A DNA stretch of 64,000 bases from Casimicrobium huifangae. GTDB lineage: Bacteria > Pseudomonadota > Gammaproteobacteria > Burkholderiales > Casimicrobiaceae. Made by a program: the position numbers and the translations under genes. Below the pieces are notes generated by a model that did no database searches, was not told the origin of the DNA, and worked only from the letters and a program-made list of their open reading frames with translations. The stretch lies in the NCBI RefSeq assembly GCF_009746125.1, contig NZ_CP041352.1, positions 1-64,000 of the forward strand, written 5' to 3'. Each line of letters opens with the position of its first letter. Within the stretch, counting starts at the first letter, position 1. Below, piece after piece: positions 1 to 64,000 of the stretch.

Positions 1-1428
1 ATGTCTGGCTCTGTTTCCGGTTTCTGGTCACATTGCCTCAATCACTTTGAGCGGGAGCTGTCGGCACAGCAGTTTGCAACGTGGTTTCGGGTGCTGAGTG
101 CGGAAGAAACCGATTCCTCGATCACCGTTGTTGCGCCCAATGCATTTGTCAGCAAATGGGTGCGCGATCGTTACCTGAGCACGATCGATTCGCTCGCGAC
201 AGCCTACTTTCCGGAGCCACGCACCGTTCGCCTGGCCGTTGCCAGCGCTGCGGTCAATGGCCACCAGAAAATTGCTGAACGCACTGCACCGGCAAACATC
301 GCGGCATCAATAGCTTCACCCGTCACCGCCGGGCCAGTGCCGGAAACGCCGCTTGTCGTGACAGCGGCCGACAGTGGCGGCAGCGCGATCACCGGCACAG
401 CGGCACGCGAATCAACACTCAATTCAAGCTTCACCTTCGACAGCTTCGTCACCGGCAAGGCCAATCAACTGGCTCGCGCCGCGGCCATGCAGGTCGCCGG
501 CAATCCGGGTGACGCCTACAACCCACTGTTCATCTACGGTGGTGTCGGCCTTGGCAAGACGCATCTGCTGCAGGCGATTGGCAACCAGTTACTGCGTGAA
601 CATCCGACCGCCAGGGTACGTTACATCCATGCCGAACGCTATGTGTCGGACGTCGTTAAAGCCTATCAGCACAAGGCGTGGGATGCGTTCAAGCAAAGTT
701 ATGCCTCGCTCGATCTGCTGCTGATCGACGACATCCAGTTCTTCAACAACAAGAGCAGTACGCAGGAACAGTTTTTCTACCTGTTCAATGCGCTGACCGA
801 AGCGAAGAAGCAGGTAATCATCACCTGCGACACCTATCCCAAAGAGATCGAAGGCATCGAAGACCGGCTCAAGAGCCGCTTCAGTTGGGGCCTCACGGTG
901 CAGATTGAACCGCCCGAGACCGAGATGCGGGTAGCGATCCTGCTTGCCAAAGCAAAGCAGGTGGGTGTGGAGCTCGATGAGCAGGTTGCCTTCTTCATCG
1001 CCAAACACATCCGCTCCAACGTACGTGAACTGGAAGGCGGGTTGAAGCGCGTAATCGCCTATGCCGGCTTCCACAATGTCGCCATCACGCCGCAGGTAGC
1101 CAAGGAAGCGCTGCGTGACCTGCTGGCCGTGCAGTCACGACAGATCTCGATCGAGAACATCCAGAAGACAGTTGCTGACTACTACAAGATCAAGGTCAGC
1201 GATATGCACTCCAAGAAGCGCTCTCGCATCGTGGCGCGGCCGCGGCAGATGGCGATGGCGCTGGCCAAAGAGCTGACACCAATGTCACTGCCGGAAATCG
1301 GACAGAACTTCGGTGGCCGCGATCACACCACGGTGCTGCACGCCTGCCGACAAATCGCCAGCCTGCGCGAGAGCACACCTCAGATTCAGCACGATTTCGC
1401 GTTCCTGCTGCAAGTACTGCGCAGTTGA
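1..1428 (+). CDS. dnaA: Chromosomal replication initiator protein DnaA
   Basis: AAA+ ATPase that binds DnaA boxes at oriC and opens the duplex for DnaB loading. The 475-residue length is normal. Domain I (about 1-90) opens with a typical W-x-x-C-L...E-L segment and is followed by a low-complexity Ala/Thr linker (about 95-135). The Walker A motif GGVGLGKTH lies at about 180-188, Walker [10 protein letters not shown] at 239-247, and the domain IV box-recognition signature [12 protein letters not shown] at about 438-449. The ATG is base 1 of the window, so the chromosome was evidently linearised here and the upstream promoter and rpmH side are not visible. The next gene, dnaN, follows after a 241-bp gap that looks like the origin. 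Confidence 0.98.
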
Positions 1429-1669
1429 TGGTGAGGAATCTGAACGCAGTAAAGTGAATGAAAGGGCGCCAGTAAACCGTGTTGATGAAAGGCTATCGTT
1501 TGTGGATAAGTGTGCAAAAAATTGTCCGCGAAAATCTCGTCCACAAATTATCCGCACTTGCCACAGCACTCGCCCGCAGCCAAATTTTTGTCGTAACAGT
1601 TTGATTTTGTTTGAGTTTTCAAGTTACCCACAGCCGCATTGGTCTTCTATTAAATAGGGTTACGTATAT
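1429..1669. other. oriC: Probable oriC (dnaA-dnaN intergenic region)
   Basis: This AT-richer gap carries a perfect DnaA box on the minus strand (TGTGGATAA, 1501-1509) and two one-mismatch boxes on the plus strand (TTATCCGCA 1548-1556; TTACCCACA 1624-1632). A weaker TCGTCCACA sits at 1537-1545. A T-rich stretch at about 1590-1623 could be the unwinding element. The gap also holds the dnaN promoter. Location and box clustering match known bacterial origins; activity is inferred. Confidence 0.7.
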
Positions 1670-2773
1670 ATGCAATTTAAGAACATACCTCGCGATCTGG
1701 TGTTGAAACCCTTGCAGGCGGTGTCGGGTATCGTGGAACGTCGGCAGACGTTGCCGATCCTGGCCAATGTGCTGTTTGAGCACAAGGGCAATACGCTCAA
1801 CACCATCGCCACTGATCTCGAATTGCAGATTTCAGCCAAGGTGGAAGTGCCCGAGGCGGGCGACCAGTCGACCACGGTGGCCGCCCGCAAGCTGCAGGAC
1901 CTGCTGCGTGCGCTGCCCGAGAGCAGCGAGGTCTCGATTGACGCCAAGGACAGCAAGATGGCGGTGAAGGCCGGCAAGAGCCGCTTCAGCCTGCAGACGC
2001 TGCCGGCCGCCGACTATCCGCGCCTGACCATGAGCCAGGAGCAGTTGCAGAGCTTCAAGCTGCCGCAGAAGCTGCTCAAGGCGACGCTCAGGCTGGTTGA
2101 GTTCGCCATGGCGCAACAGGACATCCGCTTCTACCTGAACGGCATGCTGTTCGTGCTCGACAAGGACCAGCTGGTCTGCGTGGCCACCGACGGTCATCGC
2201 CTGAGCTATGCCACGATGCCGGTGGAAGGCAACTTCACCCGCCAGGAAATCATCGTGCCGCGCAAGACGGTGATTGAGCTTTCCAAGCTGCTGGGCGAAA
2301 CCGACGATCCCATCACCATTGACATCCTCGCCAATCAGGTGCGTTTCAGCTTCGGCAACATCGAGCTCACCAGCAAGGTGATCGATGGCAAGTTCCCCGA
2401 CTACAACCGCGTGATTCCGACCGCACACAGCAAGATCATCACGCTGGATCGTCTGCTGCTGCTGCACACGCTGCAGCGCGCGGCGATCCTGTCGAACGAG
2501 CGCTTCCGTGGCGTGCGCATCGGCTTGCATCCGGGTGCGCTGAAGATCGCTTGTACCAACAACGAACAGGAAGAAGCCGAAGAAGAAATCGAGGTCGCCT
2601 ACGAAGGCGCTGCGGTCGATATTGGTTTCAACATCAACTACCTGCTCGATGCGCTGGCGACGCTGTCGTCAAACGAAATCACCATTGCGCTGCAGGATTC
2701 CTCGGCCAGCGCGCTGTTTACGGTGCCCGGTCGTACCGACTTCAAATACGTGGTGATGCCGATGCGCATCTGA
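1670..2773 (+). CDS. dnaN: DNA polymerase III beta sliding clamp
   Basis: Ring-shaped processivity factor that tethers Pol III to DNA and is the landing site for Hda, MutS and other clamp-binding proteins. The 367 residues cover the three repeated clamp domains. The N-terminus (MQFKNIPRDLVLKPLQ) and the C-terminus ending YVVMPMRI are typical; the terminal M-P-M-R-hydrophobic tail lines the peptide-binding pocket. The ATG follows the putative origin region. gyrB follows directly, with no recF between them, an order seen in several betaproteobacteria. Confidence 0.97.
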   Translation: MQFKNIPRDLVLKPLQAVSGIVERRQTLPILANVLFEHKGNTLNTIATDLELQISAKVEVPEAGDQSTTVAARKLQDLLRALPESSEVSIDAKDSKMAVKAGKSRFSLQTLPAADYPRLTMSQEQLQSFKLPQKLLKATLRLVEFAMAQQDIRFYLNGMLFVLDKDQLVCVATDGHRLSYATMPVEGNFTRQEIIVPRKTVIELSKLLGETDDPITIDILANQVRFSFGNIELTSKVIDGKFPDYNRVIPTAHSKIITLDRLLLLHTLQRAAILSNERFRGVRIGLHPGALKIACTNNEQEEAEEEIEVAYEGAAVDIGFNINYLLDALATLSSNEITIALQDSSASALFTVPGRTDFKYVVMPMRI

Positions 2774-5314
<2,541 letters not shown>

Positions 5315-5475
5315 TCCTGTCTCGAAGTGGATGAGTTGAGACTTGTGGGGAAGAACTCGTGGAAGCGACCGAACCGTAGTCACAACAAATCCAAGCATCA
5401 AGAAGTTGATTTCCTAGGCAACGAGCGAGACATTGAGGGAGGTAGACATTTGCGGCCCACACCAAGGAGAACCAA

Positions 5476-5853
5476 ATGAAGTGCGCCATACTTTGCGTCT
5501 CAATACTTGCGCTGACTAGCTGCGCGTCGGCCGTCATGGAGCGCTACGTCGGCAAGCTGATGTCAGAAGCGGTCATGGATCATGGCATGCCGTCCAGTGC
5601 GTTCGACGTAGAACCAGGCAAGCGAGCCTTTGTTTGGTCGCGATCCATGTACTACTCGTTCGGCGGCGGGTCGACGACAACGGGCAGCGTTATTGGTGGC
5701 AACTTGTTTGCGTCCACCTACGTTTCGCCAGCGATGACTACGCAGCAAACCTGCCAATATGTTGCGTTTGCCGACCGCATCAGGACCGACATCGAGGGGC
5801 CAGCGGCGTGGCGTATTACCGGCTTCAGAAAACCGTCGCTACTGTGTGAGTAG
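5476..5853 (+). CDS. Small putative lipoprotein
   Basis: A 125-residue protein of unknown function. The N-terminus is a lipoprotein signal: hydrophobic run followed by lipobox LTSC, with Cys16 as the predicted acylated residue. A strong Shine-Dalgarno (AAGGAG) sits 6-7 bases before the ATG. The mature part is short, with a Gly/Ser/Thr-rich middle segment (FGGGSTTTGSVIGG) and two Cys residues near the end that could pair. The next small gene starts 5 bases after the stop, so the two are probably co-transcribed. Nothing in it names a family. Confidence 0.75.
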   Translation: MKCAILCVSILALTSCASAVMERYVGKLMSEAVMDHGMPSSAFDVEPGKRAFVWSRSMYYSFGGGSTTTGSVIGGNLFASTYVSPAMTTQQTCQYVAFADRIRTDIEGPAAWRITGFRKPSLLCE

Positions 5854-5858
5854 CTGAC

Positions 5859-6137
5859 GTGATCGATGTCTTTCTATGGGTCAAAGGCAAGGTCTACTTT
5901 TTAGCTGCATTTGCGTTCTTCCTGTACGCGGGCAAACAATTCGTTGACACGGAGTACTGGCCAAACTTTCTGCTATTTTCGCTGGCGGCAAACACCTATT
6001 GGCGATTTGTCGGTGCTGTGTACATGTTCAACCGCGATCGGCAAGAGCGTGATGAGGTCAACTTTCTGATCAACATGTTGACCGGTGGAATGTTTGTGAT
6101 CAGCGCAATGTTGGCGTTCTATCGCTCAATAGAATGA
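5859..6137 (+). CDS. Small inner-membrane protein
   Basis: A 92-residue protein with GTG start, five bases after the lipoprotein stop codon, so translational coupling is likely. Three hydrophobic stretches (about 10-25, 36-52 and 70-86) suggest a triple-span membrane protein, with a charged loop DRQERDE between spans two and three. No enzyme motif or recognised family is visible. Its only functional hint is the pairing with the lipoprotein gene. Confidence 0.6.
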   Translation: MIDVFLWVKGKVYFLAAFAFFLYAGKQFVDTEYWPNFLLFSLAANTYWRFVGAVYMFNRDRQERDEVNFLINMLTGGMFVISAMLAFYRSIE

Positions 6138-6254
6138 ACTATTGCCGCTCTGATAGCCCAGGTTGGGCGGATACCCGCCAGGGTCATCCGGTATAGTTGG
6201 CTTGACGGAAATGGTGGATGACGCTTCGCGTATCCAGCCTATGCTGGTCACTCG
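6138..6254. repeat. Intergenic repeat remnant downstream of the first toxin gene
   Basis: The segment at about 6213-6246 (GGTGGATGACGCTTCGCGTA...) matches the widespread GGTGGATGACGCTTCGC repeat family common between genes of high-GC proteobacteria. A facing inverted arm is not obvious, so this may be a partial copy. It separates two convergent transcription units. Confidence 0.45.
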
Positions 6255-6641
6255 TCACTTAAACGGATTGACCACCTTGACCGTTCCAATCACCTGCCCG
6301 TGCTGCAGGTCTTCGCTGTAAAGCGTTTCACATTGCGCGAGCGTTGCTGCGGCGACGATCAGGCTGTCCCAATGTGAAAGCTGGTAGCGCGTGGCGAGTG
6401 CCTGGGCGAGGCGATAGGTGCTGAGCGTGATGTCGTGAACGATACTTGCATTGGCGATGGCGTCCGCCAGCGCGTAGGCTGTCTCACGGTCTTTGCCAGC
6501 CTTGCGGCAAACGGCAATGAACTCGTTGAGCACCTGCACGCTGACGTGGGACTGCGCGCTCGCAAGGCGGCGGGCGATTTTTTCCTTCTTGCCGCTATCG
6601 AGCAGGTAGCCGAGGATGTTGGTGTCGAGAAAGACGGGCAT
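6255..6641 (-). CDS. PIN-domain ribonuclease toxin (VapC-like)
   Basis: A 128-residue PIN-fold RNase, expected to cleave a structured RNA such as tRNA or rRNA when freed from its antitoxin. The acidic active-site set is present: D6 in LDTN, E40 in VLNEF, D92 in HWDS and D111 in YSEDLQHG. The start codon overlaps the stop of the antitoxin gene just upstream, the standard coupled arrangement. Family membership is clear; the RNA target cannot be read from sequence. Confidence 0.9.
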   Translation of the reverse strand: MPVFLDTNILGYLLDSGKKEKIARRLASAQSHVSVQVLNEFIAVCRKAGKDRETAYALADAIANASIVHDITLSTYRLAQALATRYQLSHWDSLIVAAATLAQCETLYSEDLQHGQVIGTVKVVNPFK

Positions 6642-6862
6642 CAGCGCCGACTGTTCAACTCGTCACGATCGAATTTGAAGCCCTTCGGCAGCGTGCCACG
6701 ATGCGCGTCGAAGATGGAGAGATCAGCAACTGGTTCGTCATAGGGCACGATCTTGGCCACCGGTTTGCCGTGGCGAGTGATGACGGCTGGTTTGCCCGCG
6801 AGCGCGGCGTCGATCACCGCACTGAGGTGGGCTTTGGCTTGGGCAAGGGAATAGGCGGACAT
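6641..6862 (-). CDS. Phd/YefM-type antitoxin
   Basis: A 73-residue antitoxin with the Phd/YefM N-terminal DNA-binding fold: SLAQAKAHLSAVID followed by the typical V-I-T-R-H-G-K-P-V-A turn at about 26-36. The charged C-terminal tail (about 45-73) would wrap the PIN toxin encoded directly downstream. It should bind its own promoter; a palindrome suited to that lies immediately upstream (6867-6889). Confidence 0.88.
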   Translation of the reverse strand: MSAYSLAQAKAHLSAVIDAALAGKPAVITRHGKPVAKIVPYDEPVADLSIFDAHRGTLPKGFKFDRDELNSRR

Positions 6863-6866
6863 GATT

Positions 6867-6889
6867 TATGACCAAAAATTATGGTCATA
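6867..6889. promoter_or_regulatory. Putative antitoxin operator palindrome
   Basis: A perfect 8-bp inverted repeat, TATGACCA (6867-6874) and TGGTCATA (6882-6889), separated by 7 A/T bases, sits just ahead of the antitoxin start codon at 6862. Type II antitoxins typically autorepress through such sites, so this is the likely operator. Confidence 0.6.
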
Positions 6890-6926
6890 TTTTACGGTGT
6901 TTTGCGGAGAGCGCAAGGTCATCAAA

Positions 6927-7028
6927 CCTACGATTTGCCACGCTTAAGCCCCAACCAGATCACGGCGCCCACCACGATCAACGCACCGACCATCTGAATT
7001 GGCGCGATGGCCTGACCCAGGAACAGCC
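6927..7028 (-). pseudogene. Truncated duplicate of the EamA transporter 3' end
   Basis: This 102-bp segment matches the 3' end of the EamA gene (7930-8031) at 92 of 102 positions by hand alignment. It encodes the last 30 or so residues (LFLGQAIAPIQMVGALIVVG..., ending RGKS) and keeps the TAG stop. The upstream five sixths of the gene are missing; the homology ends two bases before a palindromic repeat at 7031. The remnant and the intact gene are in the same orientation and flank the second toxin-antitoxin module. Confidence 0.85.
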
Positions 7029-7030
7029 GT

Positions 7031-7121
7031 GTAGGGTGGGCACCCCGTGCCCACCACAAGGCGGCAGAACAACATCTATCGCGACACAACGGATACGGTG
7101 GGCAGAGACTGCCCACCCTAC
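7031..7121. repeat. Palindromic repeat with GTAGGGTGGGCA ends
   Basis: A 91-bp element bounded by perfect 12-bp inverted ends (GTAGGGTGGGCA and TGCCCACCCTAC). Each end is an internal hairpin (GTGGGCACCCCGTGCCCAC; GGTGGGCAGAGACTGCCCACC). It breaks the duplicated EamA fragment and belongs to a wider class also seen at 36719-36773. Confidence 0.8.
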
Positions 7122-7192
7122 GAAACTGCCATTAAGACAACCTGTTTCGAAGAGGACTACACGCTAGTGCCGCACCGTTTGTATAACACCAT

Positions 7193-7235
7193 GTGATACA
7201 TTGACAAAACCTGATTCAGAGGATGGGTATCACTC
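7193..7235 (+). promoter_or_regulatory. Candidate promoter/operator of second toxin-antitoxin operon
   Basis: A consensus -35 box TTGACA lies at 7201-7206, with a weak -10 about 17 bases on (TGGGTA, near 7224). An inverted repeat GTGATAC (7193-7199) and GTATCAC (7227-7233) brackets it. No Shine-Dalgarno precedes the GTG at 7236, so a very short or absent leader is possible. Confidence 0.4.
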
Positions 7236-7499
7236 GTGGATTCAACGCTCGCCGAAACAGTGACCGCCACCGCGCGCGATGCGGTTCATAACTTTGCCCA
7301 CTTTGCCAGCCTTGCTGAATCGGGCAAGGAAATCATCATTACACGGCGCGGCAAACCGTCGCTCAAATTGGTGAGGGCGGAGCCGCGTTCTGTGATGAGT
7401 AAGGCTGAACGCGAAGCGTTGATCAAAAAGGCTCTGTCGTTTAGGGCGAGCCGGCCGTACGGGAAAAAATTTGAGCGCTCCGACGCGTACGATGAATGA
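7236..7499 (+). CDS. Phd/YefM-like antitoxin
   Basis: An 87-residue antitoxin partner of the PIN protein that follows. Residues about 8-45 show the Phd-type pattern (T-x-T-A-R-D-A-V-H-N-F...I-I-I-T-R-R-G-K-P-S-L-K-L). The remaining charged tail would neutralise the toxin. The start is GTG 7236, the first codon compatible with the family N-terminus. Its stop overlaps the toxin ATG by four bases (ATGA). It probably represses its own promoter through the GTGATAC/GTATCAC repeat upstream. Confidence 0.83.
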   Translation: MDSTLAETVTATARDAVHNFAHFASLAESGKEIIITRRGKPSLKLVRAEPRSVMSKAEREALIKKALSFRASRPYGKKFERSDAYDE

Positions 7500-7897
7500 A
7501 TTCGCTCGATACGAACGTATTGATTTACGCATTTGACCCGAGTGATGCGAAGAAACATGCTGTCGCCGCCGCGTTGTTGAAGAAAGCGCTTGTCGCAGCT
7601 TGGCCAATTGCCACTCAGGTTTACGGCGAGTTTTTTAGTGCGACAGTGCGGAAAAGGATTGCGACTCGCGAGATGGCGCGTGAGGTCGTCCAGACTTGGT
7701 CAACCGTGATGCGGCCGATCGCGTCATCAAGCGAGGCACACTCGGTAGCGCTTGAGTTGGCAACGACACATCAAGTGCAGTACTGGGATGCGCTCATCAT
7801 CGCGACCTGCGCGGAGCATGGTGTGACGCAGCTCTATACCGAGGATGGCCCCGGCATCAAGAAGCCGCTGGGCGTGCGTTGCACCGATCCGTTCTAG
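7496..7897 (+). CDS. PIN-domain ribonuclease toxin (VapC-like)
   Basis: A 133-residue PIN-fold ribonuclease. The metal-binding acids are in place: D5 in SLDTN, E45 in YGEFF, D98 in YWDAL and D117 in YTEDGPG. It is translationally coupled to the antitoxin by a 4-bp overlap. It is clearly a different lineage from the PIN toxin at 6255-6641, so the two modules are not a recent duplication. The module lies between two direct copies of the EamA 3' end. Confidence 0.9.
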   Translation: MNSLDTNVLIYAFDPSDAKKHAVAAALLKKALVAAWPIATQVYGEFFSATVRKRIATREMAREVVQTWSTVMRPIASSSEAHSVALELATTHQVQYWDALIIATCAEHGVTQLYTEDGPGIKKPLGVRCTDPF

Positions 7898-7930
7898 TTC
7901 GTAGCAATTTGGGCGCGTTGAAAACGCACC

Positions 7931-8866
7931 CTACGACTTACCACGCTTGAGCCCCAACCAGATCACGGCGCCCACCACGATCAACGCACCGACCACCTGA
8001 ATCGGCGCGATGGATTGGCCGAGGAATAGCCAGGCTAGGATCAACGCAAACACTGGTTCCACGTTCATGATCGCGGAGTTGCCGGCGACACCGAGTTTGG
8101 GTAGCACGGTGAACATCAGTGTGAAGCCGGAGCCGTAGAGGAACGTGAGCAGCCCGAGGCCAAGCCAGCCCAGCTCTGGCGTTGCGCCGCTGGGGAACTG
8201 CAATCCTCCCTGTACAGTGGCGCTGACGATGGCGACGAGGCCGGCCATGCCGAGTGTGGTGCAGGAGCGCACGCGACCGTCGAGCGCGGTGATTTCGTGC
8301 TGCGTGAGGATCATTGCGAGACCGAACAGCATGGCGGCGGCCAGCGCAAAGGCAACGCCGACACCGATCTTCGCCCAGTGGGCACCGGCGCCCAGGCCCG
8401 ATGCTGCTCCCGCGACGTCCAGCGCGAGTGCCAGGCCGAACAGGATCACCGGCATCGCCAGCAGCATCGAGCGGTCTGGCCGTTTGCCGTAGAGCACGCG
8501 GTCCCAGAACGCGGCGCAGAGCGGGTAGGTGTTGAACGCCAGCAGCGCCAGCGCCACCGGCAGCCGCGCGACCGAGGAATAGATCGTCAGGCTCTGAAAA
8601 CCAATCAGCAAGCCGATCAACGGCACGAAGTGGCGCTGGCGAGGAGTCAGCGCATCAAAGCGAAACGGTACGCCCTGCAGGCGGATGATGATGGCGAGCA
8701 CAGTGGCAGACACCGCGCTGCGAAAGACGACGGCAGTGGCCACATCGACGCCGTTGTTGAATGCTAGCCGCGCCGCCACGTGATTGGCGCCCATCACCAG
8801 CGCGATCAGCAGCAGGGTGAAGAAGGCGGTCGAGGAGAGGGCCCTGGTGGCGCTGGCGGTGCTCAT
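7931..8866 (-). CDS. EamA-family (DMT) transporter
   Basis: A 311-residue inner-membrane exporter or permease of the drug/metabolite transporter superfamily, with about ten hydrophobic spans and the internal two-fold repeat of EamA proteins. The second half contains the typical G-N-S-A-I-M-N-V-E-P-V-F-A-L-I segment and the final GALIVVGAVIWLG helix. The substrate cannot be inferred. The TAG stop lies at the edge of a GTAGGGTGCGTTTTCAACGCGCC-type repeat. A 102-bp duplicate of its 3' end lies at 6927-7028. Confidence 0.92.
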   Translation of the reverse strand: MSTASATRALSSTAFFTLLLIALVMGANHVAARLAFNNGVDVATAVVFRSAVSATVLAIIIRLQGVPFRFDALTPRQRHFVPLIGLLIGFQSLTIYSSVARLPVALALLAFNTYPLCAAFWDRVLYGKRPDRSMLLAMPVILFGLALALDVAGAASGLGAGAHWAKIGVGVAFALAAAMLFGLAMILTQHEITALDGRVRSCTTLGMAGLVAIVSATVQGGLQFPSGATPELGWLGLGLLTFLYGSGFTLMFTVLPKLGVAGNSAIMNVEPVFALILAWLFLGQSIAPIQVVGALIVVGAVIWLGLKRGKS

Positions 8867-8899
8867 GACGGAAGCTTAGCGGTGCAGTCGTCTTAAACT

Positions 8900-9433
8900 T
8901 TGCGCGTGGTTCGTATCGCGCACTCTGTCGGCCCCGAGTTGGGCATTCTCTTCGTCTGCATGGGCAATATCTGCCGCAGCCCGACGGCCGAAGGTGTGTT
9001 CAGGTACAAGGCGTGCGAGGCGGGGCTGCTGGAGCACTTGCGGATTGACTCTGCCGGTACCCACAACTACCACCCCGGCGAGCCACCCGACGCGCGCTCG
9101 CAGGCGTATGCACGCAGGCGGGGCTACGACCTCTCCGCGTTGCGGGCCAGGCACTTGCGAGATGATGATTTCGTGCGCTTCGATCTGATCGTGGTGATGG
9201 ATGATCTGAACTATTCCACGGTGCTTGCCCGCGCGGACGCGGCGCAGCGTGCAAAAGTGCGCCGGATGCTGGAGTTCTCGCCAGATGCCGTGGCGCGCGG
9301 ACTGCGCGAGGTGCCGGACCCTTACTACGGCGACGCGCAGGACTTTGAGCACGTGCTGGATCTGGTGGAGGCGGCGAGTGATGGCCTGCTGGTTCACTTG
9401 CGGGCGGCGTGGTCACAGCGCTCGGCTGGTTAA
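8900..9433 (+). CDS. Low-molecular-weight protein-tyrosine phosphatase
   Basis: A cytosolic phosphatase of the LMW-PTP family. The P-loop CMGNICRSP gives nucleophile C20 and R26 (C-X5-R-S), and the general acid is D140 in VPDPYYG. The 177-residue length is slightly long because of the N-terminus. The start is uncertain: TTG 8900 or GTG 8906 both precede the conserved GILFVCMGN strand, and neither has a clear ribosome-binding site. Such enzymes often act on capsule-related kinases, but no such gene is nearby. Confidence 0.9.
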   Translation: MRVVRIAHSVGPELGILFVCMGNICRSPTAEGVFRYKACEAGLLEHLRIDSAGTHNYHPGEPPDARSQAYARRRGYDLSALRARHLRDDDFVRFDLIVVMDDLNYSTVLARADAAQRAKVRRMLEFSPDAVARGLREVPDPYYGDAQDFEHVLDLVEAASDGLLVHLRAAWSQRSAG

Positions 9434-9652
9434 CAGCTTTTTGCTGGAAGCCTTGATTAATGTGGGCTCGGGGCCCGATTTAGTGTGAAGTCGATCAATT
9501 TCGCGAAAATTTGCCGTGAAATTGGGTTGTGATGGGAACGCAAACGTCGATGCGGCGGGATCAGAAGTCCAGTGCGCTGGCGATGTTTCCCTGATTCCGC
9601 CTCTCTGCACTGAGGCTGCGGAACTATCGGCTCACCGCAGACTTGAATGCCG
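9434..9652. other. Intergenic stretch without recognised gene
   Basis: About 220 bases between the phosphatase gene and the terminator of the convergent sulfite reductase operon. I see no open frame with family character, no RNA gene and no clear repeat. Confidence 0.5.
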
Positions 9653-9698
9653 CAAAGAAAAGCCCCGCTGCGTCCGGGAAGGAACCACAGCGGGGCGG
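9653..9698 (-). terminator. Rho-independent terminator of the cysI-DUF934 operon
   Basis: Read on the minus strand, a 9-bp stem (GCCCCGCTG / CAGCGGGGC, bases 9662-9670 and 9688-9696) is followed directly by TTTTCTTT. It lies about 20 bases past the stop of the DUF934 gene. Confidence 0.85.
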
Positions 9699-9715
9699 GT
9701 GAGCAGTTGCCCGCT

Positions 9716-10234
9716 TCAGGCGGCCAGCGGCAGGGCGTCGGGGTTTACAAAACGGTCGGCGGCGTGCTGGTAGTAGGCCGAGAAGTCGTTGAATGCGGCG
9801 AGCGCCTTCTCGACATTCTGGTCGTCGCGCAGCGCAAATGTGGTGAAGCCGGCGCGTGACATCAAAAAGATCTGGTCGCGCAGCACATCGCCCACGGCGC
9901 GCAGCTCGCCGATGTAGCGATAGCGTTCGCGCAGCAGTGTGGCCGTGGAGTAGCCGCGACCATCGGCGAAGGCCGGGAACTCAATGGCGATCAGTGCCAG
10001 CTTGTCGAGCTCGCCAGCGATCAGTGCCGGGTCGTCGGTGGGGGTGAGCTTGACGCCGAGCGCGCCGTTGTCGCCCACGTGTTTCTGCCAGGTGCCGGCG
10101 AACTCGCGGAACTCGGTGAGCGGCAACAGCACCTTGGCGCCGACCGGGATGGCGCTGGCGTCGCCGGTGTATTCGATCCAGCCGTCGGTGCCGGCTTTGT
10201 CGACCACGCCGTAACGGTTAATCAGCTTCGGCAT
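9716..10234 (-). CDS. DUF934 family protein, sulfite reductase partner
   Basis: A 172-residue protein of the DUF934 family, regularly found next to CysI-type reductases and thought to help sulfur assimilation. The diagnostic ending of the domain is visible (RDQIFLMSRAGFTTFALRDD at about 120-140, followed by an F-x-x-Y-Y-Q motif). Its start overlaps the end of the reductase gene by 17 bp, so the two are translated from one message. The terminator follows directly. No catalytic residues are recognised; the role is by association. Confidence 0.88.
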   Translation of the reverse strand: MPKLINRYGVVDKAGTDGWIEYTGDASAIPVGAKVLLPLTEFREFAGTWQKHVGDNGALGVKLTPTDDPALIAGELDKLALIAIEFPAFADGRGYSTATLLRERYRYIGELRAVGDVLRDQIFLMSRAGFTTFALRDDQNVEKALAAFNDFSAYYQHAADRFVNPDALPLAA

Positions 10235-11897
10235 ATACGCGCTCCTTGAAAGGGTCGATACCTACACGGGCGACGACGTCGACGAAACGTTCATCGTCGC
10301 GCTCGCGCAGGCCAAGATAGGTTTGGATGAGGGTTTCGACAACATCGGCTACTTCGGCCCGGGCGAACGACGGTCCGATGATCTTGCCGATCTTTGCCGT
10401 TTGTGCGCCGCCCTGGGCAATACTTTGCGCGCCACCAATGGTGATCTGGTACCACTCCTCGTCGTGCTTGTCGACGCCGAGGATGCCGATGTGACCGACG
10501 TGGTGGTGACCGCAGGCGTTGATGCAGCCCGAGATGTTGAGATCCAGTTCGCCGATGTCGAACTGGTAGTCAAGCGATTCAAAGCGCTCGTGAATAGCCG
10601 CTGCGACCGGGATCGACACCGCATTGGCGAGATCGCAGAAGTCACCACCGGGGCAGGCGATGATGTTACCGATCAGGCCGATGTTGGGCACTGCCATCCC
10701 CAGCGCCTTGAGCTCGCGCCACAATGCTGGCAGTTCGCTCTTCTCGACGTCGGGGAAGACCAGGTTCTGCTCATGCGTGACACGCAGTTCGCCTTGTGTG
10801 TACTTGTCTGCGAGTGCGGCAACCGCGTCAAGCTCGTCGGCCGTGATGTCGCCCGGCGGGATGCCCACGCGCTTAAGTGAGACAGAGACGGCGGCATAGC
10901 CAGGCACCCGATGCGCGTGCACATTGCGGCGCTGCCAGCGCGCAAAGTCATCGTGACCGGCGGCGAAGGTAACGGTGGCGGCGTCGTCCTGCGGCAGGTC
11001 TTTGTAGGTGGGCCAGGTAAAGCGGCCGGCGATGGCGTCAACCTCGGCCTGCAACAGCAGCGTCGGCCCGTTCTTGGTGGCTTCGAATTCGGCTTCGACC
11101 CAGTCGGTGAACTGTGCCGGCGTCGATTCCTTGACCAGAATCTTGATGCGCGCCTTGTATTTGTTGTCGCGACGACCGAGGCGGTTGTAGACGCGCAGGA
11201 TCGCTTCGAGATAGGTGATCAGGTGTTGCCATGGCACGAAATCACGGATCACGGTGCCGACGATGGGCGTGCGGCCGAGACCACCACCGACGGCGACACG
11301 GAAGCCAATGTTGCCGGCGGCGTCCTTCAGCGCGACGAGGCCGATGTCGTGCACCAGCGTCGCGGCACGATCACTCGTCGCGCCGCTGATGGCGATCTTG
11401 AACTTGCGCGGCAGGAAAGCGAACTCGGGATGGATGGTGCTCCACTGCCGGATGATCTCGGCCCACACCAGCGGGTTCACCACTTCGTCCGGTGCGATAC
11501 CGGCGAACTGGTCGGTGGTGGTGTTGCGGATGCAGTTACCGCTGGTTTGAATGGCGTGCATCTGCACGGTCGCCAGATCGGCGAGGATGTCCGGTACCTG
11601 ACCAAGTTCCGGCCAGTTGTACTGGATGTTCTGCCGCGTGGTGAAGTGGGCGTAACCGCGGTCGTACTTGCGGGCGACGTGCGCGAACATGCGCAGGTGG
11701 CGCGAGGCGAGCAGGCCGTACGGAATCGCCACGCGTAGCATCGGCGCGTGCTTCTGCACGTAGAGACCATTCTGCAGGCGCAGCGGACGATATTCGTCCT
11801 CCGAAAGCTCGCCCGACAGGCGGCGCTCGGTCTGATCGCGAAACTGCGCGACGCGTTCGTCAACGAGCTTCTGGTCGAATGCGGTGTACTGATACAT
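10218..11897 (-). CDS. cysI: Nitrite/sulfite reductase hemoprotein subunit
   Basis: Siroheme and [4Fe-4S] enzyme for six-electron reduction, here most probably sulfite to sulfide in assimilation. 559 residues with two ferredoxin-like half domains and two siroheme half domains. The cluster cysteines are visible as C415-X5-C421 (ACPGGDFC) and C458-X3-C462 (SGCINACGHHH). The substrate-site pattern TSGNCIRNTTTD sits near 120. The fused partner DUF934 points to sulfite rather than nitrite. No CysJ flavoprotein is adjacent, so electrons may come from ferredoxin. The upstream 11898-12135 gap holds its promoter. Confidence 0.93.
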   Translation of the reverse strand: MYQYTAFDQKLVDERVAQFRDQTERRLSGELSEDEYRPLRLQNGLYVQKHAPMLRVAIPYGLLASRHLRMFAHVARKYDRGYAHFTTRQNIQYNWPELGQVPDILADLATVQMHAIQTSGNCIRNTTTDQFAGIAPDEVVNPLVWAEIIRQWSTIHPEFAFLPRKFKIAISGATSDRAATLVHDIGLVALKDAAGNIGFRVAVGGGLGRTPIVGTVIRDFVPWQHLITYLEAILRVYNRLGRRDNKYKARIKILVKESTPAQFTDWVEAEFEATKNGPTLLLQAEVDAIAGRFTWPTYKDLPQDDAATVTFAAGHDDFARWQRRNVHAHRVPGYAAVSVSLKRVGIPPGDITADELDAVAALADKYTQGELRVTHEQNLVFPDVEKSELPALWRELKALGMAVPNIGLIGNIIACPGGDFCDLANAVSIPVAAAIHERFESLDYQFDIGELDLNISGCINACGHHHVGHIGILGVDKHDEEWYQITIGGAQSIAQGGAQTAKIGKIIGPSFARAEVADVVETLIQTYLGLRERDDERFVDVVARVGIDPFKERVYAEAD

Positions 11898-12135
11898 GCA
11901 GCCATTGTGGGTGCCGCCGTCCGGCGTCTACCGTTGTCAAATGGAATAAATAAATTCCCGCATTGACTGGCTTCTGTCTCGCACTACTGGTTGCAGCGGC
12001 CCGATTGACGAGGCTGTTTGCCAATCAACGCAACGGATATCTCGCGCGGCGGCGACGCGGGGGAACCAGCGCCGGCTCTCCGACACCATCGCGTAACATC
12101 GGTTGCATCGGTTGTATTCCCCCTCGGAGGTTCAG

Positions 12136-13224
12136 GTGACCCATCCGGCCCTGCGTTACGTGAGCCGCTGGTACGGCTGGATTCCGTTCGCGGCGGCACT
12201 GGTGCTGGCTTTTGCCTGGGGCCAGGCGCTTGGCACGATTGGCGTGTTGCTGGTGTCCGTGTCGCTGGTGGGCGCGGTGCTGACCGCCGTGCATCACGCC
12301 GAGGTGGTGGCGCATCGCGTAGGTGAGCCGTTTGGCACGCTGATCCTGGCACTTGCGGTGACCGTCATCGAAGCGGCGCTGGTGGTGTCGATGATTCTGT
12401 CGGGCGGGGCTGGCACGGCGGCGATTGCCCGCGACACGGTGTATGCCGCCGTGATGATCGTTTGCAATGGTGTGGTCGGGCTCTGCCTGCTGCTGGGTGG
12501 CCTGCGTCACCACGTGCTGGCGTTCCGCGTGGACGGCACCAGTCCGGCGCTGTCGGTGCTGGCGGCGCTGTCGGTGCTGGTGCTGGTGTTGCCCGGCTTC
12601 ACCACTACGACCCCGGGGCCGACCTACTCGGCATCACAGCTCGCGTTCGCCGGTTTGATGTCGCTGGTGCTTTACGCAGCTTTCGTGTTTGTGCAGACGG
12701 TGCGTCATCGTGACTACTTCCTGCCGGTGGAGACCGGTGCCCGTGACGAGCATGCGGCGCCGCCGGGCAATGGCGAGACGGCGTTGAGCCTTGGTCTGCT
12801 GCTGGTGTGCCTGGTGGCGGTGGTCGGCCTGGCCAAGCTGCTGGCGCCGGTGATCCAGTCTGGCGTTGGTGCCATCGGCGCGCCGGCTGCCGTGGTGGGC
12901 GTGGCGATCGCGATGCTGGTACTGCTGCCGGAGACGCTGGCGGCGGCACGGGCGGCACGTGCCAACCGCATGCAGACCAGCCTCAACCTCGCGCTGGGGT
13001 CGGCGCTGGCGACCATTGGCCTGACCATTCCGGTGGTGGCCGCACTGTCGGTGGTGCTCGGCTTTCCGCTGGTGCTGGGGTTGCCGGGCAAGGAGATGGT
13101 GCTGCTGGCGTTGACCCTGATCGTCAGCGTGCTGACGCTGGGCAGTGGTCGCGCCACAGTGTTGCAGGGCACCGTACATCTGGTGATGTTCGCGGTGTTC
13201 CTGTTCCTCGCGGTGGTGCCGTAG
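12136..13224 (+). CDS. chaA: Calcium/proton antiporter of the ChaA family
   Basis: Inner-membrane cation exchanger of the CaCA superfamily that exports Ca2+ (and possibly Na+ or K+) against protons. 362 residues with about ten or eleven hydrophobic spans. The two alpha-repeat acidic motifs are visible: AVTVIEAALVVSMI near 80-93 and LVLLPETLAAARAARANR near 255-272. The GTG start at 12136 is preferred because GGAGG lies five bases upstream; the frame is open for a further 11 codons before it. It stands alone between divergent cysI and the convergent radical SAM gene. Confidence 0.9.
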   Translation: MTHPALRYVSRWYGWIPFAAALVLAFAWGQALGTIGVLLVSVSLVGAVLTAVHHAEVVAHRVGEPFGTLILALAVTVIEAALVVSMILSGGAGTAAIARDTVYAAVMIVCNGVVGLCLLLGGLRHHVLAFRVDGTSPALSVLAALSVLVLVLPGFTTTTPGPTYSASQLAFAGLMSLVLYAAFVFVQTVRHRDYFLPVETGARDEHAAPPGNGETALSLGLLLVCLVAVVGLAKLLAPVIQSGVGAIGAPAAVVGVAIAMLVLLPETLAAARAARANRMQTSLNLALGSALATIGLTIPVVAALSVVLGFPLVLGLPGKEMVLLALTLIVSVLTLGSGRATVLQGTVHLVMFAVFLFLAVVP

Positions 13225-13271
13225 CCGTCAGGCGGCGGTGCCGTAGTGCGGTCAGCACCGGGCTTTGCGGC

Positions 13272-14372
13272 TTAGAACAACTGGCCTTGCCTCGTATCGC
13301 TGCTGGGCGGATTGAACAGTGACGTGTCCAGCGTCGGGATGCTTTGCGACGCATGAGCCAGGCCGAGCCGGGTGCAGGCTTTGCGGAAGCGCTGGCGGAT
13401 AAGATCGCCCCAGATGCCCTGGCCCTTCATGCGGGCGCCGAATTCGCTTACGTTTTCGCGCCCGCCGCGAAGGTCGCGGATGCGCTCCATCACGCGCTCG
13501 GCACGGTCCGGGAAGTGCGTCGTCAGCCAGTCCTTCCACAGCGCTTTCAGCTCGTAGGGCAGGCGGATGATGGTGTAGCTGGCCGCGAAGGCGCCGGCGT
13601 CGTGTGACGCGTCAAGCACCGCTTCGACGTACTGGTCGTTGATGAACGGAATGATCGGTGCCACCAGCACAGCGGTGGGGATGCCAGCGCTGGCCAGCTC
13701 GCGCACCGCGCGCAGGCGGTTGGCAGGCGCTGAGGCGCGCGGCTCGAGGATGCGGGTAAGGTCGTTGTCGAGCTGCGAGATCGAGATGAAGACGGTGACC
13801 AGCTTCTTCGCCGCCATTGGCGCCAGCAGGTCGATGTCGCGGCAGACCAGCGCGTTTTTGGTGACGATGGTGAGTGGATGATGGGTTTCAGCCAGTACCT
13901 CGATCACGCCGCGGGTGAGGCGTTCGTTGCGTTCGATTGGCTGGTAGGGATCGGTGTTGGCACCGAGGTTGATGGCGGAAGGGACGTAACCACGCTTGCC
14001 GAGCTCCTTGCGCAGCAGCGCGACCGCATTGCGCTTGGCGAAGATTTGCGTCTCGAAATCGAGACCGGGAGAAAGGTTCAGGTACGAATGCGTCGGCCGC
14101 GCGTAGCAATAGATGCAGCCGTGCTCACAGCCGCGATAGGGGTTGATCGACTGCTCGAAGCCGATGTCGGGCGAATCGTTGTGCGAAATGATCGAGCGCG
14201 CCTGCTCGATGTGGATCACCGTTTTCGGGCGCTGGCCGGCACGCTCCAGCAGGTCGCGGTCGTGTGCTTCGTGGCCCCAGCCGTCGTCGAACCACTCCGC
14301 AGCGCGCGACTCGAAGCGCCCCGCCATGTTGAGCGTGGCGCCACGACCCTTGTGATGCGGCGGCAGAGTCAA
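13272..14372 (-). CDS. Radical SAM protein, PA0069/Rv2578c family
   Basis: A 366-residue radical SAM enzyme related to spore photoproduct lyase-like proteins. The cluster motif is C82-X3-C86-X2-C89 (GCEHGCIYCYARP), preceded by the family signature NPYRGCEHG and the N-terminal HKGRGA. The reaction of this family is not established. The protein has the extended C-terminus (FRGGRENVSEFG-like segment) ending in QGQLF. The gene is monocistronic and convergent with chaA. Confidence 0.88.
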   Translation of the reverse strand: MTLPPHHKGRGATLNMAGRFESRAAEWFDDGWGHEAHDRDLLERAGQRPKTVIHIEQARSIISHNDSPDIGFEQSINPYRGCEHGCIYCYARPTHSYLNLSPGLDFETQIFAKRNAVALLRKELGKRGYVPSAINLGANTDPYQPIERNERLTRGVIEVLAETHHPLTIVTKNALVCRDIDLLAPMAAKKLVTVFISISQLDNDLTRILEPRASAPANRLRAVRELASAGIPTAVLVAPIIPFINDQYVEAVLDASHDAGAFAASYTIIRLPYELKALWKDWLTTHFPDRAERVMERIRDLRGGRENVSEFGARMKGQGIWGDLIRQRFRKACTRLGLAHASQSIPTLDTSLFNPPSSDTRQGQLF

Positions 14373-14618
14373 TTGCGTAGTGTTTTGAATGCGTTACATG
14401 TGATTATGTACAGTTATTGTCCTGGCAATCAACTGATTTGCACTCAAGTTCGGCTAGAAAAGAATCAGCTTACGATGTAAGATGCAAATTCGTGATCGAG
14501 CCGCAATGCTGTCGATAACGGGCAAGCGGCTTCGCGAGTGAGTCGATGGGTAGTTGCTGCTGCACGATTCACGTACGATCACGTAAATCACTCTCAACGT
14601 TGGATGTATGGAGAAGTA
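14373..14618. other. Divergent promoter region
   Basis: About 245 bases between the radical SAM gene and a small lipoprotein gene. It contains an imperfect dyad TACAT (14395-14399) and ATGTA (14406-14410), close to the radical SAM start. Nothing else is recognised. Confidence 0.4.
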
Positions 14619-14858
14619 ATGCACATTTTGTTGACCCGTGTTTCGCTCGTTGCTGGCGCTTTGTCGTTGTTGGCCGGTTGCGCGAGCGACGGTCAAGCCC
14701 AACCCGAGGCCACCGCCCGTGTGAAAGAGGAGCGCTGTGTGGTGACCGGGAGCAATGTCCCCAAGCGCGACTGTCGCCACGACGTGGAAAAGCTGCCACC
14801 GGGTGCGGTGGAGGCGCTGATGCCGGTGCTTCAGAGCAAGAAGAACGGCGGCGGTTAG
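14619..14858 (+). CDS. Small putative lipoprotein
   Basis: A 79-residue protein. ATG 14619 is chosen because a GGAG motif lies about 8 bases upstream and it opens directly with a lipoprotein signal (MHILLTRVSLVAGALSLLAGC), the Cys21 lipobox being LLAGC. The mature part is polar and contains two Cys (E-R-C-V-V-T-G-S-N-V-P-K-R-D-C) that may form a disulfide. The V-T-G-S-N-(I/V)-P-x-R-D-C pattern occurs in small secreted proteins of other proteobacteria. Function unknown. Confidence 0.8.
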   Translation: MHILLTRVSLVAGALSLLAGCASDGQAQPEATARVKEERCVVTGSNVPKRDCRHDVEKLPPGAVEALMPVLQSKKNGGG

Positions 14859-14922
14859 TCACCCGACTGGGGGGCGCTGGTCAAGCCGGTTGCTCCCGAG
14901 GACACGATACTGCAGATGTCAA

Positions 14923-14944
14923 CGCATTTCTCGCGCGAGAAATG
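14923..14944. terminator. Perfect palindrome between convergent genes
   Basis: A 22-bp perfect palindrome (GCATTTCTCGCG and its complement) lies between the lipoprotein gene and the 3' end of the DegV gene. No T tract follows on either strand, so a terminator role is uncertain. Confidence 0.4.
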
Positions 14945-14958
14945 CCGAGTCAATTGGC

Positions 14959-16050
14959 TCAGGCCGGGAGAAACCGTTCGCTGGCAAATGAAATCGACAG
15001 CGCGGCTGGCCCGAGCTTGACGCAGCCGGTCATGCTCATGGTGGTGCTGATCAGCTCTACCCGGCGACGCCGGCATTCATCACGCAGCGTGGTGAAGGCG
15101 GGCTGCGTGAACAGTGCTTCCAGATCACCGGCGTAGCTGACACAGACGGTCGGTGTGCTGAGGCCAAGCTCGACGTGCCGGGTAACGCGCGCCAGCGCGA
15201 GGGCGATCGCCGCTGGCGCACCACGGACGCGGGCCACGGAGTGCACGTCATTGCGACCGGCATAAAGCAGCGGGCGGATATCGAGCCAGCGCCCGAGCAG
15301 CAGCTTCCAGCGCGGCAGGTCGCGATCCCCCTTCAATTGCAGGGCCTGATACAGGTAGCGCAGGTCACCCGGCACCAGCAATGTGTGCACGTTGCCGCGC
15401 AACTGCTTCACCGCTTCGGCAATGGCAGCAGCCTCGGTGCCACGATCACGCAGGTAAACCGCGTGCGCCAGCAGCAACGCCTCGCCGGTGAGGCCGGTCT
15501 GCGAATCGAGTACCCACGCCCGCAGCGGCGCCCGATTCCCCATCGAGCGACGCACCTTGTTGTGAATCAGTACCAGCGACTGGGTGGCGGCCAGCGAGCT
15601 CAGGTAGTGTTTGCTGCGGCTGGCAGCGAACGTCACCTGCATCACGTTGTCGATATCGTTGTTCATCCACGCCTGCACATGGTCGCGAATCTGCACTGGC
15701 TGCAACGGTTCGCTGGACAGGACGTCGCGGTTATTGCTCGTGCTCAGCTGCAGCGCGAACTCGCTGCACTGCACTTCATCGCGGAAGTCGCGGGTGGTCT
15801 GGTCGTTCTGACGGATGTCTACCGGAATTACGGCGACGTTGTGATCGCGCAGCCAGGCACTGGGCAGGTCGCAGGTAGCGTCGGTCACCAGCAGCAGTCG
15901 CCGCGCCTCGGTCAGCGCCTGGTCGCGTGCGGTGTTGCGTGCCGCCGTAGTGGCCGCCCGTTCGCGCAGGTAGGCGACCGCAGCGCTGGTGGGAATGTCC
16001 AGCGCGGAGTAGCCCTCGTTGTCGTAGCGGCTTGGCGAATTGCTCTGCAC
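14959..16050 (-). CDS. DegV family fatty-acid-binding protein
   Basis: A 363-residue DegV-fold protein. The N-terminal lipid-site strand LLLVTDATCDLPSAWL (about 51-66) and V-I-P-V-D-I (about 74-79) are typical, as are the T-F-A-A-S-R-S-K-H-Y segment (about 140) and the D-S-Q-T-G-L-T-G-E motif (about 188-196). DegV proteins bind fatty acids; in Firmicutes they present them to FakA kinase. No FakA homologue lies nearby and DegV is less usual in betaproteobacteria. GTG start at 16050 without a clear ribosome-binding site, so the first 40 residues are uncertain. Confidence 0.87.
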   Translation of the reverse strand: MQSNSPSRYDNEGYSALDIPTSAAVAYLRERAATTAARNTARDQALTEARRLLLVTDATCDLPSAWLRDHNVAVIPVDIRQNDQTTRDFRDEVQCSEFALQLSTSNNRDVLSSEPLQPVQIRDHVQAWMNNDIDNVMQVTFAASRSKHYLSSLAATQSLVLIHNKVRRSMGNRAPLRAWVLDSQTGLTGEALLLAHAVYLRDRGTEAAAIAEAVKQLRGNVHTLLVPGDLRYLYQALQLKGDRDLPRWKLLLGRWLDIRPLLYAGRNDVHSVARVRGAPAAIALALARVTRHVELGLSTPTVCVSYAGDLEALFTQPAFTTLRDECRRRRVELISTTMSMTGCVKLGPAALSISFASERFLPA

Positions 16051-16288
16051 GTCGTAGTTCTGCCTGTTGGCGTGTTGGTGAGCTGCGGCCCCTCATGCCG
16101 CGAAGGCAACCCCGGATCGCGGCGGGCGCGTCCTGATGTGCTACCTAAAGCAGGGCAGTGTAGTGGCTAACTGGCCGCTGCGACACAAAAAATATGATCG
16201 CAGCATTGACTTCGCCCGCAATGGTGGCAATTTGCGCACAGCCCGGAATGTTCCGATGCTGTGCGCTGTTTGCCAGCCTGCGGTGCGG

Positions 16289-17212
16289 CTACGCAGCGCG
16301 CATCAATGTGGACTTGCCGAACAGGCTTTCAATGAGGTCAACGGTGAGCTTGGCGGTGCGGTTGCGCACGTCGAGCGCCGGGTTCAGCTCCATGATGTCG
16401 AGCGAGGCGAGGCGACCGGTATCGGCGATCATCTCCATGCAGAGGTGTGCTTCGCGATAGGTGGGACCACCGGGCACGGCGGTGCCAACGCCAGGTGCCA
16501 GCTCGGCGTCGAGGAAATCAACGTCGAAGCTGACGTGGATATGGGTGTCGTCATCGACACCATGCAACGCCTGCTGCATCACTGTGCGCATGCCCATTTC
16601 GTCGATCGAGCGCATGTCGAACACTTCCAGGCCCTGCTCGTGCACGAAGCGCTTTTCGTCTTCGTCCACGCTACGGATGCCGATCTGCACCAGTTCGTCA
16701 CGGCTCAACGCGGGTGCCGGATCGGCCAGATTGACCAGCGCGCCGGCACCGAAGCCAAACAGGGTCGCCACCGGCATGCCATGAATGTTGCCGGATGGCG
16801 TGATGGCGCTGGTGTTGAAGTCGGCGTGCGCGTCGAGCCACAGCACTCGCAGTCGCTTGCCAACGCGGCGACAGTGGCCGGCGACAGCAGCGATGGAGCC
16901 AATGGCGAGACAGTGATCGCCACCGAGCAGCATCGGGAATTCGCCGGCTCGCAGTGAGTGGGTCATGGCGTCACGCACGGCGACGTTCCATGCCAGCACT
17001 TCGGGCAGGTGGCGATAGCCTTCGTGCGGCGGCAGCCAGGGGTTGGGCGGTCCGCCAAGATTGCCGCCGTCAACGACATCGAGACCGCGTGCGGTGAGTG
17101 CTTCGACAAGGTTGGCAGCTCGCAGTGCCTCGGGGCCCATGGAGGCGCCGCGGGTACCGGCACCAATGTCGGTTGGGGCACCGATCAGGCGGAGAGTGGG
17201 GTGATTTCTCAT
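16289..17212 (-). CDS. rocF: Arginase
   Basis: Binuclear manganese enzyme that hydrolyses arginine to ornithine and urea. 307 residues, the usual bacterial length. All metal-binding motifs are present: H100 in GGDHC, D127/H129/D131 in LDAHADFN, and D230/D232 in SFDVDFLDAELAPGVGT. This last motif favours arginase over agmatinase. Its neighbour on the same strand is a threonine-dehydratase-like gene, suggesting amino-acid catabolism, though a repeat arm separates them. Confidence 0.95.
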   Translation of the reverse strand: MRNHPTLRLIGAPTDIGAGTRGASMGPEALRAANLVEALTARGLDVVDGGNLGGPPNPWLPPHEGYRHLPEVLAWNVAVRDAMTHSLRAGEFPMLLGGDHCLAIGSIAAVAGHCRRVGKRLRVLWLDAHADFNTSAITPSGNIHGMPVATLFGFGAGALVNLADPAPALSRDELVQIGIRSVDEDEKRFVHEQGLEVFDMRSIDEMGMRTVMQQALHGVDDDTHIHVSFDVDFLDAELAPGVGTAVPGGPTYREAHLCMEMIADTGRLASLDIMELNPALDVRNRTAKLTVDLIESLFGKSTLMRAA

Positions 17213-17217
17213 GACCG

Positions 17218-17238
17218 GATTCTAGGAGCCTGTCGGAC
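17218..17238. repeat. Solo end of the GGAGCCTGTCGG element
   Basis: The sequence GATTCTAGGAGCCTGTCGG just upstream of the arginase start repeats the left end of the MITE-like element at 24844-24862. No second end is present here, so this is a solo end or a remnant. Confidence 0.6.
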
Positions 17239-17262
17239 CAATCCCAGCGCCGCGCGCGGGCG

Positions 17263-18222
17263 TCAGGCTCGCGTTTGCAGCAAGGCCGAAAAGCGTCCGA
17301 AATCGATGTTGCCGCCCGAGAGGGTGACCGCGACGCGCTGGCCAGCAAAGGCGGCGCGGTTTTCCATTAGAGCTGCAAGTGCACACGCGCCGGAGGGTTC
17401 GAGCACCAGTTTCATCCGCTCAAAGGCGAAGCGCATGGCATCAATCACGGTAGCGTCAGCGGCGGTCAGGATATCGCTGACCATGGTGTGGATGACTTCC
17501 CACGGATGCGCGCCTACCGCTTGCGTCTGCTGACCGTCGCAAATGGTTTTTGGCACGTCGATGCTGACGATCTGCCCGCTGCGCAACGACCGCTGGACGT
17601 CGTTGCCAGCCTCCGGCTCGGCACCAAAGACCTTGATGGCGGGCTGTACCGCCTTGGCCGCCACAGTGCAGCCAGACAGAAATCCGCCGCCACCGGTGCA
17701 GACGATCAGCGCGTCAAGATCGGCAATCTCTTCGGCGATTTCGAGCCCACAAGTGCCCTGGCCCGCCATCACCGGCAGATAGTCGTAGGGCGGGATGAGC
17801 ACGGCGTTGCGCTCTTCACTCAATTGCTTGGCCAGCGCCGAGCGATCCTGGCGATAGCGGTCGTAGGTGATGACTTCGGCCCCGTAGCCACGGGTGGCGT
17901 CGAGTTTCATTTGCGGCGCATCGGCCGGCATCAGGATGGTCGCTTTGCAGCCATGCAGACGTGCAGCCAGCGCCACGGCCTGTGCGTGGTTGCCCGAGGA
18001 AAACGCAAACACGCCGCAGGCACGTTCGGCATCAGTCAGTGCGTTGATGGCGTTGTAGCCACCGCGGAACTTGAACGCGCCCATGCGCTGAAAATTCTCG
18101 GCCTTCATGAAAACCTCGCAACCGAGCACCGCGTTGAGCGTCTGGCTGGTGAGGATGGGGGTGCGATGAGCGACGCCCTCAAGGCGAAGGGCCGCAGTTT
18201 GAATGTCGGTGAATTGCAGCAT
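17263..18222 (-). CDS. Threonine/serine dehydratase-like PLP enzyme
   Basis: Fold-type II PLP enzyme, 319 residues with no regulatory ACT domain. The PLP lysine is K51 in GAFKFRGG, followed by the S-S-G-N-H-A-Q phosphate-site loop near 79-85 and the Gly-rich GGGGFLSG near 178. Catabolic threonine/serine dehydratase, serine racemase and hydroxyaspartate ammonia-lyase share this form, so the substrate is open. ATG 18222 (MLQFTDIQ) is chosen because it matches the family N-terminus; the nine codons above it run into the neighbouring gene's 3' end. Confidence 0.88.
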   Translation of the reverse strand: MLQFTDIQTAALRLEGVAHRTPILTSQTLNAVLGCEVFMKAENFQRMGAFKFRGGYNAINALTDAERACGVFAFSSGNHAQAVALAARLHGCKATILMPADAPQMKLDATRGYGAEVITYDRYRQDRSALAKQLSEERNAVLIPPYDYLPVMAGQGTCGLEIAEEIADLDALIVCTGGGGFLSGCTVAAKAVQPAIKVFGAEPEAGNDVQRSLRSGQIVSIDVPKTICDGQQTQAVGAHPWEVIHTMVSDILTAADATVIDAMRFAFERMKLVLEPSGACALAALMENRAAFAGQRVAVTLSGGNIDFGRFSALLQTRA

Positions 18223-18229
18223 GTTGCTC

Positions 18230-19729
18230 TTAACGCGCCAATGGCACATTACATTGCGAAATCAGATAGTCGCGAATGATTGGCCAGGTGGTGCGGGTCG
18301 CCGTAGTCGGGAACGAGATGCCGCCAACGACTGCTGTGCCGGTCATGCCGAGCGCTATGCGGGCATGGATAAGCGCATCGGTAGTGGCGAGGATCTGGCC
18401 ATCTCCGTCGATATCGAGTGAGCAGTTGCGATAACCAAGCGGACCGCCTTCGATGGCGAGGGCGCAGAAGTCGAGATTGGTGCCGTTGAAGCAGGATCCG
18501 GCCGCAACAATGCGCCCATCGCGGCGAACAGCTATTGCCGTCAGCTCGTCAGTGATGAGCGGGCCGATTGAATAATTCTCGCGACCGCTGGTGTTGAAAC
18601 TGGTGTCCGGGGTGCCGTCCGGATTGAGTCGCATGACACAGAGGCGGCTGCTGCTCAGGTTGCTGCAGGTGCCGCCGAGCACAATGCGTCCTCCGGCCTC
18701 GATGGCGACACTGGCAACCTTCTCTGTTGTATAGAGGCTGCCCAACACCTGTTTGCCGCTACCGTTGAAATTGCTGTCGAGCGTGCCGTCCGCCGCAGTG
18801 CGCACGGCGCAGAACGAGGACACCGAGCCGGACGTGCATTGTCCGGCCATGACCAGATAGCCATCGGGCTGGATGGCGAGGGCATTGAGCTGGTCGTTGC
18901 TGCCAACCGCCAGCTGACTCAAAACCAGTTGCCCGGTGCCGTTGAAGCTGGTGTCGGTGGCGCCGGTGGACGTCAGGCGGACGACACAGAAACGCTGGGT
19001 TGCCTGCGTGCAGGTGCCGGCGACCACGATGCTGCGGTCAACGGCAACGGCAACGGCGCTGGCCTGATCGTTGACGCCGGCAATGACATTGACCGAGCGA
19101 CTGCCGCTGGTGTTGAACGAGGTGTCGAATGAACCGTCTGCCAGCAGGCGGATGACCAGGAAGTTGTCCTCCGCGGTTTCCGACCGATAGCCAGCGATCA
19201 CGATTTTCGAATCGTTCTGCACGGCGACGGCACGACCATATTCATTTTTGGTGCCATCACCCGGCAACACCCGCTTGCCGGTGCTGTTGAACTGGGTGTC
19301 GAGGCTGCCATTGCTCAGGTAACGGGCGACGCAAATGTCAAAGTCGTTGCCGTTGTGGCAGGTGCCGGCCAGCACGATGCGGCCGTCGGGCAGCAACGCC
19401 ATCGCGCTGGCGCGATCATTGTTGTTGGCGCCAATGGCCGTCGTCACTTTGCCGCCCGTGCCGAACGAGGTGTCGAGCGTGCCGTTGTCGAGCAAGCGGG
19501 CCATGCAAAAGTTGTTGCTGCCCGCCACCACGCAATAGCCACCGAGCAGGATGCGGCCGTCTGGCTGGATGGCCATGCTGCTGAGCACATCGCCATTGCT
19601 GTCGATGGGAACGATGGCTGTGCCGGTGCCTGCGCCAAAACTCAGATCAAGTGAGGCCGGGGCGGCGTGCAGGCAGGCAGCGGCGAACGGAGCTGCGCAA
19701 AGTGCAAGCAGCTTGGTGAAAACAGACAT
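18230..19729 (-). CDS. Secreted delta-60-repeat propeller with dockerin-like C-terminus (copy 1)
   Basis: A 499-residue exported protein. A Sec signal peptide occupies about residues 1-22 (ending in LHA-AP). Seven delta-60 repeats follow, each about 55 residues with the core A-(I/V)-Q-P-D-G-(R/K)-I-(V/L)-x-A-G and L-D-x-(S/Q)-F-(G/N); seven suggests a seven-bladed beta-propeller. Six of the seven repeats hold a Cys pair about 8-10 residues apart; the third lacks it. The last 65 residues carry one EF-hand-like loop (DIDGDGQILATTD) followed by a helix LIHARIALG, a dockerin-like module shared with four other genes here. Function unknown; a surface or extracellular role is inferred. Confidence 0.88.
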   Translation of the reverse strand: MSVFTKLLALCAAPFAAACLHAAPASLDLSFGAGTGTAIVPIDSNGDVLSSMAIQPDGRILLGGYCVVAGSNNFCMARLLDNGTLDTSFGTGGKVTTAIGANNNDRASAMALLPDGRIVLAGTCHNGNDFDICVARYLSNGSLDTQFNSTGKRVLPGDGTKNEYGRAVAVQNDSKIVIAGYRSETAEDNFLVIRLLADGSFDTSFNTSGSRSVNVIAGVNDQASAVAVAVDRSIVVAGTCTQATQRFCVVRLTSTGATDTSFNGTGQLVLSQLAVGSNDQLNALAIQPDGYLVMAGQCTSGSVSSFCAVRTAADGTLDSNFNGSGKQVLGSLYTTEKVASVAIEAGGRIVLGGTCSNLSSSRLCVMRLNPDGTPDTSFNTSGRENYSIGPLITDELTAIAVRRDGRIVAAGSCFNGTNLDFCALAIEGGPLGYRNCSLDIDGDGQILATTDALIHARIALGMTGTAVVGGISFPTTATRTTWPIIRDYLISQCNVPLAR

Positions 19730-20001
19730 TGCGCGGGGAACGACGGCGGGGTCGCGAAGTGGCGGAAAGCACTATTTTCGCCGATTCGTCGCGGGGGCCC
19801 GGCGCGTTTGCGGCGGCGGTCAGACGAGCATCAGCAAACTGGCATCTTTTGATGGAGAAGCCCATTCAATAAGGGCTTAATTACGGTTTTTGCTTAAAGT
19901 CGACTACCTGATGTTTTAACGTTTAAGCCCAAATCCAATGGTCTTTTTCAAGAAAAGCTGTTGTGTCGCAGAGGGTTTGTTTTTCACGCCATAATCCGGC
20001 C
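19730..20001. repeat. Divergent intergenic region with ATTCAATAAGGGCT repeat
   Basis: The divergent promoters of the delta-60 gene and the MscS gene lie here. At 19863-19914 the segment ATTCAATAAGGGCTTAAT... to AAAGTCGACT resembles the one at about 30831-30878, upstream of the GT-C-like gene. A related GAGCCCTTGTTGAACAAGGGCT hairpin occurs near 60512. This looks like a dispersed repeat with few copies in the window. Confidence 0.45.
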
Positions 20002-21312
20002 ATGACATCTCCCTTTCAGCAACTGCTCACCGAGTTTGAGGACATTGACCGCGCCGACATCGAGCACATCGCGGTGGTGCTGGTGGCGATGGTGATTGGC
20101 GTGCTTGCCGGGGTGTGGGCCAGCCGTCGCCGCGAGCGCGACCCGCAGGCGCGCAAACCGGGCATCGGCGCCTGGAAGCACGCGCTCTGGTACGGGCTGA
20201 CCTTTCCGCTGGTGACCTGCGTGTTGCTGGTGGTGTTCCGGTTGACGACCTATGGAGCCGCGAGCGGCATGTTGCCCAAGCTGGCGGTGCCGGTGTTTGC
20301 GTCGCTCACCGTGGTGCGCGCCGTAGCGCGCGTGCTGCGCGGACTGTTCCCGAATTCGTCGCCGGTGCGGGCGGTGATCAACAGCGTCAGCGTGCTGGTC
20401 TGGCTGGGCGTGGTGACGCACATGGCGGGCGTGCTGCCGACGATCGAGACCGAGCTCGAAGCGCTGCGGCTGCCGATTGGCAAGACGCAGGTGTCGGCGC
20501 TGACCATGCTGCAGGGGCTCGGCCTGGTGGCGGTGACGCTGCTTGGCGCGCTGTGGCTGTCCGCCGCGCTGGAAACGCGGCTGATGGCCACACAGATCGA
20601 CATGAGTGTGCGCCTGGTGCTGTCGCGGCTGTTGCGCGCTGGGCTGTTCGTTCTCGCGTTGCTGATTGCATTGACGGCGGTGGGCATTGACCTCACCGTG
20701 CTGTCGGTGTTCGGTGGCGCGCTCGGCGTCGGGCTGGGCTTGGGTTTGCAGAAGATCGCGGCGAATTACGTGGGCGGATTTGCCATGCTGCTGGAGCGCA
20801 GCTTTCGGGTCGGCGACAGTGTGAAGATCGACAGCTTCGAGGGCCAGATCACCAACATCCACGCCCGCTACTCGGTGGTGCGCGCGGCCAACGGGCGAGA
20901 GTCGGTGGTGCCGAACGAAATGTTCATGGTCAATCGCGTCGAGAACCTTTCTCTGGAGAGCAAGCGTGTTGCCTTCAACACCAAGTTGCAGATTGATTAT
21001 TCAAGCGACGTCGACAAGGCGCGCGCGCTGATGGTCGCCGCAGCGCAAACACAGCCGCGCGTGCTGAAAGACCCGGCGCCGAATGCCATGCTGACCGACT
21101 TTGCGCCCGATGGGCTGGAGCTGACGCTCGGCTACTGGATCGCTGACCCCGAGAACGGCATCAACAACGTGCGCTCCGAAATCAACCTCGCCATCTGGAA
21201 GGCATTCCAAGCCGAGGGCATCAGCGTGCCATTCCCGCAACGGGTGGTGCGGGTGGTGAATGAGGCGGGGGCAGATCAGGCGACGGTGAATGCGGCGGTG
21301 GCGGGGGCTTGA
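20002..21312 (+). CDS. MscS-family mechanosensitive ion channel
   Basis: A 436-residue inner-membrane channel that releases solutes on hypo-osmotic shock. About five hydrophobic spans precede the pore helix and the conserved FGGALGVGLGLGLQKIAANY motif (about 237-256), where Gly/Ala packing lines the pore. The beta domain follows (VGDSVKIDSFEGQITNIHAR). The chosen ATG, 20002, follows a poor ribosome-binding site; 13 more in-frame codons lie upstream. Larger than E. coli MscS (286 residues), it fits the MscK/YbdG-like medium-size subfamilies. Confidence 0.93.
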   Translation: MTSPFQQLLTEFEDIDRADIEHIAVVLVAMVIGVLAGVWASRRRERDPQARKPGIGAWKHALWYGLTFPLVTCVLLVVFRLTTYGAASGMLPKLAVPVFASLTVVRAVARVLRGLFPNSSPVRAVINSVSVLVWLGVVTHMAGVLPTIETELEALRLPIGKTQVSALTMLQGLGLVAVTLLGALWLSAALETRLMATQIDMSVRLVLSRLLRAGLFVLALLIALTAVGIDLTVLSVFGGALGVGLGLGLQKIAANYVGGFAMLLERSFRVGDSVKIDSFEGQITNIHARYSVVRAANGRESVVPNEMFMVNRVENLSLESKRVAFNTKLQIDYSSDVDKARALMVAAAQTQPRVLKDPAPNAMLTDFAPDGLELTLGYWIADPENGINNVRSEINLAIWKAFQAEGISVPFPQRVVRVVNEAGADQATVNAAVAGA

Positions 21313-21340
21313 CGTCTTCTTCGAGCGGTCTCCGCTGACG

Positions 21341-22843
21341 TTACTGCACCAGTGACATGCCACACTGGGTGACAAGGTAGTTGCGGATATCGGCCCAGGT
21401 CTGGCGTGCGGCGTGGCTGGCAAAGGTGATGCCGTCAATGACGGCAGGACCGGTCATGCCGAGGGCGATACGAGCGTGGATCAACGAGTCCGTGGTGGCG
21501 AGCACCCGATTGTCGCCGTCAATGTCCATCGAGCAATTGCGGGCGTCAAACGGGCCACCTTCGTGGCGCGTCAGGCAGAAGTCGGTCCTGCTGCCGTTAT
21601 TGCAAGCCCCTGCAACAACGATCTTGCCGTCGGGTTGAAGCGCGAGGGCTCGACCGTGGTCTTGTGATGTGCCAACAGGCGTGATGGTCGTGCCGGCGCT
21701 GCCGAAGCTCGTATCCAGCACTCCGCTCGCGAGATAGCGCGCAAGACAAAAGTCGTAGTTGCTACCGTTGTGGCACAGTCCGGCCACGACGATTTTGCCG
21801 TCGGGCTGGAGAGCAAGCGCGGATGCTACGTCATCCCCTGCGCTGATCGCGGATTTGAGTTTGCCGGTGCCATTGAAGCTTGGGTCGAGGGCGCCGTCGC
21901 GCTGATAGCGAGCCAGGCAGAAGTCGGCGCTGCCACCGCTGCGGCACTCGCCGGCGACGACGATCTTGCCGTCAGGCTGCAGGGCGATGCTGTAGACGTT
22001 GTCGTCCGAGGCGCCAAAGGACGTGAATGTCTTGCCAGTACTGCCAAAGGTTGTGTCGAGGGTACCGTCAGTCATGTAGCGGGCTAGACAAAAGTCAGCG
22101 CCGCCACCGAGGCAAAATCCGGCGACCACAATCCTGCCATCGGATTGCAGGGCAATGGCGTTGGCGGTGTCGTCGGAAAGGCCTATGGGGGTGAGGACTT
22201 TGCCGGTGCCGTTAAAGCTCGTGTCCAGGGCACCGCTGGTCAGATAGCGGGCGAGGCAGAAGTCGTTGTTTCCGCCATTGGAACATACGCCAGCGACAAC
22301 AATTTTGCCGTCGGGCTGCAACATGAGCGTCAAGGCCATGCTGTATGCAGTACCGATAGTAGTCATGACCCTGCCAGTGCCGTCAAAACTTGTGTCGATG
22401 GCGCCAGTAGTGAGGTGGCGGGAAACGCAGAAGTCATAACGGCCGCCGTTAAAGCAGTAGCCGGCTACAACGACTTTGCCGTCAGGCTGCAGCGCGACTG
22501 CGGTAGCGATGTCGTCCGACGCGCCAATAGCGGCGAGAGCTGTGCCGGTCCCGTTAAAGCTTGTGTCGAGGGCGCCGCCGGGTAGGTAGCGCGCGACGCA
22601 GAAGTCATCGTTGTTGTCGTTGCGGCATGGCCCGGCGACGATGATCTTGCCGTCGGGTTGAAGGGCTATGCCAGCGGCACGGTCGTATGCCGGACCGATG
22701 GCCGTAAGAATCTTGCCCGTTCCGGCGCCAAATCCTGCAGCGTCGAGATCGCCGGGTGCAGCGAATGCTGGGTTGATGGCGGCCAAGAAAGCTGGCACTG
22801 CAAACACAGAAGCACGAACATGTCGAAACCAGCAAAACATCAA
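21341..22843 (-). CDS. Secreted delta-60-repeat propeller with dockerin-like C-terminus (copy 2)
   Basis: A 500-residue exported protein with a signal peptide of about 29 residues ending in P-A-F-A. Seven very regular delta-60 repeats follow, each with the core [12 protein letters not shown]-x-C and then D-F-C-L-A-R-Y about 10 residues later. The conserved Cys pair in each blade suggests a disulfide per blade. The C-terminus ([20 protein letters not shown]) is the one-loop dockerin-like module. It is closer to copy 3 than to copy 1, in line with a tandem duplication that also copied the 5' end of tex. Confidence 0.9.
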   Translation of the reverse strand: MMFCWFRHVRASVFAVPAFLAAINPAFAAPGDLDAAGFGAGTGKILTAIGPAYDRAAGIALQPDGKIIVAGPCRNDNNDDFCVARYLPGGALDTSFNGTGTALAAIGASDDIATAVALQPDGKVVVAGYCFNGGRYDFCVSRHLTTGAIDTSFDGTGRVMTTIGTAYSMALTLMLQPDGKIVVAGVCSNGGNNDFCLARYLTSGALDTSFNGTGKVLTPIGLSDDTANAIALQSDGRIVVAGFCLGGGADFCLARYMTDGTLDTTFGSTGKTFTSFGASDDNVYSIALQPDGKIVVAGECRSGGSADFCLARYQRDGALDPSFNGTGKLKSAISAGDDVASALALQPDGKIVVAGLCHNGSNYDFCLARYLASGVLDTSFGSAGTTITPVGTSQDHGRALALQPDGKIVVAGACNNGSRTDFCLTRHEGGPFDARNCSMDIDGDNRVLATTDSLIHARIALGMTGPAVIDGITFASHAARQTWADIRNYLVTQCGMSLVQ

Positions 22844-23019
22844 GTATCCCGAAAACCAACGGTGGCACCTTGCTGTCTCGCGTAGTGAGCGAAGCCATGA
22901 GTGCCGGAAAGCAAAGCGCGCAGTTTAGCTCCGAGGAACGACGCAAATGCGCTTTGGGCTCAGCTACAGAGATACGGCTACACTGCGCGACTTCGCAAAA
23001 GTGGCTGAATGATTTCCCG

Positions 23020-23250
23020 ATACCAGAATCCCTGATCGTGCGGTTTGCGCGAGACGTTGCCATTGCCCCAAAAACTGGCAGAAGCTGCAATTGAATTGCT
23101 GGACGGTGGTGCCACCGTTCCCTTCATCGCGCGCTATCGCAACGAGGCCAGCGACGGCCGTGATGACGCGCAGTTGTGCTTTCTGCGTGAGCGTCTGATT
23201 TACCTGCGCGAGCTGGACGAGCGGCGCGATGCGGTGCTCGGGGTCATCCC
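23020..23250 (+). pseudogene. tex: Truncated and frameshifted 5' copy of tex
   Basis: The first 75 or so codons of tex are duplicated here. Three lesions are visible: the start is ATA (23020) where tex has ATG; one extra A in the AAAAA run near 23075 shifts the frame after the A-P-K of the N-terminus; homology stops near 23250 just before the 3' end of delta-60 copy 3. After the shift, the other frame reads [20 protein letters not shown], clearly Tex. About 40 bases of the tex upstream region (from ACACTGCGCG at about 22980) are also copied. Confidence 0.9.
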
Positions 23251-23274
23251 GCCCTTCCAATCGCGACAGTTGCC

Positions 23275-24741
23275 TCAAGGTGCCAGCGACATGCCGCACT
23301 GGGTGACGAGGTAATCGCGGATCGCGGGCCAGGTGGTGCGGGTGGCATGGGGCGCGAAGGTGATGCTGCCGATGACGGCGTTGCCGGTCAGGCCTAGCGC
23401 GACGCGGGCGCCGATCAGCATGTCCGTTGTCGCCAACACTCGGTTGTCGCCGTCAATATCCATCGAACAATTGCGCGCATCAAACGGGCCGCCCTCGTAG
23501 CGCGCGAGGCAGAAATCGTTGTTGCTGCCGTTGGAGCAATACCCTGCCACGACGATCTTGCCGTCGGGTTGCAACGCGACGGCGGTGGCGGCGTTATCGC
23601 TAGCGCCGATGGGTGAGATCAATTTGCCCGTGGTGTTAAAGCTCATGTCGAGCGAGCCGATGGGGTTGTAGCGGGCGAGGCAGACGTCGTTTTTGGTGCC
23701 GTTCGAGCAAAATCCCGCCACGACCAACTTGCCATCGGGTTGCAGTGCGAGGGCTCTGGCGTAGTCGTTGTTGCTGCCTATAGGGGTGACGACTCTGCCG
23801 CTGCTGCCGAAGCTCGTGTCGAGCGCGCCGTTGGTACTGAAGCGGGAGATGCAGAAGTCCCATCCGCCGAAAAAGCACTCCCCCGCTATGACGATCCTGC
23901 CATCGTGCTGCAGGGCGAGGGCGCGACCGATGTTTGTGCCGCCGCTGAAGACGATGACGGTGCCGCTGCTGCCGAAGGTTGCGTCGAGCACACCATTGGC
24001 GTTGTAACGCGCGAGGCAGAAGGTGTCGGAACAAGAACCGGCGACCAGGATTTTGCCGTCGGGTTGCAGCACGAGTGCGCGCGGGATGTCATCGTAGATG
24101 CTGAGGTCGGTGAACACGAGGCCTGCGCTGCCAAACGTGGGGTCTAGCTCGCCATTGGTGTTGAAGCGGGCGAGGCAGAAGTCGAGGCCAGTGCCGCCGT
24201 GATAGCACTGCGCCACGATCACGAGCTTGCCGTCAGGCTGAATGGCGAGGGCATTGGCGACGTTACCGTTGATGGTGATGAAGGGCGCGGCGATACCGTC
24301 AGTGCCGAACGTGGCGTCGAGCACGCCATTGGCGCTGTAGCGGGCAAGGCACGAGTTGGTGATGATGATGAGGCAGGAGCCCGCCACCACGATCTTGCCG
24401 TCGGGTTGCACCGCGATGGCGTAAGCGTTGTCGCCGTAGTCGCTGACGAATGTGAGGACCTTGCCGCCGTTGCCGAAGGTGGCGTCGAGCACGCCATTGG
24501 CGCTGTAGCGCGCGATGCACAGGTCGACATCGTTGCCATTGGAGCAGCTCCCCGCGACCAGGACTTTGCCGTCGGGTTGCACCGCGAGGGCGTTGGCGGT
24601 GGCCTCGCCCGCGCCGATGGCGGTGATGACTTTGCCGGTGCCGGAACCGAATGTGGTGTCAAGATCGCCCGGCGAAGCGTGGGTGGTTAACGAGGCGCAG
24701 AGCGCCAGCGCCGCAAGCATTCGACTGAACAGACGAGCCAT
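23275..24741 (-). CDS. Secreted delta-60-repeat propeller with dockerin-like C-terminus (copy 3)
   Basis: A 488-residue exported protein. ATG 24741 ([18 protein letters not shown]) is chosen because it opens the signal peptide and a G-rich site (GGGGATT) precedes it; the frame is open for 31 more codons upstream without signal character. Seven delta-60 repeats follow, including several near-identical [11 protein letters not shown] joins. Each has a Cys pair, shortened in repeats two and four ([15 protein letters not shown]). The end ([20 protein letters not shown]) is the one-loop dockerin-like module. It lies divergent from intact tex. Confidence 0.9.
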
Positions 24742-24849
24742 GAGAATCCCCAATTGAGTTCTTGGCGCGAACGCGACTGTGTCCTGTTGCACAGACGCAG
24801 ATTGCGCGGCGCTTGCTCTGGAGACTGCGATCACGGTGGGTTGATTCTA

Positions 24850-25010
24850 GGAGCCTGTCGGGCTTTGGGCGTCGAAAGCGAAAATCGGCCCCAGCGTGGA
24901 CAGTTTTTGCCGACTTTGCAGCGCTCATAGCGAGGCTATGGGCCAAAAAGGCGGTGAATGGGACCGCTGCGGTCGATTTGCAGCCGACGAGCCAAAGTCC
25001 GACAGGCTCC
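24850..25010. repeat. MITE-like element with 19-bp inverted ends
   Basis: A 161-bp element bounded by GGAGCCTGTCGGGCTTTGG (24850-24868) and CCAAAGTCCGACAGGCTCC (24992-25010), inverted ends that differ at one position. The interior is non-coding and includes a GCTCATAGCGAGGCTATGGGC dyad. A solo left end occurs at 17225. No transposase gene of this type lies in the window. Confidence 0.75.
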
Positions 25011-25136
25011 GACGGCGCGATGGGTGCGCTAACGAAGCGTCTTGTTGTCGGCTCGGAGTCTTATGGCAATGGTTTTTCCGCGTAAACGACAGCCGGGCAG
25101 TAGTTACGGGCAGATTTATCACTATCTCGACATTGC

Positions 25137-25220
25137 GATCAATTTTGCTCAAACGACTACAGGTCAGTCGTTTGAGCAAAATAGCTGTTTGTGTCCGCAA
25201 TCCGTCGATCAATTTTGCTC
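25137..25220. promoter_or_regulatory. Perfect 17-bp hairpin and repeated GATCAATTTTGCTC motif
   Basis: A 17-bp perfect inverted repeat (ATTTTGCTCAAACGACT, 25142-25158, and its complement 25166-25182) encloses a 7-base loop. The left side plus four bases (GATCAATTTTGCTC, 25137-25150) recurs as a direct repeat at 25207-25220. It lies upstream of tex and of divergent delta-60 copy 3. It could be an operator or a structured RNA; no T tract supports a terminator. Confidence 0.55.
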
Positions 25221-25298
25221 GCACCCGCCACGTCGACGGATCGTTTCGCCGCGCAGATACACTGCGCGGCTTTGTCAATTTGATCGATTGAATTTCCG

Positions 25299-27641
25299 AT
25301 GCCTGAATCCTTGATCGTGCGTCTCGCACGAGACGTTGTTATTGCCCCGAAACAAGCTGAAGCGGCGGTTGCGCTGCTCGATGGTGGCGCGACGGTACCG
25401 TTCATTGCGCGCTATCGCAAAGAAGTGACTGATGGACTCGATGATGTCCAGTTGCGCTTTCTGGAAGAGCGTTTGAGTTATCTGCGCGAGCTGGATGAAC
25501 GGCGCGACGTGGTGTTGGCGACGATCAAAGAGCAGGGCAAGCTGACCGACGAGTTGGCGGTCGCGCTGGATCGTTGTGTGACCAAGCAAGAGATTGAAGA
25601 TTTGTATTTGCCGTACAAGGTGAAGCGACGCACCAAGGCGCAGATTGCGCGGGAGGCTGGCTTGCAGCCGCTGGCGGATGCGCTCTACACCGACCCGACG
25701 CTGACACCGCTCGCAGAGGCGGCGAAGTTCGTCAACACGGTGCCACCCGCCGATGGTGCGGCGGTCGCCTTTGCCGATGCGCAGGCCTGTCTGGATGGCG
25801 CGCGCGACATCCTGTCGGAGCAATGGGCGGAGGATGCAACTCTTGTCGGCAAGCTGCGCGAATGGCTGTGGACGAATGGCCTGTTCGAGAGCAAGGTGGC
25901 GGAAGGCAAGGAGAAGGACGGCGACAAGTTCCGCGACTACTTCGACTACGCTGAACCGATTGGCAAGGTGCCTTCGCATCGCGCGCTGGCGGTGTTCCGA
26001 GGCTGGCTGGCTGAGGTGCTGACGGTGAAGCTGGTGCAGCCCGTGCCGGAGATTGCGCCGGCGCCCGGCACGCTGACCGTGTGCGAGGGCATGGTGGCGA
26101 GCCAAGTGCAATGGTCGCATCAGGCTCGTGCGGCGGATGACTGGCTGAAACGGGTGGTGAGCTGGACCTGGAAGGTGAAGCTGGCACCGGCGCTGGAGCG
26201 CGACCTGTTCGCCCGCCTGCGCGAGGGTGCGGAGGAGGTGGCGATCAAGGTGTTCGGCGATAACGTGCGTGATCTGCTGCTCGCGGCACCGGCCGGCAAC
26301 AAGGTGGTGATGGGGCTCGACCCCGGCATTCGCACCGGCGTGAAGGTGGCGGTGGTGGATGCGACCGGCAAGGTGGTCGCTACCAACACGGTGTACCCGC
26401 ATGAGCCGCGCAAGGACTGGGACGGCTCGCTGCACACGCTGCGCAAGCTGTGTGAGGCACATGGTGTGCAGCTGATTGCAATCGGCAACGGCACGGCAAG
26501 TCGTGAAACGGATCAGCTGGCAGCGGATCTGATCAAGCAGTTGGGAGCGGGGGTGACCAAGGTGGTCGTCAGCGAAGCGGGCGCATCGGTGTACTCCGCG
26601 AGCGAATACGCATCGCAGGAGTTGCCCGATCTGGATGTCAGTTTGCGTGGCGCGGTGAGCATCGCACGGCGTTTGCAGGACCCGCTCGCCGAGCTGGTGA
26701 AGATCGATCCGAAGTCCATCGGTGTGGGTCAGTATCAGCACGACGTGAACCAGTCGCTGCTGGCGAAGAAGCTCGATGCGGTAGTCGAGGACTGCGTGAA
26801 CTCGGTGGGCGTTGACGTGAATCTTGCCTCGGCGCCGCTGCTGACGCGCGTGGCCGGACTCAGCGCTAGCAACGCGCGCAACATCGTGGCGCATCGCGAA
26901 CAGCATGGCGCGTTCGGTGATCGCGACGAGATCCGCAAGGTCTCGGGCATCGGGCCGAAGACCTTTGAGCAGTGCGCCGGCTTTTTACGCATTCAGGGCG
27001 GTGCCAATCCGCTGGACGCCAGCGCCGTTCACCCCGAGAGCTATGCGCTGGTGCAAAAGATCATTGAGCGCGCGAAGAAGCCGCTATCCGAACTGCTCGG
27101 CAACGGCGCCGCATTGAAGGCGGTGCCCGCCAATGCCTTTGTGGCGGATGGCGTTGGTGAAATCACCGTGCGTGACGTGCTCGCCGAGCTCGAAAAGCCG
27201 GGCCGCGATCCGCGCCCCGAGTTCAAAGTGGCGCGCTTCAACGAGGGCGTGAACGACATCAAGGATCTGGTCGAGGGCATGATCCTCGAAGGCACGGTGA
27301 CCAATGTCGCCGCGTTCGGCGCCTTTGTGGATGTCGGCGCGCATCAGGATGGGTTGGTGCACGTCTCGCAGCTTGCCAACAAGTTTGTGAAAGACCCGAA
27401 AGACGTGGTCAAGGCCGGGCAGATCGTCAAGGTGAAAGTGGTCGAGGTCGATGTGGCACGCAAGCGCATCGCGTTGACCATGAAGCTCGACGCCGAGGTG
27501 CGCCCGCGAGGCGATCACGAGCCACAGCGTCACGGGGCTGGTTCACGTGATCGCGCGTGGCAGGGCGCGCCTCATCGTGGTGCGCCGCGGGCTCCGGATG
27601 GCGCAATGGCGGCCGCGTTTGCAGCGCTCAAACGACAGTGA
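25299..27641 (+). CDS. tex: Tex family transcription accessory / RNA-binding protein
   Basis: A 780-residue nucleic-acid-binding protein of the Tex/Spt6 family. The helical N-terminal domain begins at ATG 25299 (MPESLIVRLARDVVIAPKQA). A YqgF/RNase H-like domain follows (VMGLDPGIRTGVKVAVVDAT at about 337-356), then helix-hairpin-helix repeats (V-S-G-I-G-P-K-T near 548). A C-terminal S1 domain lies at about 655-727 (V-E-G-M-I-L-E-G-T-V-T-N-V...A-L-T-M-K-L), with a basic tail rich in R, H and G. A terminator follows at 27715. It is the intact partner of the fragment at 23020-23250. Confidence 0.96.
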   Translation: MPESLIVRLARDVVIAPKQAEAAVALLDGGATVPFIARYRKEVTDGLDDVQLRFLEERLSYLRELDERRDVVLATIKEQGKLTDELAVALDRCVTKQEIEDLYLPYKVKRRTKAQIAREAGLQPLADALYTDPTLTPLAEAAKFVNTVPPADGAAVAFADAQACLDGARDILSEQWAEDATLVGKLREWLWTNGLFESKVAEGKEKDGDKFRDYFDYAEPIGKVPSHRALAVFRGWLAEVLTVKLVQPVPEIAPAPGTLTVCEGMVASQVQWSHQARAADDWLKRVVSWTWKVKLAPALERDLFARLREGAEEVAIKVFGDNVRDLLLAAPAGNKVVMGLDPGIRTGVKVAVVDATGKVVATNTVYPHEPRKDWDGSLHTLRKLCEAHGVQLIAIGNGTASRETDQLAADLIKQLGAGVTKVVVSEAGASVYSASEYASQELPDLDVSLRGAVSIARRLQDPLAELVKIDPKSIGVGQYQHDVNQSLLAKKLDAVVEDCVNSVGVDVNLASAPLLTRVAGLSASNARNIVAHREQHGAFGDRDEIRKVSGIGPKTFEQCAGFLRIQGGANPLDASAVHPESYALVQKIIERAKKPLSELLGNGAALKAVPANAFVADGVGEITVRDVLAELEKPGRDPRPEFKVARFNEGVNDIKDLVEGMILEGTVTNVAAFGAFVDVGAHQDGLVHVSQLANKFVKDPKDVVKAGQIVKVKVVEVDVARKRIALTMKLDAEVRPRGDHEPQRHGAGSRDRAWQGAPHRGAPRAPDGAMAAAFAALKRQ

Positions 27642-27714
27642 GTCAGCGGTGACCGCAGAAAGTTGACTGGCGTCATTTGTTCTCCGTTTTCGTTTGTTAA
27701 GATGAAGTTGATGT

Positions 27715-27742
27715 CTGGCCGGATCGTCCGGCCAGTTTTTTT
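27715..27742 (+). terminator. Rho-independent terminator of tex
   Basis: A perfect stem CTGGCCGGA/TCCGGCCAG with loop TCG (27715-27735) is followed by seven T residues. It is 73 bases past the tex stop and also sits in front of the next gene's ribosome-binding site. Confidence 0.92.
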
Positions 27743-27764
27743 GCAAACGAAGGGAGTGGTGGTT

Positions 27765-28961
27765 GTGAGGGGGTTGCGATTGAATGCAGCGCGCGCGGTT
27801 GCGCTGCTGGGGGTGGCTTTTGCCACGGCGGCGTCGGCACAGACGGTGACCGTCGTTGAGTACTACAACAAGACGCTGGACGCGTATTTCATGACGGGGC
27901 GTACCCCCGAGCAGTCGGCGCTTGATGGCGTAGCCGACTTCCAGCGGACCGGCATGACCTTCCAGGCGACCGCTACTGCGGCGGCGACGGCTGCACAGAC
28001 GCGCATCTGCCGTTTCTACATCGCCAACACCAGTCCGTTTACCAGTTCGCATTTTTACGGTCGGCAGGGCGTGGATTGCGAGTCCATCCGCGGCCAGAAC
28101 ATTCCCGGTTTCTCGTGGGAAGACTACGACTTCGCCACGCAGCAACCCACCAGCGGCGTATGTCCGGGCGGCACGACGCCCATTTACCGGGGATTCCGCA
28201 CGGCGGCCGGCGGCAAGACCTCGAATCATCGCTACAGCGCCAGCCAGGCGACGTATGACGCCGCCGTTGCGACTGGCTATGTGGGTGAGGGGGTGGCGTT
28301 TTGCGTGACTGCTGCCACGGCTGCAACGACTACGCCGACACCCAGCGGCGATGCCTGCGGGACGTTCTACTTCCCCGGCAAGCAGATCAGTTACCAGACC
28401 ACTTCGACGGGTGCGGCCAGCTCGACGTCCACGTTTGTGCGCACTTACGACCCGACCCCGGTGAGCTTCAACGGCCAGACGGCTACGCGCATCGTCGATA
28501 CACCAAGCACCGGTTCACCGTCATACACCATGATTTCGGACGGCGCGACGTCGTGGAGCGAGCTTGGTGGCCGATCCACCGGGAGTAGCGGTACGCAGGA
28601 GACTTACTTCTCGCCGCCGATTGTGTTCCCGAAAACGATGACGGTAGGGCAGTCGATCAGCGTTAACCGCACCGTCACCTTCAACCCGGCGACGCCGACC
28701 GGCAACGGCACGCAGACCGGCACCATCGTGCTCACCTCGCGTGAATCGGTCACGGCGCCGGCCGGCACTTACGCCAACGCCTGCAAGTACACGATCAATA
28801 CGACGACGACTTATCCGATCGGCTCGACGTCCAACACCCGCACGATTGCCTGGGTGGCGCCAGCCGTGGGTATGGTGCGCAGTGAAATCACGGATAGTTC
28901 GACCGTATTTGGCTTTACGGTGACGTCCAACTCAACAATCGTGGCGACGGCTGTTCAATAG
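27765..28961 (+). CDS. Secreted protein with DUF5648-like N-terminal domain
   Basis: A 398-residue exported protein. GTG 27765 is chosen: AAGGGAG lies about nine bases upstream and a signal peptide follows at once (AARAVALLGVAFATAASAQ). The first half (about 28-185) has the V-V-E-Y-Y-N-x-x-L-D-A-Y-F-M-T and F-Y-G features of the DUF5648-type repeat seen in extracellular enzymes. The second half (about 195-398) is Thr/Ser-rich, predicted all-beta, of unknown type, with a C-x-x-F-Y-F-P opening and a T-Y-A-N-A-C-K motif. Role unknown. Confidence 0.8.
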   Translation: MRGLRLNAARAVALLGVAFATAASAQTVTVVEYYNKTLDAYFMTGRTPEQSALDGVADFQRTGMTFQATATAAATAAQTRICRFYIANTSPFTSSHFYGRQGVDCESIRGQNIPGFSWEDYDFATQQPTSGVCPGGTTPIYRGFRTAAGGKTSNHRYSASQATYDAAVATGYVGEGVAFCVTAATAATTTPTPSGDACGTFYFPGKQISYQTTSTGAASSTSTFVRTYDPTPVSFNGQTATRIVDTPSTGSPSYTMISDGATSWSELGGRSTGSSGTQETYFSPPIVFPKTMTVGQSISVNRTVTFNPATPTGNGTQTGTIVLTSRESVTAPAGTYANACKYTINTTTTYPIGSTSNTRTIAWVAPAVGMVRSEITDSSTVFGFTVTSNSTIVATAVQ

Positions 28962-28981
28962 CGCTTGCTGGACGAGTTAAA

Positions 28982-29010
28982 AAAGGGCGCACCACGGTGC
29001 GCCCTTTTTA
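28982..29010. terminator. Bidirectional terminator
   Basis: A stem GGGCGCACC/GGTGCGCCC (28985-29004) has AAAAAA upstream and TTTTTAT downstream, so it can terminate both the plus-strand secreted-protein gene and the minus-strand gene that ends at 29024. Confidence 0.9.
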
Positions 29011-29023
29011 TTTCCGCTGATGG

Positions 29024-29344
29024 CTATTTCTTGTTGCCGTCGTGTTTCTGGCGATGGATGCGGCGGCTTTGCTTGTTCTGCTCTTTCTGGATCGCTTTGC
29101 GCTCGGCGCGGGTGACCTTGCCGTCAGCGGCGGCGGCTTGCTTCATGCCCTGCACTTTGGCCTGGCCGGCTTCCATGCGTGCGGCTTCGCGTTTGCTGAG
29201 CGTGCCGGTGGCCTTGCCCTGCTCAATGCGGGCCTGCTGGTTGGCCTGGCGTTGATCGATGTTCGGTGTCGCGGTCTGCGCGCTGGCGCTGAATGCGACG
29301 GCAACGCCGGCAGCGGCGATCAGGGTGCGAAGGGTGATGTTCAT
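29024..29344 (-). CDS. Small periplasmic basic protein with two related repeats
   Basis: A 106-residue exported protein. ATG 29344 follows AAGGAG at good spacing and starts a signal peptide (MNITLRTLIAAAGVAVAF, cleavage after SASA). The mature part is very Gln/Lys/Arg/Ala-rich and helical, with the motif G-T-L-S-K-R-E-A-A-R-M-E and then A-D-G-K-V-T-R-A-E-R-K-A-I, a cryptic EF-hand-like spacing. Similar small proteins occur widely in Burkholderiales genomes without known function. Confidence 0.82.
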   Translation of the reverse strand: MNITLRTLIAAAGVAVAFSASAQTATPNIDQRQANQQARIEQGKATGTLSKREAARMEAGQAKVQGMKQAAAADGKVTRAERKAIQKEQNKQSRRIHRQKHDGNKK

Positions 29345-29521
29345 GGTGTGCTCCTTTGTGGATGGGGTGGTGACGACTTCGTTTCTGGTCGCGGATCGCC
29401 GGTTCGATTGGTTTGGCGCCGCATGCTTCAACAACGCCGTGGCAACGCCCACGTGCACGCTACTGGCCGGGTTTTACATCTGGTTACGCGTGGGCGAGGG
29501 CGACGCCGCGTCGGTTTCGCT

Positions 29522-30787
29522 CTAGGCTTTACGCAATTGGCTGCGAAACTGCGCCATCCAGAAGGCGACGGTGGCGAGCACTCCCACCGCGCACAGGATG
29601 GCGAGACCAAGGATGTAGTTGCCGCTGACCGTCCACAAGGCGGCAATGGCTGACGGCGCCAGCGCCCGTGCGATGGCGGTCGGGGTGCCGAGCAGGCCGT
29701 TGAGCGACGCTGCCTGCTGTCGCGACACATAGGTGGCCATGGCGGTGGCCTTGACTATGGTGATCATGCCGTTGGCCATGCCATAGAGCAACGCATAAAG
29801 GATGGCAACCCAGGGCGACTGCAGGCCCAGCGCCAGCACAAATAGCGCGGTCGGCAGCAGCACCGGAATCCAGCGATTGGCCCAGTGAACGTCGAGATGC
29901 TTCTCGGTGAAGTAGAGCAGCAGCCTGCCCGCCACCTGCAGTGCGCCGATGGATGCCGGAATGGCAATCACCCAAGCCTCCGGCAATTGCCGTTCGCGCA
30001 GGATGGACACCAGATGCGCGCCCATCGCGGTGGTGATGCCGGAGAACAGCACGAAAAACGCTGCCAGACCCCAGAACGGGAAGTGATGGGTGAATTCGAT
30101 CAGCCGTTTTGGCGGGGTGTCTGTGGCGTGTGGCACGAACGGTGGTTCGCCGCGCAGCCAGTACAGATGGATCGGCAGGCCGAGCGCCAGATGCAGCGCC
30201 GCGAGGGCCAGTGACGCATGACGCCAGCCGAAGGCGGCAATCAGCCAGGCCACCAACGGAATGAACACCGTACTGGCGAGGCCACCGAGGAAGGTGAGGG
30301 TGATGATCGCGCGACGATAATCCTCGGGATAGCGGCGGATCAGAATCGAGAACGCAGGCTGATAGAGGCAGCCGGCCATTGCCGCGCCGGCGACCATCCA
30401 TACCGCGTACAGCTGCCACGCACTTTGCACCCAGGCCAGACTGCCAAAAGCCAGTGCTGCGAGCAGGGAGCCGGCCACCATCACCAGACGACCGCGCCCG
30501 TTGTCGATCAGGCGCCCGACGGCAAAGGCGAGCAAACCTTCAACCAGCAGCGCGAGGCTGAAGGCGAGCGAAGCGTCAACACGGGAGAGCCGCAGGTCGC
30601 GCTCGAAGTGTTCCAGCAGCAGCGAGAACGCGTAGAACAGCGTGCCCCAGCTCATCAACTGCGCGACCGACAGCCAGAAGACAAAGCCGCGCGGAGGGTG
30701 AGCCTCGGGCTGATCCGGGCGGGCGGTGGCTGATGCGGGCGGCGTGATAGGCTCTGGACGCGCCGCCGCGTCGGGCGAATCGGGCAT
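29522..30787 (-). CDS. Major facilitator superfamily transporter
   Basis: A 421-residue inner-membrane transporter with twelve predicted spans. After a polar, Pro-rich N-terminus (about 1-30) the first span begins at F-V-F-W-L-S-V-A-Q. A family motif A-like loop (V-G-R-L-I-D-N-G-R-G-R) lies near 91-101. The substrate is not evident. The start could also lie further downstream, since the first 30 residues are not conserved in type. It is divergent from the GT-C-like gene, with the ATTCAATAAGGGCT repeat in between. Confidence 0.88.
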   Translation of the reverse strand: MPDSPDAAARPEPITPPASATARPDQPEAHPPRGFVFWLSVAQLMSWGTLFYAFSLLLEHFERDLRLSRVDASLAFSLALLVEGLLAFAVGRLIDNGRGRLVMVAGSLLAALAFGSLAWVQSAWQLYAVWMVAGAAMAGCLYQPAFSILIRRYPEDYRRAIITLTFLGGLASTVFIPLVAWLIAAFGWRHASLALAALHLALGLPIHLYWLRGEPPFVPHATDTPPKRLIEFTHHFPFWGLAAFFVLFSGITTAMGAHLVSILRERQLPEAWVIAIPASIGALQVAGRLLLYFTEKHLDVHWANRWIPVLLPTALFVLALGLQSPWVAILYALLYGMANGMITIVKATAMATYVSRQQAASLNGLLGTPTAIARALAPSAIAALWTVSGNYILGLAILCAVGVLATVAFWMAQFRSQLRKA

Positions 30788-30899
30788 CCGTGGATGTTAG
30801 CGGACGTCATTGGCTTTTTGCTGCAACGACGATTCAATAAGGGCTCATAGTCTCTTTGCGGCGATAGTCGACTTTGACAAAAAGTAACCTCCAGGCCCG

Positions 30900-32570
30900 A
30901 TGCAGACTGACATACAGAAAAAAGTTGCTTTGCCCCTGAGTTTGCGCGTCTTGTTGGTGGCGGTGCTCGGATTGATGGCCTGGGCCTACTGGCCGGTGAC
31001 GCGCGGCGACTTCGTGATTGACGACTATGTGTTCATCGCGACGGCGAGGATGGTCGAGGCGCCGTGGGCGGCGTTCTGGCAAAGCCACTTTTATGAGCCG
31101 TTCTACTTTCGGCCCATCGGCGTCGTGTCCTGGTGGATCGCGCAGCGGGCCTTTGGTCTCAATTACCTGCCGCATGCGCTGATCAATCTGGTGTTGCACG
31201 GCATCAATGTGCTGCTGCTGGTAGTGCTGTTGCGAGCATTGGCCGTGCGCGGCTGGGCCTTGCTGGCTGGTGCCGCCCTGTTTGCGCTGGCGCCATTCAG
31301 TCTGGGGCCGGCGCTGTGGCCGTCCAATCGGTTTGACTTGCTGGCGACGGGTTTTTTGCTGTTGCTCGCCAAGCTGGTGTTGGTGACGCTAGTAAGTGCT
31401 CGCATGACAATGCCGCTGTTGGCGGCGTTGCTGGTGGCTATCGCCGCCTGCTGGAGCAAGGAGCTGGCTTACCCGGTGGCGACGGCGATGGCGTTCATGG
31501 TGCTCGCGGCGCGTTCGGCATCTTGGCGTCGCCGTTGGCTGGTGTTTGCTGCTCTCGGGGTTGCCATTGGGGGAGCCTTCGCGTGGCGTCACCTGATATT
31601 GGCCGATGCTTATGCGGTGGTAATGGGTAATCCGCTGCTGGCGATCGGACGAGGTCTCGGTACGTTGGTGCGATTGCTTCCGGGTTTGGCGTCGAGCGCG
31701 CTCGGGGGTGAGCGTGGCGTGTTCTGGCTGATTGGGTTGGGTTTGTTGTTGACGCTGGCTGTGGTCGGCGCATTGTTCGCACGGCGCCAGGCGCAGACGG
31801 GGTGGGACCGTCGATTGATGGCGGAGGTGCCGCCCTCGTTTGGTGTGCTGGCGGCAGTCACGACTGTGGCGCTGGCTGCGATCATCGTGCAGACACCGTT
31901 GGCCCATTTGTCGGCGCCTATCGCTGACGGATCACCGTTCGGGACGATTACCTTTTTGCGTTTCTACTATGCGCCCTGGGCGGGGTGTGTGGTGCTGGCT
32001 GCGGTGCTGCTGGCGCGGGCTGCGTGGCCAAGGGCGTTGTCGATGGCGGTGCTGCTGTTCGCGATTGTCTGTGGGGTATGGTTGCGGCCGCTCGGAAAGT
32101 CGTTCGCCCAGTGGGTGCACACGGATATCCGGCCATATTCGGTGGCCGCGACAGCGGTTGCGGATCGACCGGCTGGCGGTGAGCCGTGTTTGCTGGTATT
32201 TCTCGGTACGCAAACGAAGCATCCGCTGTTTCGCATGTTCTCGGACGTCACCGTCAAAGCGCGGGCGGGCTCCCCGGAGCATGCCTGGCGCTGTTTCGTG
32301 ATGACCGAAAGCACGCCCTGGCTGTTTGTCTTTCCGCTCGCCACGCCGCTGCCCGAATGGCCGATGCCGAAGATCACCAATCCGGACGGCTCCGCAAAGC
32401 CTGACTCAACGTGGAGCACGGTCCGTTATCGCTATCGCTTGCCGCCGGCAGATCTGGCGACGTTGCCGGGGGCCAGATTCTTTGATTGGCGCGACGGACG
32501 ATTCGTCGAGGTGACTGACGAGGTTCGCCGTGGCGAACGCAAGGTGCCGTCGCGCGATTGGGGTATGTAG
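30900..32570 (+). CDS. GT-C-type glycosyltransferase-like membrane protein
   Basis: A 556-residue polytopic protein with ten or more hydrophobic spans. The first luminal loop carries D-F-V-I-D-D-Y-V-F-I (about 38-47), the acidic pair expected of GT-C enzymes using lipid-linked sugars. It continues with F-Y-F-R-P-I-G-V-V-S-W-W (about 68-79). A soluble C-terminal part (about 420-556) ends near a parS-like site. Function is inferred only from topology and the acidic loop; a plain membrane protein is possible. Confidence 0.65.
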   Translation: MQTDIQKKVALPLSLRVLLVAVLGLMAWAYWPVTRGDFVIDDYVFIATARMVEAPWAAFWQSHFYEPFYFRPIGVVSWWIAQRAFGLNYLPHALINLVLHGINVLLLVVLLRALAVRGWALLAGAALFALAPFSLGPALWPSNRFDLLATGFLLLLAKLVLVTLVSARMTMPLLAALLVAIAACWSKELAYPVATAMAFMVLAARSASWRRRWLVFAALGVAIGGAFAWRHLILADAYAVVMGNPLLAIGRGLGTLVRLLPGLASSALGGERGVFWLIGLGLLLTLAVVGALFARRQAQTGWDRRLMAEVPPSFGVLAAVTTVALAAIIVQTPLAHLSAPIADGSPFGTITFLRFYYAPWAGCVVLAAVLLARAAWPRALSMAVLLFAIVCGVWLRPLGKSFAQWVHTDIRPYSVAATAVADRPAGGEPCLLVFLGTQTKHPLFRMFSDVTVKARAGSPEHAWRCFVMTESTPWLFVFPLATPLPEWPMPKITNPDGSAKPDSTWSTVRYRYRLPPADLATLPGARFFDWRDGRFVEVTDEVRRGERKVPSRDWGM

Positions 32571-32585
32571 GTTTCACGTGGAACA
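32570..32585. other. parS: Degenerate parS site
   Basis: GGTTTCACGTGGAACA matches the 16-bp parS consensus TGTTTCACGTGAAACA at 14 positions. It overlaps the last base of the GT-C-like gene. Confidence 0.6.
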
Positions 32586-32587
32586 AA

Positions 32588-32724
32588 TTGCGCCATGAGC
32601 GCGATTTGGTCTGGCGATCTGAGTCGGTGTCTGGATTGTTCCCGGTCTGATTTGATGGCCAAGGTTGGACACAATCGCTGCGTCGTGTAGGTTTTGCGCC
32701 ATGAGCGCGATCTGGTCTGGCGAT
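32588..32724. repeat. 31-bp direct repeat upstream of mnmG
   Basis: The sequence TTGCGCCATGAGCGCGAT(T/C)TGGTCTGGCGAT occurs at 32588-32618 and 32694-32724, start points 106 bp apart and differing at one base. Both copies lie between the degenerate and the perfect parS site. Confidence 0.85.
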
Positions 32725-32819
32725 TCTGGCCAAGGCGCGGATCCTTCTTGGCGGCTTTTAGTGTTCGCGGTTCGATGTCTGCGAGCGCGTCGGTAGAATA
32801 CGTCCTCCTTTCCGGCTCG

Positions 32820-32835
32820 TGTTTCACGTGAAACA
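32820..32835. other. parS: parS site (perfect)
   Basis: TGTTTCACGTGAAACA is a perfect 16-bp match to the chromosomal ParB-binding palindrome. It lies 20 bases ahead of mnmG and about 5.4 kb from parB. Confidence 0.95.
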
Positions 32836-32855
32836 TTGGCTGCCCCACTGAATAC

Positions 32856-34841
32856 ATGATCTACCCCGACCGTTTTGATGTGATCGTCGTCGGCGGCGGC
32901 CACGCCGGTAGCGAGGCCGCGCTGGCGGCCGCACGTGCGGGTGCGAAGACGCTGCTGCTGACGCACAGCATCGAGACGCTTGGCCAGATGAGCTGCAACC
33001 CGTCCATCGGGGGCATCGGCAAGGGGCATCTGGTTAAGGAGGTTGACGCGCTGGGCGGCGCGATGGCCATCGCCACTGATGAGGCGGGTATTCAGTTTCG
33101 TATCCTGAATGGCTCGAAAGGCCCGGCGGTTCGTGCGACCCGTGCCCAGAATGACCGGGTGATGTATCGCGCGGCGATTCGTCGGCGGATTGAAAACCAG
33201 CCCAATCTCACGTTGTTCCAGCAGCCGGTGGACGACGTGCTGACCTCGGGCAACCGGGTGACGGGCGTCAAGACCCAGATGGGGCTGACCTTCGAGAGCG
33301 AAACGGTCGTGCTCACGGCGGGGACTTTTCTCTCCGGCTTGATCCACATCGGTCTGCAGAATTACACGGCCGGTCGCGCCGGGGACCCGGCGGCGACGAC
33401 GCTCGGCGCACGGCTCAAGGAAATGAAGCTGCCGCAGGGTCGGCTGAAGACCGGTACGCCGCCACGCATTGACGGCAAAACCATCGACTACTCCAAGGTG
33501 GGCGTGCAGCCCGGCGACGACCCGGCGCCGGTGTTCAGCTTCATCGGTAATCGCGCGATGCATCCGCGTCAGGTGCCTTGCTGGATCACACACACCAACG
33601 AGCGCACGCACGACATCATTCGGTCGGGGCTGGATCGCTCGCCGATGTTCACTGGCGTTATCGAGGGCGTTGGGCCGCGCTATTGCCCGAGCATCGAAGA
33701 CAAGATCCACCGCTTTGCCGACAAAACGAGCCACCAGATTTTCCTGGAGCCGGAAGGGCTGACGACGCAGGAAATCTACCCGGCGGGCGTGTCGACCAGC
33801 TTGCCGTTCGATGTCCAGCTCGCGCTGATCCGCTCGATGGTGGGCCTCGAAAACGCCCATATCCTGCGGCCCGGTTACGCCATCGAGTACGACTATTTCG
33901 ATCCGCGTCAGCTCAAGCAGACGCTGGAGACCAAGTATCTCGACGGCCTGTTCATGGCCGGGCAGATCAATGGCACGACAGGTTACGAAGAGGCGGCGGC
34001 GCAGGGGTTGCTGGCTGGCGTCAACGCGGCGCTGAAATCAAAGGGCAAGGACGGTTGGTGTCCGCGCCGTGACGAAGCCTACCTTGGTGTGCTGGTCGAC
34101 GACCTCATCACGCGCGGCGTGAGTGAGCCGTACCGCATGTTTACTAGTCGCGCCGAATACCGTCTGCAACTGCGGGAAGACAACGCCGATATGCGCTTGA
34201 CCGAACAGGGCAGGGCGCTGGGGCTGGTCGATGACACCCGCTGGGATGCCTTCAATCGCAAGCGCGACGCTGTTTCACGTGAAACAGAGCGGCTCAAGTC
34301 GACTTGGGTGAACCCGTCCATTCTGTCGGCAGCCCGGGCGACCGAGTTGCTCGGTACGACGATTGAGCGCGAGTACAGCCTGTTTGATCTGCTGCGGCGG
34401 CCGGGGGTGACGTTTGGTGCGGTGGATTCGCTGCGCTCGGAATTGAATCTGACAGCAAAAAGCGAACAAGCGACGGCAGAGGGCTGGGTTAAAAACCCAA
34501 CATCCAGCGATGACTCGCGCGGTGCTGGGTTTTCAACCCAGCCTACGAGTCAGGATGAATCCGTCGTGGAACAGGTAGAAGTGGCCGCCAAATACTCCGG
34601 CTACATCGAGCGTCAGCAGGACGAAATCGACCGCCAGGCCGCCAATGAAAATCTGCGTTTGCCCGTCGACATCGACTACACCCAAGTGCGCGGCCTGTCG
34701 AAAGAGGTGCAGATCAAGCTCACCGCCCAGCGCCCGGAAACGCTAGGGCAGGCGAGTCGCATTTCCGGCATTACGCCCGCAGCGATTTCGCTGCTGCTGG
34801 TGCACCTGAAAAAGGGGCGGTTGGCGGAGTTTGTGGCGTGA
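32856..34841 (+). CDS. mnmG: tRNA uridine-5-carboxymethylaminomethyl modification enzyme MnmG
   Basis: FAD protein that with MnmE modifies the wobble uridine of several tRNAs. The dinucleotide-binding motif is [10 protein letters not shown] at 11-20, followed by [17 protein letters not shown] near 43-59, and a second family motif [16 protein letters not shown] near 370-385. The length, 661, exceeds the usual 630 or so because a 62-bp palindromic repeat is inserted in frame at about residues 543-563. A perfect parS site sits inside the gene at codons 472-477. It heads the mnmG-rsmG-parA-parB cluster. Confidence 0.97.
34271..34286. other. parS: parS site inside mnmG (perfect)
   Basis: TGTTTCACGTGAAACA occurs within the mnmG reading frame, encoding the V-S-R-E-T stretch. 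It is the second perfect site within 1.5 kb. parS sites inside genes near the origin are known from other bacteria. Confidence 0.93.
34482..34543. repeat. Palindromic repeat inserted in the mnmG frame
   Basis: The ends GGCTGGGTTAAAAACCCA (34482-34499) and TGGGTTTTCAACCCAGCC (34526-34543) are inverted with one mismatch, and each is itself a hairpin. The encoded peptide (about [20 protein letters not shown]) has no counterpart in the usual MnmG sequence, so this looks like an in-frame insertion of a GTAGGCTGGGTT-type intergenic element. Confidence 0.85.
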
Positions 34842-34857
34842 CCGACGCACTCGAAAC

Positions 34858-34980
34858 GCCTCTCCTGCAACGCAGGGGAGGTGCCCGGAACGGGCGGAGG
34901 GGTTGGTTGCACGCGTCAACCGTCCGCGCAAGCAACCCCACCGTCGCTACGCGAAACCTCCCCTACGCGGTAGGAGAGGC
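34858..34980. repeat. Composite repeat between mnmG and rsmG
   Basis: The segment begins GCCTCTCCTGC and ends GTAGGAGAGGC, inverted with small differences. The interior holds shorter hairpins (CTCCTGCAACGCAGGGGAG; GTTGGTTGC facing GCAACC). It resembles the CTCCCC-type intergenic repeats of betaproteobacteria. It leaves rsmG translation start options only downstream. Confidence 0.65.
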
Positions 34981-35064
34981 ATTCGTACAAATCGCCGCAT
35001 GAACAACAACAAAACCGGCCACCGCCCCGCAGTGAAGCCCGGTATCAACCCACAAGGACAAGGC

Positions 35065-35784
35065 ATGACCACTTCTGCCGGGCTCAGGCCCGTGATCGAC
35101 CGACCGCTCAAACCGGGGCGTGAGCAGATCGAATTCACTCCAGGGCTGCGCGCCGAACTGCGCGCCAAGCTCGACGCCGGCCTCGCCGAAATGCATCTCA
35201 AGGCCAGCGACAAGCAGAAAAATCAACTCATCGAATCACTCGCCTTTCTGTCGGAATGGAACGCGGTGATCAACCTCACCGCCATCCGTGAGCCGCATGC
35301 GATGCTCGTGCAGCACGTTTTGGATTCGCTTTCGGTGTTGCACTTCATCCCGAAAGAGGCCACCACGCTGCTCGACGTCGGCTCCGGCGGCGGCTTCCCG
35401 GCGCTGCCGATTGCCGTGATGCGGCCCGATCTCGAGGTGGTCAGCGTCGATGCCGTGCGCAAAAAGACCGACTATGTGAACAAGGCCGCGGAAGCGCTGG
35501 GCATCGGCAATCTGTCCGCCGTGCACAGCCGTGTGGAAGAGCACCCGGTGACCTACGACGTGGTGATCTGCCGCGCCTACGCCTCGCTCAAGGATTTTGT
35601 GACCTCGGCGCAGGGTTGCGTCTCCCCCGAGGAAGATGCCCTCGTGCTCGCCATGAAAGGCAAATTCCCCGACGATGAAGTCGCCGAACTCGCCGGAACT
35701 GGTTGGGTTGTCGACAGGAAGCGGGCGCTCACTGTCCCGTTTCTTGAGGCGGAGCGATGCTTGCTGTGGCTCGAGCGCGCTTGA
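35065..35784 (+). CDS. rsmG: 16S rRNA (guanine527-N7)-methyltransferase
   Basis: SAM-dependent methyltransferase for G527 of 16S rRNA. The start is ATG 35065, because AAGGAC precedes it; a further ATG at 34999 lacks a ribosome-binding site. It gives 239 residues against about 207 in E. coli, the surplus being a polar N-terminus. SAM motif I is LLDVGSGGGFPALPIAV, with N-L-T-A-I-R-E-P ahead of it and the conserved C-R-A-Y-A-S-L-K near 163-170. Its position between mnmG and parA is the classical order. Confidence 0.95.
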   Translation: MTTSAGLRPVIDRPLKPGREQIEFTPGLRAELRAKLDAGLAEMHLKASDKQKNQLIESLAFLSEWNAVINLTAIREPHAMLVQHVLDSLSVLHFIPKEATTLLDVGSGGGFPALPIAVMRPDLEVVSVDAVRKKTDYVNKAAEALGIGNLSAVHSRVEEHPVTYDVVICRAYASLKDFVTSAQGCVSPEEDALVLAMKGKFPDDEVAELAGTGWVVDRKRALTVPFLEAERCLLWLERA

Positions 35785-35807
35785 GCGCATTCGAGCCAAG
35801 GACGACT

Positions 35808-36045
35808 GACCAATGACGAATGACGCAAAGCTTCAAAGACATCGGCGCACCGAATGGTTTGGTTTGGTGTCCCAGTATGTGCTCGCCAGCTGTTTCATCA
35901 CCGGCGCGGCGCTCGTAGCGTTCATGGGTAAGCTCTATGCGGCTGCGGCGCTGCTCGCGCTCGCGGCTCTCATCGTTTTGCGTCTGAAGCGCGGGCGAGT
36001 TAATCGATGAATAACGTGCCCTCCGCTCGTCATTCGTCATTGGTC
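35808..36045. repeat. Inverted 18-bp repeats around a small ORF
   Basis: GACCAATGACGAATGACG (35808-35825) and its exact complement CGTCATTCGTCATTGGTC (36028-36045) flank a 65-codon frame whose ATG lies inside the left copy. Related pieces occur at 60923-60935 and 63466-63535. Confidence 0.85.
35813..36010 (+). CDS. Small two-span membrane protein
   Basis: A 65-residue frame with two hydrophobic stretches (about 20-36 and 40-56) and basic ends, consistent with a hairpin membrane protein. The ATG lies inside an 18-bp repeat that is found elsewhere, so the true start may be later or the frame may be fortuitous. It sits between rsmG and the LysE gene on the same strand. No family recognised. Confidence 0.45.
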   Translation: MTNDAKLQRHRRTEWFGLVSQYVLASCFITGAALVAFMGKLYAAAALLALAALIVLRLKRGRVNR

Positions 36046-36071
36046 ATTCGTCCTGCGCGCGGAGCGCGCCC

Positions 36072-36710
36072 ATGACCGGCATCAACGACCTCCCCTCGCT
36101 AGTCATCGCCACGCTGATCTTCCTGGCGATTCCCGGCCCCGGCACGATCAAGCTGTTCACCTCGATGGCGGAGAAGAACGGCGGGCCGAAGGCGGGATTC
36201 TTCGCGACGCTTGGGCTGATGGCGGGCGATGCGGTGTGGATGGTGCTGGCGCTGTCGGGCGTCGCGGCGCTGGCGGCGGCGTACCCGCGCGCGTTTGACC
36301 TGCTGCGTTACGCAGGCGCGGCGTACCTGGCGTGGATCGGCTTCACGCTGATCCGCAACGCGAAGCAGACGCTGGGCGAAGGCAAGGTGGCGACGGGTGC
36401 CGGTCGTGGCCCGTGGCAGTGGTTTCGCGAAGCGATGCTGGTCACGTTGTCGAACCCGAAAACGATTGGCTTTTACGTTGCCTTCTTTCCGCTGTTCATC
36501 GACCAGACCACGTTCGACGGCGCGGCCACCTACGCCCGCATCATGGCCGTGGTGCTGGCGCTGGTGTTCGGCTACTGCATGTGGCTGGTCGCCGCAGCGC
36601 AACTCGCAAAGCGCGTGTTTGCCCGCTACCCCGGCGCGGGCGCATGGCTCAAGCGGCTGGCGGGCGTGGCGCTGATCGGGTTCAGCGTGAAATTTGCTTT
36701 GCAGAAATGA
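36072..36710 (+). CDS. LysE/RhtB family amino-acid exporter
   Basis: A 212-residue inner-membrane exporter. The family signature is near the N-terminus (L-A-I-P-G-P-G-T, about 19-26), followed by about six hydrophobic spans and the T-L-S-N-P-K-T-I-G-F-Y motif near 135-145. The substrate among amino acids or homoserine lactones cannot be told. It interrupts the usual rsmG-parA spacing and is followed at once by a palindromic repeat. Confidence 0.92.
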   Translation: MTGINDLPSLVIATLIFLAIPGPGTIKLFTSMAEKNGGPKAGFFATLGLMAGDAVWMVLALSGVAALAAAYPRAFDLLRYAGAAYLAWIGFTLIRNAKQTLGEGKVATGAGRGPWQWFREAMLVTLSNPKTIGFYVAFFPLFIDQTTFDGAATYARIMAVVLALVFGYCMWLVAAAQLAKRVFARYPGAGAWLKRLAGVALIGFSVKFALQK

Positions 36711-36718
36711 GCATCGAA

Positions 36719-36773
36719 CGTAGGGCGGGCATTGCCCGCCGTCGTACACATGGCGGGCAATGCCCGCCCTACG
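36719..36773. repeat. Perfect 22-bp inverted repeat before parA
   Basis: CGTAGGGCGGGCATTGCCCGCC (36719-36740) and its exact complement (36752-36773) are separated by 11 bases, and each arm is itself a hairpin. It belongs to the same GTAGGG-ended class as 7031-7121 and ends 10 bases before the parA start. Confidence 0.9.
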
Positions 36774-36783
36774 GAAAACAATA

Positions 36784-37590
36784 ATGATCAGAACCATCGC
36801 AATCGCCAACCAGAAAGGCGGCGTCGGCAAGACGACCACCGCCGTCAATCTTGCCGCTTCGCTTGCCGCGCAGAACCGTCGTGTGCTGTTGATCGACGTC
36901 GATCCGCAGGGCAATGCGACGATGGGTTCGGGCGTGAACAAAAACGCGCTGGAGCAGAGTGTTTACACCGTGCTGCTCGGCGAGGTCGGTTTGCTTGATG
37001 CGCGCATCAAGGCGCAGGGCGGGTTTGATCTGATCCCGGCCAATCGCGAGCTCGCGGGCGCGGAGATCGAGATGGTGTCGATGCCCGACCGCGAGACCAA
37101 GCTCAAAGACGCAATTCACACGCTGAAGGCTGCCATCGCCGCTGTTGCCGAGGAATACGACTACATCCTGATCGATTGCCCGCCGACGCTGAACCTGCTC
37201 ACGCTCAACGCGCTGTGCGCTGCCGACAGCGTGCTGATTCCGATGCAATGCGAGTATTACGCGCTCGAAGGCCTGAGTGATCTCGTCGGCACCTTGCGCA
37301 AGATGCAGCAGCACCTGAATCCCACGCTCGAAATCGAGGGCCTGCTGCGCACGATGTACGACGCGCGCATGAGCCTGTCGCAACAGGTCGCCGCGCAGCT
37401 GGAGCAGCACTTCGGCAACAAGCTTTTCGCGACCATCATCCCGCGCAATGTGCGCCTCGCCGAAGCGCCGTCGCACGGCCTGCCCGCGCTGCTGCTCGAC
37501 AAGGCAAGCAAGGGCGCGCAGGCCTACATGCAGCTCGCGGCGGAGCTGGTGGCGAAGCATGAAAATACGCAGGAGGCATCGCCCGCATGA
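36784..37590 (+). CDS. parA: Chromosome partitioning ATPase ParA
   Basis: Walker-type (deviant Walker A) ATPase that drives segregation of the origin with ParB-parS. ATG 36784 (MIRTIAIANQKGGVGKTTTA) is preferred, because an upstream in-frame ATG falls inside the palindromic repeat. 268 residues. The deviant P-loop KGGVGKTT lies at 11-18, switch motif L-I-D-V-D-P-Q-G-N near 38-46 and L-I-D-C-P-P-T near 125-131. It overlaps the next gene by four bases. Unusually that gene is an acetyltransferase rather than parB. Confidence 0.96.
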   Translation: MIRTIAIANQKGGVGKTTTAVNLAASLAAQNRRVLLIDVDPQGNATMGSGVNKNALEQSVYTVLLGEVGLLDARIKAQGGFDLIPANRELAGAEIEMVSMPDRETKLKDAIHTLKAAIAAVAEEYDYILIDCPPTLNLLTLNALCAADSVLIPMQCEYYALEGLSDLVGTLRKMQQHLNPTLEIEGLLRTMYDARMSLSQQVAAQLEQHFGNKLFATIIPRNVRLAEAPSHGLPALLLDKASKGAQAYMQLAAELVAKHENTQEASPA

Positions 37591-38135
37591 CGCCGCCGCA
37601 GCACACGCTCACGACCGCGCGACTGTCGCTGCACGACCTCGTCAGCGAGGCGGACTACCGCGCCTGTTACGCGATGGATTGTGATCCGATGGTGGTGCGC
37701 TACGTCGGCACCGGCGAGGCCGAGAAGCGGCCCTTCGAGGAATATCGCGACTTCATGCGTGGCCGTCTGGCGCTGTGGACGAGCGAGCGCTTTCACATGT
37801 GGGCGATGTGCCTGCACGGCAGTGATGAATTTCTCGGCTGGGCGATCCTGAAACCAATTCGCGACACGTCGCATGTTGAAGTCGGCTATCGCATGCCGCA
37901 ATCGAGCTGGGGCAAAGGCTACGCGACTGAGGCCACGCGCGCCGTGCTCGACTATGGTTTCAACGTCGTCGGTCTCGACGAAATCACCGCCGTTACCCAC
38001 CCCGACAACGCCGCCTCGCAGCATGTGCTGACCAAATGCGGCCTCAAGCGTGACGGCACCCTCAACTACAACGGCGGCGGCGAGATTCCGTTCTTCCGAT
38101 TGCCGCGAAGCGACTACGAAAAACTTTTAACGTAG
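37587..38135 (+). CDS. GNAT family N-acetyltransferase (RimJ/RimL type)
   Basis: A 182-residue GNAT protein, likely transferring acetyl from acetyl-CoA to an amine, of the RimJ/RimL subgroup (N-terminal TARLSLHDL; acetyl-CoA pyrophosphate loop S-S-W-G-K-G-Y-A-T-E near 108-117; H-P-D-N-A-A-S near 138-144). It starts within the last codon of parA (ATGA overlap) and so is translationally coupled. Its TAG stop codon is formed by the first bases of the palindromic repeat 38132-38231, so the original C-terminus may have been altered. Confidence 0.9.
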   Translation: MTPPQHTLTTARLSLHDLVSEADYRACYAMDCDPMVVRYVGTGEAEKRPFEEYRDFMRGRLALWTSERFHMWAMCLHGSDEFLGWAILKPIRDTSHVEVGYRMPQSSWGKGYATEATRAVLDYGFNVVGLDEITAVTHPDNAASQHVLTKCGLKRDGTLNYNGGGEIPFFRLPRSDYEKLLT

Positions 38136-38231
38136 CCCGGATGCTTGCATCCGGGTTCCCGCGAACCCAACGCGAAGCGCAGATGGCGTCTTCACCAACG
38201 CACGATCCCCGGATGCAAGCATCCGGGCTAC
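38132..38231. repeat. Perfect 24-bp inverted repeat between GNAT gene and parB
   Basis: GTAGCCCGGATGCTTGCATC (plus CGGG; 38132-38155) and its exact complement at 38208-38231 flank a 52-base spacer. Each arm is itself a hairpin. The left arm provides the TAG stop codon of the acetyltransferase gene. The GTAGCCCGGATG type is widespread in proteobacterial intergenic regions. Confidence 0.9.
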
Positions 38232-38247
38232 ATGACAGAGAACAACT

Positions 38248-39144
38248 ATGGCAGTGAAACTCAAAGGCCTCGGCCGCGGACTCGACGCACTCCTGATGCC
38301 GGAGCCGACCAGGGTGGATGCGCCGGCGGCGGGCGTGACTTCGCTCAAGGTCGCCGACATGATCGCCGGCAAATACCAGCCGCGCCGCCGCTTTGATGAT
38401 GCGTCGCTCGCCGAGCTGTCGGCGTCGATCAAGGCGCAGGGCATCATGCAGCCCATCGTCGTAAGAAAAACAGTGTCCGGCAAACACGAAATCATCGCCG
38501 GCGAACGCCGCTTCCGCGCGGCGCAACTGGCGGGCCTCGCCGAAGTGCCGGTGATCGTCAAGGAAGTCGACGACAAGACGGCGCTCACGCTCGCGCTGAT
38601 CGAAAACCTGCAACGTCAGGACCTGAACGCGATTGAAGAAGCGCATGGCCTGCAGCGTCTCATCGCCGAGTTCAGCTTCACGCATGAGCAGGCCGCCGAA
38701 GCGGTGGGCAAATCACGCAGCGCGGTGTCGAACCTGCTGCGCCTGCTGGAGCTTGCCGCTCCCGTGCAGGATCGCGTCATCGCCGGCACGCTCGAAATGG
38801 GCCACGCCCGCGCACTCGCCACGCTGCCGAAAGACAAGCAAGTGATGCTCGCCGAAAAGATCGCCATCAACGATCTCTCGGTGCGTGCGACCGAAGCGCT
38901 GGTGAAGGAAGAGAGCAGTGCGACCGGCAAGCGCCCCGGTGTGCCAACCGCCAAAAGCAAGCAGGGCAAACTTGATCTGCCCGCCACGCGCGACCCGGAT
39001 CTGGATCGCCTGGAAACTGAGCTCGCCGACGCGCTGGGCACTTATGTTTCCATCGTGCATCAGTCCGGTGGACAAGGCGAACTGGTGATCCGCTACGCCA
39101 GTCTCGATCAGCTTGATGGACTCATCGCGCGCATGAAGCGCTGA
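38248..39144 (+). CDS. parB: Chromosome partitioning protein ParB
   Basis: CTP-dependent clamp that loads at parS and spreads. 298 residues. The start MAVKLKGLGRGLDALL carries the conserved ParA-activating N-terminal peptide (GLGRGLDAL). The CTP-binding motif GERRFRAAQLAG lies near 88-99, and the helix-turn-helix for parS (T-H-E-Q-A-A-E-A-V-G-K-S-R-S-A-V-S-N) near 143-160. The dimerisation domain is at the C-terminus. Three parS-like sites lie 4-6 kb upstream. Confidence 0.97.
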   Translation: MAVKLKGLGRGLDALLMPEPTRVDAPAAGVTSLKVADMIAGKYQPRRRFDDASLAELSASIKAQGIMQPIVVRKTVSGKHEIIAGERRFRAAQLAGLAEVPVIVKEVDDKTALTLALIENLQRQDLNAIEEAHGLQRLIAEFSFTHEQAAEAVGKSRSAVSNLLRLLELAAPVQDRVIAGTLEMGHARALATLPKDKQVMLAEKIAINDLSVRATEALVKEESSATGKRPGVPTAKSKQGKLDLPATRDPDLDRLETELADALGTYVSIVHQSGGQGELVIRYASLDQLDGLIARMKR

Positions 39145-39297
39145 TCAGCTCCACCTTCTGGTGTGTCGATTGCTTTTGTTTTACGGGTGGCTCTGCGGTC
39201 GCTTCGTCACGCTGATGTGATTGATTTGGCGGCGTTGAGCTGCTAATAATCGTTGTTTGTGGGCGTAACGGCCCGATGATGTTTTCTGGGGGCCGTC

Positions 39298-42200
39298 GTG
39301 CTGCTTCGTTCGCTTTCTGGTTTGTGGTGCCTTGATGTGGCGCCGTCTTGCACGCAATTGTTCTCGCGCAGGCTGGCGACCGCACTGTTATCGCTGATCG
39401 CGTTGCCGGCTACAGCGGTGTCGCCCGACATCGTGATCAGCCAGGTCTACGGCGGGGCGGGGTGCCCCACGGCAGGCTGCTCGACCTTCACGCGCGACTA
39501 CGTCGAGCTGTTCAATCGCAGTGGTTCGGCCGTCAGCATCAATGGCTGGTCAGTGCAGTATGCGGGGTCCACCGGAACATCGTGGCAGAGCGTCGCGTTG
39601 AGCGGTACAGTGCAGCCGGGTCAGTACTATCTGGTGGGACTTGGCAGCAACGCCAACGGCATCACAGCCATCCCGACGCCCGACGCGAGCGGCACCATCC
39701 AGATCAGCTCCACCGTCGGCAAGATCGCACTGGTCAGCTCATCCACCGCACTGAGCGGTGCCTGCCCGAGCAGCGGCATCGTCGATCTTGTCGGCTACGG
39801 CTCGGGCACCAACTGCAGCGAGACGGCAACAAGCCCGTCGCCAAGCACCACGACTGCTATCTATCGCGCTGCGAACGGCTGCACCGACACCGACAACAAC
39901 GCGAACGATTTCGCCGCCGCCGCCGCAGTGCCGCGCAACTCGGCGACGGCCGCTGCGCCCTGCGGCCCGGCGCTGCCGACGCTCAGCATCAACGACGTCT
40001 CGGTCGCCGAAGGCAACGCCGGCACCACGGCGTTCACCTTCACTGTGAGTCTTTCCGCACCGGCGGGTGCCGGTGGCGTTACGTTCGACATCGCCACCGC
40101 CGACGGTACGGCATCGTCCGCCAGCGACTACGCAGCGCAGTCGCTCACCGCGCAGACCATTGCTGCGGGCAACACGAGCTACACGTTCACGGTGCTGGTC
40201 AACGGCGACGTGATGTCCGAGCCCAACGAAACCTTCTTCGTCAATGTGACCAATGTGTCCGGCGCCACGATCGCCGACGGCCAGGGCCTCGGCACCATCG
40301 TCAACGATGACGGTGGCGTCATGCTCAGCATCAACGACGTCAACCAAAACGAAGGCAACAGCGGCACCACCACGTTCACTTTTACCGTGAGCCTGTCCGA
40401 GCCGGCGCCGGTCGGCGGCGTCAGCTTCGACATCGCGACGGCGAACGGCACGGCGACGGCCGGCAGCGACTACACCGCCAAATCGCTCGCCGCACAGACC
40501 ATCGCCGCTGGCGCCACGACGTACACGTTCAGCGTCGACGTCAACGGCGACACCTCGTTCGAGCCCAACGAGACTTTCTTCGTCAACGTGACCAACGTCA
40601 CCGGCGCCTTCATCGCCGATGGCCAGGGCATCGGCACCATCGTCAACGACGACGTCAGCAGCGGTCCGCGCATCCACGACGTGCAGGGTACGGGCAGCGC
40701 CAGCCCGATGGTCGGCCAGACGGTCACGCTGCAGGGCATCGTCACTGCCAGCTTCCAGGCGGCAAATTCGCTGGGCGGTTTCTACCTCCAGGAAGAAGAC
40801 GCCAACATTGACGTCGACCCCGCCACTTCCGAAGGCATCTTCATCTTTCACTCGGCAACAGCCGTTGCCGTGGGCGACAAGGTCAACGTGACCGGTACCG
40901 TTGCCGAACTCGGCACCGCACCCAACACACTCACTGAGATCACTTCGGCTACCGTGCAGATTGTGTCGTCGGGTAATCCACTGCCGGCGCTGGTCGACGT
41001 CGCTTTGCCGGTTGCGTCGGTGACCGATCTTGAGCGTTACGAAGGCATGCGCGTGCGCCTGCCGCAGACGATGACCGTCAGCGAGCACTTCTCGCTCGCG
41101 CGTTACGGCGAACTTCTGCTCTCCGTCAATGGCCGCCTGTTGCAGCCGACCGAAGTCGTGGATCCGAACGACGATCCTGCCTCGGGCAACAACAGCAGCG
41201 GGACCAGCAACGTCGCAGCCGTCAGTGCGCGCGCCAACCTGAACCTGCGCTCGTCCATCCTGCTCGCCGACACCAGCGCGACGCAAAACCCGGCGGTGAT
41301 CCCGTTCCTCGATCCGGCCAACAACACGATCCGGCTCGGCACGACGATCACCAACCTCACCGGCATCCTCAATCATTCGTTTGGCAACTACGCCATTCAC
41401 GCGACTGAAGCGCCGGCGTTCAGCTACGCGCCACGCCCGTTGTCGCCGCCGGCGGTAGGCGGTAACCTCAAGGTGGCGTCGTTCAATGTACTGAACTTCT
41501 TCAATGGCAACGGCACCGGTGGCGGCTTCCCCACCACGCGTGGGGCTGACACGGCGTATGAATTCGGCCGCCAGAAGGCCAAAATCGTTGCCGCACTCTG
41601 CGGCCTCGGTGCCGACGTGGTCGGCCTGCTCGAAATGGAGAACGATGGCAATGGCACCACCTCGGCATTGACCGAGCTGACCAATGCGTTGACCGCGACC
41701 AACGGCTGCGGCAACTGGACCTATGTGCCCAACCCCTCAGGCTGGGGCACGATCCCGGGCAGCACCGACGAGATCCGACCCGCGCTGATTTATCGCACCA
41801 CGGCCGTGACGCCAGTCGGCGCGTCAATGTCGCCGAACGACGCCGCCTTTACGCAGGCACGGGCACCAGTGGCGCAGACTTTCACCGTCGATGGTGGCGC
41901 AAGCGCCGGGCAAAAGCTCTCGGTGATCATCAATCACTTCAAATCAAAAGGCGGCACGGGTACCGGCGCCGATGCCGATCAGGGCGATGGCCAGGGCAAC
42001 TGGAATGCCATGCGCAAAGGGCAGGCCGCAGCGCTGCTGGGCTTCATCGCCACGGTGCAGGCAGCCGCCAACGATCCCGACGTGATCATTCTGGGCGACC
42101 TCAACGCCTACTCGCAGGAAGACCCGATCGACATCCTTCGCGCGGGCGGATTGATTGATCTCGCCGTCGGCGAGCACTCCTATGTGTTCAGCGGCCAGTC

Positions 42201-42774
42201 GGGCTCGCTCGATCATGCGATGGTGACGCCGAGCCTGATGGCGCAAGTGACCAACGCAGGCATCTGGAACATCAACTCCGACGAGCCGGTGATCCTCGAC
42301 TACAACGTTGAGTTCAAGAACAACCCGAACTGCACCTCAACCACCTGCACCTCGCCGGATTACTACACGGCGACACCGTTCCGCTCGTCGGACCACGATC
42401 CGGTGCTGGTTGGCATCACGCTGGGCGCTCCATCGCTCGACATCGACGACAGCGCACCGGCCACCAAGTACGATGCCGCTAGCGATGGCGTGTTGCTGTT
42501 GCGCTATCTGCTGGGCTATCGAGATACCGCCTTGATCACCGGCGCCATCGGGCCCGGCGCGCGACGTAACGCGACACAGATCGCGCAGCACATCGCCGAC
42601 ACGCTGACCCGCTTTGACGTTGACGGGGATGGCCAGACGCTGGCGATGACCGACGGGGTGATGATCCTGCGCCGGATGCTGGGCATCACCGGGTCAGCCA
42701 TTACCCAAGGCGTGAAAAATTCAGCTCGCAGCGATGCAGATGTCGTGCTGATGATCGACGCCCTGAAGCCTTAG
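39298..42774 (+). CDS. ExeM/NucH-type extracellular nuclease with dockerin-like C-terminus
   Basis: A 1158-residue exported protein with several domains. A signal peptide (about 24-42, LATALLSLIALPATA) follows a 23-residue polar lead; GTG 39298 is preceded by GGGGG. Then a lamin-tail domain (about 44-165), two Calx-beta repeats (about 225-335 and 340-450), an OB-like segment (about 455-560), and an endonuclease/exonuclease/phosphatase domain (about 720-1040). Catalytic residues E779 (LLEMEND), D934/N936 (GDLNAY) and D1032/H1033 (SSDHDP) are present, as in DNases of the ExeM/NucH type. The end (about 1045-1158) is a two-loop dockerin-like module shared with the RCC1-like gene downstream. Probably digests extracellular DNA. 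Confidence 0.92.
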   Translation: MLLRSLSGLWCLDVAPSCTQLFSRRLATALLSLIALPATAVSPDIVISQVYGGAGCPTAGCSTFTRDYVELFNRSGSAVSINGWSVQYAGSTGTSWQSVALSGTVQPGQYYLVGLGSNANGITAIPTPDASGTIQISSTVGKIALVSSSTALSGACPSSGIVDLVGYGSGTNCSETATSPSPSTTTAIYRAANGCTDTDNNANDFAAAAAVPRNSATAAAPCGPALPTLSINDVSVAEGNAGTTAFTFTVSLSAPAGAGGVTFDIATADGTASSASDYAAQSLTAQTIAAGNTSYTFTVLVNGDVMSEPNETFFVNVTNVSGATIADGQGLGTIVNDDGGVMLSINDVNQNEGNSGTTTFTFTVSLSEPAPVGGVSFDIATANGTATAGSDYTAKSLAAQTIAAGATTYTFSVDVNGDTSFEPNETFFVNVTNVTGAFIADGQGIGTIVNDDVSSGPRIHDVQGTGSASPMVGQTVTLQGIVTASFQAANSLGGFYLQEEDANIDVDPATSEGIFIFHSATAVAVGDKVNVTGTVAELGTAPNTLTEITSATVQIVSSGNPLPALVDVALPVASVTDLERYEGMRVRLPQTMTVSEHFSLARYGELLLSVNGRLLQPTEVVDPNDDPASGNNSSGTSNVAAVSARANLNLRSSILLADTSATQNPAVIPFLDPANNTIRLGTTITNLTGILNHSFGNYAIHATEAPAFSYAPRPLSPPAVGGNLKVASFNVLNFFNGNGTGGGFPTTRGADTAYEFGRQKAKIVAALCGLGADVVGLLEMENDGNGTTSALTELTNALTATNGCGNWTYVPNPSGWGTIPGSTDEIRPALIYRTTAVTPVGASMSPNDAAFTQARAPVAQTFTVDGGASAGQKLSVIINHFKSKGGTGTGADADQGDGQGNWNAMRKGQAAALLGFIATVQAAANDPDVIILGDLNAYSQEDPIDILRAGGLIDLAVGEHSYVFSGQSGSLDHAMVTPSLMAQVTNAGIWNINSDEPVILDYNVEFKNNPNCTSTTCTSPDYYTATPFRSSDHDPVLVGITLGAPSLDIDDSAPATKYDAASDGVLLLRYLLGYRDTALITGAIGPGARRNATQIAQHIADTLTRFDVDGDGQTLAMTDGVMILRRMLGITGSAITQGVKNSARSDADVVLMIDALKP

Positions 42775-43042
42775 TCGACGCACGCCACTGCGGCCCTTCG
42801 GTCCGATCGCAGAGCCGCTCGCTTGAGTACAGGAGCGAATGAAACGTGGCGCTTTGGGTGGGCATCGTTTGCCCCTAGCATTCGTCGTGTTGTAACGAAT
42901 CCCGTTCGGGATCTTGTTCCGGGATGTTGATGTGGTTTTGAGTCATGCATTCCGCGCCCGGCCGCAGTGGCTGGCGCGTGAGGTCGGTCGGTTTCATTGT
43001 CATCGCAGGCTGTCTGAGTTGGTGCGACACCCGCATCGGTTC
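42775..43042. other. Intergenic region upstream of the RCC1-like gene
   Basis: About 270 bases with no recognised terminator or repeat. The coding frame of the next gene is open back to 42914, so part of this stretch may be translated. Confidence 0.4.
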
Positions 43043-45877
43043 ATGCACGTTGGGCTGCTCGCAATTATCTTGCTGGTGTTCGGCGCTGTTGGTCGTGTCC
43101 AGGCGCAAACAGCCAGCGCGCTTGATGACCCCGTCACGCAGGTGGCGTCCGGTGCCCAGCACACCTGCACGCTGAGTGCGACCGGGGTGGTGCGGTGCTG
43201 GGGTAGCAACCAGTATGGCCAGCTGGGCGACAACAGCACCGCACTCAGACGCGTTCTGCCCGCCGAAGTGAGCGGCCTTGCGCCTGGAGTTGCGGCGCTG
43301 ACGGCGGGTACCGATCACACCTGCGCCCTGCTGGTGAGTGGGGCGGTGAAGTGCTGGGGGCGCAACCTTGTCGGCGGGCTGGGCGATGGCACCACCACTG
43401 ATCGTTCGACCCCCGTTGACGTCGTGGGCCTCGGCAGCGGCGTTGCTGCTATTGATGCGGGTGGCTTCTCCACCTGTGCGCTGACGACCGCGGGCGCGGT
43501 CAAATGCTGGGGGTCCAATGCCTACGGTCAGGTGGGCAATGGCAACACTGCCGATCAATCGACTCCCGTTGACGTGGTGAGTCTGAGCGGTGGCGTTGCG
43601 GCCATCTCGGTCGGTGGCTCACACGCTTGTGCGCTGAGTCAGGCAGGCGCCGTGCAATGCTGGGGTAACAACATCGCCGGTGAGGTGGGTGATGGCACCA
43701 CCACCAATCGCTCGGCGCCCGTTGCGGTGGTCGGCCTCGGCAGTGGCGTGGCCTCACTCAGTCTCGGCAACTACCACAGTTGCGCGCTGCTGGTCTCCGG
43801 CGGCGTGCAGTGCTGGGGGCCGAACGACCGGGGCCAACTTGGCGACGGCAGCACCGTCAACAGCCTGTCGCCCATCGCGGTCTCTGGCCTCAGCAGCGGG
43901 GTTACATCGATCGGTGCGGGCTTCTATCACACGTGTGCGCTCATCGCCGGTGGCGCCATGAAGTGTTGGGGTTACAACCAATATGGCGCACTCGGCGATG
44001 GCAGCTCGGCGACCCGCACCACGCCGGTGGACGTTGTCGGCCTCAGCGGCGCCGCTGCCGTCAGCCCCGGCGCTTTGTCCACCTGTGTGCTGATGGCGCT
44101 GGGCGACGTCAAATGCTGGGGCTACAACTTTTTCGGGCAGACGGGCAACGGCAGCACGTCGCAATCAGCGGTGCCAGCCAACGTTGCGTGGCATACCGCG
44201 GGCGTCGTCTCCATCGGCACCGGCGCCTATCACTCGTGTGCCGTCACGCTTGCTGGCGCGGTCCGATGCTGGGGCGCCAATGACAGCGGGCAACTCGGTG
44301 ACAACACCACCATACAGCGGCCGAGTGCGGTTGCCGTGGCCGGCCTCGACAGCGGCATCGCCGCCGTCAGCACGGGGGCTTTTCACAGTTGCGCGCTCAG
44401 TGTCGGCGGCGGCGTATGGTGCTGGGGCCGCAATAGCGACGGTCAGTTGGGCAATAACAGCTTGACCGACAGCCCGATTCCGGTTGCTGTTGTCGGGCTC
44501 GGTAGTGGCGTGGCGGCGATCAGTGCAGGCGGTTTTCACACCTGTGCGCTGACCACGACCGGAGCCATGAAATGCTGGGGCCTGAACGCTAACGGCCAGA
44601 TTGGTGACAACAGCACGACCACCCGCCCGACCCCGGTGGATGTGAATGGCCTGGGCAGCGGCGTGTCGGCGATCAGCGGCGGTGCGCTGCACACCTGCGC
44701 GCTGACTGGCGGCGCTGCAAAGTGCTGGGGGTACAACTTCTGGGGAACCGTGGGTGACAACAGCACCACGCAACGGCTGGTTCCGACCGCTGTTTCCGGG
44801 CTCGGCAGCGGCGTTTCCGCAATCAGCGCAGGCGTGTTGCACACCTGCGCGCTGGTCGCTGGCGGCGTGAAGTGCTGGGGCTACAACGTCAACGGCCAAC
44901 TCGGCGACAACAGCACGACACAACGGCTGACAGCGGTCGACGTGGTGAGCCTCGGCGGTGTCGCCACCTCGATTGTCACCGCGGAACTCCACACTTGCGC
45001 CCTGATGGCCAGCGGTGGCGCGCGCTGCTGGGGCGACAACAGTTACGGGCAGCTGGGCGACAACAGCAATACCCAGCGACTGACGCCGGTGGACGTCAGC
45101 GGCCTCGCGGGCGCGACTGTGGTCGCCAGCGCGCAGGGCGCCCACAGCTGCGCCCTTTCCGCTGCGGGCGCAGTCAAGTGCTGGGGGCGCAACGGCAACG
45201 GGCAGGTGGGTGACGGCAGCACCATTAGTCGTCGCGTTGCCGTGCCGATTCGGCCCGCGCAGTCGATAGCTTTCACGTCGTCGGACAGTATCGTCGTTGG
45301 TACCACGCCGACCCTGGTGGCGAGCGCGACCAGCGGCATGCCCGTCGCGTTTGACAGCTGGACACCCACGACCTGCAGCGTCAGTGGAACCACACTGACG
45401 ATTAGCGGTGCCGTGGGCAGTCTGTGCGGTGTGCGCGCCAGTCAGGCAGGCGCTGCGCCGCTCGCCGCGGGCGGCAGTCAGGCACCTGCGCCGCAGCAGT
45501 TGCGTCTGTTAAAGGTGGTGGCCCCACCCCCGATTCTCGATATCGATGACAGTGCGCCGACAACTATCTATGATGCTGCCAGTGATGGCGTGCTGCTGCT
45601 GCGTTACCTGCTCGGCTATCGGGGCACCGTGCTGGTTGCTGGTGCGATCAGCCCCGGCGCGCGCCGCGATGCAGCGCAGATTGCGGCGCATGTCGCCGCC
45701 AACCTGTCCCGCTTCGACGTCGATGGCGACGGCCAGACACTGGCGCTGACCGATGGCGTGATGATCCTGCGCCGCCTGCTCGGGATCAGCAATGCCGCAG
45801 TCATCACCCAGGGCGTCAAAAACTCGGCGCGCAGCGACGCCGACGTTGTGCTCGCGATTGATGCGTTGAAGCCCTGA
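43043..45877 (+). CDS. Secreted RCC1-like 14-repeat protein with dockerin-like C-terminus
   Basis: A 944-residue exported protein. ATG 43043 opens a signal peptide ([17 protein letters not shown]); the frame is open 43 codons further up to TTG 42914, and neither start has a clear ribosome-binding site. Fourteen RCC1-type repeats of about 50 residues follow, each with (H/S)-(T/S)-C-A-L and then C-W-G about 8-10 residues later, then (G/N)-Q-(L/V)-G-(D/N). Fourteen repeats fit two seven-bladed propellers, with a conserved Cys pair per blade. A short Ig-like segment (about 730-800) leads to the two-loop dockerin-like end also found on the upstream nuclease. Partner unknown. Confidence 0.9.
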
Positions 45878-45908
45878 CCGCGCGACACGCGGCGTTGGCG
45901 GTGCTCGA

Positions 45909-46880
45909 TCAGCTGAGCAGGTGCTCTTTCAGGTTAAACGGCTTGCCGATCGCGTCGAAAGAGAACTGCGCAAAGTTGTCGGCATTGTGCACGCGCTGCC
46001 ACGGCACCAAAGCGTCATAGCCGGGTTTGTGGCGATAGCCGTAGTCGTCGACCTGCACGCCGGTTTGTCCGGTCGGGCCGACGAAATGTGCCAGTTCATG
46101 GATCAGCACATAGGCGAAGGCGTCCTGCTTCATCGTCTGCATCTTGGGGCATAGATAGACCGAGCCGCGCGGAATGCCCTGATAGGTCTTGTTGCGTTCG
46201 CCCACTTCGTAACCGCCCGCGAAGGTAAAGGCGAACGCCCCTTCGTTGCTGCTGGCGGGCTCGTCGGCGAGCAGGATCATGCCCATCGGGATGTGACCGA
46301 TCGCGGTCTCCATGCCAATGTAGATGCGGTTCAGCCAGTCGAGCTGGCTGCTCCAGTCGGGGAATTTGTCGACCTGGAAGTGTTTGACCACCTTGTTCCA
46401 GCTTGCCTCGCCGAAGCCGACAAAGCCGCCGCCACCGTTCAGCTTGAAGGTGCGTGCGGCGCTGATGGTGGAGCGCGAGATGTTGATGATCGACAGCGCG
46501 CGCGGGATGTGCTGCATCATCTCGGCGGGCAGGCTGCTGTAGGTGCTGTTGACACCGGCCAGCCGCTCATCGGTGCGCATGCCGACATCGACCACGCCGT
46601 CGGCCTTGCCAATGCCGAACTGCTTGCGCTGGAAGGCCGAAATCGCCGCCGAGGTCTTGGGGCCAACAATGCCGTCCACCACCAGCTTCGGGCTGGGACC
46701 GCCTTCGAGCGGTGGAAAGCGGTTGAGCGCTTCCTGCACCTTCTTCACGTCATCCGGGTAGTTGCGGCACCGTGAGGCCAGCCCGACGGCGGCCTTGAGT
46801 CCCAGGCCCTTGCCGCTGTCGCCGCCTGACAGCGCCACCGGTTTGCAGCCGGACAACCCACAAAACGCGAACGAATCCAT
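45909..46880 (-). CDS. Zinc metallopeptidase with peptidoglycan-binding domain
   Basis: A 323-residue protein. ATG 46880 is chosen since GGAG lies 8 bases upstream; the frame above it is Arg/Ser-rich and not protein-like. A peptidoglycan-binding-type domain covers about 30-95 (V-D-G-I-V-G-P-K-T-S-A-A-I-S-A-F-Q). The catalytic region carries H261-E262-L-A-H265 (HELAHFVGP) with a downstream Asp-containing V-D-D-Y-G-Y, as in aspzincin-like (M35) endopeptidases. No signal peptide is visible, so export may use another route, perhaps as an effector. Monocistronic. Confidence 0.8.
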   Translation of the reverse strand: MDSFAFCGLSGCKPVALSGGDSGKGLGLKAAVGLASRCRNYPDDVKKVQEALNRFPPLEGGPSPKLVVDGIVGPKTSAAISAFQRKQFGIGKADGVVDVGMRTDERLAGVNSTYSSLPAEMMQHIPRALSIINISRSTISAARTFKLNGGGGFVGFGEASWNKVVKHFQVDKFPDWSSQLDWLNRIYIGMETAIGHIPMGMILLADEPASSNEGAFAFTFAGGYEVGERNKTYQGIPRGSVYLCPKMQTMKQDAFAYVLIHELAHFVGPTGQTGVQVDDYGYRHKPGYDALVPWQRVHNADNFAQFSFDAIGKPFNLKEHLLS

Positions 46881-47168
46881 GCCGCACTCTCCGTCGAAGC
46901 AATCAGGGACAAGGCACCAGATCGGGCGCCGGGCAAGGAAGAAGACGGATCGCCACCGGCTGCTGCGACAGTGGCGACTCGACCCCGGACTGGAGCCAAG
47001 CCGTCGACTACGCACATGTAGGCACGACCATTGTCTGTCCGCCCCTGCCGGGCTATTGTTTGTGCTGTCAGTCGGGCGTCAACAAATCACCTTAACGTCG
47101 CGTTAACGCTTGAGCGTCATCGCGCGGGGCTTCGGTTACACTCGCGCCCGTTTTAACAAGGACTCGTC
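46881..47168. other. Divergent promoter region (metallopeptidase / cytochrome c)
   Basis: About 290 bases. A probable -10 (TACACT, 47137-47142) precedes the cytochrome gene. No gene, RNA or repeat is recognised. Confidence 0.4.
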
Positions 47169-47531
47169 ATGAAGAAATTTGCACTGTTCGTCGCCGCCGC
47201 GCTGTCGCCGGTTGCGCTGGTCAATGTTGCCCACGCCGATGCGGCGCTGGCACAAGCCAAAGGCTGCACCGCCTGCCATCAGGTCGACAAGAAAGTTGTC
47301 GGCCCGGCCTACAACGCCGTGGCTGCCTGCTACGCCGATAAGGACGCCAAGAAACTGGCGGCCAACAAGGAAAAGCTGGTCAAGCACGTCAAGGCTGGCG
47401 GCGCAGGTGTCTGGGGCCAGATCCCGATGCCGGCGCACCCGCAAGTGGCCGATGCCGATATCGCCAAGATCGTCGACTGGGTAATGAGCCAAAAGCCGGG
47501 CGAGTGCCCGAAAGAGTTCAAGAAGGGCTAA
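47169..47531 (+). CDS. Periplasmic class I cytochrome c
   Basis: A 120-residue exported electron carrier. The signal peptide is residues 1-23 (cleavage after V-A-H-A). The haem motif C33-T-A-C36-H37 is followed by the axial ligand M87 in Q-I-P-M-P-A-H-P, as in cytochrome c551/552. The extra Cys pair (C54, and C near 113) may make a disulfide, and the C-terminus is slightly longer than usual. It is a single gene with its own terminator. Confidence 0.93.
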   Translation: MKKFALFVAAALSPVALVNVAHADAALAQAKGCTACHQVDKKVVGPAYNAVAACYADKDAKKLAANKEKLVKHVKAGGAGVWGQIPMPAHPQVADADIAKIVDWVMSQKPGECPKEFKKG

Positions 47532-47554
47532 TCCCCTCCCGACTCATCGCCGGA

Positions 47555-47590
47555 AACCCGCTGATCGGTAACGACAGCGGGTTTTTCTTG
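47555..47590 (+). terminator. Rho-independent terminator of the cytochrome c gene
   Basis: A 9-bp stem AACCCGCTG/CAGCGGGTT (47555-47563 and 47575-47583) is followed by TTTCTT. Confidence 0.88.
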
Positions 47591-47683
47591 CCTGCGAAGC
47601 CCGGATGCTCGTCGTTCCATATCGCCTTTGACGATTACAGAGGTCATTTTTAATCGTTGGACCCGATCACCAGAACGGCCTAA

Positions 47684-49948
<2,265 letters not shown>

Positions 49949-50425
49949 TTTCGCTACCGCAGCCCAGCGTCCAAAGACAACCCGCCTCACGGCAACGTGA
50001 CGCGGGTTGTCTGGCGACTAGCGCACGAACTACAGAAAACTACCAGGCACCGCCTGCAGCGCCTGGCAAGGCTTTCCGGAAGCAACATCTTTTCGCTGTA
50101 GTGGCCGTCGCATGCGGCTTTAGCCGAAAAAACAGGTGATATCGACTTTGGCAGAAAATACTGGCTAAGCCCAATGGATATGAGCCTCTCAGCCAAAAGC
50201 CAAAAACAGAATTTGTGCATTGCAACGAGACATTAGCCTTTGGCATCCGCTCATGCCGATGACGCATGAAGCCGGAATGTAGCTCGCCGTAGCCAGCGGC
50301 TAAAATCCTAATCCCCGCCGCACGGCCACCCGCCAGCGTGTGGGCAGCCCGCGCAAGGCCCAACCGACCTCCTGTTTGCGGCGACCCGTTTTCCTTCCGT
50401 CGCAACCACGTCTTTCGCTTACTTC
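49949..50425. other. Intergenic region between katG and pckG
   Basis: A strong hairpin at 49977-50010 (ACAACCCGCCTCACG and near-complement, loop GCAA) ends katG transcription, though no T run follows. Bases 50100-50300 hold an AT-richer stretch with dispersed short dyads (GCGGCTTTAGCCG at 50113-50125 and GGCTAAGCC at 50162-50170), resembling a decayed repeat. The pckG promoter must lie here. No gene is recognised. Confidence 0.5.
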
Positions 50426-52288
50426 ATGAATCAGCCCGAAACGCTCGCCACTTTGCAAGCCTCTGTGAAGGCACCTGCCTACGTCAAGAACATCCGCCTG
50501 CTCGCCTGGGTGCGCGAAATGGCCGCGCTCACGCAGCCGGCCGATATCCACTGGTGCGATGGCAGCGCAGACGAGTACGACCGTCTGTGCGCCGGCCTGG
50601 TCAAGGCGGGCACCTTCAAAAAGCTGAACGAAGCGAAGCGCCCGAATTCCTTCCTCGCGTGCAGCGATCCGTCCGACGTCGCCCGTGTCGAAGACCGCAC
50701 CTTCATCTGCTGCGAGAAGAAAGAGAACGCCGGCCCCACCAATAACTGGATGGCGCCCGCCGAAATGCGCGCCACGCTGAACCCGCTGTTCAAGGGCGCG
50801 ATGGCCGGGCGCACCATGTACGTGGTGCCGTTCTCGATGGGCCCGCTCGGCTCGCCGATCGCCCACATTGGCGTCGAGCTGTCCGATTCGGCCTACGTCG
50901 CGGTGAACATGAAGATCATGACCCGCATGGGCAAGGGCGCGATCGACGTGCTAGGCGAGAGCGGCGAATTCGTGCCCTGTGTGCACACCGTGGGCGCGCC
51001 GCTCGCCGCTGGACAGGCGGACGTCGCCTGGCCGTGCAACAAAACCAAGTACATCGTGCACTTCCCGGAAACGCGCGAGATCTGGAGCTACGGCTCGGGC
51101 TACGGCGGCAACGCGCTGCTCGGCAAGAAGTGCTTCGCACTGCGCATCGCGTCCAATATGGGCTTGCGCGACGGCTGGCTGGCCGAGCACATGCTGATCC
51201 TCGGCGTCACCAATCCGCAAGGCAAGAAATATCACGTCGCGGCGGCCTTCCCGTCGGCTTGCGGCAAGACCAACTTCGCGATGCTCATTCCGCCGAAGGG
51301 TTTCGAGGGCTGGAAGGTCACCACCATCGGCGACGACATCGCATGGATCAAGCCGGGCAAGGATGGCCGCCTGTACGCCATCAACCCCGAGGCCGGTTAC
51401 TTCGGCGTGGCGCCGGGCACCAACAAGTCATCCAACGCCAACTGCATGGCTTCGCTCAACCGCGATGTCATTTTCACCAACGTCGCGCTCACCGATGACG
51501 GCGACGTGTGGTGGGAAGGCATGACCAAAGAGGCGCCCGCGCACCTGATCGACTGGCAGGGCAAGGACTGGACGCCCGAGATCGCCAAGCAAACGGGCGC
51601 TAAGGCAGCGCACCCGAACGCGCGCTTCACCGTCGCCGCCACCAACAACCCGGCGCTCGACAGCGAATGGGACAACCCCGCAGGTGTGGCAATCGACGCC
51701 TTCATCTTCGGCGGACGCCGCAGCACCACGGTGCCGCTGGTCACCGAAGCGCGTGACTGGGTGGAAGGTGTCTACATGGCGGCCACGATGGGCTCGGAGA
51801 CCACCGCTGCAGCGGCCGGCCAGCAAGGCATTGTGCGCCGCGACCCGTTCGCGATGCTGCCGTTCGCGGGTTACAACATGGCCGAATACTTCGGTCACTG
51901 GCTCAAGCTCGGCGAGCGCCTCGCTGCCAGTGGCGCCAAGCTGCCCAAGATCTTCACGGTCAACTGGTTCCGCAAGGACGCCGATGGCAAATTCGTGTGG
52001 CCGGGCTTCGGCGACAACATGCGCGTGATGGCCTGGATGCTGGAGCGCGTCGAAGGCCGCGGCCAGGGCGAAGAGCATGTGTTCGGCATCACGCCGCGCT
52101 ACAGCGACATTCACTGGCACGGCCTCGACTTCAGCGAGGCGCAGTACCAGAGCGTCACCAGCATCGACCACAGTGCCTGGGCTGAGGAAATGAAGCTGCA
52201 CGAAGACCTCTTCGAACAGCTCGCGCACAACCTGCCGCCAGAACTGCCGGCGACCAAGGCGAAGATTCAGGCGCGTCTGCAGGCTTGA
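50426..52288 (+). CDS. pckG: Phosphoenolpyruvate carboxykinase (GTP)
   Basis: Converts oxaloacetate and GTP to PEP and CO2 in gluconeogenesis. 620 residues, typical for the GTP class. The kinase loop is P-S-A-C279-G-K281-T282-N (P-loop), with the catalytic cysteine of this family. GTP-class motifs such as F-G-G-R-R-S near 432-437 and the K-R-P-N-S-F start (about 72) are present. No upstream ATP-type features. It lies alone, convergent with a DsbC-like gene. Confidence 0.96.
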
Positions 52289-52325
52289 TGCCCTTCCATC
52301 GGCAGCCGGCGCAGACGCCCGGAGG

Positions 52326-53072
52326 CTAACTTCCGGCTGCAGCCGCGGCAGCCATCTTGCTCCTCAGTTGTTCGACGCTGAGCACGCCTTCGTGCCGGCT
52401 GCCGTCAGCGAACACAATGGTGGGTGTGACCCGCAGCAGGTGGCGTCGGGCATAGGCTTCGTTGCGCGACAGTGCCGATGCGTCACACTTTGACGCTTTG
52501 CTCATGGTGCTTCGAAGCATCCAGTTTTGCCATGCCCTCTCTGGCGATGCAGCGCACAGGATGCTGCTGCCGCGCTTGCGTGAGTCGGGCCCCAGCATCG
52601 CCACTGGAAAGGTGTGGATGGTGACATCGCCAAGCTTTGCCAGCTCTCTTTCCAGCGCCTTGCAATAGCCGCAGTTGGCATCGGCGAATACGGCGATTCG
52701 ACGTTCTCCCGTACCGCGTCTCGTGGTCAGTGAGTCACGCCACGGCAAATCGGTGAAGGTGATCGCCGTACTCTGATCAACGCGGTCCTTGGTCAGATTG
52801 CGTTGAGTGCCAAGGTCACGCATTTCTCCGTGCACCACGTAGCGACCGCTTTCGTCGGCATAGAACACCACCGCGCCGACCCGAACTTCCCACAGGCCAG
52901 CAACGGGGCTGCGATTGATTGCGTCAATCGCAGGCAATCCCGGCATCCGCTCGCGCAGGCTTTCGCGCAACCGCATCTGCTGCGCGCCGTCGCCGTCCTG
53001 AGCGACGATAGTGCCGCTCCAGCCCGCAAGGGCGGCAGCGATCACCATCAGGCAATGTTTAGTGACTTGCAT
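52326..53072 (-). CDS. DsbC-like periplasmic disulfide isomerase
   Basis: A 248-residue exported thiol protein. ATG 53072 follows a GGAG site and opens a signal peptide (MQVTKHCLMVIAAALAG). The N-terminal region (about 25-100) resembles the DsbC dimerisation domain, and the thioredoxin-like part carries C134-G-Y-C137 (ADANCGYC), the DsbC-type active site, with cis-Pro near T-P-T-I-V-F-A-D. It differs from house-keeping DsbC in sequence and in sitting downstream of a Cys-rich secreted protein gene, 61 bases apart, suggesting a dedicated folding helper. Confidence 0.82.
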   Translation of the reverse strand: MQVTKHCLMVIAAALAGWSGTIVAQDGDGAQQMRLRESLRERMPGLPAIDAINRSPVAGLWEVRVGAVVFYADESGRYVVHGEMRDLGTQRNLTKDRVDQSTAITFTDLPWRDSLTTRRGTGERRIAVFADANCGYCKALERELAKLGDVTIHTFPVAMLGPDSRKRGSSILCAASPERAWQNWMLRSTMSKASKCDASALSRNEAYARRHLLRVTPTIVFADGSRHEGVLSVEQLRSKMAAAAAAGS

Positions 53073-53090
53073 ATTTGACTCCAGAAAGTG

Positions 53091-53118
53091 CCGGGCAGCG
53101 ACGGTCGCCGCTGCCCGG
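53091..53118 (-). terminator. Intercistronic hairpin between secreted-protein and DsbC-like genes
   Basis: A 10-bp perfect stem (CCGGGCAGCG/CGCTGCCCGG, 53091-53100 and 53109-53118) with an 8-base loop and no T run, lying in the 61-bp gap of a probable operon. It may attenuate or protect the message, reducing isomerase relative to substrate. Confidence 0.55.
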
Positions 53119-53133
53119 GCGCAATGGACCAGC

Positions 53134-53916
53134 CTAGAAGCCAGTGCAGGAAGAAGTGTTCGGAACCTGGCCGCAAACCAGACCGCGACCACTGGTAGTG
53201 GTGACCACGAATGGGCAGGCTACGCCGCAGCCTTTCCAGCTTGCGTACCAGCCAAAGTATTGCGAACTGGACTTGGCATAGCCGTAGCGGACGAGATAGC
53301 TGTAGTAGGCGCCGAACGGATTACCCCAAAGCGAAAAGCAGGCAACAGAGGTACCGATTTTGTTCACGTACTTGCAGGACCAGTAGTGTGGATAAGTCAC
53401 TTTCTGGCGATCAGGCGCGAGCGAACCGTCAATCAGGTGTGCTGCATCGGTAGCCGCTCTTGCGTCCATTGCGCCGGTAACGGCAGCCAGGCCAACCCCC
53501 GTCGTGTCGTCGGCGTGCGGTGCAATGGCCACGAAGCTCAGACCGTTGTCTGCCATTCCGAACACCAGTGCTGCTTTCAATGCCGGATTTGCGACACTGC
53601 TCAACGGCACGTAGAGCCTTGCCATGGACTTGGCGTTGCCCAGGACGGCATCATCCTTCCCAGGCAATTCGGCGCTGTCGCCTTGCGCGGCCGCGAAATC
53701 GGCACGCCATCCTGCCAGCGCCAACTCCGCCAGCCGGGCTTTGACATCGGCATCCTTGCCAGCCGCTTCGACCATCATGGCAACGCCATCCAGGCCAAGT
53801 GTCGCCAGCGCGGGTGCTTCCGCTATCGGTGCATTGTCGATCAGCGGTGCCGCGTACAGATCGGCAGTTCCGCCGATAGCCATCGCCAGGGCAACGGCAC
53901 AAAGTAAATGTTTCAT
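53134..53916 (-). CDS. Secreted Cys-rich protein of unknown family
   Basis: A 260-residue exported protein. ATG 53916 follows GGAGG and begins a signal peptide (LLCAVALAMAIGGTADLYA, cleavage near residue 23). The N-terminal half is Ala-rich and helical. The C-terminal 90 residues hold six Cys residues and many Tyr/Trp (Y-P-H-Y-W-S-C...Y-F-G-W-Y-A-S-W-K-G-C-G-V-A-C-P-F), a likely disulfide-bonded domain. It may be matured by the DsbC-like gene just downstream. The promoter has three TCTCGCA repeats (54036-54063) shared with the secreted-protein gene at 57640-58188. No family recognised. Confidence 0.75.
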   Translation of the reverse strand: MKHLLCAVALAMAIGGTADLYAAPLIDNAPIAEAPALATLGLDGVAMMVEAAGKDADVKARLAELALAGWRADFAAAQGDSAELPGKDDAVLGNAKSMARLYVPLSSVANPALKAALVFGMADNGLSFVAIAPHADDTTGVGLAAVTGAMDARAATDAAHLIDGSLAPDRQKVTYPHYWSCKYVNKIGTSVACFSLWGNPFGAYYSYLVRYGYAKSSSQYFGWYASWKGCGVACPFVVTTTSGRGLVCGQVPNTSSCTGF

Positions 53917-54035
53917 GGCATGTCCTCCAGTGGATTGAATTGACGCTTGCGCCGCGCCGTTGAGGGGCAAGCAAGCGGCGTCGCAACCGGGCAGCGTGTC
54001 AAGTCGCGACTGCAGGCACATGTTCTGCGCGGTGG

Positions 54036-54063
54036 TCTCGCAAAGCTCTCGCAGACTCTCGCA
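54036..54063 (-). promoter_or_regulatory. Triple TCTCGCA direct repeat upstream of secreted Cys-rich gene
   Basis: TCTCGCA begins at 54036, 54047 and 54057 (steps of 11 and 10), reading TGCGAGA on the minus strand of the gene. The repeat nearest the gene is 120 bases from its ATG, with a possible -10 (CAGAAC) about 8 bases after it. SARP-type regulators bind such direct heptad repeats next to the -35 region. The same array occurs at 58292-58319. Confidence 0.75.
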
Positions 54064-54262
54064 GCCCCGGCGCAAGGAATGACTGCGCTGCTACCGTCCG
54101 ATGCCGGCAAGCTATCGACATGGGTCGATGCCGTTTGCGAATTGCATCCGCACGCGATGCCATTAGCATGAAAGCGTCGCAACTGCGCTGCGGCGTCGCG
54201 GGCTTCGCCAGTCATGACAGTGGCACCAGCGCCAGCGATCCGGGCAATCACGCTGATTCACC

Positions 54263-57200
54263 ATGCTGCGCCTGACCCTGCTCGGACCATTCACCGTCGC
54301 CATCAATGGCCACGCCATTACGCAGTGGCCGCGCAAGAGCGCGCTGCAACTGCTGCAGCTGCTGGCGATCGCACCCGGACATCGCCTCACGCGTCACGAG
54401 GCGGCACAAGCGCTCGCACGCGACAGCGACGACGAGCAATTGCGTCAGGTGAGCGATGCCCTCTATGCGCTGCGAGGCCGGTCGGCAGACACAGATGGTG
54501 CGGGAAGGTTGGGCGACTACGTGGGCGCCTCGGCGGACGCAATCTGGCTCGAGACAGAGGGCTGTCAGATCGAAATTGATCTTGCGCAGTTCGAGCAGGC
54601 GGCCAATGACGCGTTGGCGGCCGACGCACGGGCACGACTGCCTCTGCTGCAAGCCGCCGTCGCCTCCTGCAACGGCCCGCTGCTCGCCGGGCTATTGCCG
54701 ACTATCGAAGCGGCAGTGGCACCGACACGTCTGCACATTGAGCAGCTCTATCTGGGCTGCGCCAGGGCATTGGTTGGCGAGTACATGCAGCTTGGGCATG
54801 TCGATCATGCCATCGTTGCGCTGCAGAACATACTGCGGATTGTGCCCAGTGACGAAGAGAGCCACCGGCAGCTGATCGAGATCTACGCCACCCTTGGCCG
54901 CTACCACGAAGCGGAGCAGCAATTGCTGCTCTGTCGTACCGTACTGGCGCGTGATCTCGGGCTGAAGCCGTCAGCAGCGACCATCGATTCAATCCGTCTG
55001 GCGCGCGAACGTCGTCTGGCTGGGCAGCAGACAACGGCAGCGGGCAACGTCACGGCGAACACAGACGCCACAACGCCCGACGCCGTGCAGCGCTATGCGC
55101 CTCCCAGATCGCTGGTACGGCTGATTGGTCGCGATACTGCGATCGCACGGCTGGTGGAGCACCTGCGCGCGGCTGATGTGCCGGCGCTACTGACGCTATG
55201 CGGCATTGGTGGCATCGGAAAGACGCAGTTGGCCCTGGAAGTGGCGCACCGCATCGCCCGCGACCGCAGACATGGTGCTGCTGTGGTTGACCTGACGCGC
55301 GTCCCTGATGCGGGCGCGGTGGCACGAGCCGTGGCGATGACGCTTGGCATCAAGCGCACCGACGGACGCTCGTGGCAGGAGCGCCTGCAACAACATCTCG
55401 CGCCGCTGGACTTGCTGCTGGTACTCGACAACTTTGAGCACGTCCACCGGGCGGCGCCGTGGCTTGCATCATTGATTGAGCAGTCACCCACACTCACCGT
55501 CCTTTGCACTTCAAGGTTTCCGCTGCTTCTGCGCGGCGAGCAGGTGTTTGACGTTGACCCGCTGATAACGCAGCATGCGCCCGCGCCGAATATGAATACG
55601 CGTGACCTCGCCGCTGCCCCCAGTGACGCGGCAGCCCTGTTTCTGCGCGCTGCGCGGAGCCAACGGGCGCAGTGCGTTGATGCCGCTCGTGATCTGACCG
55701 TGATAGAAGAGGTCTGCTGGCGGCTCGATGGCTTGCCACTGGCGATTGAGCTCGCGGCAGCGCGCGCCTGCGTGATCGGCATCCAGCCCCTGCTTGTCGA
55801 ACTGTCCACGCAGCATGTGGCGCTGGTCAATCCCATGCGCGATGCGCCGCCTCGTCACACGTCGTTGCAGGAGTTGCTGAAGTCAACCTGCGCCATCCTC
55901 GACGACGACTGCAAAGTCGGTCTCGGTTACGCCGCGCATTTCGAAGCAGGGTTCACGCTAGTGCAGTTTGCCGACAGCGGATTGTTCGACGGCATCAATA
56001 GCGAGCGCATTCTCGGGCAACTGCTTGAGGCGCGCGTTGTTGCCGTGGACGTCGCAAGGGCAGCCGATATGCGTGCCGAACCGGCGCCCCGTTTCCGTCT
56101 GCTGGAAACCATGCGGTCTTACGCACGCCATTCCGACTGGATGGACGACGCCAGTCGGCAGCGCATTACCGGCGCGTTCATTGACCGCTGGCACCGTTTT
56201 GCCCGACGGGTGAGCGATAGCCGTCATACACCGCAGGAGCGCGACCGCTTTGAGGAGTTCGAGCGTGAATTCGAGAACATTGCCGGTGCGATCCGGCTGG
56301 CCGCGCGCGTCAATCGTCCAGCCGCTCGCGAGCTGATTGCCTTTCTGTGGGCGCCTTGCGTTCGGCGCGGCCACATCTACGATCTGGTTGGCTGGATCGA
56401 AGACGAACACCTGCTGCAGGACATCACTGGCGGTAGCCCGGATGAGCTGGCACTGCTCGTCGCTGCCTGTGAGGTCTATCGCGCTGCGGCGCGTTACCCG
56501 CTCGCCCAGCGCTGCGGCGAGATGGCGCTTGCGAACATACGTCTGCCCAGTGCTGATGCCGTGGCGATACATCTTTCTCTGGCCTACGCCTACCTGATCC
56601 AGAGCGAGTGGACAACCGGCACCGTCCACGCGCATGAGGCCTTTGCCGCTGCGCTGGCAGCGCGCGATGAACGGGGAGAGCTGGACACGCGTATCCTGCT
56701 TACCACGCTGGAGCATCGTGCCGGGCACTATCCCGAAGCACGAACGCACGGCACCGTCGCCCGCGACATCTGTATCCGGCGTCACATCGACATGCCCATC
56801 CGGTTGATCGGAAATCTCGCATTGAGTCTCCGCTTCGCCGGTGACTTCGGTGGCGCCATAGCGCTCTATGCGTCTGCGGCAGAACGCTGCCGTGTTGAGC
56901 GGGAGGGGCGCGCCGAAGCAATCATGACGCTCGATCAGGCCGAGTGCGAACTGCTCGCGCTTGACCTGCCGCGCGCGAACGAATCACTGCAACGTGCAGA
57001 AGCGCTGGTCTCGACTCACCGCATGACCATTCTGCAATGCGTGCTGCATCAACAGCGGGGGGCCTACCATCTGCTCCATGGCAACCCCACGACGGCAGCC
57101 GAGGCGCTGAATCAGAGCATGGAATCCATGCCCGCCGGCTCGCACTTCGAGCAAGCCGACATCACCCTCGTCTGGCTGGCCAACGCCTGTCTGGCAACCG

Positions 57201-57565
57201 GCGACTGGCGGGCGGCGGTGAAGGCGGCCGTGCGGTTGACGTCATCGGAAACGAAAGTACGGCGCTATCTGGAACCCTTCGTGGTGGACACCGTCGCCTC
57301 GGTGTTGACGGCGGTGAACGTCGCCGAAGCCGCAACGTTGCGCAGCGCTGCAGGGCGCTTGCGCGAGCGTGACGGTCTCACACTGTCGCCCGCCGAGGAA
57401 AAGCTGCTTGACGAGGCTGCTGCACGGCGGCGCCCACCAGTACCGCAACCGTCGCCGCAGGTTCCCGAACGATTCTCGCCGTTACCGGCCAGCTTGATGA
57501 CGCACTGTCACGCGGCACTGGCCAGGGCGCAGGAAACCACCGAATCTGCCGCGATCAACACGTAG
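54263..57565 (+). CDS. AfsR/SARP-type STAND transcriptional regulator
   Basis: A 1100-residue DNA-binding signal-transduction ATPase. The N-terminal winged helix (about 1-95, L-L-G-P-F-T-V-A-I-N-G) and a bacterial transcriptional activation domain (about 100-245) are as in SARP regulators of Actinobacteria. An NB-ARC ATPase follows, with Walker A GIGGIGKT at 314-321, Walker B LLLVLDN at 384-390 and sensor T-S-R-F near 418. The remaining 500 residues are helical, probably TPR-like sensor repeats. Such large SARPs are rare in Proteobacteria. It lies between two secreted-protein genes whose promoters share TCTCGCA repeats and is the obvious candidate to bind them. Confidence 0.9.
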   Translation: MLRLTLLGPFTVAINGHAITQWPRKSALQLLQLLAIAPGHRLTRHEAAQALARDSDDEQLRQVSDALYALRGRSADTDGAGRLGDYVGASADAIWLETEGCQIEIDLAQFEQAANDALAADARARLPLLQAAVASCNGPLLAGLLPTIEAAVAPTRLHIEQLYLGCARALVGEYMQLGHVDHAIVALQNILRIVPSDEESHRQLIEIYATLGRYHEAEQQLLLCRTVLARDLGLKPSAATIDSIRLARERRLAGQQTTAAGNVTANTDATTPDAVQRYAPPRSLVRLIGRDTAIARLVEHLRAADVPALLTLCGIGGIGKTQLALEVAHRIARDRRHGAAVVDLTRVPDAGAVARAVAMTLGIKRTDGRSWQERLQQHLAPLDLLLVLDNFEHVHRAAPWLASLIEQSPTLTVLCTSRFPLLLRGEQVFDVDPLITQHAPAPNMNTRDLAAAPSDAAALFLRAARSQRAQCVDAARDLTVIEEVCWRLDGLPLAIELAAARACVIGIQPLLVELSTQHVALVNPMRDAPPRHTSLQELLKSTCAILDDDCKVGLGYAAHFEAGFTLVQFADSGLFDGINSERILGQLLEARVVAVDVARAADMRAEPAPRFRLLETMRSYARHSDWMDDASRQRITGAFIDRWHRFARRVSDSRHTPQERDRFEEFEREFENIAGAIRLAARVNRPAARELIAFLWAPCVRRGHIYDLVGWIEDEHLLQDITGGSPDELALLVAACEVYRAAARYPLAQRCGEMALANIRLPSADAVAIHLSLAYAYLIQSEWTTGTVHAHEAFAAALAARDERGELDTRILLTTLEHRAGHYPEARTHGTVARDICIRRHIDMPIRLIGNLALSLRFAGDFGGAIALYASAAERCRVEREGRAEAIMTLDQAECELLALDLPRANESLQRAEALVSTHRMTILQCVLHQQRGAYHLLHGNPTTAAEALNQSMESMPAGSHFEQADITLVWLANACLATGDWRAAVKAAVRLTSSETKVRRYLEPFVVDTVASVLTAVNVAEAATLRSAAGRLRERDGLTLSPAEEKLLDEAAARRRPPVPQPSPQVPERFSPLPASLMTHCHAALARAQETTESAAINT

Positions 57566-57592
57566 CACTTAACCGGTCAGCATAGAACGCTG

Positions 57593-57626
57593 GCGGTGGG
57601 CAGCCCTGCGAGGCACTACCCACCGC
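57593..57626. terminator. Hairpin between convergent genes
   Basis: An 8-bp stem GCGGTGGG/CCCACCGC (57593-57600 and 57619-57626) separates the end of the AfsR-like gene from the end of the secreted-protein gene at 57640. No T run is present, so termination is only suggested. Confidence 0.4.
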
Positions 57627-57639
57627 GCAGCAAGCCTGG

Positions 57640-58188
57640 CTACAGGAAGAACGCCAGCACTTTGGCGATGATCTTGGCCCAGCTCGGCGGCACACCAACA
57701 GCGCCGAGCGCGGTTGCGATGCCGACAACTTCCCACGAAGTTACCTGATCCATTGCTGCCAGCACCGGGTTGATGTGCCCCATGTACCAGACGTAGGCGC
57801 GTTCGCTAGCGGCACGCAGGGCGGCCTTGAACGCGGACGACTTGAGAATCGCCTTGGCCAAGACCGTCTTCCAGCTCTTTTGCTGGTCCGAAGTACTGGC
57901 TTCGCCGGGGTGAGCCGCTGCAGCGTCGACATAAATGGCGTGCAGCTCGGCGAACTGGCCTTCGTCGAGGGCGTCGATGCTCTGGATCAGCTGCTGATCG
58001 ACAGCCACGTCGTTCAGGGTCACCTCAACAGCAGCATTGGATTGCTGGGCGGCGCGCTGCGCGAGACCGGTCGCGAAGGCGCTGTTCATGCTAATGCAGG
58101 CGATCAGCATCGCCGCAATCGCAGCACGTCCGCGACGCAGCGGGTGATGATTTGAATCAGACGGGGACGTAGCGAAGTTGGTATCCAT
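57640..58188 (-). CDS. Secreted helical protein with hydrophobic C-terminus, unknown family
   Basis: A 182-residue protein starting at ATG 58188 (GGAG nine bases upstream). A polar 22-residue lead is followed by a signal peptide (AAIAAMLIACISMNSAFA, cut near 40). The mature part is acidic and helical (Q-S-I-D-A-L-D-E-G-Q-F-A-E-L), then basic (Q-Q-K-S-W-K-T-V-L-A-K). The final 35 residues are strongly hydrophobic and bacteriocin-like (V-T-S-W-E-V-V-G-I...A-K-I-I-A-K-V-L-A-F-F-L). The upstream triple TCTCGCA array matches that of the Cys-rich secreted gene. Function unknown; a membrane-active peptide is one possibility. Confidence 0.7.
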   Translation of the reverse strand: MDTNFATSPSDSNHHPLRRGRAAIAAMLIACISMNSAFATGLAQRAAQQSNAAVEVTLNDVAVDQQLIQSIDALDEGQFAELHAIYVDAAAAHPGEASTSDQQKSWKTVLAKAILKSSAFKAALRAASERAYVWYMGHINPVLAAMDQVTSWEVVGIATALGAVGVPPSWAKIIAKVLAFFL

Positions 58189-58291
58189 GTGTCGTTACTC
58201 CATTGATTTGTCAGATTGCTTGATGGCGATAGCCGGCTGGCGTCGCCCATCAGCCAAGGTTCTGGCTGACACTGACGTTGTACGGGCGCGC

Positions 58292-58319
58292 TCTCGCAGG
58301 GCTCTCGCAAGCTCTCGCA
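58292..58319 (-). promoter_or_regulatory. Triple TCTCGCA direct repeat upstream of secreted helical gene
   Basis: TCTCGCA begins at 58292, 58303 and 58313 (steps 11 and 10), the exact spacing seen at 54036-54063. The nearest copy is 104 bases from the ATG at 58188. On the gene strand, TACAAC lies about 9 bases downstream of the last TGCGAGA and may be the -10. Confidence 0.75.
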
Positions 58320-58416
58320 GCGCCAATGACGCAGGAAAAATCGGATGAAACTCTATCGACCGCGTGTTGTTGGCGAATTCAGCGGTGAACAGAGGAGATG
58401 CGAGCGCCTGGGTGCG

Positions 58417-59451
58417 CTACGCCAGCGGGAAGTTTTGACTGACCCAGGCGTCGTTGTGATACGTGTTCAGATAGCGTTCGCCCGAGTCGCAGATCAGCGC
58501 CAGCAGGGAACCCTGCATGCCATTCGTTTTCATGGCGCCAGCCAGTTGCAGCATCGCGTGAAAACTGGTGCCGGTGGATGGCCCGACCTTGCGGCCGAGG
58601 TGCGCAGAGAGATCACGCATCGCGGCGATCGAATCACGGTCGCTCACGGTAAGCAATTCGTCCACCAGCTCGCGGATAAAGCTTGCCTCCACGCGTGGCC
58701 GCCCGATGCCCTCGATGCGCGATCCGCTCGAGGTCAATGTCGTGTCTCCCGTCCGCCAGTAGTCGGCGAAGACCGACCCGGCTGGATCGGAAACGCAGAC
58801 GCGGCTAACGTGCCGGTGATAGCGCACGTAACGGCCGATGGTGGCGCTGGTGCCGCCGGTGCCGGCACCCACCACAATCCAGTGCGGTATCGGGTGCCGC
58901 TCATGGGCCATCTGGGTGAAGATGCTGTCAGCAATATTGTTGTTGCCGCGCCAGTCGGTGGCGCGCTCGGCGTAGGTGAACTGGTCCATGTAATGCCCGC
59001 CCGTTTCGCGTGCAAGCTGGCGTGACGCGTCATACACCTCGGCGGCACGCTCGACGAAATGACAGCGCCCACCATAGAACTCGATCTGTGCGATCTTCTC
59101 CGCCGAAGTGCTGCGCGGCATCACGGCGATGAACGGCAGGCCAAGCAGTCGTGCGAAGTAGGCCTCGCTGACCGCAGTGGAACCGCTCGACGCCTCGATC
59201 ACCGTCTGCCCTTCACTGAGCCAGCCATTGCACAGCGCGTAGAGGAACAGCGAGCGCGCCAGCCGATGCTTCAGGCTGCCGGTCGGGTGCGTCGATTCGT
59301 CCTTGAAGTAGAAGTCGATCCCCACGTCGGCGAACCCGGCGATCGGCAGTGCAATCAGATGGGTGTCGGCCGAACGCTGGAAGTCCGCTTCGATGCGGCC
59401 AATTGCCTGTGCGAGCCAGTCACCGCGTGCAGGGGAAGGGGGTTTCGACAT
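58417..59451 (-). CDS. Cysteine-synthase-like PLP enzyme
   Basis: Fold-type II PLP protein of 344 residues. The PLP lysine is K61 in [10 protein letters not shown], followed by the A-S-S-G-S-T-A-V-S loop near 85-93 and the Gly-rich V-G-A-G-T-G-G-T-S near 185-193. This subgroup resembles O-acetylserine/cystathionine synthase-like proteins acting on amino acids, but T-G-S-L-K-H and the extended C-terminus set it apart; the substrate is unknown. ATG 59451 is used; a GTG 19 codons upstream is possible. Head-to-head with a glutamine amidotransferase gene. Confidence 0.85.
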
Positions 59452-59522
59452 GGTGGCAAGCCGCGTGCAATAATGGTCCGCAAGCGTAACAGCCGCTGCG
59501 GCATGCACCCGCAGCCCTGCCC

Positions 59523-60341
59523 ATGTGTCGACTGCTTGCCTATTCAGGCGAACCGATTTTTCTGGAAGACCTTGTCTGCAAACCCGAGCATTCGCTGGTG
59601 CGCCAGTCGATGCAGGCGGAGGAGGCGAAGCTCACTACCAACGGCGATGGCTTCGGCCTCGGCTGGTACACCGGCCTTGCGGAACGTCCGGAGCCGGGTG
59701 TCTATCGTGAAGTGACACCAGCGTGGAGCGACGAGAACCTGCTGGCGCTGTGTGCCGCCGTTCGCTCACCACTGTTTTTTGCCCACGTGCGAGCAACTAC
59801 CGGTACCTCGGTGGCGCGGCAGAACTGTCACCCGTTCCATTACCGGCAGTGGCTGTTCATTCACAACGGCCAGATCGGCGATTACGCAAAGATTCGCCGC
59901 CGCATGGAGTCGCTGTTGCCGGATGAACTTTACGCGGCCCGCAAGGGCGCGACCGATTCGGAGCTGATGTTTCTGCTTGCAGTGAACCACATTGAGCGGG
60001 GCATGACACCCATCGATGCAATGGCGGCGATGCTGGGCGATGTCCGGCAGATGATGGGTGAGGCCGGTATCAGCGCACCGCTTCGCTTCGCTGCCGCTCT
60101 GGCGGATGGCAAGACGATCTACGCCTTTCGCTATTCGAGCGACAACCGACCCCCGACGCTCTACGTCAACCGCTGTAGTCACGGCACCATCGTTGCATCG
60201 GAGCCGCTGCAGGACCGGACGAATCCCTGCTGCCCGGAATGGGCTGCTGTGCCACCAGACAGCGCGGTGTCGGTCAGCGGCGCGGACATCGAGCAGCATG
60301 CTCTACGGGTGGGGCAGGCCGACATCCGGCGGGCGGCCTGA
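59523..60341 (+). CDS. Class II glutamine amidotransferase
   Basis: A 272-residue Ntn-hydrolase of the YafJ/EgtC-like family. After removal of Met1, Cys2 (MCRLLAYSG) becomes the N-terminal nucleophile that frees ammonia from glutamine. Family motifs D-G-F-G-L-G-W-Y near 42-49, H-V-R-A-T-T-G near 88-94, and H-P-F...F-I-H-N-G-Q-I near 104-118 are present. No partner synthetase domain is attached and the acceptor is not known. The promoter is probably shared with the divergent PLP enzyme. Confidence 0.93.
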
Positions 60342-60576
60342 CGATTTCTGGTTCATCGCGCTTAACTCGGGCGCGTATGGTTGGTCGCCAGTACCGTCCA
60401 AGACCATCCAAGACGCGCTCGACGCATCAGCTTTCTGCGGAAAGCCGCATTCGATTGGGGCTAGCAGGTCGTTTTTGGTCTTATTCGACTTCCAGACGAA
60501 AACAGCCATGAGCCCTTGTTGAACAAGGGCTGCGACAAAAAGCTGTAGCCGTTGTACCGCTGTTGTGACGGCGCGG
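60342..60576. repeat. Intergenic stretch with GAGCCCTTGTTGAACAAGGGCT hairpin
   Basis: About 235 bases between convergent genes. The hairpin at 60512-60531 (AGCCCTTGTT/AACAAGGGCT) is a perfect dyad, related to the ATTCAATAAGGGCT repeats at 19863 and 30831. It may serve as a shared terminator. No gene recognised. Confidence 0.5.
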
Positions 60577-60924
60577 TCAGGCGAGCGCCGCGAGCGCGTC
60601 CGCGTCGACACCGATCACCAGCGAAGCCCCAGCCACAACAACGGGTCGCTTGATCGTGCTCGGGTGGCCGAGCATGACGGCAATCGCCGATTCGGCATCA
60701 TGCACCGATTGCTTCAACGCGTCGTGTAGCCCGCGCCAGGTAGTGCCTTTGCGGTTGAGCAGGGTCTCCCAGCCTCTCCGTACGACCCAACGTCGCAGCT
60801 CGGCATCGGGAACGCCGGATTTTTTGAAGTCGTGAAAGGTGTACGCCACGCCACGCTGGTCAAGCAGCTTGCGCGCTTTCTTGACGCTATCGCAATTGGG
60901 AATACCGTATACCGTTATCGTCAT
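60577..60924 (-). CDS. ArsC/Spx-family reductase-like protein (YffB type)
   Basis: A 115-residue thioredoxin-fold protein. The N-terminal G-I-P-N-C11-D-S-V-K-K-A-R motif with a single active Cys matches the YffB/ArsC-related group rather than true arsenate reductase. Arg near 94 (T-I-K-R-P-V-V) is as in ArsC. The family role is likely glutathione-dependent thiol reduction. Its start lies next to a GGTCATTCGTC repeat. Confidence 0.9.
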   Translation of the reverse strand: MTITVYGIPNCDSVKKARKLLDQRGVAYTFHDFKKSGVPDAELRRWVVRRGWETLLNRKGTTWRGLHDALKQSVHDAESAIAVMLGHPSTIKRPVVVAGASLVIGVDADALAALA

Positions 60925-60961
60925 TGGTCATTCGTCTCTCGTCTTGACGGCGCAGCCGTCG
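60918..60961. repeat. GGTCATTCGTC-type repeat
   Basis: ATTGGTCATTCGTCTCTCGTC followed by a small palindrome (GACGGCGCAGCCGTC). It is part of the same family as the pairs at 35808-36045 and 63466-63555, and overlaps the start of the ArsC-like gene. Confidence 0.6.
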
Positions 60962-61780
60962 TCAGATCACCCGCTTGCGGATCTGGGTCACGATGGTTTC
61001 AATGATGATGACTACGATGAAGATGGTGAACAGGATCAGCGCGACGCGCTCCCACTGGATCAGGTCGATGGCCGCGTTGAGCGCCATGCCGATACCACCG
61101 GCGCCCACCAGTCCGAGCACGGCCGATTCACGCACATTGATGTCCCAGCGGAACAGGGCGATTGACCAGAAGGTCGGGATCACCTGCGGCCAGTAGCCCA
61201 TCAGGATCTGCTGCATGCGTGTCGCGCCCGCGGCTTGCAGCGCTTCGATGCTGCCGCGGTTGGCTTCTTCAACGCCCTCGGAGAACATCTTGCCGATGAA
61301 GCCGATGGAGTGGAACGCAATTGCGAGCGCGCCAGCGAGCGGGCCGGGGCCGAACATCGCCACGAAGAACAGCGCCCAGATCAGGGTTGAGATTGAGCGC
61401 GTTGCGACCAGGATGAAGCGGGCGATCGCATTGAGCCAGAGCACCGGCGTTGCATTGCGTGCGGCGAGAAAGCCGACCGGAATACCCATCAGCAAACCGA
61501 GGATCGTCGCCAGCGCCGCAATGTGCAGGGTCTCGACCAGCGCCGGCCAGACCACCGGCCAGAAATGCCCCCAATCGATCGGCCACATGCGCGATCCCAT
61601 GTCCACGACTTGCTCGGGCGCGTCGTAGAGGAACTCCGGGATGATCTCGATCGTCTTCAGCGCCCAGCCAACCGCAGCGACCATGACAAAGAAAACGGCG
61701 AATCGCGCCAACCGTTGCGCCGGCGTGAAGCGAATCCAGCGCTGCATCTCGGCCGTCGCCGACAACGGATCGCTGCTCAC
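60962..61780 (-). CDS. phnE: Phosphonate/phosphate-type ABC transporter permease
   Basis: A 272-residue inner-membrane permease of the PhnE family. GTG 61780 is chosen since GGAGG lies about six bases upstream. The family pattern with about five or six spans and the permease coupling loop (E-A-L-Q-A-A-G-A-T-R-M-Q-Q-I-L near 175-190), then G-A-G-G-I-G-M, is clear. It is the second of two permeases in a phnC-phnE-phnE arrangement and follows the other by a 115-bp repeat-bearing gap. Confidence 0.92.
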   Translation of the reverse strand: MSSDPLSATAEMQRWIRFTPAQRLARFAVFFVMVAAVGWALKTIEIIPEFLYDAPEQVVDMGSRMWPIDWGHFWPVVWPALVETLHIAALATILGLLMGIPVGFLAARNATPVLWLNAIARFILVATRSISTLIWALFFVAMFGPGPLAGALAIAFHSIGFIGKMFSEGVEEANRGSIEALQAAGATRMQQILMGYWPQVIPTFWSIALFRWDINVRESAVLGLVGAGGIGMALNAAIDLIQWERVALILFTIFIVVIIIETIVTQIRKRVI

Positions 61781-61789
61781 ACCAGACCT

Positions 61790-61895
61790 CCGTTCGTGGT
61801 GACCCCTCGGCAGGCTCGGGCGCAGTTGCGTGCGTCGACGCCGCACTCACCCCTCTCTCCGTTCGTGGTGAGCTTGTCGAACCATGAACGCTGGC
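61790..61895. repeat. CGTTCGTGGTGA direct repeats between the permease genes
   Basis: CCGTTCGTGGTGA occurs at 61790-61802 and 61859-61871. The right copy extends into the common GTTCGTGGTGAGCTTGTCGA-type motif and its near-complement GGCAGGCTCGGG. It separates the two permease genes inside one operon. Confidence 0.7.
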
Positions 61896-62693
61896 TCATC
61901 TGAACACCCGCTTCACGTAAATCTGCAGCACCTCGCCGATCATCACCAGACCGATGATGGCGAGGATGATGCCGGCGACAAAGTTGTAGTCAAAGCGCTG
62001 GAACGCCGAGAACAGTGTGCCGCCGATACCACCAGCGCCGACCACGCCCACCATCGTCGAGTTGCGCAGGTTGCTGTCGGTTTCATACGCCACAAAGCCG
62101 ATGAAGCGGTTCATCACTTGCGGCACCACGCCGTACGCGATCACGTTCATGAACGAGGCACCGGTCGCGCGTACCGCCTCGATCTGCTTCTTCGAGATTT
62201 CCTCGATGGCCTCGGCGAGCAGCTTGCCGACGAAACCGATGCTGGCAAAGGTAAGCGCGATGATGCCGGCCAACGCCCCGAAGCCCACTGCCTTGACGGC
62301 GATGATGGCGACGATCACCGGATGAAAGGAACGGCAAAAGATGATCACCAGCCGCGCCACCCAGCTCACGCCGGCGGGCATCAGATTGCGCGCAGCCAGC
62401 ACCGCAATCGGAATGGCAAGCAAGGTGCCGATCAGCGACGACAGGAAAGCAATCTGCAGCGACTCAAGCAGACCGGGAACGATGTCGGTCTCGGTGAAGT
62501 TGGGCGGAAAGAATCCGGCCAGAAAGCGCACGCCATGCCCCAGTCCCTGCTGCACCCGCTCCAGCGAGAGCCCCAAGGTCGCTGCGGCATAGACCAGATA
62601 GGCAAACACGGCCACCCAAGCCAGACGCTTGCCCAGCGATGGCGTGAAAAAATCGGCGCGGGTGACAGCGCGATCAGTGGCGATCGCACTCAT
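61896..62693 (-). CDS. phnE: Phosphonate/phosphate-type ABC transporter permease
   Basis: A 265-residue permease paralogous to the other phnE. The ATG at 62693 ([16 protein letters not shown]) overlaps the end of phnC by four bases; the frame stays open upstream over phnC but is Arg-rich shadow. The coupling loop [15 protein letters not shown] and G-A-G-G-I-G-G are present. Two PhnE-type permeases suggest a heterodimer. Confidence 0.93.
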
Positions 62694-63448
62694 GTTGCCA
62701 GCCAGTCTTCGCCGCCGTAAATCTTGCGCAGCACGTCGCCATCCAGTCCATCCGGGGCGCCGTCGTACACCACCAGGCCGCCACTCATGCCGATCACGCG
62801 CTCGGCGTAACGCTTGCCGAGCTCGACCTGATGGATATTGATCATCACCGGGACGTTGTTCTCGGCGGCGAGGTCGCGCATCAGCTCCATGATCTCGACC
62901 GAGGTTTTCGGGTCGAGCGAGGAGGTGGGCTCGTCCGCCAGCAGCAGCCCCGGTGACTGCATCACCGCGCGCGCAATACCCACGCGCTGGCGCTGCCCGC
63001 CGGAGAGCTCGTCGGCGCGACGATTGGCGAAGTCGGCCAACCCCACGCGCTTGAGCAGACCGAACGCCTTCTGGATGTCGGCATCGTCGAACTTGCGGCG
63101 CCATGCCGTCCATGCGCTGACATAGCCGAGCCGGCCCGACAGCACGTTCTCCATCACCGACAGCCGCTCGACCAGGTTGTATTCCTGAAACACCATGCCG
63201 ATGCGGCGCCGCGCTTCGCGTAGCGGCTGGCCGGAGAGCTTGGCCAGATCCTTGCCCTCGAACAGTATCTCGCCCGCGGTCGGATTGACGAGGCGGTTGA
63301 TGCAGCGGATCAGGGTGGACTTGCCGGTGCCGGACGGGCCAATGATGGCGGTGATGCCGCGGCCTTCGATATCAAGCGAGATGTCCTTGAGAACCGGCTT
63401 GCCGGGGACATATTCCTTGACGAGGTGTTTGATGGAAAGTGAACTCAT
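62690..63448 (-). CDS. phnC: Phosphonate/phosphate-type ABC transporter ATP-binding protein
   Basis: A 252-residue ABC ATPase. Walker [10 protein letters not shown] at 37-45, Q-loop F-Q-E-Y-N-L near 86-91, signature LSGGQRQR near 147-154, Walker [10 protein letters not shown], switch His in N-I-H-Q-V. PhnC-type, for phosphonates or phosphite/phosphate. Coupled to phnE by an ATGA overlap. phnD lies upstream in the operon. Confidence 0.95.
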
Positions 63449-63465
63449 GGAGTAGCTTCGCGAAG

Positions 63466-63555
63466 ACGAATGACCAATGACGAGTGACGAAGGCGGAGAG
63501 GACGCTTGGAAATGCTCCCGTCACTCGTCCTTCGTCTTTCGTCGTGCGCGCGCTA
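63466..63555. repeat. ATGACCAATGACGAGTGACGA repeat between phnD and phnC
   Basis: GACGAATGACCAATGACGAG at 63465 and the facing CGTCACTCGTCCTTCGTC near 63513 are an imperfect inverted pair. A GCGCGCGCTAGCGCGC palindrome follows at 63545. It belongs to the family described at 35808-36045. Confidence 0.65.
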
Positions 63556-63560
63556 GCGCG

Positions 63561-64000
63561 CTACTTCTTCTTGGCCGCTACAGCCGCCGCCTCGCGCTCG
63601 GTTTCTTTCACATAAGCGGCCTTGCCGAAGCTCTCGCCACCGGCAGCGGCCACTTCGCGCACTGGCGCCCAGGTCGTCTTGTAGTTGATCGGGAAAAAGC
63701 GATCGGCGCCGTCGAAGGCCTTTTGCATCTCGGGCGTGAAGCGGTAGTCGTAGAAGCAGGACAGCACCTTGTCGGCCAGCTTCGGCTCGAGGTCGTGCGC
63801 ATAGGCAAAGCTCGAGGTCGGGAACTTCTTGCTGCGATAGATCACGCGGAAATCACTTTCCTTGATCTGGCCGCGGCGTGCCATGCGTTCGTACACGTCA
63901 GACGCAACCGGCGCGGCATCGTAGTCGCCTTTCTGCACACCGAGGATCGAGGAATCATGCTTGCCGGAATAGACCACCGTGTAGTCTTTCTCGGGCGTGA
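63561..64000 (-). CDS. phnD: Phosphonate/phosphate ABC transporter substrate-binding protein PhnD (partial)
   Basis: The 3' 440 bases of a periplasmic substrate-binding gene whose 5' part lies beyond the window; the frame is open at the right edge. The residues V-V-Y-S-G-K-H-D-S-S-I-L-G-V-Q-K-G-D-Y-D-A-A-P-V-A and F-P-T-S-S-F-A-Y-A match PhnD-type proteins, whose S-H-x-S and T-S-S-F segments contact the phosphonate. The end is Lys-rich (A-A-V-A-A-K-K-K). It is the first gene of the phnDCEE operon as far as visible. Confidence 0.9.
   Translation of the reverse strand, partial: TPEKDYTVVYSGKHDSSILGVQKGDYDAAPVASDVYERMARRGQIKESDFRVIYRSKKFPTSSFAYAHDLEPKLADKVLSCFYDYRFTPEMQKAFDGADRFFPINYKTTWAPVREVAAAGGESFGKAAYVKETEREAAAVAAKKK

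Follow-up and report, generated by a model that had tools for sequence, protein, structure and literature searches.

The first 64,000 nucleotides of contig NZ_CP041352.1 of Casimicrobium huifangae (the window, by which we mean this whole stretch) contain a gene for a large SARP-type regulator with a triple heptad repeat on either side of it. This arrangement raises the question of whether the two arrays are operators through which the regulator controls the exported proteins encoded beside them. Along the window, the order is a DsbC-like gene, exported protein 1, array 1, the regulator, exported protein 2, array 2, and a PLP-dependent enzyme (Table 1).

Table 1. Features of the regulator locus, with positions counted from the first base of the window
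Feature	Positions	Strand	Remarks
DsbC-like thiol-disulfide isomerase	52326..53072	-	start codon chosen by eye
Exported protein 1	53134..53916	-	260 aa; signal peptide assigned by eye; last 80 residues contain six cysteines
CAGAAC, very weak -10-like hexamer	54022..54027	-	8 bases past last heptad of array 1; by eye, weak
Array 1, TGCGAGA three times	54036..54063	-	steps 10 and 11 on minus strand; proposed as SARP operator for the exported protein 1 gene
SARP-STAND-TPR regulator	54263..57565	+	1100 aa; winged helix and BTAD, then NTPase (P-loop GIGGIGKT) and TPR
Exported protein 2	57640..58188	-	182 aa; predicted helical; signal peptide assigned by eye
TACAAC, weak -10-like hexamer	58277..58282	-	9 bases past last heptad of array 2; sister species has the same hexamer at the same place
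Array 2, TGCGAGA three times	58292..58319	-	steps 10 and 11 on minus strand; proposed as SARP operator for the exported protein 2 gene
PLP-dependent enzyme	58417-59508	-	

A preliminary description had placed the regulator in the SARP/AfsR class, and our comparisons support this placement. The protein begins with an OmpR-type winged helix followed by a BTAD domain (Pfam, 2.1e-16) and ends in a STAND/NOD NTPase and TPR part, which is the build of the class. Matches to AAA_22, NB-ARC, and TPR fall just below the Pfam cut-offs; the ortholog in a sister species exceeds those for AAA_22 and NB-ARC. The NCBIfam AfsR model matched over 2 to 434 (7.1e-06), far below the cut-off of that model. A profile of 264 positions built from 14 N-terminal SARPs, the window protein included, matched the structures of AfsR (8hvr; 3.7e-26, positions 9 to 254) and EmbR (2fez; 1.1e-25, positions 4 to 257) over nearly the whole SARP domain; designed TPR proteins outscored both in this search, through the TPR-like part. 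For residues 1 to 265, the AlphaFold model is of low confidence (mean pLDDT, 52.7), and its order of strands and helices is that of a winged helix.

Six residues (Q48, W74, P79, T88, R94, and K95) are given as highly conserved DNA contacts of Streptomyces SARPs in the available text of PMC10936776. At these AfsR positions, in an alignment made by eye, the window regulator has R, A, D, D, R, and G, so that one of the six (R94) is kept. The same text names AfsR R92 for specific DNA contacts; this position, again by eye, is Ala in the window regulator and Gln in the regulator of a second locus, in genome G082, described below. Because only one of the six residues is kept, and because they are stated for Streptomyces SARPs and do not define the family, we regard the window protein as a divergent relative of the AfsR-type SARPs. 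The replaced residues may fit a different heptad, or they may signal weaker or other binding, and they are the main point against the reading that this regulator binds the arrays.

The arrays themselves are confirmed as first observed. TCTCGCA occurs on the plus strand at 54036, 54047, and 54057 and again at 58292, 58303, and 58313, with steps of 11 and 10 in both places, and the distances originally given from the arrays to the start codons at 53916 and 58188 (120 and 104 bases, respectively) are correct. Both exported-protein genes lie on the minus strand, and on this coding strand the arrays read TGCGAGA-GTC-TGCGAGA-GCTT-TGCGAGA and TGCGAGA-GCT-TGCGAGA-GCCC-TGCGAGA, each in the same orientation relative to its own gene. 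Single copies of the heptad are ordinary, with 16 in the window on both strands against 13.9 expected; the lone copy in dnaA described earlier is one of 10 that lie outside the arrays. The triple arrays, in contrast, are out of the ordinary. When the window was scanned for triple repeats of any 7-mer at steps of 7 to 13, these two sites were the only ones found, and among 40 first-order Markov copies of the window compared on the same basis, 36 had no triple, 3 had one, and 1 had two.

Nor is the array frequent in the genome at large (4,465,898 bases in one contig). With up to three mismatches allowed, it was found at exactly two places, the promoters beside the regulator, both with no mismatch, and a reversed control pattern gave no match at the same threshold. 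Even two-copy sites (TGCGAGA-N3/4-TGCGAGA) occur in this genome only inside the two arrays. Across 100 relatives, a set that includes the organism itself and its sister species, the same threshold gave matches in 14 genomes, compared with 7 for the reversed control; three-mismatch matches in relatives are near chance level, and only the match in the sister species has as few as one mismatch. When the array pattern was searched in 64 genomes of the family, matches with no mismatch were limited to the organism's own genome and that of the sister species, and matches with two mismatches were found in two others.

Both promoters share a layout, which on the coding strand consists of the three heptads, 8 to 9 bases, and a weak -10-like hexamer. 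A sigma-70 promoter search of the two upstream regions returned no match. SARP sites are characterized, in the available text of PMC10936776, as direct repeats 11 or 22 bp apart whose 3' repeat is 8 bp from the -10 element, and the target promoters as weak. The steps of 10 and 11 and the interval of 8 to 9 bases agree with this scheme. The preliminary description noted that SARP-family regulators bind direct heptad repeats next to the -35 region, and this comparison is supported in a refined form: the layout is like that of published SARP operators, and the heptads here occupy the -35 place itself. Shortly downstream of the -10-like hexamer, the leader of gene 2 also has a perfect inverted repeat of 7 bp (TCAGCCA-N6-TGGCTGA, 58250 to 58269), which the sister species retains in shortened form (CAGCC...GGCTG). 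This repeat is a candidate for a leader hairpin or a second operator.

The two proteins downstream of the arrays are orphans by the searches that we made. Neither has a Pfam, PHROG, or PADLOC match or an NCBIfam match near the cut-off. Exported protein 1 gave one weak match besides itself in the 100 relatives (E value, 9.9e-4), which we take as chance. Of its seven cysteines, one is in the signal peptide and the other six are clustered near the C terminus (Table 1). The DsbC-like gene follows after 61 bases and is probably co-transcribed with it, and because of these cysteines and the closeness of this gene, exported protein 1 is probably disulfide-bonded. Exported protein 2 is predicted to be helical, with block pLDDT values of 77 to 93 from residue 71 on and one block at 67; Foldseek returned no structural relative at an E value of 0.001 or better, and a search for plasmid and viral relatives found none.

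A species of the same genus (G011) carries the only full-length ortholog of the regulator among the 100 relatives, the organism's own genome included (67% identity), in a search that scored the best seven candidates per genome and could miss a weak ortholog. Full-length regulators in 60 genomes of the family were likewise confined to these two species, and in a search of contigs the only other full-length relative was on JAPUER010000055.1, the contig of the sister locus. The sister genome also has the only ortholog of exported protein 2 among the 100 relatives (76%). Only these two species carry the locus. In the sister, the order is pckG, the regulator, a 211-aa exported protein, protein 2, an array, and the PLP enzyme. 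The 211-aa protein (L020:10346-10981), encoded between the regulator and protein 2 and on the strand of the latter, has a weak YD-repeat match.

Conservation between the two species points to selection on the array. In the array ahead of protein 2, 26 of 28 bases are kept, as are 18 of the next 20, which include TACAAC, whereas the 60 bases upstream keep 38 (gapped alignment) and the fourfold sites of the regulator keep 169 of 421; we take the array to be under selection because it and the bases downstream of it are kept above both the upstream stretch and the fourfold sites. The rest of the gene 2 leader keeps 65 of 83 bases, so the array is not the sole conserved element. The one orthologous locus that retains the regulator therefore retains an array as well, and the absence that the preliminary description had named as grounds for refutation was not found; nor was frequent occurrence across the genome, another ground that it had named.

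The sister species also indicates which gene the array serves. Its genome, when searched, contained no relative of exported protein 1, and there is no array between pckG and the regulator; the best match in a scan around the sister regulator was the protein 2 array alone. Since the sister keeps the array at protein 2 and has none at the start of the regulator gene, the array belongs to the exported-protein promoters and not to the regulator's own start. Autoregulation through array 1 was considered and judged unlikely on the same grounds, and the regulator itself is probably outside array control. The locus had been proposed as a self-contained regulon, and this is partly supported: the array is unique to the two promoters and is kept with the regulator in the sister. 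In the window, pckG and the regulator are separated by exported protein 1, the DsbC-like gene (genes at 52326 to 53916), and their array, which are absent at the corresponding place in the sister (L020:6426-6823), a difference that suggests a gain or loss of these genes together with the array.

We consider it probable that the SARP-STAND-TPR regulator, whose gene lies between the arrays, uses them as operators and activates both genes. Copies of its N-terminal winged-helix/BTAD domain would bind side by side on the heptads, which are 10 to 11 bp apart, and would share one face of the DNA in place of the missing -35 element; the bound regulator would then recruit RNA polymerase to two weak promoters. 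Promoter 1 would drive exported protein 1 and its DsbC-like helper, promoter 2 would drive exported protein 2, and the NTPase and TPR part would gate the SARP domain upon a signal. Besides the replaced contact residues, several findings weigh against this reading: the very poor -10-like hexamer of gene 1, the good conservation of the remaining gene 2 leader, the confinement of the locus to two species, and the lack of exact triples at other BTAD loci described below.

The arrays could instead be bound by a regulator encoded elsewhere, for example, an OmpR/PhoB-type response regulator, with the SARP gene controlling something else. Response regulators of this type also recognize direct repeats of about 11 bp in tandem, heptad grammar alone cannot tell SARPs from other winged-helix activators, and the AfsR contact residues are mostly replaced in the window protein. 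We nevertheless think this alternative unlikely, since within the genome the array is confined to the two flanks of the SARP gene, accompanies that gene in the sister species, and has no second instance that would mark another regulator gene. A poorer candidate is that the regulator acts on the arrays as a repressor, or that the arrays work in an RNA leader rather than as DNA operators. Such readings would suit the partly conserved leader of gene 2 with its inverted repeat, and the start sites of both genes are putative; however, the heptads end 8 to 9 bases before the -10-like hexamer and replace the -35 element, which in published cases is the place of an activator, and direct repeats in helix register are what one expects of sites in DNA rather than of hairpins in RNA, so that we regard these readings as distinctly improbable. 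It is hardly credible that the arrays arose by chance or slippage and have no function: the single heptad is indeed at chance frequency in the window, but the same three units with the same steps occur twice with different spacers, and the array is unique to this locus in the genome, kept across species, and rarely matched in shuffled copies.

Activation by the neighboring SARP regulator, the reading we favor, gains a second, independent case from another family of the same order. Among 41 loci examined, N-terminal SARP domains were found in four regulators besides that of the sister species, namely, those of G082 (locus L061) and of loci L059, L060, and L062. The G082 regulator (L061:7100-10516, in a locus extending to 13395) has the same build, and its N-terminal SARP domain is 32% identical to that of the window regulator. 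An array of three CGGAAGA heptads with steps of 11 and 11 (L061:11927-11955) is followed after nine bases by TATCGT and after 72 bases by a gene for a methyltransferase. A second array (TGGAAGA-TTTC-CGGAAGA, L061:10545-10562), also with a nine-base interval, in this case to TACCGT, precedes the gene for an exported thioredoxin-like protein. No near-exact triple arose in 20 Markov copies of the G082 locus, and the genome contains no other copy of the three-heptad array when up to three mismatches are allowed. In its genus, the regulator is present in one of four genomes and the exact array in one of four, the same genome; another genome has a three-mismatch match to the array and also a match to the reversed control.

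The G082 locus resembles that of the window in having two arrays beside the regulator, an interval of nine bases between the last heptad and a -10-like hexamer, and an exported thiol protein among the targets. It differs in its heptad (CGGAAGA) and steps (11 and 11), in having one array of two heptads and one of three, in two promoters that are alike beyond their arrays, and in its other target genes. The genes at L061:10637-13395 encode an AhpC/TSA-type thioredoxin-like protein, a DsbD_N-like protein, the methyltransferase, and a bacterial globin; periplasmic thiol chemistry is common to the two loci. No such array was found at the other three SARP loci (L059, L060, and L062). The SARP-STAND regulator at L060 (629-8471), from a genome of the organism's own genus (G015), adjoins genes that by eye are like those for type III secretion export (SctR, SctT, and SctU), and no heptad triple was seen beside it.

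Triple heptads are not a general companion of BTAD proteins, an idea that we rejected. Such proteins were found in 89 of 399 genomes of the order; some genomes have at least nine matches, and several of these that we examined begin like MalT-type NTPases. In 100 other BTAD neighborhoods (1.445 Mb), chosen by hand among the matches listed, there was no exact triple at steps of 10/11, and near-exact triples numbered 15 at these steps, compared with 19 at steps of 13/14 and 13 at 16/17 (intergenic only, 7 versus 7 and 7). The BTAD domain is N-terminal in 24 of the 113 proteins found by profile, and the others that were inspected start, by eye, like MalT-type NTPases. We analyzed 23 N-terminal SARPs, window and sister included, after dropping L062:11544-13376 by hand as CadC-like. 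An intergenic triple matching at least 19 of 21 positions was the best at 10 of the 23 loci, compared with 4, 3, 3, and 4 of 23 for four control sets of steps; the G082 array is absent from these 10, as the crude gene caller masked it. The Fisher p value is 0.007 for all 23, 0.03 without window and sister (8 of 21), and 0.013 if the G082 array is added, values that are rough because related loci were counted separately and the test was chosen after the data were seen. There is thus a modest excess of triples near N-terminal SARPs, and the array claim rests on the window pair, the sister species, and G082.

Two further observations came from this survey. In three related small regulators of the SARP type, CGTCTAT repeats with steps of 10 to 11 lie just upstream of the regulator's own gene (L114:5642-5669, L118:9713-9740, and L127:5628-5656), which would fit autoregulation. 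The organism's own genome encodes a second BTAD protein (704 aa; G000:C1:3326377-3326811), around which no exact heptad triple was found in 17 kb; one repeat matching 19 of 21 positions lies at L209:14271, more than 5 kb from the gene.

A wider interpretation, which we put forward tentatively and think unlikely, is that a STAND-sensor locus outside the actinobacteria can serve as a self-contained alarm, in which an AfsR-like sensor would detect a threat or signal and fire exactly two promoters in the genome, releasing two lineage-specific exported proteins, one of them disulfide-bonded with a DsbC-like helper. If this were so, SARP heptad operators would be old, portable wiring in which each regulator comes with a heptad of its own. 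Two distant SARP-STAND loci of betaproteobacteria share one layout but not the heptad, which suggests that sensor regulons and their exported products may be readable from sequence.

Among known systems, EmbR of Mycobacterium tuberculosis (2fez) shares the winged helix plus BTAD with the window regulator and has an FHA domain where the latter has its NTPase and TPR part. The SARP operators described in the literature that we found serve antibiotic control in Streptomyces (PMC10936776 and PMC5930380), and our literature searches showed, among the papers listed, no described operator for a BTAD protein of this order. PimR, the SARP-LAL regulator of the pimM promoter in Streptomyces natalensis, likewise uses heptads on the coding strand: three are spaced by 4 bases, a secondary site has a spacer of 3 bases, and at least two heptads are required for binding (available text of PMC5930380); the 10-bp step of the window arrays resembles this secondary site. 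PimR differs in its C-terminal half, in its heptad (CGGCAAG), in a site upstream of the -35 element, and, as that text has it, in having one target gene and a role in antibiotic control. AfsR of Streptomyces coelicolor is about as long as the window regulator and, like it, joins a winged helix and BTAD to an NTPase and TPR part in a single protein, and the afsS promoter, as far as the available text describes it, has direct repeats 11 bp apart that end 8 bp before a suboptimal -10 element. The window system, in contrast, is betaproteobacterial, has three heptads of a different sequence with one step of 10 bp, targets exported proteins and not a small regulator gene, and has most of the named DNA-contact residues replaced. 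It seems best described as a system of the AfsR/SARP kind that would be new in being betaproteobacterial, in reaching, so far as its heptad indicates, only two promoters in the genome, and in having orphan exported proteins as its targets.
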